Part shown: positions 1 through 64,000 of the stretch, piece after piece | How the letters are laid out: each line of letters begins with the position of its first letter | How positions within the stretch are numbered: the first letter of the stretch is position 1 | NCBI RefSeq assembly: GCF_036711975.1 | Contig: NC_091968.1 | Span: 25,901,001 to 25,965,000 of the forward strand | Direction: 5' to 3' | Length of the DNA stretch: 64,000 nt | Origin: Onthophagus taurus | Lineage: Eukaryota; Arthropoda; Insecta; Coleoptera; Scarabaeidae | Translations under genes and position numbers: made by a program | Notes under the pieces: generated by a model | What the model was told of the DNA's origin: nothing | The model's input: only the letters and a program-made list of their open reading frames with translations | Database searches by the model: none

Positions 1-60
1 AACTAACACTAGACCGAGAACTAGAAACATTCGGACTTATATTCATGAAGATGGTAAATA
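1..60. repeat. edge fragment of the CTAGAACTA palindromic repeat
   Basis: Holds AACTAACACTAGACC and GAACTAGAAACATTCGG, the arm sequence of the palindromic family arrayed at 38.6-41.6 kb. Cut by the window edge. From 61 to about 480 I see only A+T-rich sequence with no gene or repeat I can name. Confidence 0.6.
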
Positions 61-479
61 AATAAACCGAAACCGGTAGAATTTAGTAAAACTAGAACTA
101 ACAAAAATTTAAATTTAATCTTCAGATTCCACACTTTTTAACGACGCCATTCTTAATTCAATTTTCTTCCTCAATTTGTTTATCCATCAAATAGCAAAAT
201 GCTTTACTTTTACTTGATTTCCAGTCTACACCTATTATAGCTTCATTGACTGTAAGTATTTTTCAAATATTTTTTGATTTTTCATTTTTCCTTATTTTCC
301 TCGTGGTTACTTCTCTTTTACATAAAATAGTTCTCCATTATTGTGTGTATCCTGCTTCTAATTTCAAATAATTTCATTACAAATGTTTAATCTAAGGCTA
401 CATTTCTATTTTTGATTTAACTTCTAATTTTTACTTTTATACTTCAAATATTTATCATTAATTCGATATATTTAAACTT

Positions 480-810
480 TATATAAATTCTATATCAAAT
501 AAAAAACATAAACTTTTAATTTTATACTAACGTTCATCTATTTTTTCTATTGTAGAATTTCTTGGTGTATCTAAGTGTCGTATCTAAGTCGGTTCTTAGA
601 CGTATGATATATCATCGTATAACGTGATTAGCGCTTAGCTTTATCCTTTAAAACAAATAGTATTTTAGTTCTTTCGGTATTCTGCATTTTTTCTAAGATA
701 AGTTACACCTTTACCTACAAGACAGCATGAAAATCTCTAAAAACGATAAAATGTCGCATAGTCAAGTGATATATAACGCGGCCCAATTAATATCTTATAT
801 TACGATAACT
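480..810 (+). repeat. dispersed repeat shared with 61.2-61.4 kb and 19.7 kb
   Basis: Sequence around TCTTGGTGTATCTAAGTGTC and CGTATCTAAGTCGGTTC recurs at 61310-61350, with matching flanks (the AATTCTATAT motif upstream, a GTATAACGCGG-type motif downstream). The part at about 640-705 (TTTCGGTATTCTGCAT) occurs inverted at about 19715-19790. This is a dispersed non-coding element. The 66-codon ORF overlapping its end (727-927) has no family resemblance. From 811 to 1560 I see no recognisable feature. Confidence 0.6.
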
Positions 811-1580
811 ACCTTTAATTATAATCAAACACATTTAATCGTTTCACTTATTAATATTCCTAATTCAATTAGATACATACATTTCATTTTGCAATCGTTA
901 GTTATAGAGTTGTTTCATTGCCATTGATATTAAAATAATTTATATACACCACATTAGTAATAATAAGATTTCTTATTAAATGAGGTTTTTTTTATACTTA
1001 AGTGCAAAAAATAATTATGTTTTAGATTAGAAAAGCGAGAGGTTATAAGGAAGAAGTTAAAAAGATATCACGGATTTAAACGTCTAATAAGGATACATAT
1101 TCTGTAAGTACATCCTGGCACGAATCGAAACGTGTGTGTTAAGTGGTTTGACATGAAATAAAAAACTAGGAAAACGGAGGAAAAGTTGTCGATGCACGGA
1201 ATGCGGTTTTGAAACATTTCTCGATCTCCTCCGGTTCGTTTACACAGTGTGACAGACGTTCGGAAGACTATTTCAAAAAGTTGTTTTATTTACAAACAAA
1301 GAACTGATCAAAAACGGATTTTAATTAAGACTTTGACAGTCTCGCAATACTTTTTTTATCGAATAATTTATTATATCCTAGAATACACAATTTTATCTTT
1401 AAATTGAGACATAAATCGTTGCTCATAACACTCCTAAAGGATTTATGTCTTAATTTAAAGACTAAAATGTATCGACGTTTGGTTTTGATATTTGGCTGAA
1501 TATTAGTGGTGTAGGATATTAAAAACCTAGTACTTAGTACTCCACCATTCACAGGAATTAGTATCTCGTTTAGGTGCCCA

Positions 1581-4500
1581 TTAAGTTTTAAAAATTCGTA
1601 TAAAATCCAGATCTTGGAATATGAGTATGAAAATTTCCCAAAGTGTTAATAAAAGTGTCCTCTTTCCGATGAACCAACCCGTTTTGAAAAATAACTTTTA
1701 GTTTTTGAGAAAACAATATTTGAAGTTTTGATAAAATTTTCGATGTTGCAATTTTCCTCGATAACTTTCAAAATTCGGTGTAAAATTAATTTCTTGAAGG
1801 ATCCTTGTGGAAATATCACCAATTATTAATTAAAGTATCCTCTTTTTAATGCAAAAACCCGTTTTGAAAAATCACTTTCAGTTCTTGAGAAATAAATTTT
1901 TGAAATTATCGAAAATTTTTTCAAATTTCGCAATTTTCACCGATTAAGTTTTAAAAATTCGTATAAAATCCAGTTCTTGGAATATGAGTATGAAAATCTC
2001 CCAAAGTGTTAATAAAAGTGTCCTCTTTCCGATGAACCAACCCATTTTGAAAAATAACTTAGTTTTTGAGAAAACAATAGTTTAAGTTTTGATAAAATTT
2101 TCGATGTTCCAATTTTCATCGATAACTTTCAAAATTCGCTATAAAATTCATTTCTTGAAGGATCCTTGTGGAAATATCGCCAATTATTAATTAAAGTTTT
2201 CTTTTTTTTAATGCAAAAATCCGTTTTGAAAAATCGCTTTTAGTTTTTGAGAAATAATTTTTTGAAATTATCGAAAATATTTTCGAAGTTTGCAATTTTC
2301 GCCGATTAAGTTTTAAAAATTCATATAAAATCGAGTTCTTGGAATATGAGTATGAAAATCTCCCAAAGTGTTAATAAAAGTGTCCTCTTTCCGATGAACC
2401 AACCCATTTTGAAAAATAACTTTTAGTTTTTGAGAAAACAATATTTTAAGTTTTGATAAAATTTTCGATGTTCCAATTTTCATCGATAACTTTCAAAATT
2501 CGCTATAAAATTCATTTCTTGAAGGATCCTTGTGGAAATATCGCCAATTATTAATTAAAGTATCCTCTTTTTAATGCAAAAAGCCGTTTTGAAAAATCGC
2601 TTTTAGTTTTTGAGAAATACATTTTTGAAATGATCGATAATTTTTTCGAATGTTGCAATTTTCGCGGATTAAGTTTTAAAAATTCGTATAAAATCTAGTT
2701 CTTGGAATATGAGTATGAAAATTTCGCAAAGTGTTAATAAAAGTGTCCTCTTTCCAATGAACCAACCCGTTTTGAAAAATAACTTGTAGTTTTTGAGAAA
2801 ACAATATTTGAAGCTTTGATAAAATTTTCGATGTTGCCATTTTCCTCGATAACTTTCAAAATTCGGTGTAAAATTAATTTCTTGAAAGATCCTTGTGGAA
2901 ATATCACCAATTATTAATTAAAGCATCCCCTTTTTAATGCAATAAGCCGTTTTGAAAAATCGCTTTTAGTTTTTGAGAAATAAATTTTTGATATAATCGA
3001 TAATTTTTTCGAATTTTGCAATTTTCGCCGATTAAGTTTTAAAAATTCGTATAAAATCCAGTTCTTGGAATATGAGTATGAAAATCTCCCAAAGTGTTAA
3101 TAAAAGTGTCCTCTTTCCGATGAACCAACCCATTTTGAAAAATAACTTTTAGTTTTTGAGAAAACAATATTTTAAGTTTTGATAAAATTTTCGATGTTCC
3201 AATTTTCATCGATAACTTTCAAAATTCGCTATAAAATTCATTTTTTGAAGGATCCTTGTGGAAATATCGCCAATTATTAATTAAAGCATCCCCTTTTTAA
3301 TGCAAAAAGCCGTTTTGAAAAATCGCTTTTAGTTTTTGAGAAATAAATTTTTGAAATGATCGATAATTTTTTCGAATTTTGCAATTTTCGCCGATTAAGT
3401 TTTAAAAATTCGTATAAAATCCAGTTCTTGGAATATGAGTATGAAAATCTCCCAAAGTGTTAATAAAAGTGTCCTCTTTCCGATGAACCAACCCGTTTTG
3501 AAAAATAACTTTTAGTTTTTGAGAAAACAATATTTGAAGTTTTGATAAAATTTTCGATGTTGCAATTTTCATCGATAACTTTCAAAATTCGCTATAAAAT
3601 TAATTTCTTGAAGGATCCTTGTGGAAATATCACCAATTATTAATTAAAGTATCCTCTTTTTAATGCAACAAGCCGTTTTGAAAAATCGCTTTTAGTTTCT
3701 GAGAAAAAAATTTTTGAAATGATCGAAGTTTTTTTCGAGTTTTGCAATTTTCGCCGATTAAGTTTTAAAAATTCGTATAAAATCCAGTTCTTGGAATATG
3801 AGTATGAAAATTTCCCAAAGTGTTAATAAAAGTGTCCTCTTTCCAATGAACCAACCCGTTTTGAAAAATAACTTTTAGTTTTTGAGAAAACAATATTTGA
3901 AGTTTTGATAAAATGTTCATCGATAACTTTCAAAATTCGCTATAAAATTCATTTCTTGAAGGATCCTTGTGAAAATATCACCAATTATTAATTAAAGTAT
4001 CCTCTCTTTAATGCAAAAAGCCGTTTTGAAAGATCGCTTTTAGTTTTTGAGAAGTAATTTTTTGAAATTATCGACAATTTTTTCGAATTTTGCAATTTTC
4101 GCCGATTAAGTTTTAAAAATTCGTATAAAATCCAGTTCTTGGAATATGAGTATGAAAATCTCCCAAAGTGTTAATAAAAGTGTCCTCTTTCCGATGAACC
4201 AACCCGTTTTGAAAAAAAACTTTTAGTTTTAAATAAAACAATATTTGAAGCTTTGATAAAATTTTCGATGTTGCAATTTTCACCGATAACTTTCAAAATT
4301 CGCTATAAAATTAATTTCTTGTAGGATCCTTGTGGAAATATCACCAATTATTAATTAAAGCATCCTCTTTTTAATGTAAAAAGCCGTCTTGAAAAATCGC
4401 TTTTAGTTTTTGAGAAATAAATTTTTGAAATGATCGATAATTTTTTCGAATTTTGCAATTTTCGCCGATTAAGTTTTAAAAATTCGTATAAAATCCAGTT

Positions 4501-4825
4501 CTTGGAATATGAGTATGAAAATCTCCCAAAGTGTTAATAAAAGTGTCCTCTTTCCGATGAACCAACCCATTTTGAAAAATAACTTTTAGTTTTTGAGAAA
4601 ACAATATTTGAAGTTTTGATAAAATTTTCGATGTTGCAATTTTCATCGATAACTTTCAAAATTCGCTGTAAAATTAATTTCTTGAAGGATCCTTGTGGAA
4701 ATATCACCAATTATTAATTAAAGTATCCTCTTTTTAATGCAAAAAGCCGTCTTGAAAAATCGTTTTAAGTTTTTGAGATATAATTTTTTGAAATTATCAA
4801 CAATTTTTTCGAATTTTACAATCAT
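1581..4825 (+). repeat. satellite array, ~363-bp dimeric unit, about 9 copies
   Basis: The landmark TTAAGTTTTAAAAATTCGTA starts at 1581, 1944, 2306 (as TTCATA), 2669, 3032, 3395, 3759, 4106 and 4469. Spacing is 362-364 bp, except one 347-bp unit with a short deletion. Each unit is two diverged half-monomers of about 180 bp. One begins with ATTAAGTTTTAAAAATTCG and the other with ATAACTTTCAAAATTCG, and both share GAAAAAT, TTTTAGTTTTTGAGAAA and GCAATTTTC blocks. The units keep the A-B order throughout, as in a higher-order repeat. No coding potential. The array ends next to the piggyBac remnant. Confidence 0.93.
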
Positions 4826-5140
4826 TCATTGCAATAGCACTTCTAAATGTTAACTGATCCATTACTGGAGCCTTTTCGTAGTTAATTTCTAACATATTTG
4901 AGAGTCTAGGTATTTGTGAAAAGCGGCCACCACCACTTCTTACCACGAATGCGAATCCGATAATTCCCCAATGTGTTGTCATGAAGATCTACACCGCCCA
5001 TATACGTGTTATACTCTTTGATCATGTCTTCATCACGTCTATCATAACTTCTGGCAGTTCTAAGTGGTAAAAAAGAAGAAAAATTAGATAGTACAGTAAT
5101 ATTGGCATTATCTTTCCATCGAATTATTAAAGGCAAGAAA
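4797..5140 (-). pseudogene. piggyBac-type transposase remnant
   Basis: Two overlapping minus-strand frames (4906-5136 and 4797-4982) together resemble the C-terminal half of a piggyBac transposase. The first holds YNTYMGGVDLHDN, then YRIRIRGKKWWWPLF, the conserved MGGVD and KKWWW signatures of the family. The second frame continues past a frameshift. Only about 110 residues remain and no terminal repeats were seen, so this is a dead fragment. It abuts the satellite array, and the 5' part of the element is missing. Confidence 0.8.
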
Positions 5141-5550
5141 TTTTATCTATTTTTGACATAAAGATGGGTTAATAAAATAATCTTGCAACAATTTTTAAAT
5201 TCCGATAAAACTTGATTACTGTTTAAATGTGCCTCATAGAAATTCTTTGATAATTCCAGCTCAATAACAAAACAATTATAAATAAATAAAGCTATAACAG
5301 TACTCCCCATATCGTAATCTTAACATATTTATTAATTCACTTTTGCTTTTTCGTAATCAACAGAAGTAGGAGTAACAAGACAGGTTATAAATATTTTTTC
5401 GGAAAAAATTAAAAATGCATACTTCTAGCTCGGCGGATTATTAACAATCTAATTAAACCAAATAAAAGTTGTGCACTTATCTTTTACTCAACATACAGAG
5501 TAATAAACACGTTCAGGGTCCCACGCCGACTTTAACACCTTGGCAGGGGG
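5141..5550. other. intergenic, no recognisable feature
   Basis: A+T-rich spacer between the piggyBac remnant and the yellow-family promoter. I see no repeat unit, ORF with family resemblance or RNA gene. Confidence 0.5.
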
Positions 5551-5554
5551 CTAA

Positions 5555-5590
5555 TATAAAACGGGACAACAAACACTTTTCACTTTCATT
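5555..5590 (+). promoter_or_regulatory. TATA box and initiator of the yellow-family gene
   Basis: TATAAAACGG begins at 5555. TTTTCACTTTC, an initiator-like match with A at 5582, lies 27 nt downstream, the usual TATA-Inr spacing. This would give a 5' UTR of about 52 nt before the ATG at 5634. A second TATAAAAG at 5609 is too close to the ATG to serve it. Confidence 0.55.
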
Positions 5591-5633
5591 TCGATTTTTG
5601 TTAGAGCCTATAAAAGAATTGCACAAAAACATA

Positions 5634-6924
5634 ATGAAAAATTACATTATCTTATTAATAACGCTTCAAAGTGTGTTTTCAGCTCGAATTTTAAAAGAAC
5701 AATTCGCATGGAATCAACTGGATTATGCTTATCCTTCATTCGATGAACGACAAGAAGCTTTACGAACGGGACGATTCGTTCCAGAAAATAATCTTCCCGT
5801 TGGAATTGAAATTTGGGGCGATAAATTATTTGTTTCTGTGCCCAGATGGAGAGTTGGTAAGCCATCTCTTAATAATTATGAAATAAAATTTACAAATGCA
5901 TTTATTTCCAGGAATTCCTTCAACTTTAAATTACATCCCTTTATCAAAAAACGTAGGAAAATCACCAGCATTAATACCTTACCCAAATTGGAAATCAAAC
6001 GAAGCTGGAAATTGTGAATCTGGGTTAACAACCGTTTACCGAATAAAAGCTGATGAATGTCACCGTTTGTGGGTGTTAGACACTGGAACTTTTGGAATTG
6101 ACGATACAACAACAAATCCTTGTCCTTACGCAATAAACGTGTTTGATTTATTTACAAATCAACGTTTAAGACGTTATGAGTTAAGAAAGGAGGATATAAA
6201 TGCGAATACTTTTATAGCAAATATAGCGATTGATATTGGAAAAGATTGTAACGATGTTTTTGCTTATATGAGTGATGAATTAGGGTACGGATTAATTGTT
6301 TATTCCTGGGAACAAAACGAATCTTGGCGTTTTGAACACGGATTTTTCCGCCCTGATCCGTTAAAAGGCGAATTCAACATTGGAGGATTAGAATTCCAAT
6401 GGGACGCGGAAGGAATTTTCGGAATGTCTTTAACTCCGCTTCAACCCGACGGTTATCGATTAATGCACTTTTCTCCTTTAGCAAGTGAAAGAGAATTTGT
6501 TGTATCAACTGGTACTTTAAGAAATAGTTCCAAAGTTGGGGATAGCTACAAAGAATTTTATTCTTTAAACGAACGTGGCCCATTATCGCACACAACTTCG
6601 AGGGTTATGGATGATTATGGGATACAATTTTTTAATTTAATCGATAGAAACGCAGTGGGTTGCTGGAATGGTCGATATGATTATAGACCAGAAAATTTTG
6701 GAGTTGTCGATAAAGATGACGTAGGTTTGAGCTTCCCCGCTGATGTTAAAGTCGACGCCCAAAGAAATTTGTGGGTTATATCCGATAAGATGCCCAATTT
6801 TTTGCTTTCAAGTTTAAATTATAGTGAAATCAATTTTAGAATATATTTCGCCCCAATTCAGGTTTTAATCCAAAACACCGTTTGCGAAATACAAGTAGCC
6901 GAACATAATTATTATTATTTATAA
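5634..6924 (+). CDS. yellow/MRJP-family secreted protein
   Basis: Exons 5634-5856 and 5912-6924, joined over a 55-nt GT-AG intron (phase 1), give 411 residues. The first ~17 residues (MKNYIILLITLQSVFSA) form a signal peptide, and the ATG fits the promoter 52 nt upstream. The mature part shows yellow-family hallmarks: FAWNQLDYAYPS near the start, NLPVGIEIWGDKLFVSVPRW, ECHRLWVLDTG, and a late run FPADVKVDAQRNLWVISDKMP. The MRJP domain spans almost the whole protein. Family members are extracellular and act in cuticle pigmentation, melanisation or related roles; some are dopachrome-conversion enzymes. I cannot assign the paralogue (b, c, d, e, f, g or h). Length is normal to slightly short for the family, and the frame is intact. 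Confidence 0.92.
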
Positions 6925-6949
6925 TAAAATTATTAGGTGGTTTTTTTTC

Positions 6950-8500
6950 TTTTTGGAAAGGGTCGTAAATTATCTATAATAATAAATAATGAGTACTTTT
7001 TTTGAGGTTATATTGCGTTTTGGTTCGATTGAGTCCTCTTTATTTATAAAATTTTTATGAATTCTAATTTAAATATTTATGAAAATTGCATTTAAATTAA
7101 TAAAAAATTAATCAATAAAAACTAATTAAGCGAAAATAAAATTACATTAATTATTTTTTATGAAATTAATCGTTTAATAAATTTTCAAAAATCGAAACAA
7201 CGCTTGAAGTGTCAAATGTCAAATTGATAACCATTTTTTTTTAGGTTATGTTGCTTTTTGGTTCGATTGAGTACTCTTTATTTATCCAATGTTTATGAAT
7301 TCTAATTTAAAGATTTACGAAAATTGCATTTAAATTAATAAAAAATTAATCAATAAAATTAATTTATTAAATTAATTAGTTTTTACGAAATAAATCGTTT
7401 AATAAATCGAAACAACGCGTCAAGTGGCAAACTTCAAATTGGTAACCATAAAAAGTGGTAAATTTATTTATTTAATCATTAAAAATGCCTCCAACTATCC
7501 AAAACGGGATTGCAACAATGTATGGAGCACTTTTAAAAATAAATTAAAGAAATTAATAATAATACGAAGTGATTTTAATTTTTTTTTTAGGTTATGTTGC
7601 TTTTTGTTTCTATTGAGTCCTCTTTATTTATCCAATTTTTATGAATTCTAATTGAAATATTTATGAAAATTGCATTTAAATTAATAAAAAATTTATTAAG
7701 CTAAAATTAAATTAATTAGTTTTTACGAAATAAATCGTTTAATAAATTTTAATAAATCGAAACAACGCCGGAAGTGTCAAACAAGTGTCAAACGTCAAAT
7801 TGATAACCATAAAAAGTGTAGAAGTTATTTATTTAAAGTGCTTCCAACTATCCAAAAAAGGGGAATAACACCCAAACGGATAAAATTCCCGTGAAACCTG
7901 CCTAAGGAGAACGATAGTAAAAGTAGTTCTATTTAAAACGAAATTATAACCTCAAAACTTTTTTTTTTTTTAGATCCCAATTGATTTTAAAGTTAAATAT
8001 TGCAACACCGTTCCAGACATTCCGTTTGTGTTGTATATGTAAATTTCTTTAATTATAACGCATTAAATACATCATATTAATAAATTAACTTAATGTATAT
8101 GTAAAGTTGCAAATTATTAACTGTCGAAAAACATATTCCCTCCTATTACCAACCCCGAATATGAAAAACTCCCCAGATATATAACAGTTTGATCTAAAGT
8201 TTATTGCTTAGGGTGGTAAATTATCTACAATAATAAATAAATAATGAGTACTTAGATTTTATTCCTCAAATCACTAAATTAATATTTTTAATGTTTAAGG
8301 ATAATTAAAACATTCCATTCAACTTATTACAACAAATGCTCTGTATTTTGTCTAGCTTCTTCTTTGCTCTTCTTTAACACCTTTATTGTCTCCTTTATTG
8401 TCAATTGGATCAAAAGAAAATGAAATTGAAAAGTGTTAAAGAAGAAACTAGACACTGGACAAAGTATTAAAAGAATGAAATGAAGCGCTAGATCAAATAA
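6950..8500. repeat. mosaic of IntS10 and Paf1 gene-end copies, upstream block
   Basis: No intact gene, but recognisable pieces of the two genes downstream. Promoter copies carrying the GAGGTTATGTTGC...GATTGAGT block start near 7000, 7235 and 7585. A Paf1 start copy (ATGCCTCCAACTATCC) lies at about 7483. A fuller Paf1 exon-1/intron/exon-2-start copy runs 7845-8030 with its ATG lost. An inverted IntS10 start region is at about 7510-7580. An inverted IntS10 3' UTR copy is at about 8205-8350, and degraded IntS10 last-exon sequence (GACAAAGTATTAAAAGA) at about 8425-8510. All copies are mutated. Confidence 0.85.
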
Positions 8501-8509
8501 TTTGCACTT

Positions 8510-8856
8510 TTAATTGGCGATGCAATAATTTTTAATGATTAAATAAATAAATTTAGCACTTTTTGTGGTTATCAATTTGATGTTTGACAGTTTTCGACGC
8601 GTTGTTTCGATTCACTAAAAATTATTAAACGATTAATTTCGTAAAAACTAATCAATTTAATTTTATTTTCGCTTAATTATTTTTAATTCATTAATTTTTT
8701 ATTAATTTAATTGCAATTTTAAAATATCTTTAAATTAGAATTTATAAAAGTTTGATAAATAAAGAAGGCTCAATCGAACCAAAAAGCAACATAACCTCAA
8801 AAAAAAAATGAAATAATTTTGTATTTATTATTAATTTCTTTAATTTCCTTTTAAAA
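8510..8856 (+). promoter_or_regulatory. IntS10 upstream region, inverted copy of the Paf1 promoter block
   Basis: Reading on the minus strand, this segment matches the block upstream of Paf1 at 11450-11718, including the GTCAAA/AACAACGC region and the CATAACCTC motif at about 8789. Its position just before the IntS10 ATG and its repeated copies suggest an originally bidirectional promoter. No TATA box is evident. Confidence 0.55.
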
Positions 8857-10908
8857 ATGCTCGATGCATTATCCGACGAGGAATACGTGATTCAAAGAGC
8901 TAAAACCGCTTTTAAAACTGATCCGATTACTGCGAAAGCATGGATGATTACAGCGAAAACATTGTATCCTAATAATTTTGGTGTTCAGGTGGGTTAATTT
9001 TAATAGATTTGGAGTTATCTAATTAATTTATTGTAGTTTGAAGCTTACCAAATTGAAAAAGGGGGTGGGAATGTTAAAGAGGCTGCCAGAAACTTCAGCG
9101 ATTTGTATGTTATGGGTTTCAAGTTTTTATTTTTAATACAGTTGGTTTTAGAATAGGGAAATTTCACCAACAACCCGAATTTTGGAATGAAATCAACAAA
9201 GTAACAAGTTCTTTAAGGAGTGAAAATGATGGTACTGATCATGAAAAACAATTTTATTGCGATATGTTTAAACATATCCATCCGGACGTTCAACATAAAT
9301 TGTTATTAATCACAGCCGAACATTGCGAGGATACAATGGAACATTGCAAATTACTTTTGTTGTTGTTGCAAAAGTTTTCAATGGCAATTCCAACACATGG
9401 GGTGAGAAGTTTAGTTTTAATTTAAATCATATTAATTAATTCTGTTTTAGTTGGGGTTGATTGAAACGTTATTAAGTGCCGAAAAACATAGCCACTCAAG
9501 TAATCAACCCATAAATCCATTTAGAAAAATGTTAGTCCACGATTTAATTCCTTTATTAAACACCGAAAGTGTTTCTGTTGACATTTCACAAAAATTAATT
9601 TTTAAACTCCTTCATAAAGCGATCGAATATTACTTATATTGTTTAAACACGCCAAATAAATGCCAAAATTTAGATGAGGCGTGGGATAAATTATGCATAA
9701 CGTTAGAATTTAGCGGTAAAAAGTTGTGTTGGGAACCATACTTGGCGAGTTTTGGTGAAAATTGGAGTAAAGAGCATTATTGGCAGAAGCTTTTAACGTT
9801 TTGTCAATCGCAAAATTTAAATTTAGACGACCAAAATATGTTGAAACAATTACTTTATTGTGTTACAATTTTTTTTTTGAATTGTTTGAATGAGTACAAA
9901 ATGAGTTTGGCTCATTCGGGACAAACGCAACCTTGTTTTTTATTAATTGAAGCCTTCGTTGATAAAAATTTACCGAATCCAATGATAGCATTGTCAGAAC
10001 CAAAAGCAAAAAGGCGAAAAAGTAGTGATCCAGAGATTCAACCTCATCTTTCCGTCGAAAAATCCGAATATAAAAATATCGTTAATAATTTTATTTTAAC
10101 AAAAAAATGTTGGGAATTATTAAATTCAACCGATTCGTTACAAAGAGAATATAACAAATTAAATTCACATTTAAAATTAAATAATTATTTACATCAATTT
10201 ATGATTGATTACTATATTTATAAAGGACAAATTGATGATGCTTTTAATTATATCCAATCTTCACCACAAGAATCACATTTGAATTTAAAATTAACCGACA
10301 GTTTACGACTGGCGAATATAATGTACTTAAAAAAGAATTATCTCGCTTGTTATAATCATATTTTAACAGTTTTAGAATTATTACCAACAACAACAAACGC
10401 AGGTTCTTTAACTTCGAAATTAACGCAAGGTGGAACAAGACATTTACATTTTTTACCGTTAACTCGCCTCAATGTACTTCAATATTGCGCAAAACTTTTA
10501 ATTCGCGCGATTTCAGAGAAATCCGACAATAACTTTAATGATTTATCAATCGGAAACATTTTTGTGCTAACACAATTAGATTGGCCAAATGAAGAGGATC
10601 GAATCCCACCTTTATTGGATGTAATCCGCCAAAGGGGATCTTTTCATTATTATTTATTTCAAACTTACATTATTAACGTTGATCTTTTGGAGGAATTAAC
10701 GTTTTTATTTACACGACAAGTGTCATTACATATTTTGCCACATTTGGAACAACGGCGCATTGGAACTAGAGGCGCTGATAAAGGTGTTAAAGAAGAGGTT
10801 AGACAAAGTATTAAAAGACAAGTTGGGCGATGTAATGAAGCGTTAGATCAATTAATTTGTACTTTTATTTGTAATGAAAGAGAGCATTTGTTGCAATCGT
10901 TGCAATAA
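8857..10908 (+). CDS. IntS10: Integrator complex subunit 10
   Basis: Exons 8857-8988, 9037-9104, 9152-9401 and 9451-10908 give 635 residues (human INTS10 is about 710). The N-terminus MLDALSDEEYVIQRAKTAF, then AKAWMITAKTLYP and FHQQPEFWNEINKVTSSLR, follow the family closely, as do LLLLLLQKF and GLIETLLSAE across the third intron. The protein is helical-repeat-like with no catalytic motif. INTS10 belongs to the INTS10-13-14 arm of the nuclear Integrator complex, which cleaves snRNA 3' ends and promoter-proximal nascent transcripts. Introns are 47-50 nt. A K/R-rich KAKRRKSSDPE stretch in the last exon could be a nuclear signal. The gene is intact, but degraded copies of both its ends lie on either side. 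Confidence 0.93.
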
Positions 10909-11450
10909 GTTTAATGGAATGTTTTAATTATTGAGTTAAACATCAAAATTATTAATTTAGTAATTTGACGAATAAAATCTAAGCACTCATTAGTTATTTG
11001 TTTATTATTATAGATAATTTGCGACTCTAAGACATAAACTTTAGTCAATTTTAATCAATTTGAATCTAAAAAAAAGTTTTATAATTTGACACTTGACACT
11101 TCATGCGTTTCGATTTATTAAAATTTATTAAACGATTTATTTCGTAAGAACGAATTAATTTAATTTTAGCTTAATTAATTTTATTGGTTAATTTTTTATT
11201 AATTTAAATGCAATTTTCAATAATAGTTAAATCAGAATTCATAAAAATTGGATAAATAAAGAGGACTCAATCGAACCAAAAAACAACATAACCTCAAAAG
11301 AAAAATTAAAATCATTTTATTATTAATTTGTTTAATTTACTTTTAAAAGTGCTCGATACGTTGTTGCAATCCCGTTTTGGATAGTTGGAGGGATTTTTAA
11401 TGATTAAATAAATAAATTTACCACTTTTCATGGTTATCAATTTGACGTTT
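10909..11450. repeat. IntS10 3' UTR plus inverted promoter/start copies
   Basis: After the IntS10 3' UTR (to about 11040) comes an inverted promoter block (about 11080-11300), then a plus-strand copy of the IntS10 start region (GTGCTCGATACG near 11349, ATG changed to GTG). It runs straight into an inverted Paf1 start (CCCGTTTTGGATAGTTGGAGG at about 11382). Orientation flips near 11515 into the functional Paf1 promoter. Confidence 0.8.
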
Positions 11451-11718
11451 ACCAATTTATGCGTTGTTTCGATTTATTAAAAATTATTAAACTATTAATT
11501 TCGTAAAAACTAATTCTAATATTTATGAAAATTGCATTTAAATTAATAAAAAATTAATGAATTAAAAATAATTAAGCGAAAATAAAATTAAATGAATTAG
11601 TTTTTACGAAATTAATCGTTTAATAATTTTTAGTAAATCGAAACAACGCTTGTTGAAGTGTCAAACGTCAAATTGATAACCACAAAAAGTGCTACATTTA
11701 TTTATTTAATCATTAAAA

Positions 11719-13288
11719 ATGCCTCCAACTATCCAAAACGGGAATAACCCCCAAACGGATAAACGCCCCGTAAAACCCGGCCAAGGAGAACGACGGTAAA
11801 AGTAATTCAATTTAAAACGAAATTATAACCTAAAAATTTTTATTTTTTAGATCCGAATTGATTTGTAAAGTTAAATATTGCAACACCCTCCCAGACATTC
11901 CGTTCGATTTAAAGTTTATTGCTTACCCTTTTGAATCAACAAGGTTTATTCAATACAACCCAACATCGTTAGAGCGAAATTATCGCTATGAAGTTTTAAC
12001 AGAGCATGATTTAGGAGTTGCGATCGATTTAATCAATAAAGACGTTTACGCAGTTGAGCCCGGTTCTTTACTCGACCCCGCCGATGAAAAACTGCTTGAA
12101 GAAGACATTTTAACACCGCAAGATTCGAAAAGATCTCGCCATCATGCTCGTTCTGTGTCATGGTTACGCCGAACGGAATATATTTCCACAGAACAAACTC
12201 GTTTCCAACCCCAAACGATGGATAAAGTTGAAGCAAAAGTCGGTTATAGCATTAAAAAGAATTTGAAGAATGAGACTTTGTATATGGATCGTGATTCGCA
12301 AATTAAGGCGATTGAAAAGACGTTTGAAGATTCGAAGGTGGTTATAGAGAAGCATTATAGTAAGCCGAATGTTGTTCCAGTTGAAACACTTCCGGTTTAT
12401 CCAGATTTTAAATTGTGGAAGTATCCTTGTGCTCAAGTCATTTTTGATAGCGATCCAGCCCCGGTTGGAAAACAAATGCCCGCTCAATTAGAAGAAATGT
12501 CTCAGGCGATGATTCGAGGTGTTATGGATGAAAGTGGCGAGCAATTCGTTGCCTACTTTCTCCCAGTTGAAGAAACCTTACAAAAACGTCGCGAAGATTT
12601 TGCTAATTTCATTCCATACCAAGATGACGAGGAATACGAATACAAAATGGCTCGTGAATACAATTGGAATGTTAAAAGTAAAGCAAGTAAAGGTTACGAA
12701 GAAAACTATTTCTTAGTTATGAGACAAGATGGGATTTATTACAACGAACTCGAAACTCGCGTCCGTTTAAGTAAACGCCGTCAAAAAATAGGCCAAGCCC
12801 CCAGCAACACTCGTTTGGTCGTTAAGCATCGCCCCATGGACGAACAAGAATTCCGAATGCAACGTTATCGCGAAAAACAACTTGAACCGCCCGGCGAAGA
12901 AGAAGATGAACCAGAAATGGAACCCCAAGTTGAAGATACACAAAATCAAGACGATTCGGAAAAATCAGATGCATCCCGAGCATCGTCTCCGTCATCTGAA
13001 CGATCTAAATCAAGGTCGAAATCTAAATCGAGATCGCGTTCGGTTTCTCCCGCAAAATCTAAATCGAAAAGCCGTTCAAGGTCGCGATCTAAATCACCTT
13101 CTAGGTCAAAATCTCGATCAAGATCTTCTTCGAGGTCGAAATCTAGGTCGAGATCGGCGTCGAAATCGCCGTCAAGGTCTAGATCAAGATCAAAATCGGC
13201 TTCGAAATCACCGTCAAGGTCTAGGTCGGGATCTGAGTCAAGATCTGGGTCAGGGTCGGAATCCGGGGATAAATCTGACAGTGAATAA
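11719..13288 (+). CDS. Paf1: RNA polymerase II-associated factor 1 (Paf1 complex)
   Basis: Exon 1 is 11719-11795 and exon 2 is 11851-13288, joined over a 55-nt phase-2 intron into 504 residues. Starts [10 protein letters not shown], as in animal PAF1 (MAPTIQ in human). Then come [80 protein letters not shown] and [20 protein letters not shown], all highly conserved. PAF1 pairs with LEO1 and scaffolds the nuclear PAF complex in transcription elongation and histone modification (Drosophila atms/antimeros). After an acidic stretch, about the last 100 residues are almost pure Arg-Ser/Lys-Ser dipeptides ending GDKSDSE, a larger RS tail than in human PAF1. Without exon 1 the frame has no ATG start here, so the spliced model is needed. 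Confidence 0.95.
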
Positions 13289-13369
13289 ATAATTCATTAA
13301 AATGTTATCTAACAATTAATTAATTAATAAAAATTAATGATAAATACAAAATGATTTTAATTTTTTTCT

Positions 13370-14215
13370 TTGAGGTTATGTTGCTTTCTAGTTCGATTTA
13401 TTCAATTTTTATGAAATTTCATTTAAATATTTATGAAAATTGCATTTAAATTATTAAAAAATTAATCAATAAAATTAATTAAGCTAAAATAAAATTAAAT
13501 TGATTCGTTTTTACGAAATAAATCGTTTAATCACGTTTAATAAATCGAAACGCATGAAGTGTCAAACAAATGTCAAACGTCAAATTGATAACTATAAAAA
13601 GTGTTGAAGTGTTGAATTTACTTATTTAATCATTAAAAATGCTTCCAACTATCCAAAACGGGAATAACTTCCAAACGGATAAGAGCCCCGTTAAACCCGG
13701 TTAAGGAGAACGACGCTAAAAGCGCTAAAAGTAGTTCAATTTAAAACGAAATTATAACCTCAAAAAATTTTTTTTTAGATTCGAATTGATTACAAATCAA
13801 TTATTAATCAAATTCCATTAAACTTATTGCAACGATTGCAACAATGTATCGAGCACTTTTAAAAGTAAATTAAACAAATTAACAATAATAAATACAAAAT
13901 GATTTTAATTTATTTTTTTGAGGTTATGTTGCGTTTTGCTTCGATTGACTCCTGTTTATTTATCCAATTTTTATGAATTCTAATTTAAATATTTATGAAA
14001 ATTGCATTTAATTAATAAAAAATTAATGAATAAAAATTAATTTAGCGAAAATAAAAATAAATTAATTAGTTTTTATGAAATTAATCGTTTAATAAATTTT
14101 AATAAATCGAAACAACGCTTGAAGTGTCAAACAGTGTTAAACGTCAAATTGATAACCACAAAAAGTGCTACATTTATTTATTTAATCATTAATTAAGGAA
14201 AATATTTCATTGAAT
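13370..14215 (+). repeat. mosaic of Paf1/IntS10 gene-end copies, downstream block
   Basis: Two more promoter copies start at about 13372 and 13920. The first continues into a Paf1 exon-1 copy at about 13637-13790 (ATGCTTCCAACTATCC, then the intron and its acceptor), ending soon after exon 2 starts. The second is preceded at about 13820-13870 by inverted IntS10 3'-end (TTGCAACGATTGCAACAA) and IntS10 start sequence, and stops just before the Paf1 ATG. None is a working gene. Confidence 0.85.
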
Positions 14216-14295
14216 TAATTAATTAATAAAAATTAATGATTTAATTTGAGTTTTTATTAATTCATTTTGACAACAATACTCTATTTTTAATTCGG

Positions 14296-14620
14296 AGGAG
14301 TCAAGGTCAAAAGGTATTACCCGTTGCGAGGACATTCTTTTTTGCTTTATGAGAGAGATTTTGGAGTGATTAAGAGAAGCTTACGGAAAGTTGACCCAGT
14401 TCATGATGTCCATACATTCATTGAACGTATCATAACTTCTAGTACCAAAAACGCTTTTATTGTAAAAAAAAGTTGCAACAGAAGATATCATAGTTTATAA
14501 AAACTGGTGTGCAAAACACTACAAGTCTGCATGTGCTTTTGATGAAACTGAAAAACATTCTAGAAATGAAAAAATTCGATTTTCAATGTCAAAAGTTCAC
14601 CATTTTGTTCATGAAGCAAC
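14296..14620 (+). pseudogene. degraded transposon-linked ORF (DUF7869-like)
   Basis: Translating with frameshifts gives GHSF, then ERDFGVIKRSLRKVDPVHDV and TFIERIITSSTKNAF. This pattern (HSFxxxxRDFG, then a lysine-rich helix) is typical of the repeat-borne proteins catalogued as DUF7869 in insects. Stops and frameshifts break it. Assigned from memory of the pattern; a profile search would settle it. Confidence 0.45.
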
Positions 14621-15606
14621 AAATTCTGGTGTAATGGATTCATTTCGAACACCTTTAAGCTGACGCACTGGTAAACCCGATATTTTTTAGTTCTAGCGTT
14701 AATTCTAGTTTTACACTTAGACCAATTCCATTCTACAACACCAAAATTCCATTCCATTTTTGAATAATGACAATTTTTCCATATTTATTTCGTTGCCTAG
14801 CAACCAAAAATAACATCAAATTTATTAAAATTTCGATTTACTTAAAAAAAAATAATAGATATAAAAAATACTCACTCTTTTTTTCTTAATTTCTTTGATT
14901 TTAGACAAAATTGTTTATTTTATAATTATTAATAAAATTTAAATCCAATTTGGTTTAAATTTACTTCGACATTTTCGTTGTCATTAAACACCCATGAAAT
15001 TAGTTAACAATATTCCAAGATACCAACCGATTTAAAATTTAAATCTCATTTTAAAACTATATAGTTCTAGGTCTAGTGTTAATTCTAGTTTTAGTTTAAT
15101 ATAAATATGCAACATACTGATAATGATATATAGTGATATAACTACCAATAGCTACCAACCCGAATGTTTCTAGTTCTTGGTCTACTTTTACACTATAGAA
15201 TTAACACTAGATCTAGAACTAGGCTAAACACCACAACATAATTTTAATTATATAATTAAAAAGAAAAGATATAAAATAAATAATGCGTAATAAATATTAC
15301 TAATGATAAATAAAGTTTATCTTTTTAATTAATTTTAAACAAAGAATTTATTTTTTAAGGTTGGTAGTACACATAACCTCATTAACTAACCTAAATAATC
15401 GCAGATAAAAATTTCACCTATTTTCTATTTTTAAAGACATTACGTTAAGATAAATTGATTAAAACGACAAATATAATATAATTTTACTCAAAATAACCGG
15501 TAATTATAACCTATAAATAACTTTTGTGTTATAATTTTAGTTATTTTATAAATTAGTTTATCAAAAGAATTTTTAGCTTATCCTGAATGAAAATATCCCC
15601 AAAATC
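14621..15606. other. intergenic, A+T-rich, with fragments of the palindromic repeat
   Basis: Pieces of the CTAGAACTA family are visible at about 14690-14720 and 15060-15225 (AGTTCTAGGTCTAGTGTTAA and its inverse TTAACACTAGATCTAGAACTA). CATAACCTC at about 15373 and TATAACCT at about 15505 precede PIG-B and may mark its promoter. No TATA box placed. Nothing else is recognisable. Confidence 0.5.
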
Positions 15607-17300
15607 ATGGAAAATTGGCAGGCTTTATTAATTTTCATCACAATTCGACTCTTATCAGTATTTTTAGTACAAACTTGGTATGTACCAGATGAATATTGGC
15701 AATCATTGGAAGTGGCACATAAATTAGTTTTCGGTTATGGAGAATTAACATGGGAATGGAAAAATGGTTTAAGAAGTTATATTTATCCTTTAATAATCAG
15801 TTTTATATATAAAATTTTACAGTTTTTACATTTAGATACAGTATTCACTTTGGTATGATTACTTTAATAATTTCAGATTTGAATTAGAATGTTTTTGGTT
15901 GTTTTAGACAATAATTCCTAGAATTTTACAAGGATTATTAAGCGCATACGCCGATTATAGGTTCTATCATTGGTCGGGAACAAAAAAATGGGCTGTTTTT
16001 ATAATGGGTTCAACGTATTTTTGGTTCTATACTAGCTCACGAACATTAATTAATTCATTCGAAACAGCTCTTACAACGATTGCACTTTCATATTTTCCTT
16101 GGCCAAATAAAACTCCACAAAAAAAACGAACTAAAGCATCTATTACAAGACTAGAAAGTGATGTATTTATTTATGTTGTTGCATTTTTATGCGCTGTGAG
16201 ACCAACAGCTGCTATTCAATGGCTCCCTTTATGTTTATTTCATTTAAAAACATCAACAGAAACTTATTTTCAATTGGTTTTTAAAAAATATTTACCCATT
16301 GGGTAATTTATTTTTTGTTTTAATTTAAATGAATTAAAATCATTTTTTTTAGGTTAATAACATTATTTTTATCTTGTTTAATTGATTCTTGGGCTCATGG
16401 TTCGTTCGTAATAACTCATTACGAATTTTTAAAAGCAAACGTTCTAAATAATATCTCAGAATTTTATGGATCACACTCATGGCATTGGTATTTATCGAAT
16501 GGATTACCCGTTTTATTAGGAATCAATTTTTTCCCATTCATTTGGGCCGCTTTTTCTATTGTGAAGCACCGTGAAACCGCCCCAAACGAATTGGTTTTAT
16601 TGGGGACCATGGTTTTTACAATTTCCGTTTATAGTTGGTTGCCCCATAAAGAATATCGGTTTATTTTACCGTTATTACCGATGGCTTTACATATTTTAGC
16701 GGATTACTTATCAAAATGGAGTCGAAAAGCAAATTTGTAGGTTAAAAATTTTTTTTTGAGGTTATGAAATTATTTTTGCCTTTTAGATCGTTCGTGTGGA
16801 TTATTTCAATTATAATCTTGTTGGGAAATGTAATTCCGGGTCTTTATTTAAGTTTAATTCATCAAAGAGGTACATTGGATGTGATGCAACCTCTACAAGA
16901 AATTGCAGAAAAACAACCGGATAAAGCTAACTTTTTATTTTTAACTCCGTGCCATTCGACGCCTTTATACAGCCATCTCCACGTAAACGTAACGACTCGT
17001 TACTTAAAATGCGTCCCGAATCTAAATGACATCAAAAATTATAAAGATGAGGCTGATGTTTTTTATTCTGGACAAAATATATGGATTCGACAACATTATC
17101 CAGCTCATAAACCACTTCCGTCTCATATTATAGCCTTTGATGTACTCATTGATTCAATTTCGGACATTTTAAGCATGTACAAACCTGTTAATTATATTTT
17201 TCACACCGATCGAGTCTCTGATGGAAGAATTGGGAAGAATATTGTTGTTTTCGAGCGAATCGATACGGTTAATACACCGATTAATACTGCGACGTCGTAA
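15607..17300 (+). CDS. PIG-B: GPI mannosyltransferase 3 (PIG-B)
   Basis: Exons 15607-15852, 15908-16302, 16353-16736 and 16787-17300 (introns 50-55 nt) give 512 residues. An ER multi-pass GT22 glycosyltransferase that adds the third mannose of the GPI anchor from dolichol-phosphate mannose. Seen: the lumenal [15 protein letters not shown] motif with the acidic DE pair just after the first membrane helix; [19 protein letters not shown]; the [13 protein letters not shown] and [12 protein letters not shown] motifs of the family; and many hydrophobic segments. Length fits PIG-B. The reading frame is intact. A tandem array starts right after the stop codon. Confidence 0.95.
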
Positions 17301-17329
17301 AAATGATTTAATAATAAATAAAAACGTTT

Positions 17330-18440
17330 GTTTAAATTTTGTTATAAAAAGATTGAGGTTATAAAATTAATTAAAATGAAAGTTCAAATTTTTTGAAAAA
17401 GTGTTCGATTTAAAGTACAAAATGTAAATTTTATTGTTGGATTGTTATTTAAAAGAAATAAATTAAAAGTTTTTGAAATTTAACTGTTTATTAGTAAAAA
17501 AAGTAGTTTAGACAACCAAACATACAACAACATATAACCTAAAAAAGAACGTTTTGTGACATATTTTGTTATAAAATTAATTAAAATGAAGTTCAAAGCT
17601 TTTTGAAAAATGTGTTTGATTTAAAGTACAAAAAGTAAAATTTATTGCTGGATTGTTATTTAAAAGAAATGAATTAAAAGTTTTTGAAATTTTACTGATT
17701 AGTATTGAAAAATGTAGTTTAGACAACCAAACATACAGCAACACATAACCTAAAAAAGAACGTTTTATGACATATTTTGTTATAAAATTAATTAAAATGA
17801 AATTCAAAGCTTTTTGAAAAATGTGTATGATTTAAAGTACAAAATGTAAATTTTATTGTTGGATTGTTATTTAAAAGATATAAATTAAAAGTTTTTGAAA
17901 TTTAACTGTTTAGTGTTGAAAAAAAGTAGTTTAGACAACCAAACATACAACAACAAATAACCTAAAAAAGAACGTTATGTGACATATTTTGTTATAAAAA
18001 GATTTAGGTTATGAAATGAAGTTCAAAGCTTTTTGAAAAATGTGTTCGATTTAAAGTACAAAATGTAAATTTTAATGTTGGATTGTTATTTAAAAGAAAT
18101 AAACTAAAAGTTTTTGAAATTTAACTGTTTAGTATTAAAAAAGTAGTTTAGACAACCAAACATACAACAACACAACCTAAAAAAGAACGTTATGTGACAT
18201 ATATTATTTTCTTATAAAAACATTGAGGTTATAGAATTAATTAAATTAAAAGTTCAAAGCTTTTTGAAAAATGTGTTCGATTTAAAGTACAAAATGTAAA
18301 TTTTATTGTTGGATTGTTATTTAAAATAAATAAACTAAAAGTTTTTAAAATTTAACTGTTTAGTATTAAAAAAAGTAGTTTAGACAACCAAATATACAAC
18401 AACACATAACCTAAAAAAGAACGTAATGTCACAGCACATT
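17330..18440 (+). repeat. tandem array, ~211-231-bp unit, 5 copies
   Basis: The landmark GTGTTCGATTTAAAGTACAA (variants GTGTTTGAT, GTGTATGAT) starts at about 17401, 17612, 17823, 18042 and 18273. Each unit carries GGATTGTTATTTAAAAGA, TAGTTTAGACAACCAAACAT and a CATAACCTAAAAAAGAACGT end. The first unit begins in the PIG-B 3' UTR, so the transcript may end inside the array. ORFs seen in it are by-products of the repeat. Confidence 0.9.
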
Positions 18441-18530
18441 CTATTGTGAAAAAAGTGATTAGTTTAAATATAATATCAACGACTATTAGTGTCATTTATT
18501 AACAAATCTCCACGATACAATACAATAACT

Positions 18531-19604
18531 TTAAATTCCTGTTGTTGTTGAAATCCAATTCCTTAAATTAGCTATGTTAGCATAAACTCCTGGTAAATTT
18601 GGCCGCGCACAACCAGTACCCCACGATACGATACCAAATAACACATTATCAAAAACTAAAGGACCGCCACTATCTCCATTACAAGCGTCTCTTCCACCTT
18701 GGGGGAACCCAGCACATATCATTCTTTAAAACAATAAAGTATAACTTAAAAAGATACATCGAAAAATATTTTACCGATCAGTAAATAGATTTCCATAAAT
18801 CTCTCTACAACGAATTTGACTCTTTATTGGAACCCCAACCGCTTGAAGTCGCTCCGAAAATGTACCATTTTCCTAACAAAAATATAAAAATATATATTAT
18901 TTTAGGTTATGTTATTTTGACAGCTTTAAACGTCAAAATTTTCATGAAATTAAAGATATTTACGGATGTTAATCCCCAACCGGAAACGACTGCCAAAGAA
19001 CCTTCCGAAGGATGCAAATTGAACACAGGAAGTCTTATAATTTGAACTCCAAACGCCCCCAACGGGAAATGTTCAGCAATTTCAACGGCTGCTATATCAA
19101 AATCGTAGGTTATCGTGTTATAACTTGTATGAATACTTATCCTAGAGATTTGATGAATCGAACCACCCGAATTAATACGAGAACTACCACTTCGAATTGT
19201 AAATCGTCCATCAAAACTAAAAATTAATTTTAAAAATTTAAACATAACCTATAATAATTATTTTGACAGCTTTAAACGTCAAAATTATGATTAATTTATA
19301 CCCAACAATACAATGAGCGGCGGTTAAAGCCCATCGAATTCCTATTATAACAGCACCGCATTGATGACGGCCCTCAAGTCTTAATTGAAGCTGATATGGG
19401 AAATTTTCTATCGAAACTGTGTCTCCACCGACGATTCGTCCATTTAAAGTTGGTACGATTGGTTTTTCAATGAAAGAATTAACTAAAAAGTTTAATTAAA
19501 AAAATTTTAAATCGATAAGAAGATTAATAAATTAAATACTAACCAGGTAAGGAAATGGTAAAGAAAAGAAAAAGTAAATTAATGAATAATTTGGAGGTGA
19601 ACAT
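18531..19604 (-). CDS. trypsin-like S1 serine protease
   Basis: Minus-strand exons 19604-19544, 19482-19302, 19216-18964, 18872-18775 and 18723-18531 give 261 residues. A signal peptide ([20 protein letters not shown]) and a short propeptide lead to the activation site NGR/IVGGD. The catalytic triad is present: His in LTAAHC, Asp in [10 protein letters not shown], Ser in GDSGGP. Asp six residues before the catalytic Ser (RDACNGDS) predicts cleavage after Arg/Lys. The ending [12 protein letters not shown] is typical. There is no clip domain, so it is a simple secreted (digestive or epidermal) trypsin. All five exons join in phase with GT-AG sites. Two introns share a small hairpin. Confidence 0.93.
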
Positions 19605-19699
19605 GTTGTGATAATGATTAATTTAAAATTGAAATCTATGCGTTTATATTTTTTTAGATAACGGGGTTTATCTTTATAATAAGTTATTCCAGGGGGATT

Positions 19700-19890
19700 T
19701 TTTTGTTTAAAAAAATAAGATAACTTATCTTAGAAAGAATGCAGAATGCCGAAAGACCTAAAATACTATTTGTTTTAAAGGTTTATGTCTTTTATTTTAT
19801 ATAGAATTTCTACTAGTTATCCATTTTACAAACATATGTTGCATATTTTTATTGCACTAAAACTAGAACTAACACAAGAGTTATAACTAG
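19700..19890. repeat. fragments of two dispersed repeats
   Basis: About 19715-19790 is an inverted copy of 640-705 (AATGCAGAATGCCGAAAG). About 19855-19890 (AAACTAGAACTAACACAAGA) is an arm of the palindromic family. They lie between the protease promoter and the large element at 19.9 kb. Confidence 0.6.
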
Positions 19891-21650
19891 AAGTCTTCAG
19901 TGGTCAATGTCAACTTTAATTTTATTATTATATTCGTAATCTTCATAAAACAACCTTTAAAGTGAGTCCAAACATGACGCATTTCTCTCAAAAAACCAAA
20001 AATTTGAAATTCAACTATTAATTTTGACATATTTGTCAACTTCATAAAAAATCCTTTAAAATGAGTCCAAACTCGACATATTTAACTTTGATATTAATGG
20101 AGATACAATCACTTCCGGTTTGAAACGTCAACGTCAATTTTGACATATTTGTAATCTTTATTAAAAACCCTTTAAAATGAGTCCAAACAAGACGTACTTA
20201 TCTCGAAAAACAAAAAAGTTAGAATAAAAAACATTAAACCCGAAGTTAGCAACAATGAAGATAGCAATTTAAGTTTTAAATATTAATACCAACCTTAATT
20301 TTTGATTTTTTTTTATTATATTTTTGTTTTTGTGACAAATATTAAGACATTTTATAAAAATTAAGAATATGTCAAAATGACATTGACATTTCAAACCGGA
20401 AGTTGCTTATATCTCGAGTAATGTTGGAATTAAACGTATCATGTTTGGACTCATTTTAAAGGATTTTTCACGACGATTACAAATATGTCAAAATTGAGGT
20501 TGACATTTCTAACCTGAAGTTAGTTATCATATAATAGACAAATGGACAACTTCATGGTGTTCTTCATGATTCATTATTAGAAAAAAATCTTTAAAATGAG
20601 TCCAAACAAGACGCACTTATCTCAAAAAACAAAAAAGTTAGAATAAAAAGCATTAAACCCGAAGTTAGCAACAATGAAGATAGCAATTTAAGTTTTAAAT
20701 ATTAATACCAACCTTAATTTTTGATTTTTTTTTATTATATTTTTGTTTTAGTGACAAATATTAAGATATTTTAGTAAAATTAAGAATATGTCAAATGACA
20801 TTGACATTTCAAACCGGAAGTTGCTTATATCTCGAGTAATATTCGAATTAAACGTATCATGTTTGGACTCATTTTAAAGGATTTTTCACGACGATTACAA
20901 ATATGTCAAAATTGACGTTGACATTCTTAACCGGAAGTTGACCATAACTTCATTAATATTGAAGATATATATGTCGTGTTTGTACTCATTTTAAAGGACT
21001 TTTAATGAAGATTACAAATATGTCAAAATTGAGGTTGACATTTTAAACCTGAAGTTAGTTATTATATAATAGACAAATGGACACCTTCATGGTGTTCTTT
21101 CATGATGTATTCTTTTTTAAAAAAACCTTTAAAATGAGTCCAAAGATGACGTACTTATCTCAAAAAACAAAAAAATTAGAATAAAAAACATTAAACCCGA
21201 AGTTAGCAACAATGAAGATAGCAATTTAATTTTTAAATATTAATACCAACCTTAATTTTTGATTTTTTTTAATTATATTTTTGTTTTTGTGACAAATATT
21301 AAGACATTTTATAAAAATTAAGAATATGTCAAAATGACATTGACATTTCAAACCGGAAGTTGCTTATATCTCGAGTAATATTAGAATTAAACGTATCATG
21401 TTTCGACTCATTTTAAAGGATTTTTCACGACGATTACAAATATGTCAAAATTGAGGTTGACATATCTAACCGGAAGTTGACCATAACTTCATTAATATTA
21501 GAGATAAATATGTCGTGTTTGTACTCATTTTAAAGGATTTTTAATGAAGATTACAAATATCATATAATAGAAGTTTTATAACTGAAGTTAATCTAGTGTT
21601 AGTCACTTTTCAGCACTTTCTTTTTATTTTTAACGTATTTTTTGGGTCCT
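19890..21650 (-). repeat. R540 element, minus orientation
   Basis: One of six loci of an unclassified element made of ~540-bp tandem units. CTCGAGTAAT landmarks lie at about 20414, 20829 and 21368. Each unit contains shorter related blocks: TTTTGACATATTTGTAATC, AATCCTTTAAAATGAGTCCA, and GGTTGGTATTAATATTT on the other strand. One end here (AGTGGTCAATGTCAACTTTA at about 19895) matches about 43670. The other end (AATCTAGTGTTAGTCACTTTTC at about 21590) matches about 44950 and, inverted, 33293. No ORF. Not a transposase-bearing copy. Confidence 0.85.
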
Positions 21651-22600
21651 CTTTTTCATTCTTAGGTACCCCACTGTATATGTGTAGGTATGTATTCTTC
21701 TAGATGTTTCCACCCCTGCCCTTTTCGTTTAAGGTTATGATTTAAACGTCGCTTTGATACTTAATATGTCAAAAATTAAAAACGATTTTGAAAATCTTAA
21801 GTTGAGAAAAATTAACAAATTAATTTTTAAGTCATTGTGCGTATGCGAAAACTTCAACACAATAGGTGGATGTAAAAATCTTCTTACGCAATTTTGGTTC
21901 GTGTCGTGACTTTTACGACCTCGTCTATAAAGCAAGCGATTATGGTACATACTAAAAAGCTACCGGTTTTGTATCGTTTCCGCGCGCTTTCCATCTACTG
22001 ACACTGTACGAGTACAACCTCTTCCTGTTCTCAACATCAAAGAGAAGTTTCTTCCTCGACACATTAAAACCTTAAAGTGAAAGGTGACGTACTCGATTCC
22101 AATCGAAGAAATTTCGAGTTTGCTTTAAGAGAAATGACATAAATTTAGTTGTTTTTAATTTTTTTTTAAATCCCCACGCTTAAACGTGGAAAGTTTCAAG
22201 TTGAATTATAACTTTTCGGAGTTTACATCGACCGGTACAAGAAATTTACATCCGTGTCGAGAATGTTGAGATGCCGTATTTGGGGGACCTCTTGACCCCC
22301 TTAAAATTTCTCTTAAATCACTCAAATAAAGAAAGAAAGAAAGAACAAATAAAATATGTTAAAAAATAAAACCGATGGGATTAAAAACGAATAGAAAGGA
22401 GTTTTAGTTTAATTAATAGATGAGTTGGTTAATTTTGGGCTTACGAAAATGTAAACGTGAAAAAAAAAAATTGGGTTCCCATCCGAGTCAGTTTTATAAA
22501 AGAGAAAAAAAAAAACAATAAGGCCCCTGGCTTTTCGTGAAAGTAAAGTGATGTTGTACGCTGAGAGCATCATCTTACCACCTCTTTGGTTTCTTTGACC
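21650..22600. other. upstream region of the first glycine-rich gene
   Basis: No gene recognised. Short G+C-richer stretches at 21960-22080 and 22190-22300 differ from the A+T-rich surroundings, but I cannot assign a function. A small ORF on the minus strand here has no family features. Confidence 0.4.
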
Positions 22601-22603
22601 GAG

Positions 22604-22645
22604 TATAAAAGTCGAAAAGTTCTTAACCTTTTCACCAGTCACCGT
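22604..22645 (+). promoter_or_regulatory. TATA box of glycine-rich gene 1
   Basis: GAGTATAAAAG places TATAAAAG at 22604, with CCAGTCACC about 32 nt downstream as a probable start site. The inverted gene 2 has TATAAAAA (minus, 26180-26173) and the same CAGTCACC at the same offset, which supports both. Confidence 0.65.
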
Positions 22646-22679
22646 AAGAAAATTGAAGTTAACGCATCCCCGTAGCATC

Positions 22680-23444
22680 ATGAACGCATTCTCCGTGGTA
22701 AGAAATACAAAAATTAATTTGTTTGAAAAAATTATAAATAGATGTCAAATTTGATAGATGTCATATATGTGTCAAAAATTTTCAATAGATGGCGCTATAT
22801 AATTATTAAAATTATTTTTCTTTTTTTAGTGGGTGGCCATAACAATGGCCGTGGTGGTCGTTGCAGAACCACCTTCTGGTTATTCATACAGTAGACCAAG
22901 TGGAGGTGGTGGAGGTTATTCCGGCGGAGGTGGAGGAGGATATTCAGGCGGTGGAGGATATTCTGGAGGTGGAGGATACTCAGGAGGCGGTGGATACTCA
23001 GGAGGCGGTGGATACTCAGGAGGCGGTGGATATTCAGGTGGTGGTCTTTCCGGAGGAGGAGGTGGTTACCAAGCAGTACCTTTTGGTTACCAAACCAACG
23101 AAGGAGCAACCGTTGATCCAGCCCTTTTAGAACAAGTCCGCCAAATTATCCTCAAAGAAGAAATCTCATCCCAATCATCTTCATCGTTCGGAGGTGGCCA
23201 CGGAGGAGGTGGTGGAATAAGTTCAAGTTATGGAGCTCCTTCTCCACAATACGGAGTACCATCATCTAGTTATGGAGTACCCGGATATCAACAAAGAGTT
23301 GTAGGAATTGATTTGGAAGGAATTAAACAAGCGATTCAAGTCGCTCAATACAGCCAAATTAGTCACCAGAGTTTCGGAGGTTATCCAAGCTCAAGTTATG
23401 GAGCTCCATCTCGCCCATCTTCTAGTTATGGCGCTCCTTTTTAA
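22680..23444 (+). CDS. glycine-rich secreted cuticle-type protein, copy 1
   Basis: Exon 1 is 22680-22697 (MNAFSV) and exon 2 is 22830-23444, giving 210 residues. The short first exon plus WVAITMAVVVVAEP makes a signal peptide, the usual exon pattern of insect cuticle genes. The mature part has a GGGGYSGGG repeat block (about seven units), then a non-repetitive core (EGATVDPALLEQVRQIILKE), then several SSYGAP/SPQYGVP repeats like those of resilin-type proteins, ending SSYGAPF. No Rebers-Riddiford chitin-binding domain is visible. Probably a structural cuticle or extracellular-matrix protein. The 3' UTR runs to about 23680. Confidence 0.9.
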
Positions 23445-25262
23445 AAGCAATTAACAAGTCACCATTTTTTAAGCGGATTATCTTCTTCATCTGCAACTTC
23501 CACCACTTTCTCGCTGGATAACATCCTCAGCGGAGTCTCACACGGGTCATGATGCTAATTTTACAACAACATCTTGTAATTTTATAATGAATGCGTTAAG
23601 TTCGATTTCTTTATTTGTATAAAGCTTTAGATTCTTTTTTGTAACGAAAAAATTAAAAATACATTTGTCACCGTAACAAAAAAATGATTGTTTTACTTAA
23701 ATCTAGAACAATAACCTTTTAAATCTATTAAAACTGGTCTATTGATATAAGATTGTACTTACATATTGTGTATATGCAATATTGGTTGCATACTTTCAAC
23801 GATGAAGTCGGGTACGATAAATAATTAACACACTACTTTCTTTTTAAGATTTCTGTTCTTAAATGTGCTTCGGGAATCTGTTATAATTATCACTTTGGGA
23901 TCCCTTTTCCAAAACATTATAGGTTATGTACATAACATAACCTCAATATAAGAATTAATTTTAAATGCTTTTTTTAATAAAGCACATATAAAATCGAAAT
24001 TATTAATCAATGTATTAATTAAAATTAATAAAACGGTTTTAAACTGTTAAATTAATAAAAATAAAAGGAATATCTAAAATAAATCATTATTTAAAAAATT
24101 TTGTTTAATAATTTTAATTATTTAAGGTTGGCAGATTTGAAGAACTTCCATTTTGAGTGATATAGGTATTTGTGGGAAAATTAAATTTAAAATTTATTAA
24201 TAACAATTTAAGTTAAAATATATCTTATTATTAATAATTGATGATGACGTAATCTCAAATATCGTCTTAAGAAAGAAAATTAATCTTAATTAAGTTACTC
24301 AATAAAGTTAACAATTAATAAAAAGTAAAATGATTAAATATTGAAAAAAATGAATTAGAATTAGTTAAAAATTAATTGATTTGGAGATTTAATGATCGAT
24401 TTTTGCTGTTTATATTGTTATAAGATAAACACTTACCTATTTCGAAACGTAACACTAAAAAATAATTCGCAATAGCAACATAACCTCAAAAGAAACAATC
24501 AGTTATAAAATTGTTAATATTAAACCAAATTAATCAAATCGTTTTAATAAAACGAATTAAATTAATTAATTAATAGAAATAAAGCAAAAATCCAAAAATT
24601 ATAATTATAATAAGTAATCGTTTAGTAGCTTTATTTATTTTAAGGTTGGTGGATTTCGATTGATTTTGATTTCTTGGTTGTCTCAAATTTGCTTTTGGAT
24701 TGTATAATTTATTAATTAATAACCATTAATTAATAGAAATAAAGGGAAAATCCAAAAATTATATTAATTAAGTAATCGTTTAGTAATTTTATTTATATTA
24801 AAGTTAGTGGATTTCGATTGATTTCGATTTCTTGGATGTTGACAGGAAAATGTCAAATTTGAAATTTGCTTTTGGATTGTATAATTTATTAATTAATAAC
24901 CATTAATTAAAAGAAATAAAGGGAAAATCCAAAAATTATATTAATTAAGTAATCGTTTAGTAATTTTATTTATTTTAAGGTTGGTGGATTTCGATTTCTT
25001 GTATGTTGGCGCGAAAATGTCAAATCAAATTTCCTTTTGGATTGTATAATTTATTAATTAATAACCATTAATTAAAAGAAATAAAGGGAATATTCAAAAA
25101 TTATATTAATTATGTAATCGTTTAGTAATTTTATTTATTTTAAGGTTGGTGGATTTCGACTTCTTGGATATTGGCGGGAATATGTCAAATTTCAAATTCT
25201 TTTTTGAATTGTGTAATGTTGATTGTATGATTTTGGATTGTATAATGTTGGAAAGTTAAAAA
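23445..25262. repeat. spacer of the inverted gene pair, with a ~165-bp tandem repeat
   Basis: 3' UTRs of the two glycine-rich genes face each other; matching ends (ACATTTGTCACCGTAA) lie at about 23660 and, inverted, about 25278. Between them is A+T-rich DNA. At about 24560-25220 there are four copies of a 160-177-bp unit with TCCAAAAATTA at 24591, 24751, 24928 and (diverged) 25093, followed by TTTATTTTAAGGTTGGTGGA. Related single blocks lie at about 24120, 28049 and 28229. Confidence 0.8.
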
Positions 25263-25533
25263 AAGACGTATTTTACGGTGACAAATGTATTTTTTTTTTC
25301 TTTTTTAATTTTTTTTTTTCAAGTTACAAAACATAACTTAAAAACTTTATACAAAAAACCGAACTTAACGCATTCATTGTTGTTATATCAAAAAATACAA
25401 AGATGTTGTTGTATTTTGCATCATGACCCGTGTGAGATTCCGCTGTTATTAGATGTTACTCAGCGTAATATGGTGGTAGCAGTTGCAGGAAAAAGGTAGA
25501 TTTAAAATTTTTAAAAAAAATTGATTTCAAATT

Positions 25534-26106
25534 TTAGAACGGAGCTCCATAACTGGAGGATGGACGAGATGGTGCTCCATAAGTGGCCGCGGGGTAACCC
25601 CCGAAGCTTTGATGACTTATTTGACTGTATTGAGCCACTTGAATAGCCTGTTTAATTCCTTCCAAATCAACGCCCGTGACGCGTTGTTGATAACCAGGTA
25701 CGCCATAACTGGTTGAGGGTACACCGTATTGTGGGGATGGAGCCCCGTAGCTTGTGCTAACTCCACCACCTCCTCCTCCAAATGAAGAAGAAGATTGGGA
25801 TGAAATTTCTTCTTTTAAGATAATTTGACGGACTTGTTCTAAAAGAGCCGGATCAACGTTAGCTCCTTCGTTAGTTTGTCCACCGATGGGGACTTGTTGG
25901 TAACCTCCTCCTCCACCACCTCCTCCTCCTCCTCCTCCAGAATAACCTCCACCACCACCACTTGGTCTACTATATGAGTATCCAGAAGGTGGTTCTGCAA
26001 CGACCACCACGGCCATCGTTATGGCCACCCACTAAAACAATTTTCTTAATGTAATTAAGAAAATAAATATAATTAAGTTATTTCTTACCAGGGAGAATGC
26101 GTTCAT
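25534..26106 (-). CDS. glycine-rich secreted cuticle-type protein, copy 2
   Basis: Exon 1 is 26106-26089 (MNAFSL) and exon 2 is 26031-25534, giving 171 residues. Paralogue of the gene at 22680: same signal peptide, same core (EGANVDPALLEQVRQIILKE) and same SYGAP/QYGVP tail ending SSYGAPF. It differs mainly in the glycine block, which is a near-uninterrupted Gly run with a single YSGGG, so about 39 residues shorter. Both copies have intact frames and TATA boxes, so both may be expressed. Convergent (tail-to-tail) arrangement. Confidence 0.9.
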
Positions 26107-26172
26107 GATGCCTACAATGCGTTAACTTCGGGTTTCTTGTGGTGACTGTGCAGATGTGAAGAAATTGTCGCG

Positions 26173-26180
26173 TTTTTATA
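26173..26180 (-). promoter_or_regulatory. TATA box of glycine-rich gene 2
   Basis: On the minus strand, TATAAAAA lies about 30 nt before GCACAGTCACC, the same layout as in copy 1. Confidence 0.6.
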
Positions 26181-26361
26181 GTAGAAGGTGTACGCAAAAA
26201 GTGCAAAAGAAGTGGTGGAAGATGAGCCAAGTAGGAACTATACGATCCGATGCATACAAAAATGGGTAACATCATTGCGTCCACGTAGTTTTCCTGGTTT
26301 GGTCATCTTCGCTGTACATTTTTTTTCCTATCTTAGGTTAAATTAAAACGTTTAAACAAAA

Positions 26362-27674
26362 TCAACGCTTTATAATTGCCAATAAAGAATATGAAGCTCT
26401 CCCAATCTTAAAAACAAAGATTTTTAAAAACGAAAGAAAGGAAAATTAATTATTACCGTAACGAAGGTTTGTAAAGTTAAAGGAGAAAACTTTCCAATTG
26501 TTAAATAAACAGGTTTTGACATTCTCATAATTGTAAATCTTAGGTTGTGTTTGAATTGTTTGCTTAAATGAATCCAATCGCTGTGAAATAACGAGTTTGG
26601 GAGAGATATCGCCTAAAATTGTTTTAAATGATTTAATTAAATGGATTAAAATAAAATGAGGATTTACGTTGAGTGTTAGCTCATTTCCTGTGTAACAATA
26701 CAAAGCCAATTGATTTTCTATGGCTAAAAAATAAGCCAAATCATTTCCAATCGATCCAATTGGAACCTAAAACAAAAATTAATTGTTTAAAATATTAAAA
26801 AAATTATTTACAAAGTTACCGTTGTTACTAAAAACATACAAGTGCAAAGAACAACTAAAGAAACGAGTAATTGCGCGAAAATCAACGAGGAATAAATTGT
26901 TTCGAGATCATCACAAATTTTTAAAACCACCTGGAGGTGCTGAATCAATTTTTTTAACTCATCCTCACATTTTTTAATAAACTTTTCATCTTCGTGCTTG
27001 ATTTTTAGATCATTCAAAACCTTTTTTTGTATGTTTTTGAACGCCTCTCTCAATAACTTGAAATGAACGGTTGTTAACATCACCAAAGCCGTATAAAGCA
27101 TATCTAAACCAACGGTTATTGAGCCACAATTAAACAACGCTAAACATTGCATAAAAACAGCCAACATGTGTTGGAATTTCGACGATTTATACTCGAAAGG
27201 GATCCAACTTTGATACGGCAATTCCTGATTATACTCCTCATTAAAAATGATTTGAAATAATCTCGTTAAGAAGCAAATTGAAGAAACGGCTATGGATAGA
27301 GAGTGAAAAATTTTAATTAAATTATCTTTAACTTTTTTGTTCGTTTCAATAATTTTTTTTTTATTGTAAAAATCAAAAATTGATGTGTCGCTTAATGTCT
27401 TCATAATACTTAGGATTTCTTTTCTCCACAAAAACCATTTCGTTAATTTATAAAGTGATAACACAAAAGAAGTCGTCATGTTTATGTTGCGAATCAAATC
27501 GATTTTCGCCTTTCTCGAATCTTTCAACGAAATTATTTGGGAGAAAGTGAAAAAAATCATCGAATAAAAAATACAAATAACGTTGTAAACGTTCAAAATT
27601 GATAATTGATCTTCGTACACCCAAACGCCGGCGAATTTTAACAACTTTACGTTTAAACCAAAAAAATGCAACAT
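26362..27674 (-). CDS. odorant receptor (7tm_6 family)
   Basis: Minus-strand exons 27674-26820, 26766-26668, 26612-26457 and 26406-26362, all phase 0, give 384 residues, the normal size. Insect odorant receptors are seven-helix ligand-gated channels with an intracellular N-terminus that work with Orco. Seen: hydrophobic segments through exon 1; then LALYCYTGNELTLN in exon 2, matching the family's QLxxYCxxGNEL box; SDWIHLSKQFKHNL and SKPVYLTIGKFSPLTLQTF in exon 3, the TM6-TM7 signature; and RASYSLLAIIKR at the end, matching the family's A/S-SYS ending. Later exons read in frames that an ORF scan would miss. The ligand cannot be predicted. Confidence 0.92.
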
Positions 27675-27884
27675 TTTTAAAATGAAACTGGAAAAAAAAT
27701 CACGGTTTTAAACCCTCCGCGTCTGAAAAACGACAGTTGGACGTAAATAAATTATATTTTTACCCACCACAATTACTGGAGCTTACAAGGAAATCACCAA
27801 AATCAATTTTATTATAAGAATTAATTATAAAAATAATTTGACTATAATACGTCAAAAATTTGATGACAGTTGTTTTGAGGTTAT

Positions 27885-28260
27885 GTCACATTAATTAATT
27901 TGAATTAATAATTCATTTTGTAACTTTATAATAAATGCGTTAAATACGATTAGTTTATTTGTTTAAAGGAAATTGAAAGATTTTTTAATAAAAAATAAAA
28001 GAAATATTTAAAATAATTTATAATATCGCTTAATAATTTTATTTATTTAAGGTTGGCACTTAAATTTCTAAATGAGAATTAATTTGATTAATTGTAGACG
28101 TTAATTATAATAAATGCGTTAAATACAACTACTTTATTTCGATAAAACAAATTTAAACTTTTATTTAATAAAAAATGTTTAAAATAATTTATTTTATTAA
28201 AAATATCCCCAAATAATTTTATTTATTTAAGGTTGGCAATTAAATTTAAAAATGACAATT
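27885..28260. repeat. two ~180-bp direct repeats
   Basis: The block ATAAATGCGTTAAATAC...TTATTTAAGGTTGGCA occurs twice, with AAGGTTGG at 28049 and 28229. Related to the blocks in the glycine-rich gene spacer. From 27675 to 27885 I see only the short odorant-receptor upstream region. Confidence 0.65.
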
Positions 28261-28298
28261 AAATGACAAGATTATACTTCACATTGTAATATTTAGAA

Positions 28299-28484
28299 CT
28301 AAAAATAATATTTTTTAATGCATCTTTGAAGTCTGAACGCATCAGCTGTTGGTAAATAAATAATTTTATCATCCCCTTTAATTTCTAGGTTCCCGGAAAA
28401 GAAATAGAAATCAAAATTGTTGATTATTAAATCTCGATTAGTTTCAAAATAATAATCGTTTTTGTGGTTTTCTTGGGTCGTCAT
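28299..28484 (-). CDS. small uncharacterised ORF
   Basis: A 61-codon ATG-started ORF (MTTQENHKNDYYFETN...) whose composition looks more protein-like than its A+T-rich surroundings (charged N-terminus, GDDKIIYLPTADAFRLQ near the end). I recognise no family. It could be a first exon, a gene fragment or chance. The upstream 28500-28650 is slightly richer in G+C, as some promoters here are. From 28650 to 29190 nothing is recognisable. Confidence 0.25.
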   Translation of the reverse strand: MTTQENHKNDYYFETNRDLIINNFDFYFFSGNLEIKGDDKIIYLPTADAFRLQRCIKKYYF

Positions 28485-29189
28485 CCGATTGTCAGTTCGC
28501 TACACTCATTTCTATTACATAACGTAATTTTCTTCTTTATATTTACCACGTTGAAGTTGAAGCAGTCTCAGAACGGCTACTTTCTCAAAGAGTGTGTATG
28601 TACAATACAACGTCGTATAACATCGATTAGATCGTGGATTTAGAAAGCGAGCTTGCTGCAAAAATATCTTTTATTTCAAAATATGATAAATAAATTGTAA
28701 TAAATTACATTAAAATGAATTTGGCTTTCTTTGGTGAGGTCAATGTCTTTTCAGGAAAAGCTTAAACAATGAACAAGATTCCGTTATAAAAAGATTAATT
28801 GGTTCACACAGATTAAAAATGAAGAAAGGAAGTTGATAATGAATAATTAATTAGAATGTTTAAAAAATAAAAGAAAAAAAACGAGGTCATCAGTTCATTC
28901 GTATCCCACAACAATTTCTTTTTATTTAAACTTTTTACAGTACTCTAAATTAAAATAAATTAAAATAAAATGCGTGTTGGTTTACAAAAGTGATTCGCTT
29001 TAAATTTATATTCAATATGCGTTTAACTTTAACGTTAAAAACAAACTCGAACTTTGTTCAATGTTTGCCTCTTGTGAAACTAAAAAATAAGTAGGTACCA
29101 AAGTAGTAGGAGAAAATGCGTTCAGATGACCCACTTAAAGGATTTAAAACGCAAAAACCTGTTTAAAGTGTATTAGATAATCTTTAAAA

Positions 29190-31780
29190 ACATCTTTTAA
29201 TTCTAAAATCCTTTTAAAACTAACGAAATAAAAACCTTTAAATTACATCAACTTTATTTGAGGTTAAATGTCAAATTGACGTTTAATTGTCAAATGTGAC
29301 GTTTATTTTTAACCTAAAAATGAGTTTATTTGAATATCTAATTTTGAATTAAAAGGTGTTTCTTATGAAAGTATTTGGAATGTTGGTTAGAGTGCAAGAA
29401 TTACATAAAAAAAGATAAATCCTAACCTAAAAAAAAAAGTCAACAAATCATTAAATTATACCATCTCTTTCTATAAATAAGCTATAAATTTGAGGTTCAA
29501 CCTAAATAATTTACGTTTTTGCATAATTTAATAGTAAAATTGAAGTTTTGGAAGAAATCTTTTGGTTTATTACGAATTTTTTGTTTACATTGAAGCCCTT
29601 TTTTTATAGAAATGTTATTACTAAGACATAACAAGGAATTTTTACTGGTAGAACCAAACCAATAGGAGTATTATGTTAATAATCTTGTACAAAATGTTGT
29701 TATTCGATGCTATTTGAAGTTCAAGTTGGATATTCATAAATATATTAGAAGCTATAATCAAAAATTAACTATAAAAGTAAAACAATTCGCTGCATATTAA
29801 TTAAAAATGAAGAAATCTAAATAGCATCTCATCAATCCTCTTCAAATTATAACAAAACGAATAGAAATCCTTTTAAAATTAATGAAATAAAAACCTTTAA
29901 ATTACATCAACTTTATTTGAGGTTAAATGTCAAATTGACGTTTAATTGTCAAATGTGACGTTTATTTTTAACCTAAAAATGAGGTTATTTGAATATCTAA
30001 TTATGAATTAAAAGGTGTTTCTTATGAAAGTATTTGGAATGTTGGTTAGAGTGCAAGAATTACATCGAAAAAAATATAAATCCTAACCTAAAAAAAAGTC
30101 AACAAATCATTAAATTATACCATCTCATTCCATAAATAAGCTATAAATTTGAGGTTCAACCTAAATAATTTACGTTTTTGCATAATTTAATAGTAAAATT
30201 GAACTTTAGGAAGTTTATTACGAATTTTTTGTTTACATTGAAGCCCTTTTTTTATAGAAATGTTATTACCGAGACATATCAAGGAATTTTTACTGGTAGA
30301 ACCAAAACAATAGGAGTATTATGTTAATAATCTTGTACAAAATGTTGTTATTCGATGCTATTTAAAGTTCAAGTTGGATATTCATAAATATATTAGAAGC
30401 TATAATCAAAAATTAACTATAAAAGTAAAACAATTCGCTGCATATTAATTAAAAATGCAGAAATCTAAATAGCTTCTCATCAATCCTCTTCAAATTAAAA
30501 CAAAACGAATAGAAATCCTTTTAAAATTAATGAAATAAAAACCTTTAAATTACATCAACTTTATTTGAGGTTAAATGTCAAATTGACGTTTAATTGTCAA
30601 ATATGACGTTTATTTTTAACCTAAAAATGAGTTTTTTGAATATCTAATTTTGAATTAAAAGGTGCTTTCTATGGAAGTATTTGGAATGTTGGTTATAGTG
30701 CAAGAATTACATCGAAAAAAATATAAATCCTAACCTAAAAAAAAAAGTCAACAAATCATTAAATTATACCACCTCGTTCCATAAATAAGCTATAAAATTT
30801 GAAGTTCAACCTAAATAATTTACGTTTTTGCATAATTTAATAGTAAAATTGAACTTTAGGAAGAAATCTTTTGGTTTATTACGAATTTTTTGTTTACATT
30901 GAAGCCCTTTTTTTATAGACATGTTATTACCGAGACATAACAAGGAATTTTTACTGGTACAACCAAAACAATAGGAGTATTATGTTAATAATCTTATACA
31001 GAATGCTGTTATTCGATGCTATTTGAAGTTCAAGTTGAATATTCATAAATATATTAGAAGCTATAATCAAAAATTAACTATAAAAGTAAAACAATTCGCT
31101 ACATATTAATTAAAAATGAAGAAATCTAAATAGCATCTCATCAATCCTCTTCAAATTAAAACAAAACGAATAGAAATCCTTTTAAAATTAATAAAATAAC
31201 CTTTAAATTACATCAACTTTATTTGAGGTTAAATGTCAAATTGACGTTTAATTGTCAAATGTGACGTTTATTTTTAAACTAAAAATGAGTTTATTTGAAT
31301 ATCTAATTATGAATTAAAAGGTGTTTCTTATGAAAGTATTTGGAATGTTGGTTAGAGTGCAAGAATTACATAAAAAAAGATAAATCCTAACCTAAAAAAA
31401 AAAAAGTCAAATTATTAAATTATACCATCTCCTTCCATAAATAAGCTATAAAATTTGAGGTTCAACCTAAATAATTTGCGTTTTTGCATAATTTAATAGT
31501 AAAATTGAACTTTAGGAAGTTTATTACGAATTTTTTGTTTACATTGAAGCCCTTTTTTTATAGAAATGTTATTACCGAGACATAACAAGGAATTTTTACT
31601 GGTAGAACCAAAACAATAGGAGTATTATGTTAATAATCTTGTACAAAATGTTGTTATTCAGTGCTATTTGAAGTTCAAGTTGGATATTTACAAATATGTT
31701 AGAAGCTATAACCACACAACTGAAGAAATCTAAATAGCATCTCATCGATTCTCTTCTAACTAAAACAAAACGAGTAAGTT
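29190..31780 (+). repeat. tandem array, ~650-bp unit, about 4 copies
   Basis: ACCTTTAAATTACATCAACT begins at 29234, 29893, 30541 and 31199 (spacing 659, 648, 658). Each unit holds an imperfect palindrome, TGAGGTTAAATGTCAAATTG facing TTTATTTTTAACCTAAAAATG, and later TTGAAGCCCTTTTTTTATAG. Small indels distinguish the copies, and the fourth is diverged at its end. No ORF above noise. Confidence 0.92.
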
Positions 31781-32385
31781 TCTTCTTCCTTTCACTTGAA
31801 TAAGGTACTTTCTTTCACTTTACCACGACCTACGACCTTTAACGCAATGTGCTATTTCAACAATTTCTCCTTTATGCGTTGTTTTAACCAGAAAATTAAT
31901 TAGCAAAAAAGTATAGGTGGTATATGCAGTGTTAATTAATAATAAAAGTGAAACTCTATGAGATAATACCATTTTTTATTTTTTAGGTAATAATCATTTT
32001 ATCTTTTTACATTCCAAAGACGTTCAGTTTCAATTCGACTCTCGTCACGAAGAATATTATTGCCATTTTCGTAATCTAGGTTAATTGTATTGTATTAGAT
32101 TTCACTTTTACCCATCTTTAAATCGTTTTGTAAAATAAAATCGATTTTTTATGATTCTATTTAAAAGTAGCAACTGTATAATAATTTTAAATTAAATAAT
32201 TTTATTTATTTATAAAAAATAATTTGATTTTTAAATAAATGGTAAAAAAGATATGCAACCCAATTTACACCGAATTGTATTAAACGAGAATTCTACTAAA
32301 CGCCACCAAATGTCAACGTAAACGAAACATTTAAACGTCACCTCATCTCCAATTTTATTATTTTTTTAATAATAATCTTTAAAAA
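31781..32385. other. IER3IP1 upstream region
   Basis: No gene seen. TTTCACTTTACCACGACC near 31812 and a T-rich run precede the IER3IP1 start. Nothing here can be assigned with confidence. Confidence 0.35.
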
Positions 32386-32793
32386 ATGGGGTTTTCATTA
32401 TGGAATTTATACGAGGCGACCATTCTATGTTTAAACGCCGTTTGCATTTTACACGAAGATCGATTTTTAGCTAAAAGTACGTATTCATTCCTTTGACGTT
32501 TGAGGTTAGAAAACTTAACCTCACTTTTCTGTATTAAATTTTAATAATAAAATGATTTTGTATTATTTTTTAGTTGGGTGGAGCTCAAAAAGTTTATCCG
32601 TCCCCGGATACGGCGATCAACCTTCAATGAAAGCTCAAATATTAAATTTAGTGCATTCCATTCGAACGGTAGTAAGAAGTGAGTTTTTACGATTATCTCA
32701 TTGATGATTAATCAATTAATTTTTGTGTATTCTATTTTAGTTCCGTTAATATTTTTCAATGTGATTACAATCCTACTGGAATTCGTCTTTTAA
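32386..32793 (+). CDS. IER3IP1: IER3IP1 / Yos1 family protein
   Basis: Exons 32386-32476, 32574-32678 and 32741-32793 give 82 residues, exactly the human length. Starts MGFSLWNLYEATILCLNAVC, then LHEDRFLAKIGW, PGYGDQPSMKAQILNLVHSI, RTVVRIPLIFFNVITILL. Two membrane helices flank a short hydrophilic loop. Family members sit in ER/Golgi membranes and act in ER-to-Golgi traffic (yeast Yos1, with Yip1-Yif1). All introns are GT-AG and in phase. The gene is too short and too split to appear in an ORF scan. Confidence 0.95.
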
Positions 32794-32884
32794 ATTAAAC
32801 GTTAATTAAGTGTTTTTTTTTTTTGTAGATAAAAATAAATGTTTCATTTTTGTATCAAAAAAATTTGTTTTTGATAAATTTGAC

Positions 32885-33085
32885 CTAGTCAAGACTTTAT
32901 ATTCGTAGGTGGATCAATTAAAAGGTTAATTCATTGAGCCAAGTCCAGTTAAATTAACATCATGAAGTGAATTCGAAAGTAAATTATTCTATTTGCGTTT
33001 TCGTCATGTTTACGCCCCCTTTTTTCAAACATGTGATTTTCTTCATTCAAATTGAGATTTAGTTATAAAACCACATACAATTTAA
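32885..33085 (+). repeat. left copy of a ~200-bp direct repeat
   Basis: GTAGGTGGATCAA...AAGTCCAGTTAAATTAACAT...TTACGCCCCCTTTTTTC...CATGTGATTTTCTT recurs in the same order at 35570-35795, just upstream of the NKCC promoter. Between the copies lie a palindrome fragment (33095-33225) and the R540 element. Confidence 0.85.
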
Positions 33086-33094
33086 TAGTAATAT

Positions 33095-33225
33095 TGCTAG
33101 TGTTAGTTCTAGTTATGATTGTATGTAACAACATAGCGCTGAATAACTATTTAGAACTAACTCTAGAACTAGAAACGTTCGGGTTCAGCCGTCTTAAGAG
33201 ACGCAGAGCTAAACCACAAAGGTTT
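33095..33225. repeat. single hairpin of the CTAGAACTA palindromic family
   Basis: Contains AGTGTTAGTTCTAGTTATG, the partner arm ACTCTAGAACTAGAAACG, and a loop beginning CAGCCGTCTTAAGAGACGC. An ORF across it is an artefact of the repeat. Confidence 0.8.
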
Positions 33226-33289
33226 CTAATTATGATTATACAGGCTGTTTCTGTAAGTCGTGGCATAAATTTAAACACAAATGCGGAAA

Positions 33290-35550
33290 AGTGACTAACT
33301 AGATTAACTTCAGTTATAAAACTTTTATTATATGATAAGTTATGATAATAACTAACTTTAGGTTTAAAATGTCAACCTCAATTTTGACATATTTATATTC
33401 GGGGGTAAATACACAAGAGCTTGACTTTTAATCGGATAATTTTATTTTTACACGAACGTTTTGTTACCCTGAAAATAACTCGAAATCAAAAGCATGATAA
33501 AATCGCGACAGTTTTAGCTGGAGCGATTTTATCTTTTGATTTTGATTTATTTGGTATACAATCATTCATTAATGACATCTATTAATAAACGATTTTCTAT
33601 TAATAAACGATTTTAATGTGTCAAAAGTCAAAATTTATTATTGTAGTTTTACCGAATACATATAGTGGTCGGTTGGGTCGGTATTACAGATTTCATTCGA
33701 GAATATTTATTAAATTAACTACTATATTAGTTCGGTCGGACTTTCTTAAAGTTTGTCAGTGATAGAATTATAGAATTGGGTGATTTTTCAACGATGAATT
33801 TTCGATGAACAGTCAACGAAAAAATATTGTAACTAACTCGTATATTAAAATGCGATTAATTATCTCAATAATATTAACAATTAATTAAAATATCTCGATA
33901 ATTAATCGCCTTCATTAATACACTTGGCTAAATAACTATTAAATTGCATCCAAACATGATACGTTTAATTCCAATATTACTCGAGATATATGTAAGCAAC
34001 TTCCGATTTGAAATATCAATGTCATTTTGACATATTCTTAATTTTTATAAAATGTAAAACAAAAATATAATAAAAAAAATCAAAAATTAAGGTTGGTATT
34101 AATATTTAAAAATTAAATTGCTAACTTCGGGTTTAATGTTTTTTATTCTAACTTTTTTGTTTTTTTGAGATAAGTACGACTTGTTAGAACTCATTTTAAA
34201 GGATTTTTTTAATAAAGAATACATCATGAAAGAACACCATGAAGTCGTCCATTTGTCTATTATGTGATAAGGTACTTAAGGTTTAAAATGTCAACCTCAA
34301 TTTTGACATATTTGTAATCTTCATTAAAAATCCTTTAAAATGAGTACAAACATGACATATTTATCTTCAATATTAATGAAGTTATGGTCAATTTCCGGTT
34401 TAGAATGTCAACGTCAATTTTGACATATTTGTAATCGTCGTGAAAAATCCTTTAAAATGAGTCCAAACATGATACGTTTAATTCCAATATTACTCGAGAT
34501 ATAAGCAATTTCCGATTTGAAATGTCAATGTCATTTTGACATATTCTTAATTTTTATAAAATGTCTTAATATTTGTCACAAAAACAAAAATATAATTTAA
34601 AAAAATCAAAAATTAAGGTTGGTATTAATATTTAAAAATTAAATTGCTGTCTTCATTGTTGCTAACTTCGGGTTTAATGTTTTTTATTCTAACTTTTTTG
34701 TTTTTTGAGATAAGTGCGTCTTGTTAGGACTCATTTTAAAGGTTTTTTGATAAAGAATACATCATGAAAGAACACCATAAAGTTGTACATTTGTCTATTA
34801 TATGATAACTAACTTCAGGTTTAAAATGTCAACCTCAATTTTGACATATTTGTAATCTTCATTAAAAATCCTTTAAAATGAGTACAAACACGACATATTT
34901 ATCTTCAATATTAATGAAGTTATGGTCAACTTCCGGTTAAGAATGTCAACGTCAATTTTGACATATTTGTAATCGTCGTGAAAAATCCTTCAAACATGAC
35001 ACGTTTAATTCCAGTATTACTCGAGATAAAAGCAACTTCCGGTTTGAAATGTCAACGTCATTTTGACATATTCTTAATTTTTATAAAATGTCTTAATATT
35101 TGTCACAAAAACAAAAATGTAATAAAAAAAATTAAAAATTAAGGTTGGTATTAATATTTAAAAATTAAATTTCTATCTTCATTGTTGCTAACTTCGGGTT
35201 TAATGTTTCTTTTTCTAACTTTTTTGTTTTTTGAGTTTAGTGCCTCGTGTTTGGACTCATTTTAAAGGTTTTTTAATGAAGATGACAAATATGTCAAAAT
35301 TGACGTTGACGTTTCAAACCGGAAGTGATTGTATCTCCATTAATATCAAAGTTAAGTATGTCGAGTTTGGACTCATTTTAAAGGATTTTTTATGAAGTTA
35401 ACAAATATGTCAAAATTAATAATAACTTTTTGGTTTTTTGAGATAAATGCGTCAAGTTTGGACTCAAATTAAAGGCTATTTTATGAAGATTACGAATATA
35501 ATAATAAAATTATAGTTGACATTGGCAACTGAAAGTTTTTTTCATGACAG
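33290..35550 (+). repeat. R540 element, plus orientation
   Basis: Starts with GTGACTAACTAGATTAACTT (the inverted counterpart of the 21.6-kb end). Units are marked by ATTACTCGAGATA at about 33970, 34487 and 35016. Ends near 35520 with GAAGATTACGAATATAATAA. The part at about 33400-33930 is unrelated A+T-rich sequence inside or beside the element. No ORF. Confidence 0.8.
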
Positions 35551-35564
35551 AATTAAAAAAATCG

Positions 35565-35795
35565 TAGGTGGATCAAACGCAACTGACAATTAAAAGGTTA
35601 ATTAATCGACCCAAGTCCAGTTAAATTAACATCACTTCATAATTTTATTCGGAAATTAATTATTCCAGTCGCGTTTTTGTCACGTTTACGCCCCCTTTTT
35701 CGGAGAACTTCAATTCAATTCAATCAATCATGTGATTTTCTTTATCCAAATTGAGATTTAACGATAAAAGCCACATACGATTTAATACAAACATT
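35565..35795 (+). repeat. right copy of the ~200-bp direct repeat
   Basis: Partner of 32885-33085. This copy keeps extra bases and continues into the NKCC promoter, so it is probably the original and the left copy the duplicate, or the two were separated by insertion. Confidence 0.75.
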
Positions 35796-35877
35796 TTATG
35801 CATCGCTTTATCTATGTATATTTATCCAATAAAAACGATAGATTAATAATGTAAATAATAAGATTTTTCTGTCGTTG

Positions 35878-36213
35878 TATAAAAGGTTCAGGTAAAGAAA
35901 GTTTTTGTAACAGGATTGAATGTTCCCAAAAGGGTCGATTTTAGGGGTTGAAAAGGGAGAAAATGAGATAGTGGGGAGAGCTACACAGCTGCTGTACTAC
36001 ACCAACAACGAAAAATTATTTTCCGTCTCGTTTTAAAAGGCGAGAATCGAAGAGCAATGCATCGAACATCGAAGGCGTGTTTAAAAGTGTGTTTTTAGTG
36101 CCCCGCGATCCGCGAATACGACGAGTGCGTAAGTGTGTTTTCAATGTCGTTAGTTTAAAATTAAAAAGCACGTGGAATAAAATCTAAGATTTTAAAACAT
36201 TCTTTTAAACAAG
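35878..36213 (+). promoter_or_regulatory. Ncc69: NKCC promoter and non-coding first exon
   Basis: TATAAAAGG at 35878 should set a start near 35908. The leader is less A+T-rich (GTGCCCCGCGATCCGCGAAT, near 36100) and ends with a donor AAG/GTACGTAG at 36213/36214. The matching acceptor TTTTTTTAAG ends at 36654, two bases before the coding ATG. Thus a 5' UTR intron of about 440 bp is inferred. Confidence 0.55.
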
Positions 36214-36656
36214 GTACGTAGTGTCAATTAATTAGATTAATTCATTTTTTATTCTTTCGGCATGTTTGTTTTATTACAAAATTTCTTTATCGTTATCAAA
36301 AAAATTGTTTTGCTTTAAATAAGCTTATTTTCCTTCCGCGTTTTAAATCTGGAACATGTTTGTGTTTCAATAAAATTTTCTAGACGCATTTAATCGTTTT
36401 ATTTATAAATTTGACTACGATGCAAGATTTTTTTCGGTTCATTTTTTTATTGGCGTCATTTTTCTAGGAAATGCAAGCAATGGAAAATTTTTAACTTATT
36501 CTTATCTAACACTAGCATCCTATAAACATTCAACACGTGTATTATTTTCTTTCATTATTCGAAATCGTGATCGATTAATTACACTTCGATTTGATGTTTT
36601 AATGACGTTTAATTTCTTTTATAAATTTCATTTTTAATCGTACGTTTTTTTAAGAT

Positions 36657-39600
36657 ATGTCTATTTCTAATGGTGATTTAACCAACCCAGTTAAAGAAGC
36701 AGTCGAAATGGACCCTTTGGTGGATAAACACACGCGTTTTCAAGTGAATAGAGTCACCAATAGCCCCGAGAGGGGCGAAAATTCTCTTATCGTTGATATT
36801 AAAGAGGATGACGACGAGGAGGTTTTGGCGTATTCAATTTCGGATCGAACCCGATTGAATTCCGATTCCGATACGAAATATGGAAAAAGTTTCAGGTATG
36901 CCATAAAAATGTTTATTAAAGTTATCGGTAATTTTCCAATACCCTTCGACAAGAGATAAAAAAATAAGAACTTACCTAGTATATTGGTTAATGCATAATT
37001 TATAATCGGTATGTAGGTTGTATTAACGGTATTTTATTTTAAATGTATGGGTAACACGTTTTAATTGTTCAAATAGGAAATACCGTGGTTAATTTACTGT
37101 TATAAACGGAAAAAATACAAATGTCACTTTGACATTTCAAAACTTAAAAAGTTAGGTTATTTTAATGGCGAATTAGATCTTAATTCTGATTGGAGCAATT
37201 TTGGTTGTCTTAGCAACCAACTCATTTCATAGAATTATGACAGTTTAAAAGTCTAACCTAAAAATTTTTTTTTAACCTAATAATTTAATAACTTTAATAG
37301 TGTTATTCTTTTTTATATCTCAAATTATCCTCTAAATCGAATAATTTTCGTAAACTCAAGCATTTTACCACGTTTCAAATGTGTTTTTCTCTTTATGTGT
37401 ATGTCGAATTTCCTAAAGAATTAACTATTTGAATCTGTTCTGTAAGGAAACTCTTTTAGTGTTAGTTCTAGTGATATTGCTACTTTATCTAGCGCTGAAT
37501 AACAATTAGAACCAAGACTAAATCTAGAACTATTAACATAACTTAAGAGAACTTAAAGGCTCGTACAGACACGTTTAGTAATTTAATCGAGTAGCGAGTA
37601 GCACTTACCGCTGGAACTTTTACTAAATAGCAACTATCCACATTTAATACGCTCAAGACACTTTAGTGGTACTCAATAAAGTATAATTCACATGCTTATA
37701 GAGAAAATTGAAGGAGAAGTAAAAAAACACTTTTTCTCTAATTTAAATGGTAATTTTATATTTTATATTTCGTTTTATAACCTCAATTTTAGCAACGTAT
37801 TTTTGAAGAAATGTTTTTCTCAGATAATTCAATATATTTACATCGCTTCTCATTATTTATTTCCATGTGGTCCAATTAATTGACGTTGTGTTTGAAGATG
37901 ACTCCAAGTCGAAACACGTGTAACACATAAAACTTCTTTTAAGGCCAAAAACCTGGTTTTTGATTTCCTATTCTTCTAAATTGTAACGATGAATCTGGAG
38001 AAAGAACTAGCAATCTACAGAAGATGTGTCTGAAAACCTTAATAAGCGTATGTGGGTTAGAAAGTGGATAGGAAGAAGAATTTCATTGGGGATATCAAAT
38101 GCTCTTCTATTACTACCTCTTAACACATCATCCAGTATTTGAAACCATTTTATGGATGGAAAATAAACAGTATCGGCACCAGATCCAGATTTTATAGAAT
38201 CCTTAATTTTTTTTGCTCCTATGAATGTCGATCTAGTATTTTTTATTTTTAATTTTATCTCCTTTTCTGCAAAACCTGGGATATTCATAACCTTTTTCAA
38301 ATCTTCATAAGCTTTTTGTTTTGCTAACCTGTCTTTATAAGTAACACTTTTAATATGCCATAAACATTCACGTTTAACATTTTTACTAACAAACTTGACA
38401 GTAGTGTTTTGGCTCCATCGCCCCGATACATTATACTACATATTGCTAATTCACTAAACTAAATTTATGCGTTCGCACGTGTTTAGTGGCAGTTGTAAGT
38501 AGTGGGGGTACACTACTCGACTAAATCGTTTTACTAAACTACTCGACTAAATTACTAAACGTGTCTGTACAAGCCTTAAGAGACGCAGGGCTAAACCTGA
38601 AGCTTTCTAGTTGTAGATCTAATGTTAGTTCTAGTGGCAGTGTAAGTGTAAAACTAGAACTAACACTAGAGCTAGAACTAGAATCATTTGGGTTTAGCCA
38701 TCTTGAGAAACGTGCGGCTAAACCCAAATGTTTCTAGTTCTAGGTCTAATGTTAGTTCTAGTGACATTGCAAGAGTAACAATAACACAAGACCTAAAACT
38801 AGAATCATTTGGGTTTAGCCGTCTTGAGAGACGTGCGGCTAAACCCAAATAATTCTAGTTCTAGGTATAGTATTAGTTCTAGTGACAGTGCAAATGTAAA
38901 ACTAGAACTAACACAAGACCTAGAACTAGAGTCATTTGGGTTTAGCCGTCTTGAGAGACGTGCGGCTAAACCCAAATGTTTCTAGTTCTAGGTCTAATGC
39001 CAGTTCTAGTGACATTGCAAGTGTAACACTAACACAAGACCTAAAACTAGAATCATTTGGCTTTAGCCGTCTTGAGAGACATGCGGCTAAACCCAAATAA
39101 TTCTAGTTCTAGGTATCACTAACTCATTTGGGTTTAGCCGCACGTCTTCAGACTAGTTCCTAAAAATAAAGTTGGTATGATTTTTTAAAGTTTAACAAAG
39201 ATTTTCAATTTCTGCTACTATTAAACATTGATGTTTTTCGATTTTACAAAAAAACTTTATCATCAAAAGTATTACTTATTATGCATAAAAACAAAGATCA
39301 AAGTTTAAGCTTTAATTTCATAAAAAAATCATTTCTTAGTTCCTAAAAATAAAGGCAGTATGATTTTTTAAAGTTTAACAAAGATTTTCAATTTCTGCTA
39401 CTATTAAACATTGATGTTTTTCGATTTTACAAAAAAACTTTATCATAAAACGTATTACTTATTATGCATAGAAGCAAAGATCAAAGTTTAAGCTTTAATT
39501 TAAAAAAAATCATTTCTTAGTTCCTAAAAATAAAGTCGGTATGATTTTTTAAAGTTTAGCAAAGATTTTAAATTTCTACTACAATTAAACTTTGATGTTT

Positions 39601-42600
39601 TTCGGTTTAAAAAAAAAACTTTATCATAAAACGTATTACTTATTATGCATAGAAGCAAAGATCAAAGTTTAAGCTTTAATTTCATAAAAAAATCATTTCT
39701 TGATTCCTAAAAATAAAGTCGGTATGATTTTTTAAAGTTTAACAAAGATTTTCTATTTCTGCTACTATTAAACATTGATGTTTTTCGATTTTGCAAAAAA
39801 ACTTTATCATAAAACGTATTACTTATTATGCATAGAAGCAAAGATCAAAGTTTAAGCTTTAATTTCATAAAAAAATCATTTCTTGATTCCTAAAAATAAA
39901 GTCGGTATGATTTTTTAAAGTTTAACAAAGATTTTCAATTTTTACTACAATTAAACATTGATGTTTTTCGATTTTACAAAAAAACTTTATCATAAAACGT
40001 ATTACTTATTATGCATAGAAGCAAAGATCAAAGTTTAAGTTTTAATTTAATAAAAAAATCATTTCTTAGTTCCTAAAAATAAAGTCGGTATAAATTTTTA
40101 AAGTATGACAAAGTTTTTCGATTTCTGCTACAATTTAACATAGACGTTTTTCGATTTTACAAAAAAACTTTATCATAAAATGTATTACTTATTATGCATA
40201 GAAACAAAGATCAAAGTTTAAGCTTTAATTTAATAAAAAAATCATTTCTTAGTTCCTAAAAATAAAGTTGGTATGATTTTTTAAAGTTTAACAAAGATTT
40301 TCAATTTCTGCTGCTATTAAACATTGATGTTTTTCGATTTTACAAAAAAACTTTATCATAGAACGTATTACTTATTATGCATAGAAGCAAAGATCAACGT
40401 TTAAGCTTTAATTTAACAAAAAAATCATTTCTTCGTTCCTAAAAATAAAGCCGGTATGTTAGTTCTAGTTTTAATTATTATGCAACGCTAAACCAAGAAC
40501 TAGAATCATTTGGGTTTAGCCGTCTTGAGAGACGTGCGGCTAAACCCAAATGATTCTAGTTCTAGTATTAGTTCTAGTGACAGTACAAGTGTAAAACTAG
40601 AACTAACACTATACCTAGAACTAGAATCATTTGGGTTTTGACAGTACAAGTGTAAAACTAGAACTAATACTATACCTAGAACTAGAATCATTTGGGTTTA
40701 GCCGTCTTGAGAGACGTGCGGCTAAACCCAAATGATTCTAGTTCTAGGTATAGTGTTAGTTCTGGTGACAGTGCAAGTGTAAAACTAGAACTAACACTAG
40801 ACCTAGAACTAGAATCATTTGGGTTTAGCCGTCTTGAGAGACGTGCGGCTAAACCCAAATGATTCTAGTTCTAGTATCAGTTCTAGTGACAGTACAAGTG
40901 TAAAACTAGAACTAACACTATACCTAGAACTAGAATCATTTGGGTTTTGACAGTACAAGTGTAAAACTAGAACTAATACTATACCTAGAACTAGAATCAT
41001 TTGGGTTTAGCCGCACGTCTCTCAAGACGGCTAAACCCAAATGATTCTAGTTCTAGGTATAGTATTAGTTCTAGTGACAGTACAAGTGTAAAACTAGAAC
41101 TAACACTATACCTAGAACTAGAATCATTTGGGTTTTGACAGTACAAGTGTAAAACTAGAACTAATACTATACCTAGAACTAGAATCATTTGGGTTTAGCC
41201 GTCTTGAGACACGTGCGGCTAAACCCAAATGATTCTAGTTCTAGGTATAGTGTTAGTTCTAGTGACAGTGCAAGTGTAAAACTAGAACTAACACTAGACT
41301 TAGAACTAGAATCATTTGGGTTTAGCCGTCTTGAGAGACGTACGGCTAAATCCAAATGATTCTAGGTATAGTGTTAGTTCTAGTGACAGTGCAAATGTAA
41401 AACTAGAACTAACACTACACGTAGAACTAGAAACATTCTGGTTTAGCCGCACGTCTCTCAAGACGGCTAAACCCGAATGATTCTAGTTCTAGGTATAGTG
41501 TTAGTTCTAGTGACAGTATTTTTGAAGACGCACGGCTAAACCCGAAACTTTCTAGTTCTAGGTCTAGTGTTAGTTCTAGTTTTAATTGATATTCAGCGCT
41601 AGATTGTTATATATTTTTATTGAACAACTTGAAAGATTAAATATACGAATTAGAAAAGTACATTTCTAATTTTTTCTTTAGAGTTGAAATTCAACTAATA
41701 TCTCCCTAACTTAAAGTTTTTTCCGCACCCTTAGCAATTCGAGTTATGGAAATTTCACAATAATTAATAATTTTTTTAGGCATTTTACCAGAGAAGCACT
41801 TCCCCGATTAGATAATTACCGAAATATCATGTCTTTACAAGCGGCGAATCGTCCAACTTTGGATGAATTGCACAACGCAACTTTACCGAACAAAGTAAGT
41901 AAAAAATTTTAATTAAAAACAAAAATGACTCAACTCTAACTCCGTTAAACCCACACACACACCTTAATAAATAAAGATTAATTTGTTTCCGTTTCATTGC
42001 ATTTCATCACGTTACCAATTTGACCTTAAAAATGATACAATTTCCACAATCTAAAAGATTAATTACATATCACATTTATATAATTTATTTATTTTTTAGA
42101 TGCAAACACCAACTCATGAAAAAAATGGTTTACCAATATCCGAAGGACAATTAAAATTCGGTTGGATTCAAGGCGTTTTAGTAAGATGTCTTTTAAATAT
42201 ATGGGGAGTGATGCTGTTTTTAAGACTTTCTTGGGTTGTTGCTCAAGCGGGTGTCGGCGAAAGTATTTTATTAATTCTAACCACGACATGTGTAACCGCG
42301 ATAACATCGTTATCCATGTCCGCTATAAGCACAAATGGTGTTATAAAAGGTGGCGGAACTTATTATATGATTTCGCGAAGTTTAGGCCCTGAATTTGGGG
42401 GCTCAATCGGATTAATATTTTCTTTGGCTAACGCTGTTGCGTGCGCTATGTACGTTGTTGGTTTTTGCGAAGCGTTACAAGATCTTCTCGGCACATTTAA
42501 CGTAAAAATCGTCGATGGAAACGTTCAAGATATTCGAATAATCGGGGCGATTACTTTGGTGGTGATCACCGGGATTGTTATTTTTGGGTTAAAATGGGAA

Positions 42601-45600
42601 GCGAAAGCGCAAAATGTTTTATTAGTTATTTTATTGGTGGCTATTGTTGATTTCTTTATTGGGAGCTTAATTGGGCCCAAAAATGAGCACGATATTCAAA
42701 GAGGATTTATTGGATATAACGGTAAGTAAATGTTTTTGTTATGTACATTTTTAATTAGTTAATTTTTTTTTAGTGAGCTTATTTAATGAAAATTTTTTCC
42801 CGGATTATCGCGTATTCGAGGGTGTTCATCACAATTTCTTTTCGGTTTTTGCGATATTTTTTCCTGCGGCAACTGGAATTTTAGCAGGGGCAAATATTTC
42901 CGGCGATTTAAGAGTGAGTTATATAACATCATAAAAATAAGTCGTAAAATAAAAAAAAAAAATCGAAAACGAAACAATCCGTTCCGTTTTTTATTAAGTC
43001 TCAATACGCTTTGAGTTCACCTCTATTGTTCATAGCTGACTAATAACGGAAGCTATGAATCAGCCCAACTTAATGATTTTTTTCGTTCTATTTTAGGATC
43101 CTCAAAAAGCTATTCCTAAGGGAACACTTCTCTCAATCCTTTTAACGAGTTTATCGTATATTTTAATCGCTATAGTTTGCGGTTTTACTGTAATGAGAGA
43201 AAACATCGTTTGCGAAAATTCAACTGGGGTTGCAGAAATGATTTTAGACAACTTTACACAAAATGGAACTTGTCATGTTTATGGATCCCATCACAGCTTT
43301 CAAGTAACTAGTATATTAAAAAACAAGTTTCGTAAGACACGCTTGAAATGCACGAATTTTTAATGAATGAGTGCTTTAAGTCTTATGAAACGTGTTTTTT
43401 ATGCTATTTTTTTGTAATTCGCGTTTTTATCCTTTTTTTTAACATAAATAGGTATGTAGCAGTTGATAACACCGTAACACTTGTAAATAGAAATTTGAAT
43501 TGACAATTAGAAATTGTTAAAACCCAAAATAAGAGAAATTGCTCAGAGTTCAATGTCCTCATCATTGTGGACCTTGTTTTCGATACTAAGAACGCGCTTA
43601 AACATCCATGATTCCGTCATCACATACATTAAAATTCCATGATACATTAAAATAACTCTCAGTTGTCAATGTCAACTTTAATTTTATTATTATATTCGTA
43701 ATCTTCATAAAATAACCTTTAAAGTGAGTCCAAACACGACGCATTTATTTCAAAAAACAAAAAAGTTCGAACTGTCAACTATTAATTTTGACATATTTGT
43801 AATCGTCGTGAAAAATCCTTTAAAATGAGTCCAAACTCGACATATTTAACTTTCATATTAATGGAGATACAATTACTTCCGGTTTGAAAAGTCAACGTCA
43901 ATTTTGACATATTTGTCATCTTCATTAAAAAACCTTTAAAATGAGTCCAAAGATGATGCATTTATCTCAAAAAACAAAAAAGTTGGAATAAAAAACATTA
44001 AACCTGAAGTTGGCAACAATGAAGATAGCAATTTAATTCTTAAATATTAATACCAACCTAAATTTTTGATTTTTTTTTATTATAATTTTGTTTTTGTGTG
44101 AAATATTAAGACATTTTATAAAAATTAAGAATATGTCAAAATGACATTGACATTTCAAATCGGAAGTTGCTTATATCTCGAGTAATATTGGAATTAAACG
44201 TATTATGTTTGGACTCATTTTAAAGGATTATTCACGACGATTACAAATATGTCAAAATTGACGTTGACATTTTCAACCGGAAGTTGACCATAACTCCATT
44301 AATATTGAAGATAAATATGTCGTGTTTGTACTCATTTTAAAGGATTTTTAATGAAGATTACAAATATGTCAAAATTGAGGTTGACATTTTAAACCTGAAG
44401 TTAGTTATCATATAATAGACAAATGGACAACTTCATGGTGTTCTTTCATGATGTATTCTTTATTAAAAAAACCTTTAAAATGAGCCCAAACACGACGCAC
44501 TTATCTCAAAAAACAAAAAAGTTAGAATAAAAAACATTACACCCGAAGTTAGCAACAATGAAGATAGCAATTTCATTTTTAAATATTAATACCAATCTTC
44601 ATTTTTGTTTTTTTTTTATTAAATTTCTTGTTTTTGTGACAAATATTAAGACATTTTGTAAAAATTAAGAATATGTCAAAATGACATTGACATTTCAAAT
44701 CGGAAGCTGCTGATATTGGAATTAAACGTATCATGTTCGGACTTATTTTAAAGTATTTTTCAAGTCGATTACAAATATGTCAAAATTGACGTTGACATTC
44801 TTAACCGGAAGTTGACCATAACTTCATTAATATTGAAGATAAATATGTCGTGTTTGTACTCATTTTAACGGATTTTTAATGAAGATTACAAATATGTCAA
44901 AATTGAGGTTGACATTTTAAACCTGAAGTTAGTTATCATATAACAGAAGATAATCTAGTGTTAGTCACTTTTCCACACTTTCTTTTTATTTTTAACGTCT
45001 TTTTTGGGTCATTTCACATTGATTAAAGAAAAATCGTCGATTTTTAAGCCACATGATTTAATTATACCTAAATTCTATATAAAATAGAAACCAGATGAAA
45101 AGTACAAAATCAAACTCTAGACAATTTTCTTCAAACATTTTTACACGAAATATCATTTTGATTGATTTTGATTTTTGTAGTTAAATTTATGCCACGATTT
45201 ACAGAAACACCTGTATAATCGTAAAACGACTGACCAAGCGGATTCTGTACTTGTGATGGCTGTTATCAGTGTTCTGTGTTATTATTATATTCGTAATCTT
45301 CATAAAATAACCTTTAAAATGAGTCCAAAGATGACGCATTTATCACAAAAAACCAACAAGTTCGAACTTTCAACTATTAATTCTGACATATTTGTCAACT
45401 TCATAAAAAATCCTTTAAAATGAGTCCAAACTCGACATATTTAACTTTGATATTAATGGAGATACAATCACTTCCAGCAATTTAATTTTTAAATATTAAT
45501 ACCAACCTTAATAGTGTTATGGTCAACTTCCGGTTAAGAACGTCACCGTCAATTTTGACATACATATTTGTAATCGTCGTAAAAAATTCTTTAAAATAAA

Positions 45601-48600
45601 GTCCAAACGTGATACGTTTAATTCCAATATTACTCGAGATATAAGCAACTTCCGGTTTGAAATGTCAATGTCATATTGACATATTCTTAATTTTTGTAAA
45701 ATATCTTAATATTTGTCACAAAAATAAAATATAATAAAAATAAAGGTTGGTATTAATATTTAAAAATTAAATTGCTATCTTCATTGTTGCTAACTTCGGG
45801 TTTAAAAGTTAGAACAAAAAGCATTTTATTCTAACTTTTTTGTTTTTTGAGATAATTTTTGAGATCTTTGGACTCATTTTAAAGATTTTTTAATGAAGAT
45901 TACAAATATGTCAAAATGACATTGACATTTCAAACCGGAAGTGATTGTATTTCCATTAATATCAAAGATAAATAAGTCGTGTTTGTACTCATTTTAAAGG
46001 ATTTTTCACGACGATTACAAATATGTCAAAATTGACGTTGACATTTGAGGTTGTTTAGTTGTGAATTAAATAAAATATATCCTTATAACCTCTTTTTAAG
46101 GATAAATATACAAAACGTGTTTCCAATTGAGGTTGTTTAGTTGTGAATTAAATAAAATATATCCTTATAACCTCTTTTTAAGGATAAATATACAAAACGT
46201 GTTTCGTTATGAAAGTGATGGAAATGAACTGAAGTTTTATTAAAATGTAAACAATAATAAATTTTCATGATAACGCCATGGTATAATGATTTTACAAATA
46301 TTTTAATTTAACATCAGGTGGGTTCTGTGACGGTAACGCCACAACATTCTTAACCAGAAGTTCGTTATCATAATATACAGTGTGACCCATTTGAAAGCGG
46401 TACACCCTCGAAAAATCTGTGTTTAATACCGGATTTTTGCCCATTATGTATGGAATATTGTATATATCTTGGTAAGTATCAACTTTATAAAAAAATATTT
46501 TATACAAAACTTGTTTAATATTTTATTTTTAAATGGCAATGTACTCTTTCGTTAGGCTCATTTTCTTTCTCTTTACGAAAACGTAAAATTTAAGTACCCT
46601 TATATCAGAAAATTTTTGAAAAAAATGTAAAAATTGTTTATTAAGAAAATTTAACTAATAACATTAATCTAGATATCCGAGATCGTCAAGTACCTCGAAT
46701 TATGGGAGATGTACACTAATTTTTCGTTTATTTCTTTTATTTTGTATGTAAATTAAATGTACGGTAATAATTCGAGGTACTTGACGATCTCGGATATCGA
46801 GATTAATGTTATCGATTTATTTTTATTAATAAACAATTTGTACAATTTTTTCAAACATTCTCTGATGTAAGGGTACAAAAATTTTACGTCATCGTAAAGA
46901 GAAAAGTAATTTCTATCAAATGAACCTAACGAAAGGGTACATTGCCATTTAAAAAAATTCAAGTGTTATTCGTTACTCATTTGTTTTCTGAATTAAAAAC
47001 AATTAAATGCAGTCTTATTATGGCAAATAAAATATTAAACAACTTTTGTATAAAATGGTTTCTTATAAAGTCAACATTTACCGAGATATATACTATATTC
47101 CATACATAATGGACACCCTGTATTTTTAATTATCTGTAACGGTGTTAATTTCTAACAATTTTTGATGAAATTTGGTATATGCTCATTCCAATGTCACCAA
47201 CTTAAACTGGTTCCATAAAATGTTACTAAAATCTCATTACAGCATCGGATGCTGTAAGGCGTCTCATTACACCACCCGTTTTAGTACTGTAATAAATTTC
47301 ATTACCGTCGCGAATTACAAAAAAGTTTTTTATGATTATTAATAATTAAATTTTTCAGGTTATCGAATTGGTTTCATATTTTGGCCCATTAATTTACGCG
47401 GGATGTTTCGCGGCTACTTTATCATCAGCTTTGGCTTCTTTAGTATCAGCACCGAAAGTATTTCAAGCTTTGTGCGAAGATAAATTGTATCCATACATAT
47501 TTTGGTACGCAAAGGGGTACGGCCAAAACAACGAACCCGTTCGAGGGTACATTTTAACGTTCGTTATTGCGATGGGATTTATTTTAATCGGAGAATTGAA
47601 CTTAATCGCCCCGTTAATTTCGAATTTCTTCTTAGCCGCGTACATGTTAATCAATTTCTCTACATTCCATGCCTCTTTAGCTAAACCGGTCGGTTGGAGA
47701 CCTACCTTTAAATATTATAATATGTGGTTGAGTTTATTGGGGGCGATAATGTGCGTTTTGGTGATGTTTTTGATTTCGTGGTGGACCGCTTTAATAACAT
47801 TCGCGGCCGTTTTGGCTCTATATCTAATTGTGTCGATAAGAAAACCCGCTGTTAATTGGGGATCAACAACTCAAGCCCAAATTTATAAAAACGCACTTCA
47901 AGCTGTGCATCAATTAAACTCGGTTGAGGATCATGTTAAAAATTATCGGCCACAAATTTTAGTTTTATCTGGAATGCCAAGCGCTCGCCCTGCTTTAGTG
48001 GAAATCGCACATTTATTAACTAAAAATATTTCAATGTTAGTTTGTGGCCATATTAACGCAGTAAGTTAAAAAAAATACCCATTATACATCTAAATTAAAT
48101 TTTGATGTTTATTTATTAATTTAGAGCCCTTTACACCAAAGAATAAGAAATTTGTTAAATTACAAAGCAAACAGTTGGTTGAGAGCTTTAAAAATAAAAG
48201 CTTTTTATATGCAAGTTGATGGGTTATCATTTGAAGAAGGTGCAAGGGCTTTATTAAAAGCGTCTGGAATTGGGAAATTAAGACCGAACATTTTATTAAT
48301 GGGACATAAATCGGATTGGCAAAAATGCCCAAAAGAAGATTTAGATCAATATTTCGAAGTTTTGCAGTAAATATATCAAAAGAAATCACCTCAATTATTT
48401 TAATAATAATTTTTTTAGTACATCATTCGATTTACATTTAAGTGTTGGAATTCTTCGTATGCAAAACGGTTTAGATTTTAGCGAAAAAACTGAAGACGGT
48501 GATAATCTCCCAAGAAACGCTTCATACAGTCAAATATCGCAAGCAAGCAGTAACAGCGATATTTACATCCCGGAAACTCCGCGATCTCGTACTAAAGAGA

Positions 48601-49334
48601 ACACAATCAGTACTTGTCCTAATCCAGAGGAAGAGGATGGATTAAAAAAGAAAAATTCGGTTACAGATGAAGGTGGTGATGATGAAGAAGAATCGATTAC
48701 GAAAGATAAATTGGAAAGGATGTTTCCGTTCCAAAGGAAACAGAAAAAAACGGGAACGATTGATGTTTGGTGGTTGTACGACGATGGTGGATTAACTTTA
48801 TTATTACCGTACATTATTTCAACGCGAAGGAATTGGAACCACTGCAAATTAAGAGTGTTTACTTTAGCCAATAAAAGAGATGAATTAGAAATCGAACATA
48901 TGAATATGGCCAGTTTATTAAGCAAGTTTAGAATCGATTACTCGGATTTGCAGATAGTTCCAGATATTACCAATAAACCGGCTGATGAAACACAAACATT
49001 TTTCGAAGGATTAATTGAGGATTTTCGTAAACCAGATAATGGTAAATACATAATATTAAAATCTATTTTAATAATGTTTTTATTTTTAGAATTGATTACT
49101 GAATCGGAATTATTAGCAGTGAAAGATAAAACAAATAGACATATGAGATTAAGAGAGCTTTTATTAGAATATTCCCACGAAGCTAGTTTGGTGGTAATGT
49201 CATTACCAATGCCGCGTAAAAATATAGTTTCAGCTCCGCTTTATTTAGCTTGGCTGGAATTATTAACGAAAGATATGCCACCGATTTTATTGGTCCGAGG
49301 GAATCAAACGTCGGTTTTAACCTTTTATTCTTAA
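36657..49334 (+). CDS. Ncc69: Na-K-2Cl cotransporter (SLC12 family)
   Basis: Coding exons 36657-36895, 41780-41894, 42100-42721, 42774-42913, 43097-43303, 47359-48060, 48125-48366, 48419-49041 and 49090-49334 join in phase into 1,044 residues. Cytoplasmic N-terminus: RFQV (27-30) matches the SPAK/OSR1 docking motif RFxV/I, and [15 protein letters not shown] is the phospho-regulatory segment. Transport core: [82 protein letters not shown]-terminal domain: [27 protein letters not shown], ending [14 protein letters not shown] as in human NKCC1. An electroneutral plasma-membrane importer of Na, K and Cl. The two large introns (4.9 and 4.1 kb) are full of repeats; all others are short. Distinct from KCC by the N-terminal block and C-terminus. 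Confidence 0.95.
37559..38577 (-). mobile_element. TIR DNA transposon with a MADF-domain ORF (PIF/Harbinger-like)
   Basis: Ends are inverted: GGCTCGTACAGACACGTTTA at 37559 against TAAACGTGTCTGTACAAGCC ending at 38577, continuing inward with TAATTTAATCGAGTAG. Flanks read CTTAA on the left and TTAAG on the right, so the target duplication is a short TTA/TAA or TTAA. It sits in a CTAGAACTA hairpin loop within an NKCC intron. On the minus strand an open frame of about 130 codons (about 38410-38007) reads [17 protein letters not shown], then [31 protein letters not shown]. This LWxxxxxxYKxR...KIxxxRxxF pattern is a MADF domain. No DDE transposase fits in 1 kb, so the copy is non-autonomous. Confidence 0.75.
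38578..39155. repeat. palindromic CTAGAACTA/TTTAGCC array, part 1
   Basis: Hairpin units alternate a linker (AGTTCTAGTGACAGTGCAAG-type) with arms ACTAGAATCATTTGGGTTTA and its inverse around a loop GCCGTCTTGAGAGACGTGC. Four loops lie at about 38696, 38818, 38945 and 39067, spaced about 122-127 bp. A fragment at 37450-37530 lies on the other side of the MADF element. Confidence 0.85.
39159..40450 (+). repeat. tandem array, 183-bp unit, 7 copies
   Basis: CCTAAAAATAAAG starts at 39159, 39342, 39523, 39706, 39889, 40072, 40255 and 40438: intervals 183, 181, 183, 183, 183, 183, 183. Each unit contains TGATGTTTTTCGATTTTAC, AAAAAAACTTTATCATAAAA and ATTACTTATTATGCATAGAA. The copies are highly similar. 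The array is inserted between two blocks of the palindromic repeat, in the same NKCC intron. Confidence 0.95.
40450..41600. repeat. palindromic CTAGAACTA/TTTAGCC array, part 2
   Basis: About seven hairpins. Loops near 40518, 40698, 40828, 41199 and 41324 read GCCGTCTTGAGAGACGTGC (with small changes). Those at 41010-41031 and 41446-41467 read the reverse complement, GCCGCACGTCTCTCAAGACG. A ~300-bp higher-order segment (about 40550-40860, 40860-41050, 41050-41230) is itself repeated. Similar 61-63-codon minus-strand ORFs here are repeat artefacts. From 41600 to 41779 lies plain intron. Confidence 0.88.
43304..43520 (+). repeat. dispersed hairpin repeat at the NKCC exon-5 donor
   Basis: AGTATATTAAAAAAC begins a few bases after the 5' splice site. 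Then come inverted segments GTTTCGTAAGACACGC and GTCTTATGAAACGTG, TTTTTTTGTAATTCGCG, and TAAATAGAAATTTGAATTGA. The same order occurs at 63010-63235, again just after a donor. Near the acceptor end of this intron (about 47315-47335) CGCGAATTACAAAAAAG is the inverse of the GTAATTCGCG block. From 43520 to 43660 nothing is recognised. Confidence 0.75.
43665..45000 (-). repeat. R540 element, minus orientation, in an NKCC intron
   Basis: Both ends match the 19.9-21.6-kb copy: TTGTCAATGTCAACTTTAAT at about 43677 and AATCTAGTGTTAGTCACTTT at about 44952. Inside are the TCCGGTTTG, CTCGAGTAAT (about 44178) and GGTTGACATTTTAAACCTG blocks. No ORF. Confidence 0.85.
45000..45280. repeat. short flanking repeat with TACAGGTGTTTCTG end
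   Basis: GCCACGATTTACAGAAACAC at about 45190 is the inverse of GTGTT/GCTGTTTCTGTAAGTCGTGGC at 33240-33270. TCGTCGATTTTTAAGCC at about 45032 is the inverse of 59860-59880. These link the R540 copies to a common set of flanks. Confidence 0.6.
45280..46045. repeat. R540 element, rearranged copy
   Basis: The first ~200 bp reads in minus orientation (ATTCGTAATCTTCATAAAAT). From about 45500 it reads in plus orientation (GGTCAACTTCCGGTTAAGAA, ATTACTCGAGATA at about 45630, GCTAACTTCGGGTTTA). This is an internal inversion or two abutting partial copies. Confidence 0.75.
46045..46207 (+). repeat. near-perfect 82-bp tandem duplication
   Basis: TTGAGGTTGTTTAGTTGTGA starts at 46045 and again at 46127. 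The two 82-bp copies look identical, each ending AAACGTGTTTC. A recent duplication, in intron. Confidence 0.95.
46437..47120. mobile_element. foldback element with ~270-350-bp inverted arms
   Basis: The left arm (about 46437-46707) starts CCATTATGTATGGAATATTG. The right arm (about 46763-47118) is its inverse, ending TCCATACATAATGGACACCC. The arms pair through TTTATACAAAACTTGTTTAA, ATGGCAATGTAC, and GATATCCGAGATCGTCAAGT near the centre. The loop is about 55 bp. The right edge ends GGACACCCTG, a terminal motif seen in many insect foldback or MITE elements. The arms carry indels, so it is not recent. Small ORFs in it are artefacts. Confidence 0.85.
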
Positions 49335-49700
49335 ATGAAGGTATTTTTTATATAATACGGGTGGTTTTTTGTGTAGTACAAGTCGATGTCTTCATGCTGG
49401 ACATGATCATATTAATTAATTATTCAATTTTTTTATTTTTATCTTATTGTGCACCGATTTATAGTATTTTTTACCACAATTATAATTATATCTAACCTTA
49501 TTTTGTAATGTTATGTATTCTTTTTTGTAACAAAACGTTTCTGGTAATATGTTTTTCTTTCTTCTACAATACAATTTTCTGTTTAAATAAGAATAAACAA
49601 AAACATTATTACTGTTTGTATTGTTATATTCTAATAAATACAAGACTGATCTTATAATTAAGTATTTAGCTAATTGTAAATCAATAAATTAATTTTTAAT
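49335..49700 (+). other. Ncc69: NKCC 3' UTR
   Basis: A+T-rich region downstream of the NKCC stop. The part from about 49495 (GTAATGTTATGTATTCTTTT, AACAAAACGTTTCTGGTAAT) is repeated at 52990-53137, revealing a segmental duplication. Beyond about 49620 it becomes the ~555-bp gustatory-receptor repeat unit. Confidence 0.6.
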
Positions 49701-49779
49701 AATAATTTTGTGTTAAATTGGTTGCCTAACTTCGATTATTAAAATCAAATTAACCTCGAAAAAAAAGTTTCATGCTTTT

Positions 49780-50033
49780 GATGTTGTAATAACATTAAGA
49801 AAGATGAAAAGGAGATTATTTTAATCGTTTTAAGATTCCGCGAAAAGTTGGAAACCAAAAAATTCGCTAATTTCGATAGAATACAAGAAGATTTAGTTTT
49901 GATGATGAATCAAGCGCAAAATTACTCACCTATCATTTCCGCACGTGGCTTCTTCGATTGCGAGTATGAAATTTTATACATTTCCTTTGAAATAGCTACC
50001 ACATAAACATTAACGCTGTTACAACTTAAGTAA
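49780..50033 (+). pseudogene. truncated gustatory receptor copy 1
   Basis: About the last 80 codons of the receptor at 51558, joined directly to its upstream flank (CATGCTTTT/GATGTTGTAATAAC). It encodes the IQEDLVLMMNQAQNYSPI and ARGFFDCEYEILY segments, then a premature TAA at 50004 where the parent has CAA. No start; non-functional. Confidence 0.9.
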
Positions 50034-50344
50034 TTATAAATTTGACGTTTAGATAACCGAAAAATGTCAAATTTAAAAGTAAGCGCGCCCTCTATGTATT
50101 AAAACGTCAAGTTTATCTAATAAAATTAATAAATAAATAAATAAATTGTATTTAATTTAATAAATAAATAAATTGTATTTAAATTAATAAATACAAGACT
50201 GATCTTATAATTAAGTATTTAGCTAATTGTAAATCAATAAATTAATTTTTAATAATAATTTTGTGTTAAATTGGTTGCCTAACTTCGTTTATTAAATACC
50301 CCCATTAAAATCAAATTAACCTCGAAAAAAAATTTCATGCTTTT

Positions 50345-50604
50345 GATGTTGTAATAACATTAAGAAAGATGAAAAGGAGATTATTTCGATCGTTTTAAGA
50401 TTCCGCGAACAGTTGGAAGCCAAAAAATTCGTTAATTTGAATAGGATACATGAAGATTTAGTTTTAATGATAAATCAAGCGCAAAATTACTCACCGATCA
50501 TTTCCGCACGTGGCTTTTTCGATTGCGAGTATAAAATTTTATACATTTCCTTTGAAATAGCTACCACACAAACATTAACGTTATTACAATTTAAGCAATT
50601 ATAA
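50345..50604 (+). pseudogene. truncated gustatory receptor copy 2
   Basis: Same junction as copy 1 (CATGCTTTTGATGTTGTAATA), 555 bp further on. The frame is open to a slightly displaced stop (TTTAAGCAATTATAA), but the 5' three-quarters of the gene are missing. Confidence 0.9.
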
Positions 50605-50902
50605 ATTTGACGTTTGGATAACCTAAAAATGTGAAATTTAAAAGTAAGCGCGCCCTCTATGTTTTAAAACGTCAAGTTTATCTAATAAAATTAATAAACA
50701 AATTGTATTTAAATTAATAAATAAATAAATTGTATTTAAATTAATAAATACAAGACCGATCTAATAATTAAGTATTTAGCTAATTGTAAATCAATAAATT
50801 CATTTTTAATAATAATTTTGTGTTAAATTGGTTGCCTAACTTCGTTTACTAAATACCCCCATTAAAATCAAATTAACCTCGAAAAAGAAGTTTCATGCTT
50901 TT

Positions 50903-51162
50903 GATGTTGTAATAACATTAAGAAAGATGAAAAGGAGATTATTTTAATCGTTTTAAAATTCCGCGAAAAGTTGGACACCAAAAAATTAGCTAATTTCGAT
51001 AGGATACAAGAAGATTTAGTTTTGATGATGAATCAAGCGCAAAATCACTCACCGATCATTTCCGCACGTGGCTTTTTCGATGCGAGTATAAAATTTTATA
51101 CATTTCCTTTGAAATAGCTACCACACAAACATTAACGCTGTTACAACTTAAGTCATTATAAA
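50903..51162 (+). pseudogene. truncated gustatory receptor copy 3
   Basis: Same junction. One base is lost in TTCGATGCGAG (parent TTCGATTGCGAG), which shifts the frame before the conserved end. Confidence 0.9.
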
Positions 51163-51557
51163 TTTGACGTTTAGATAACCGAAAAATGTGAAATTTAAAA
51201 GTAAGCGCGCCCTCTATGTATTAAAACGTCAAGTTTATCTAATAAAATTAATAAATAAACAAATTGTATTTAAATTAATAAATAAATAAATTATATTTAT
51301 ATTAATAAATACAAGACCGATCTAATAATTAAGTATTTAGCTAATTGTAAATCAATAAATAAATTTTTTATATTTTTGTGTTAAATTGGTTGCCTAACTT
51401 CGTTTTTTAAATACCCCTCATTAAAATAAAATTAACCCCGTAATAACCAAACAAAAAGTTTCATGCTTTTATATAAACAAATACAATTTAATGTATTTCT
51501 GATGTATACAAACCACTATATCTCTCAAAACAACCCGACCCATAACAATACATAATA

Positions 51558-52682
51558 ATGAAGGTAAAACATCCAAAAAATTTTCCTCAATTAACCCAAA
51601 TATTGAATACAACATTTATATTGTTGATTCATCAACATTTTGATTCATCTTCGAGTCGATTACGTTCGAGTTATAAATGGAAATTAATCATATTATTGAT
51701 TTGCCTTTCTTGGTCAACCTCCTACATTTTTACAACGCAATTAAAGGTAGCTTACGTTTATGTGAATGACGTTTTCATTGAAATATTAATAGACGCCTTA
51801 GATTCGTTGTTTATATACTTGGTAAATATCTCAATGACCGCAAATATGGGGCTCATAAATACCGATCAATTCAATGCAGCTTTAAACCAATTAATACAAG
51901 TCGATGAGATTTTGGAGATTTATCAAAAAAATGATTTCGAAAAAGGATTTGTGGTCAAATTGGTTATTGTAATTTGTTTATATTTGGGGGTAATAACAAT
52001 TAACGGATGGTATTTTTATAAACAAGGTGTTTTAATTTGCTTGAATTACATGGTTGATTTTGTAGGGAAAGCTCAAGCGATATTAATAATGTTTATGATG
52101 ATAACTTGTATAAATGAAGTCTCAAATCGTTTAAAAACATTAAATATCTTGCTTAAAGATCGTTTAAAAAGCGATGTTTTAAACTGGATCGAAATTGACA
52201 TGAAAAATTATATCAAATCTTTCACTTTAATCTACGAATCGACTGAAAATTTTAATAAAGTCTTTGGTTGGACTATTTTATCGTACTACTTATCGTCACT
52301 TACAAGTATCTTAAAGCTCGTTAATTTCAGCTTTGAATTCAAAAAAAATACAATAACAATTCCTCAATTTCTTTTGGTGGCTTTTATGTCCACCGGAGTT
52401 ACTTTGATTTTTGAATGTTGGTTCATTGGATGTTGTAGTAGCATTAAAAAAGATGGAAAGGAGATTATTTCGATCGTTTTAAGATTCCGCGAAAAGTTGG
52501 AAACCATAAAATTCGCTAATTTCGATAGGATACAAGAAGATTTAGTTTTGATGATGAACCAAGCGCAAAATTACTCACCGATCATTTCCGCACGTGGCTT
52601 TTTCGATTGCGAGTATAAAATTTTATACATTTCTTTTGAAATAGCTACCACACAAACATTAACGTTGTTACAACTTAAGTAA
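51558..52682 (+). CDS. gustatory receptor (7tm_7-like), single exon
   Basis: 374 residues in one uninterrupted frame from an ATG preceded by CATAATA. Several hydrophobic helices: WKLIILLICLSWSTSYIF, IEILIDALDSLFIYLVNI, FVVKLVIVICLYLGVITI, AILIMFMMITC, and PQFLLVAFMSTGVTLIF. The C-terminal part, YSPIISARGFFDCEYKILYI then a helix ending TTQTLTLLQLK, matches the gustatory receptor end (a helix followed by a T-x-x-x-x-L-x-Q-type motif), here divergent. Such receptors detect tastants or internal ligands on the neuronal membrane. It is the only full-length member; four truncated copies of its 3' end flank it. The ligand is unknown. Confidence 0.82.
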   Translation: MKVKHPKNFPQLTQILNTTFILLIHQHFDSSSSRLRSSYKWKLIILLICLSWSTSYIFTTQLKVAYVYVNDVFIEILIDALDSLFIYLVNISMTANMGLINTDQFNAALNQLIQVDEILEIYQKNDFEKGFVVKLVIVICLYLGVITINGWYFYKQGVLICLNYMVDFVGKAQAILIMFMMITCINEVSNRLKTLNILLKDRLKSDVLNWIEIDMKNYIKSFTLIYESTENFNKVFGWTILSYYLSSLTSILKLVNFSFEFKKNTITIPQFLLVAFMSTGVTLIFECWFIGCCSSIKKDGKEIISIVLRFREKLETIKFANFDRIQEDLVLMMNQAQNYSPIISARGFFDCEYKILYISFEIATTQTLTLLQLK

Positions 52683-52829
52683 TTATAAATTTGACGTTTA
52701 GATAACCTAAAAATGTGAAATTTAAAAGTAAGCGCGCCCTCTATGTATTAAAACGTCAAGTTTATCTAATAAAATTAAAATTTTATTTTAAATTTAAAGA
52801 AATTTCTTTTTAATTATTTATAAATTAGT

Positions 52830-52990
52830 AATAAAAATCTTAACTCTTATCGTACACGATTTTTTTAAATCAAAATTACAACGTTTGCAACATAACCTAA
52901 AAACAATAACATAACCTCAAAGTTAACTATCCCATTTCAAATTAATTACGAAGCTTAAGTAGCGGATATTATCAGTAGTTCGCAACAAGA
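52830..52990 (+). pseudogene. duplicated 5' end of Pex10
   Basis: Matches the Pex10 upstream region and first codons at 53700-53870: CTTAACTCTTATCGTACACG, AACAATAACATAACCTC, TACGAAGCTTAAGTAGCGGA (an indel creates a stop), AGTTCGCAACAAGAT. It breaks off abruptly into NKCC 3' UTR sequence at about 52992, marking a duplication junction. Confidence 0.9.
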
Positions 52991-53290
52991 TATCTAACCT
53001 TTTTATGTAATGTTATGTATTCTTTTCTGTAACAAAACGTTTCTGGTAATATGTTTTTGTTCTTCTACAATACAATTTTCAGTTTAAATAAGAATATATA
53101 AAAACTTTATTACTGTTTGTATTGTTATATTCTAATAAATACAAGACTGATCTTATAATTAAGTATTCAGCTAATTGTAAATGGATAAATTAATTTTTAA
53201 TAAAAATTTTGTGTTAAATTGGTTGCATAACTTCGCTTATTAAATACCCCTCATTAAAATAAAATTAAATAATAACAAAAAAGTTTCATG
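52990..53290 (+). repeat. duplicated NKCC 3' UTR and receptor flank
   Basis: Copy of about 49490-49775 (TAATGTTATGTATTCTTTTC, TTCTAATAAATACAAGACTG). Together with the Pex10 fragment before it and the truncated receptor after it, it shows that the NKCC-end-to-Pex10-start segment was duplicated in tandem. Confidence 0.88.
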
Positions 53291-53295
53291 CTTTT

Positions 53296-53549
53296 GATGT
53301 TGTAATAACATCAAGAAAGATGGAAAGGAGATTATTTCGATCGTTTTAAGATTCCGCGAAAAGTTGGAAATCAAAAAATTCGGTAATTTCGATAGGATAC
53401 AAGAAGATTTAGTTTTGATGACGAATCAAGCGCAAAATTACTCACCGATCATTTCCGCACGTGGCTTTTTCGATTGCGAGTATAAAATTTTACACATTTC
53501 TTTTGAAATAGCTACCACACAAATATTAACGTTGTTACAACTTAAGTAA
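53296..53549 (+). pseudogene. truncated gustatory receptor copy 4
   Basis: Same CATGCTTTT/GATGTTGTAATAAC junction as copies 1-3, but lying downstream of the intact gene in the duplicated segment. The frame is open for the last ~80 codons, without a start or membrane helices 1-6. Confidence 0.9.
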
Positions 53550-53815
53550 TTATAAATTTGACGTTTAGATAACCTAAAAATGTAAAATAAAAGTAAGCGC
53601 GCCCTCTATGTATTAAAACGCCAAGTTTATCTAATAAAATTAAGATTTAATCTTAAATTTAAAGAAATTTCTTTTTAATCATTTATAAATAAACGCAATT
53701 AGTAATAAAAATCTTAACTCTTATCGTACACGATTCTTTTTAATCAAAATTACAACCTTTGCACCATAACCTAAAAAACAATAACATAACCCCAAAATTA
53801 ATTACTTCACTTCAA

Positions 53816-54701
53816 ATGAAGTTTTACGAAGCTAAAGTAGCGGATATAATCCGTAGTTCGCAACGAGATGATAATTTTGTAAACGAACTCCAAAATTATT
53901 TAACATCAATCATAAAATCGTTCGGAAATCAAAATTATAATCGATTGAGAAAATTGATTCCTCCAATATCCACCGCTTGGTACTATTTGTTTACTTCCGT
54001 TTCAAATTTGCAAACGTTAGGTGAAGAATATACTGGGACGATTCGATTGGATGGTACACAAAAGATTCCCGCAAAATACTGGCAAATTTTATGGTTGATT
54101 CTATACGTTGGTGGTGAACCGATTTTAGATAGGACTTTGCAACATTTGGAGAAAAAAACCAGTAAAAATTACGAATTAAAAGATGAAGCAAGAAGATTTA
54201 TTTTAAAAAACATTAAATTCGTTAAAAATAATAAAGAATTGTTTATTCGTTTACACCAAAGTTTATTTTATATAAACGGAGCTTATTATAACATTTCAAA
54301 TCGATTAACAAGCATCAGATATGTAAGTAAAATCAAATTTGTAGGTTCTTTTTAAATCTTTTTTGTAGGTTTTAGTAAGGCAATGGTTACAAAATGATGC
54401 AGCAACCCAAAGTTTTAGTATTTTGGGTAAAATCTCGTTTTTCTACACCATTTTTTGTCTCATTCGTAATTATATCAATGAGGGAAACAATTTGTTAACA
54501 GAGACTTTATTCGATGTAGCTGAAAATGGGAAAATATGCGTTTTATGTACAGAGAATCGACACAATACTTGTTCAACACTTTGTGGGCACTTATTTTGTT
54601 GGACTTGTATCTTTGACAGTTTGAAGTTTCAAAAAGCTTGTCCCATTTGCAGGGAAATTATAAATCCAAGTAGAATTATATTTTTACAGAATTATTCTTA
54701 A
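53816..54701 (+). CDS. Pex10: peroxin-10 (PEX10), RING E3 of peroxisome import
   Basis: Exons 53816-54322 and 54369-54701 give 279 residues. The start MKFYEAKVADIIRSSQRDD matches the family N-terminus, so I prefer this ATG to any upstream start. Next NLQTLGEEYTGTIRLDG is a strong PEX10 marker, followed by membrane segments and INGAYYNISNRLTSIRY. The C-terminal C3HC4 RING runs from CVLC through TLCGHLFCWTC to ACPIC, all eight ligands present. PEX10 forms the PEX2-PEX10-PEX12 ubiquitin ligase in the peroxisomal membrane that ubiquitinates the import receptor PEX5 for recycling. CATAACCT motifs lie just upstream at about 53765 and 53784. Confidence 0.95.
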
Positions 54702-54879
54702 ATATTAAACATTTGTTATAAGATTAAATTTGTTGGTTTTTATACGGAAATAAAGTTTTTAAAAAAAGTAACCTGTAATTTTTTTTTTCAGCGTAACCTG
54801 CCAAAAAACAAAGAAGGGAGATAAGAGGTCAAAAATTTACCACCACTCTAGAAATAAAAGAGAATAATAAGCAGGTGTT

Positions 54880-56420
54880 GCCATCAGGAGAGATCTTAGA
54901 ACTTATAATAAAGAGAAGATTGAACAAACTATACAGGAAAATAAAAGCTTAAAGGTTTTGCGCAGAAAACTGGGTATTGGGAGAACAGAGATAATCAAAA
55001 TTAGAAACAAACATGGAAGAATAATAGCAAATAGAGCATTTTTACCAGCTGCTGTACAATAATCGGCGGGGTAAGAAAATGAAGTTAGATCCAAAACTAA
55101 ACAAACTATCAGTAGAAATAGGCATTACAAAGCAAGGATCTGAAAAAATGCCAGATATTCCTCTAAGAAAGACAAGAAATAATAGAGCACCGGGAGAAGG
55201 TTCTGTGGCCTTTAATCTCATGATTTGACATATACTTCTCACGATTTTATTACAAAAATAATATAATAATTAGTGTTAATAAAATCATAGCATTTTCAAC
55301 TCGAATTGTAGGTTACTGTAAATTTCTTTATTAGTTACATCTATTCGCCGCTAGATGGCGCTAGGAAATTACTAAAACTAATATTTTATTTTCTTTTAAT
55401 TATATCACTTTTATATACAAACGTTGTCTAAACTATTTTACTTGAATCCTATGCCTATATGTAACACATATTATTAATATTGTATATTTATAATGTATAT
55501 ATTTATATACATATTTAAACAAATTTCAACATCTCACGATTTTTTATGACATGGCTATCAGAGTGTTGATTGAGAAATTGATGGAATACAATAGGCCATT
55601 GGTGGACCGTTGAGATGGGTGCGGTCTTGGGAGCATTAAGAGAATGCCGCGTCGATAATCGATACATAAAGCTATTTTTCAACATCCACAGAAAAGCGAC
55701 TATAATGGTACAACTACATAATGAGACTGAACATATCCCAATTGGAAGAAGGGTAAGGCAGGGTGACACAATGTCTCCTAAACTATTTATACAGTTCTGA
55801 AATATGTATTCAAGAAGCTGGAGTGGGAGAATAAAGGCATAAATATTGACTGAAACTTACGTTTTGCGAATGATTCTGGAAATCAATACCTCTAAAACAA
55901 AATTTATGACTAATTTGGTTCCTAGCGAAAACATTGCGATGGAAAGAAATGAAATTGAACTAATGGATAAGTACACCTATCTTGGTCATGAAATTAAAAT
56001 CACAAGAGACAACCAGACATGCGAACTAAGGAGGAGAGTAACCCTCTCATGGGCAGCATATGGTACCTACCAATATGTCTAAAAAGAAAAGTGTTTGATC
56101 AGTCCGACTTATGGGGCAGAAACACTGACTTTGACCATGACATCTCCCAACAGGCTTAGAACAACACAGCGTAAAATGGAAAAATCAGTGCTCGAAATGA
56201 GGACTTGCGCCGAAGAACAGGCGTTACAGAGGTCATTTCTCGCATCGCTAGACTCAAATGGAACTGGACACGTAGCACGAAGGACAGATGAAAGGTATAC
56301 AAAAAGCCTGTTGGAATGGATGACATCACGAGATTTGCTAATAACTGGATCCAGGCAGCACAGGACATGAGGAAATGTTCTAAAATAGGGGAGGCCTATG
56401 TCCTGCAATGAACTCAGAGG
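54880..56420 (+). pseudogene. degraded RTE-type LINE
   Basis: Broken frames in order: RKTRNNRAPGEG (55160-55205), the start of a reverse transcriptase; LRECRVDNRYIKLFFNIHRK, VQLHNETEHIPIGRRVRQGD (55610-55800), the RT core; KYTYLGHEIK (55970-56000); SPTYGAETLTLT, LRTTQRKMEKSVL, GHVARRTDERYTKSLLEW, NWIQAAQDM (56100-56370), the C-terminal region typical of insect RTE LINEs. Stops and indels are frequent, the YxDD motif is lost, and about 350 bp in the middle (55210-55560) is unrelated. Non-functional. Confidence 0.85.
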
Positions 56421-57115
56421 GATGAGAACTTCTGTTATATGATAATTAACTTCAGTTTTAAAATATCAATCTCAATTTTGACATATTTGTAATCTTCATT
56501 AAAAATCCTTTAAAACGAGTACAAACAAGACATATTTATCTTCAATATTAATGAATTTATGGTCAACTTCCGGTTAAGAATGACAACATTAATTTTGACA
56601 TATTTGTGATCGTAGAGAAAAATCCTTTAAAATGAGTCCAAACATGATACGTTTAATTCCAATATTACTCGAGATATAAGCAACTTCCGATTTAAAATGT
56701 CAATGTCATTTTGACATATTCTTAATTTTTATAAAATGTCTTAATATTTGTCACAAAAACTAAATATAATAAAAAAAATCAAAAAATTAAGGTTGGTATT
56801 AATATTTAAAAATTAAATTGCTATCTTCATTGTTGCTAATTTCGGATTTAATGTTTTTTATTCTAACTTTTTTGTTTTTGAGATAAGTGCGTTTTGTTTG
56901 GACTTATTTTAAAGGTTTTTTAATGAAGATGACAAATATGTCAAAGTTAACATTGACGTTTCAAACCGGAAGTGATTGTATCTCCATTAATATCAAAGTT
57001 AAATATGTCGAGATTTAAATAATTTTTATGAAGTTGACAAATATGTCAAAATAATAGTCGAAAGTTCGAACTTTTTGGTTTTTTGAGAGAAATGCGTCAT
57101 GTTTGGGATCACATT
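56420..57115 (+). repeat. R540 element, plus orientation, partial
   Basis: About one unit: TTATATGATAATTAACTTCA, ATTACTCGAGATA at about 56665, GGTTGGTATTAATATTT, ACCGGAAGTGATTGTATCTC. It ends near 57110. It follows directly on the LINE remnant. Confidence 0.8.
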
Positions 57116-57431
57116 GAGCTATATCGAGGTTTTAGTATAATGTCAAATTATATTGACATGTTCAATATATATCTGGTTTTAAAACTCCCGCCAAAAAATA
57201 GCTTTGTAAACGTAACTTTTCATTTTACTCCTCCGAATTAAAAAATAGCGTATAAATGAAATAAATCATCAATAATCTATGAAATTTCTACTACCATTTT
57301 TGAATAATCCGTGATTTTCTAATTTTTCGGTTGGTATTCGAATGATACGAAGTTTGTACATAACCTCAAAATTAAATTCGATTAGATTTCTTTAATAAAA
57401 ATATATGGTTGTTTTAAAAACTGTTTAATAG

Positions 57432-57599
57432 ATGTCTCTACTGTTAAAAAAACGCGAGATGAAGCAATCACTAAGAAAAATGTATGTCAAAATGTCAAGC
57501 GAGGAGAAAAATGCAGGTTATTTGCCACCTGGACAAAATGCCACACAACCCATCTTCGAAAATGTCTACGTCTACATCCGAGTGAATCAAAAAAATTAA
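57432..57599 (+). CDS. small uncharacterised ORF upstream of Ugalt
   Basis: A 55-codon ATG-started ORF: lysine-rich start (MSLLLKKREMKQSLRKMYVK) and a second half AGYLPPGQNATQPIFENVYV that is unusually ordered for chance sequence in DNA this A+T-rich. CATAACCTC, the motif seen before other genes here, lies 74 bp upstream at about 57358. I recognise no family. It could be a small protein gene, an upstream ORF of Ugalt or chance. Confidence 0.35.
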   Translation: MSLLLKKREMKQSLRKMYVKMSSEEKNAGYLPPGQNATQPIFENVYVYIRVNQKN

Positions 57600-57741
57600 A
57601 TAATTTCACTCATTTTTATCCAAACAAAATCGGAAAACAACACCGAAAAAGACAACAAAAAAATCTTTAGATGGTATTTATCGAGTGATAACGGTACTTT
57701 TTATTTTACATTATTTTTACATAAACCAAGTGAAAGGAATC

Positions 57742-58839
57742 ATGAAGCAAGGTACGGAGGGGATTTATTATTATTTTTTTCCAAAAATATTCTTAATTTA
57801 TTTTTTATTTAGAAACGAGTAATACTTTGAAATATGTTAGTTTGGTGACTTTAACTGTACAAAATGCTTTATTGGGACTTAGTATGCGATATGCAAGAAC
57901 TAGAGATGGAGATATGTTTTTATCATCAACAGGTAAAAATCACCTTTAAATTTTTAAATTTTAAAAATATATCATTTTTTAGCTGTTCTTATGTCGGAAC
58001 TCGTCAAACTAATAACATGTTTATGCATCGTTTACATTCAAAGTGGAGGAATAGTCGGTTTATTAACATCGTTAAGAGACACGATAATTCACCAACCAAT
58101 GGATACTTTTAAAATTTGCGTCCCATCTTTATTATACATCATCCAAAACAATTTACTTTACGTTTCTGCTTCTCATTTAGATGCAGCAACCTATCAAGTG
58201 ACTTATCAAATGAAAATATTAACAACTGCAATATTCGCGGTTATTATTCTAAGAAAGCAACTTTTAAAAACGCAATGGATATCACTTTTAACACTAGTGA
58301 TCGGCGTTGTTTTAGTACAATTGGCTCAAACTGGGGAAGATCCCAAACATTCGACGGAGCAAAATAAATTAATTGGATTTTTAGCGGCACTTTCAGCTTG
58401 TTGTTTATCGGGATTTGCTGGAATTTTTTTTGAAAAGATGCTAAAAAGTAGCGATATCACCGTTTGGATGAGAAACGTCCAATTAAGTTTATGTTCAATT
58501 CCATTTGGACTCCTAACTTGTTATATTTCTGATGGAAGTGTCATAAAAGAACGAGGTTTCTTCTTTGGATACGATCGATTCATACATTATTTGATTTTAT
58601 TACAAGCTGGAGGTGGTTTAATTGTGGCTGTTGTTGTAAAATACGCCGATAATATCTTAAAAGGATTCGCCACATCTTTAGCTATTGTGATATCATGTAT
58701 AGCTTCGGTTTACATTTTTGAATTTGTTTTAACATTTCAATTTGCAATCGGAGCGGGTTTCGTTATATTTTCAATCTTTTTATATGGATACACTCCTACT
58801 AAATCAACAGTTATTACTGCACCTGCTTATAAAGTGTAA
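57742..58839 (+). CDS. Ugalt: UDP-galactose transporter (SLC35A family)
   Basis: Exons 57742-57751, 57813-57932 and 57983-58839 give 328 residues; the first exon codes only three residues plus one base. Highly similar in pattern to Drosophila Ugalt/Csat: LKYVSLVTLTVQNALLGLSM, RYARTRDGDMFLSSTAVLMS, VSASHLDAATYQVTYQMKIL, SGFAGIFFEKML, VWMRNVQLSLCSIPFGLLTC, VVVKYADNILKGFATSLAIV. A ten-helix Golgi antiporter that brings UDP-galactose (and, in flies, UDP-GalNAc) into the lumen for glycosylation. The end is ambiguous: AAAGTGTAAG can be read as Val-stop or as a donor spliced to TTTTTAG/GCATAAGTAA at about 58970, changing only the last residues. Confidence 0.94.
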
Positions 58840-58989
58840 GTTTATAATCTAATTTATACTTTTTAAAACCATTATTATAAGTATTATTATTGTATATGTT
58901 TATAAGCTTTTTGTTTTTGTAATCTGATGCGCAATAAATTTTAATTTAAATCTTAATGCATTTTTAGGCATAAGTAACCCAAAAATACA

Positions 58990-59430
58990 AGAAATCAAAG
59001 TATAAACCTGAAGATCAACCTACGAACAAAAAGATTTATTACAAAACATGTATTATATATTCCAATTTATTACTAATAAATATTTTACTCTGTTTAAGCT
59101 GGGTTTATACCGCAATTCAATTAAATTTCCTTTCTAAATTAAAAGGTTTAATTCAAATCATAACCTATAAAATTTATATCCGCAACCAACATTACGCCTA
59201 ATTGTATCTCAAATACGAACTAAAAGATTTGTTACAAAACATGTATTATATATTCCAATTTATTATTAATAAATATTTTACTCTGTTTAAGTTGGGTTTA
59301 CACCGCAATTCAATTAAATTTCCTTTCTAAATTAAAAGGATTAATTTAAATCATAACCTAAAAAATTTATATCCGCAACCAACATTACACCTAATACGAA
59401 CAAAAAGATTTGTTACAAAACATGTATTAT
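58990..59430 (+). repeat. tandem array, ~190-bp unit, interrupted
   Basis: Two full units begin with GATTTATTACAAAACATG/GATTTGTTACAAAACATGT at about 59030 and 59226, each with TTTACTCTGTTTAAG, GGGTTTATACCGCAATTCAA and ATCCGCAACCAACATTAC. A third starts at about 59408 and stops after CATGTATTAT at 59431. It resumes at about 61381 (AATAAATACTTTACTCTGTT). Confidence 0.88.
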
Positions 59431-59431
59431 A

Positions 59432-61380
59432 CAGGATGAGTCAGAAAGAATGGGAAATCCGAATACCGGAGACACTAGACACCTCTCCTATATACCTAAC
59501 ATCTCTTATACAAATGTCGGTGGTTTTCAAGGCACAAGGTCTTGAAAATTAAATTCTTATTTCGAAATTTCTTAATAATTTTGAAGCTTTTTGTACTATT
59601 AACATAAAATAGAGACAAAATGATAAGTCTAACCAGTTTCGACCCTTGGCCATCTTCGGAGACCCTAGAAATAGATTAACATCCCTCATCCTATCCATTT
59701 TACAAACAAGTTTCTTAATATTTCTTTTTCTTTTGTTAAAAAAGATTACATATCAAAGTCGATATTAGATTATTAAAGAAGATTAGATTATTAATTAAAG
59801 AACGTACTTTTTTAACAAAAGAAATATAGAGAAACTTAAGAAAAACTCAAAAATCATATGGCTTAAAAATCGACGATTTTTTTTAATCAATGTGAAATGA
59901 CTTTTAAAGGTTTTTTTAATAAAGAATACATCATGAAGTTGTCCATTTGTCTATTATATAATAACTAACTTCAGGTTTAAAATGTCAACCTCAATTTTGA
60001 CATATTTATAATCTCCATTAAAAATCCTTTAAAATGAGTACAAACACGACATATTTATCTTCAATATTAATGAAGTTATGGTCATCTTCCGGTTAAGAAT
60101 GTAACCTCAATTTTTCCATATTTGTGATCGTCGTGAAAAATCCTTTAAAATGAGTCCACACATGATACGTTTAATTCCAATATTACTCGAGATATAAACA
60201 ACTTCCGGTTTGAAATGTCAATGTCATTTTGACATATTCTTAATTTTTATAAAATATCTTAATATTTGTCACAAAAACAAAAATATAATAAAAAAAATAA
60301 AAAATTAAGGTTGGTATTAGTATTTAAAAATTAAATTGCTATCTTCTTTGTTGCTAACTTCGGGTTTAATGTTTTTTATTCTAACTTTTTTGTTTTTTGA
60401 GATAAGTGAGTCTTGTTTGGACTCATTTTAAAGAGTCTTTTTAATAAAGAATACATCATGAAAGAACACCATGAAGTTGTCAATTTGTCTATTACATGAT
60501 AACATTAATAACTAACTTTAGGTTTAGAATGTCAACCTCAATTTTGACATACTTGGAATCTTCATTAAAAATCTTTTAAAATGAGTACAAACACGACATA
60601 TTTATCTTCAATATTAATGAAGTTATGATCAACTTCCGGTTAAAAATGTCAACGTCAATTTTGACATATTTGTAATCGTCGTGAAAAATCCTTTAAAATG
60701 AGTCCAAACATGATACGTTTAATTCCAATATTACTCGAGATATAAGCAACTTCCGGTTTGAAATGTCAATGTCATTTTGACATATTCTTAATTTTTATAA
60801 AATATCTTAATAATTGTCACAAAAGTAAAAATATAATAAAAAAAACAAAAATTAAGGTTGGTATTAATATTTAAAAATTAAATTGCTATCTTCTTTGTTG
60901 CTAACTTCGGGTTTAATGTTTTTTATTCTAACTTTTTTGTTTTTTGAGATAAGTGCGTCTTGTTTGGACTCATTTTAAAGGATTTTTAATGAAGATGACA
61001 AATATGTCAAAATTGACGTTGACGTTTCAAACCGGAAGTGATTGTATTTCGATTAATATTAGAGACAAATATTAAACGTTAAATTAAGCGATTAAGGGTT
61101 AAATATTAGTTGAAAGTTCTACCGCTGTCGTTTATAAAATAGATAAGATGAGATAATATGCTAATCTATTTGTAGAGTCTTTAAAGATGGCCAAGGGCCG
61201 AAACTAGTTAGACTTAAATTCTATATAAAATATAAACAAACTTTTAATTTTATACTAACATCTAGAAAACGACACTGGCCAGAAATTGTAGGTTCATCTA
61301 TTATATTGCAGAATGTCTTGGTGTATCTAAGTGTCGTATCTAAGTCGGTTCAGTTAAGTGATGTATAACGCGGTCCACTT
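59432..61380. mobile_element. ~1.95-kb composite insertion carrying R540 units
   Basis: Interrupts one ~190-bp repeat unit. Left part: ACAGGATGAGTCAGAAAGAA, then TTTCGACCCTTGGCCATCTT (about 59637). Right part has the inverse, AAGATGGCCAAGGGCCGAAA (about 61185), so R540 units (about 59900-61080; ATTACTCGAGATA at about 60181 and 60728) lie between inverted arms. The right edge (61215-61380) matches 480-810. No protein-coding frame. Transposition is inferred from the interrupted repeat; the target duplication is unclear. Confidence 0.7.
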
Positions 61381-61520
61381 AATAAATACTTTACTCTGTT
61401 TAAGTTGGGTTTATACTGCAATCCAATTCTAAATTAAAAGGATTAATTTAAATCATAACCTAAAAAATTAATATCCGCAACCAACATTACACCTAACTAT
61501 ATCCGAAATAAAATAGGTTA
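61381..61520 (+). repeat. remainder of the interrupted ~190-bp repeat
   Basis: Continues the unit broken at 59431: TTTACTCTGTTTAAGTTGGG, AATCATAACCTAAAAAATTA, ATCCGCAACCAACATTACAC. The region beyond, to about 61840, is richer in G+C and may hold the promoter and 5' UTR of the next gene. No TATA box recognised. Confidence 0.8.
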
Positions 61521-61844
61521 TAAGATCACGCATGCGCTTACCATCCTAAATTCACTCTTCAGACACATGACTCACTGTTTTTTATCGCCGTTTTCTTCCT
61601 GTCCTTTCATTTTATATTAAAAACACAGCTGATGATCAAAAATTTCGTTTTTTATAACCGGGCCCCCATAAAATGCTGTGATTACCTCTTAAGACTTGTT
61701 GAAACTCGCGTACGTGTGCTCGACTGTGTTGTTGATTGTCGTTTGTTTATGTGCTCAACATGAAACGCTAACTTGGATGCCATGAAATGTACGATCTTGT
61801 TTGTTTTGAGGTTGAGGCCCCTTTTTAAGAGGGCCCCCTGAAAA

Positions 61845-63005
61845 ATGGTTTTGTTATTGGTGGCGATTTGTTTAAGTATGGTCATGATTGTCGCGTTGTG
61901 TTCCTGTTGGCGGCGCGAACAACAAAAGTAAATTTAAATTTAGAAAATCGATTTTTTTTTTAGATTTTAGGTTATGTTCCTTTTTCACTTTTTCCTTATT
62001 TATGTTGAAATTTTCCTTTCTTTTTGATAGAAACGAATGGCACGGCTTAGATGGCATGGTTACCCCTAAAAATCCTGACGAAAATGTAAACCATCTTCCT
62101 TCTATAGCGGAAGCAACCGAACTTGACGAAAATTTGAGGTTATTTTGTTATTTAAAAAAAAAATAATTAATAATAAATCTAAAAATTGTTTCTTTTTTGT
62201 GTATTCGAATTAATATTGAGTATTTATTATCTATTTAATAGAGCAACAACAATCACAAAAACGCGAAGAAGTCTTCCTGACATTCCATCGGAAAACCGTA
62301 CGGAAGCCCACAACCAATGGACTGAACAATCTGGTGATAACACTTCAGATTTATACGCGACTGTTGAGCATTATTCTAATACAGCAGGTTAAAAAAAAAT
62401 TTAAAAAAATTAATTTATAAAAATATAACCTCATTTTTTTGTGTAGCTAAAAGACATACGCTTCCAAATGGAATCGATTCAAGACCAAGTATATCGCAAC
62501 ATAGCTCGATAAGTCAAGCTGATGAAGCCCCATATGCTCGAGTAAACTACGATAAAGTGAAAAAAGAGAATCCTTACGCTAGGGTACAAAATAATCACGC
62601 CGAAATGGATGAGAACAGTTCCGATGACACCGGTTTGTTGAGGCCGTCGACGTCCCAAGCACACGATCCAATCGCGCCGCCAAGATCTCGACGAACCTCG
62701 GCTAATAGCACAAATGGAATTGAAATTCCGGCAGCTACGGCGGTTGCGGGTGGAATTGCAGCTAATGTTGAGTTACCATATATGACCCCACCGATTAGTC
62801 AAGCAAATTTTAGCGGGGATTCACAAGATTCATCAAGTAAAAAAATTATTTTTTAATTAAAAAGCAATTTTTTATGATTCTTTTTTAGAGGGTTATACAA
62901 GTATTAGTGTCCGAGAACCTTTAGAGAAAATTCGAGCCCAAACTAAGCAAGTTACAAAGTTGAGAGATTTCGATCCGCATTATTCTACGGTTTCCGACGA
63001 TTCAG
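61845..63005 (+). CDS. PAG/Cbp-like transmembrane adaptor, 3' end missing
   Basis: Exons 61845-61927, 62031-62138, 62242-62387, 62447-62836 and 62889-63005 join in phase into 281 residues; the last ends at a donor (TCAG/GTAAT), so the gene runs on. An in-frame TGA two codons before the ATG fixes the start. MVLLLVAICLSMVMIVAL is a membrane helix with almost no ectodomain, followed by CSCW, a likely palmitoylation site. The cytoplasmic part is disordered and rich in Tyr motifs: DLYATV, PYARV, NYDKV, PYARV, PYMTP, GYTSI, HYSTV, plus RRSLPDIPSE. Human PAG1 has the same layout, with an LCSSC site, RELPRIPPE and NDLYATV. Such adaptors recruit SH2 proteins (Csk) to lipid domains. The match was made by eye, so orthology is unproven. 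Confidence 0.7.
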
Positions 63006-63240
63006 GTAATAGTATATTAAAAAACTAGTTTCGTAAAACACGCTAGAAATGCAAAAACGAGTGGCGAAGCCAGCCAGTGTCTTATGAAACGTCTTTTTTA
63101 AGCTATTTTTTGTAATTCGCGGTTTTATCCTTACAAAAATTAAAAAAAAAAATAAATAAATTTTGACAATGTAGGGAAATAGGTATGCTGCAGTTGGTAA
63201 CACTTGAAAATAGAAATTTGAATTGACACTTGACTAAGCG
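63006..63240 (+). repeat. dispersed hairpin repeat at the adaptor donor
   Basis: AGTATATTAAAAAACTAGTT, then GTTTCGTAAAACACGC and its partial inverse GTCTTATGAAACGTC, TTTTTTGTAATTCGCG, TAGAAATTTGAATTGACA: the same order as 43304-43520. Confidence 0.75.
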
Positions 63241-63424
63241 ACATTGACATTTTATCGTTTTTGGTATAATAAAATTGTGGTGATGGATAAGCAAGAGAAA
63301 GTAAAAAGATCAAAATCAAAAAAACTTGCTGATAGATTTGGCAAACAAATATAAAAATGTTATAGAAAATAAATAATGATCTAATAATTAAAAAAAATAA
63401 TAATATAATCTAATATACAGGTGT

Positions 63425-63995
63425 TTCTAAATTGATGCGAAAGATTTTAAGGGGTGATTTTTCAGCGAAAATTAAGTTACAAAATTCTCCTCCAAGTTAC
63501 AGCCCTCTAAAATTAGGGGAAAAAATTCTTTTTCTTTAATAAATCCCACTATGGAGGAATTTGAAAAAATCAACCCCATAATACTTTGCATTAGAACTTT
63601 TTAATACGTCTACATTTTTCTATTTAAAAACTTGATTTAAATAGTACTATTCAATACGCAACTTTTTTGTCTCTTGACGTTTTCGCCTAAAATTGTTAGT
63701 TTGATCACAAAAAAATAAAATAATACACAGGCTCAGGTGAATTAATTCAGAGATTGGTTATTACTCCTATTAGTCAAAGAAATGAAGTTATGTCAAATTA
63801 ATCTCAGCATTATTTTATTTTTTGTGATCAAAATAACAATTTGTTAGTTGCAAAATATCAAGAGATAAGAAAGTTGCAGATTTTTACCCTTAAATTTAGA
63901 GAGTTATAACTTGGAGGAGGAGGGGTGTTGACCAAAAAGTTATATTAATTTTCGTTGAAAAATCATCCCATAAAATCTTTCGCTGTAGAACGAGA
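63425..63995. mobile_element. MITE-like element with long inverted ends
   Basis: GCGAAAGATTTTAAGGGGTG at about 63437 faces CATCCCATAAAATCTTTCGC ending at about 63982. Inverted similarity continues inward: TTTTTCAGCGAAAATTAA against TTAATTTTCGTTGAAAAA, CTCCAAGTTACAG against GTTATAACTTGGAG, and TTGATCACAAAAAAATAAAA against TTTTATTTTTTGTGATCAA. The whole ~570 bp folds on a centre near 63770. Non-coding; it lies in the adaptor intron or downstream. Confidence 0.85.
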
Positions 63996-64000
63996 ACTAT

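Follow-up and report, generated by a model that had tools for sequence, protein, structure and literature searches.

The window analysed here is a stretch of 64,000 nucleotides of the Onthophagus taurus genome (290.8 Mb), bases 25,901,001-25,965,000 of contig 3, and towards its end it carries a gene on the forward strand that encodes a candidate transmembrane adaptor. The initial annotation had proposed an exon chain at 61845-63005, and reading of the sequence confirmed five coding exons in this region, all with GT-AG borders and joining phases. According to that annotation, an upstream stop fixes the ATG at 61845 as the start. Indeed, an in-frame TGA is present at 61839-61841, and because only AAA separates it from the ATG, no acceptor is possible between the two. 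The gene runs beyond the window, since its last intron joins an exon that lies outside. The features, all numbered on the scale of the window, are as follows:

61845..61927, forward strand: exon 1 (coding), with the start codon, the N-terminal membrane helix, Cys-Ser-Cys and Trp-Arg-Arg, from sequence and hydropathy
61899..61907, forward strand: C19-S20-C21, candidate juxtamembrane palmitoylation site, from sequence; palmitoylation by likeness to PAG and LAT
62031..62138, forward strand: exon 2 (coding), with GT-AG borders and joining phases
62242..62387, forward strand: exon 3 (coding), with RSLPDIP and DLYATV
62267..62287, forward strand: RSLPDIP, residues 73-79, which fits the class I Src-SH3 pattern [RK]xLPx[VIL]P; binding predicted
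62348..62365, forward strand: DLYATV, residues 100-105, identical to a hexamer in PAG1 (Y359)
62447..62836, forward strand: exon 4 (coding), with the sites YARV, YDKV, YARV and YMTP
62889..63005, forward strand: exon 5 (coding), with the sites YTSI and YSTV; donor gtaata
63006..64000, forward strand: part within the window of the last intron, which spans 63006-66487 (3482 bases)
66488-67587, forward strand: exon 6 (last, coding), beyond the window, with 21 of the 29 tyrosines and the stop codon TGA

The frame behind the acceptor at 66488, which is on the same contig and in the right phase, is open for 366 residues up to the stop codon at 67585-67587, and AATAAA signals are found from 67935 onward. 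Joined together, the coding sequence comprises 1944 nucleotides and encodes 647 amino acids, among them 29 tyrosines. The GC content is 0.38-0.46 in the exons (the last exon taken one base short) versus 0.12-0.27 in the introns. This predicted model was built from the genomic sequence of one species. A scan of the forward strand of the 3.5-kb last intron for acid-plus-Tyr motifs found none, and by eye none of the ORFs of at least 55 amino acids in this intron looks related to the adaptor. The same intron holds an inverted-repeat pair (63420-64000; arms at 63487-63526 and 63880-63919, 85% complementary), which we read as MITE-like, and larger inverted repeats follow beyond the window.

Several other elements surround the adaptor gene. 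Upstream and on the same strand lies a nucleotide-sugar transporter frame at 57958-58839 (Nuc_sug_transp, 4.3e-112). It is followed by direct and inverted repeats at 59021-61510, with units of 157 nucleotides in four copies and of 182 nucleotides in two; the third copy of a further unit, of 84 nucleotides, occupies 61427-61510 and ends some 330 bases short of the adaptor start codon. Further away, the window contains a Paf1 homologue (11834-13288; 1.2e-156), an odorant-receptor frame of the 7tm_6 family, and two similar ORFs rich in Gly, Ser and Tyr, one on each strand (22830-23444 and 25534-26031). These two differ mainly in the length of their glycine runs and by eye form an inverted duplication.

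The predicted protein has the build that the initial annotation had described, namely an immediate membrane helix, Cys-Ser-Cys at the membrane, and a disordered tail with at least seven Yxx[VIP] sites and a SLPDIP box, all of which were found; DLYATV, which it had named for PAG1, is present here as well. The sole strongly hydrophobic stretch spans residues 1-18: the highest Kyte-Doolittle mean over 19 residues is 3.07, at residue 1, and the best mean past residue 40 is 1.21. By hydropathy there is thus one N-terminal membrane helix, as in PAG-type proteins, with no room for a sizeable ectodomain. The helix is followed by C19-S20-C21 and then WRR; by analogy with PAG and LAT, Cys 19 and Cys 21 are probably palmitoylated. 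The absence of charge before the helix and the positive charge after it favour a reverse signal anchor, with the N-terminus outside and the tail inside the cell. This tail of 625 residues is acidic (108 Asp+Glu versus 71 Lys+Arg), and by charge-hydropathy it is predicted to be disordered. It contains eight N-glycosylation sequons, and about seven are expected by chance, as estimated from its composition. The protein ends in IFEV, a class II-like end that could bind PDZ domains.

The tail carries a dense tyrosine array. The motif classes were set after sight of the sequence, and the shuffle counts given here are therefore descriptive and do not represent planned tests. Yxx[VILMP] is present at 25 of the 29 tyrosines (shuffle mean 6.8) and Yxx[VIL] at 23, numbers that were reached in none of 20,000 shuffles. 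The same holds for Y[AST]x[VIM], found at 11 tyrosines (shuffle mean 0.67), and for YEx[VILM], found at 10 (shuffle mean 0.40). An acidic residue is located at positions -4 to -1 of 26 of the 29 tyrosines, as in only one of 20,000 shuffles. Of the eight tyrosines encoded within the window, seven are Yxx[VIP]. For comparison, four other gene ORFs, which we picked from the 20 listed ORFs of the window, contain 73 tyrosines, of which 16 are Yxx[VILMP]. Grb2-type YxN sites showed no enrichment (3/29 versus a shuffle mean of 2.0; three were reached in 6604 of 20,000 shuffles). The two main site classes tend to occupy different parts of the tail: most Y[AST]x[VIM] sites (8 of 11) precede residue 410, and the ten YEx[VILM] sites all fall within 452-620. 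Y[AST]x[VIM] is the form of the Csk site of PAG1, and YEx[VILM] is Src-SH2-like; the labels Csk-type and Src-type used here follow from the sites of PAG1 itself and from general SH2 preferences. YSTV, YTTI, YTSI and others share the form of the PAG1 Csk site Y317 (YSSV).

We compared the codons between pairs of Tyr-centred segments (-4 to +4, Tyr left out). The codon was shared at 198 of 467 amino-acid-identical positions (0.42), and the expectation from the gene's own codon usage was likewise 0.42; the site pairs are not independent of each other. DPNYES, which is present twice, differs in five of its six codons. Since codon sharing is at chance level, the sites are not fresh tandem copies. 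It is likely that selection acts on the protein motifs, the peptide pattern being kept or repeatedly reached while silent positions are free, as judged within one genome.

Two further motifs of the tail resemble PAG1. RSLPDIP and RELPRIP of PAG1 fit one pattern, [RK]xLPx[VIL]P, which arose in 166 of 50,000 tail shuffles; the bare LPxIP, a comparison chosen because the initial annotation had named it, arose in 467 of 50,000. LPDIP is also found in the Paf1-like protein of the window. The LPDIP box alone is not specific and is weaker evidence than the tyrosine enrichment. One hexamer in common with PAG1, as is the case for DLYATV, arose in 257 of 20,000 column permutations, this comparison too having been chosen because the site had been named beforehand. 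When agreement in at least five of six letters was considered, DLYATV itself was the one matching pair of Tyr contexts, a result that was equalled in 8668 of 20,000 permutations. Agreement at this level is unremarkable and speaks against kinship.

Csk and a Src-family kinase are both encoded in the beetle genome. On contig 8, exons at 182122-183414 encode Csk, with an SH2 part that is 62% and a kinase part that is 53% identical to human CSK; the best PDB matches of the SH2 part were CSK chains (1.8e-39). No SH3 exon was found at this locus among the matches listed. A Src-family SH2-kinase frame is located on contig 1 (PDB match SRC, 6.3e-143). The best match of the genome to human CSK was an SH3-SH2-kinase frame, which we take to be Abl-like. 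In Drosophila, Csk phosphorylates both Src42A and Src64B (PMC4764653).

When exon 4 was searched against the genome at E-values up to 0.001, the one match was exon 4 itself. Two weak extra matches of the last exon were rejected as paralogues. The ORF of the first (E 0.004) has a kinase part and is presumably MAST-like, and that of the second (E 1.3) is acidic and of low complexity. Judged by these two exons, the gene seems to be present once in the genome.

Taken together, the protein is very probably a membrane-bound phosphotyrosine adaptor. The best single mechanism, to which we assign a probability of roughly 0.55, is a brake on Src exerted via Csk. As a single-pass membrane adaptor with almost nothing outside the cell, the protein would use its reverse signal-anchor helix to place the disordered tail beneath the plasma membrane, with probable palmitoylation at the two cysteines. 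A Src-family kinase would dock via its SH3 domain on RSLPDIP and phosphorylate the clustered, acid-preceded YxxΦ sites. Csk would then be held on the Y-[A/S/T]-x-[V/I] sites (YSTV, YTTI, YATV, YARV), and the Y-E-x-[V/I/L/M] array would bind Src itself, while single sites might take Nck-like (YDxV) or Crk-like (YMTP) partners. By placing Csk next to Src, the adaptor could locally restrain or switch Src, in the manner of vertebrate PAG/Cbp. The mechanism of PAG is described in PMC3469622, PMC3167820 and PMC4861716. The first proline-rich region of PAG and Y105 dock Fyn (PMC3167820), and Y317 (mouse Y314) docks Csk once it is phosphorylated by Src-family kinases (PMC3469622, PMC3167820).

The same build could also serve a tyrosine-phosphorylated scaffold whose main clients are Nck, Crk, Abl, SHP-2 or PLC-gamma and which is activating downstream of a receptor. 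By general binding preferences, YDKV and YDTV fit the Nck type, YMTP the Crk type and several sites the SHP-2 type. The motif classes are broad, and by such preferences many sites fit substrates of Abl, RTK or Syk, or docking of SHP-2, Nck or PLC-gamma; that the genome's best match to CSK is Abl-like would also suit this scaffold. However, most tyrosines (21 of the 29) belong to the two largest classes, Y[AST]x[VIM] and YEx[VILM], both of them PAG1-like, and the Src-type SH3 box stands between the membrane and the tyrosines, much as that of PAG1 precedes most of its sites. We regard such a scaffold as possible but doubtful. If exon 1 were wrong, or the hydrophobic stretch a cleaved signal peptide, the product would instead be a cytosolic scaffold or a secreted protein. 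The gene model derives from genomic sequence, and exon 2 contains another ATG in frame (residue 37), its frame being open upstream into intron 1. Nevertheless, the donor of exon 1 is in the right phase, its start is fixed by the in-frame stop, the charges around the helix favour N-out anchoring, and an acid-preceded YxxΦ array would be meaningful only in the cytosol. A product lacking the membrane anchor is therefore quite improbable.

The initial annotation had proposed an insect counterpart of PAG-type adaptors, a raft protein docking Csk- or Src-type SH2 proteins, and suggested a profile comparison with PAG1 and LAT. This proposal is supported in part: the architecture, the tyrosine spectrum, RxLPxIP and DLYATV resemble PAG1, no other family was matched, and Csk and a Src-family kinase are encoded in the genome. 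Kinship with PAG1 is not supported. A Pfam scan of the 647-residue protein with E-values up to 10, in which the HMMER filters remove most matches above about 0.1, matched no family, including PAG (PF15347) and LAT (PF15234), nor did an NCBIfam scan of the full protein at the same limit place it in any family. As controls, human PAG1 matched the PAG model at 2.5e-226 and LAT its own at 3e-122. The 281-residue part encoded in the window matched AA_permease_N at E 0.11, which does not reach the cut-off, and this match disappeared with the full protein. The PDB sequence search gave one chance-level match (0.34). Pattern searches for relatives were made in two collections that are not meant to hold insects: viral_contigs gave none, and of 12 pattern matches in genome_contigs none was confirmed. 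A Smith-Waterman alignment of the tail with that of PAG1 scored 74, which was reached by 90 of 1000 plain and by 762 of 1000 motif-preserving shuffles. A true, highly diverged orthologue of vertebrate PAG1 is therefore unlikely, although the order of parts is similar (helix, CSC/CSSC, RxLPxIP, Tyr array, YE sites C-terminal), the hexamer is shared, and the FEV end may bind PDZ domains, PAG having a VTRL motif there (PMC4861716). The position of DLYATV also differs, as it lies near the box here and towards the C-terminus in PAG1. A LAT/NTAL-like activating adaptor, signalling via Grb2 and PLC-gamma, is least probable of all. It would fit the N-terminal helix followed by CSC, comparable to CVHC of LAT, and the three YxN sites, but these are not enriched, whereas 5 of the 10 tyrosines of LAT are YxN, and the LAT profile was not matched. 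The best reading of a PAG-like build with no detectable sequence kinship is convergence or divergence beyond detection. Because the orthologue overlaps with the Csk/Src brake, the odds of these readings do not sum to one.

Among the matches listed from open-licence PMC texts, none describes an insect PAG-type adaptor; an uncharacterised or even named insect orthologue may well exist. If the protein holds Csk at the membrane, flies or beetles would allow tests of how insects localise the Src brake, and the PAG plan of adaptor would no longer be confined to vertebrates. More tentatively, a Csk-docking adaptor might either predate vertebrates or have been reinvented, here as a high-valency hub combining a Src-SH3 box with some ten Csk-type sites. 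If other SH2 proteins dock instead, the protein would still be an unusually dense phosphotyrosine hub.

Among the known systems, NTAL/LAT2, LAX, LIME, SCIMP and other TRAPs share the general transmembrane-adaptor plan. According to PMC4861716, even LAT and NTAL have no major sequence homology, and NTAL and LAX depend on Grb2 sites. The likeness to LAT and NTAL, which had also been put forward, holds for this plan; LAT likewise has a helix at the extreme N-terminus, then a cysteine pair and a tyrosine tail. The comparison is poorer than that with PAG1, as the YxN Grb2 sites on which LAT and NTAL rely are not enriched here. Y[AST]x[VIM] and YEx[VILM] account for 0 and 1 of the 10 tyrosines in LAT versus 4 and 5 of 10 in PAG1, whose spectrum is the one seen in the beetle protein. 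The beetle protein differs from PAG1/Cbp in its size (647 versus 432 residues), its tyrosines (29 versus 10), its FEV end (TRL in PAG1) and its CSC (CSSC in PAG1), and it is devoid of a short ectodomain such as that of PAG1. In PAG1, YE sites also precede the box and follow shortly behind it; those of the beetle are confined to residues 452-620. According to PMC4861716, PAG carries ten tyrosines, a PDZ motif at its C-terminus and two proline-rich ligands of SH3 domains. In common with PAG1/Cbp, the beetle protein has little or no ectodomain, a membrane helix, juxtamembrane cysteines, the RxLPxIP box, Y[AST]x[VI] and YEx[VILM] sites along its tail and a possibly PDZ-binding C-terminus.
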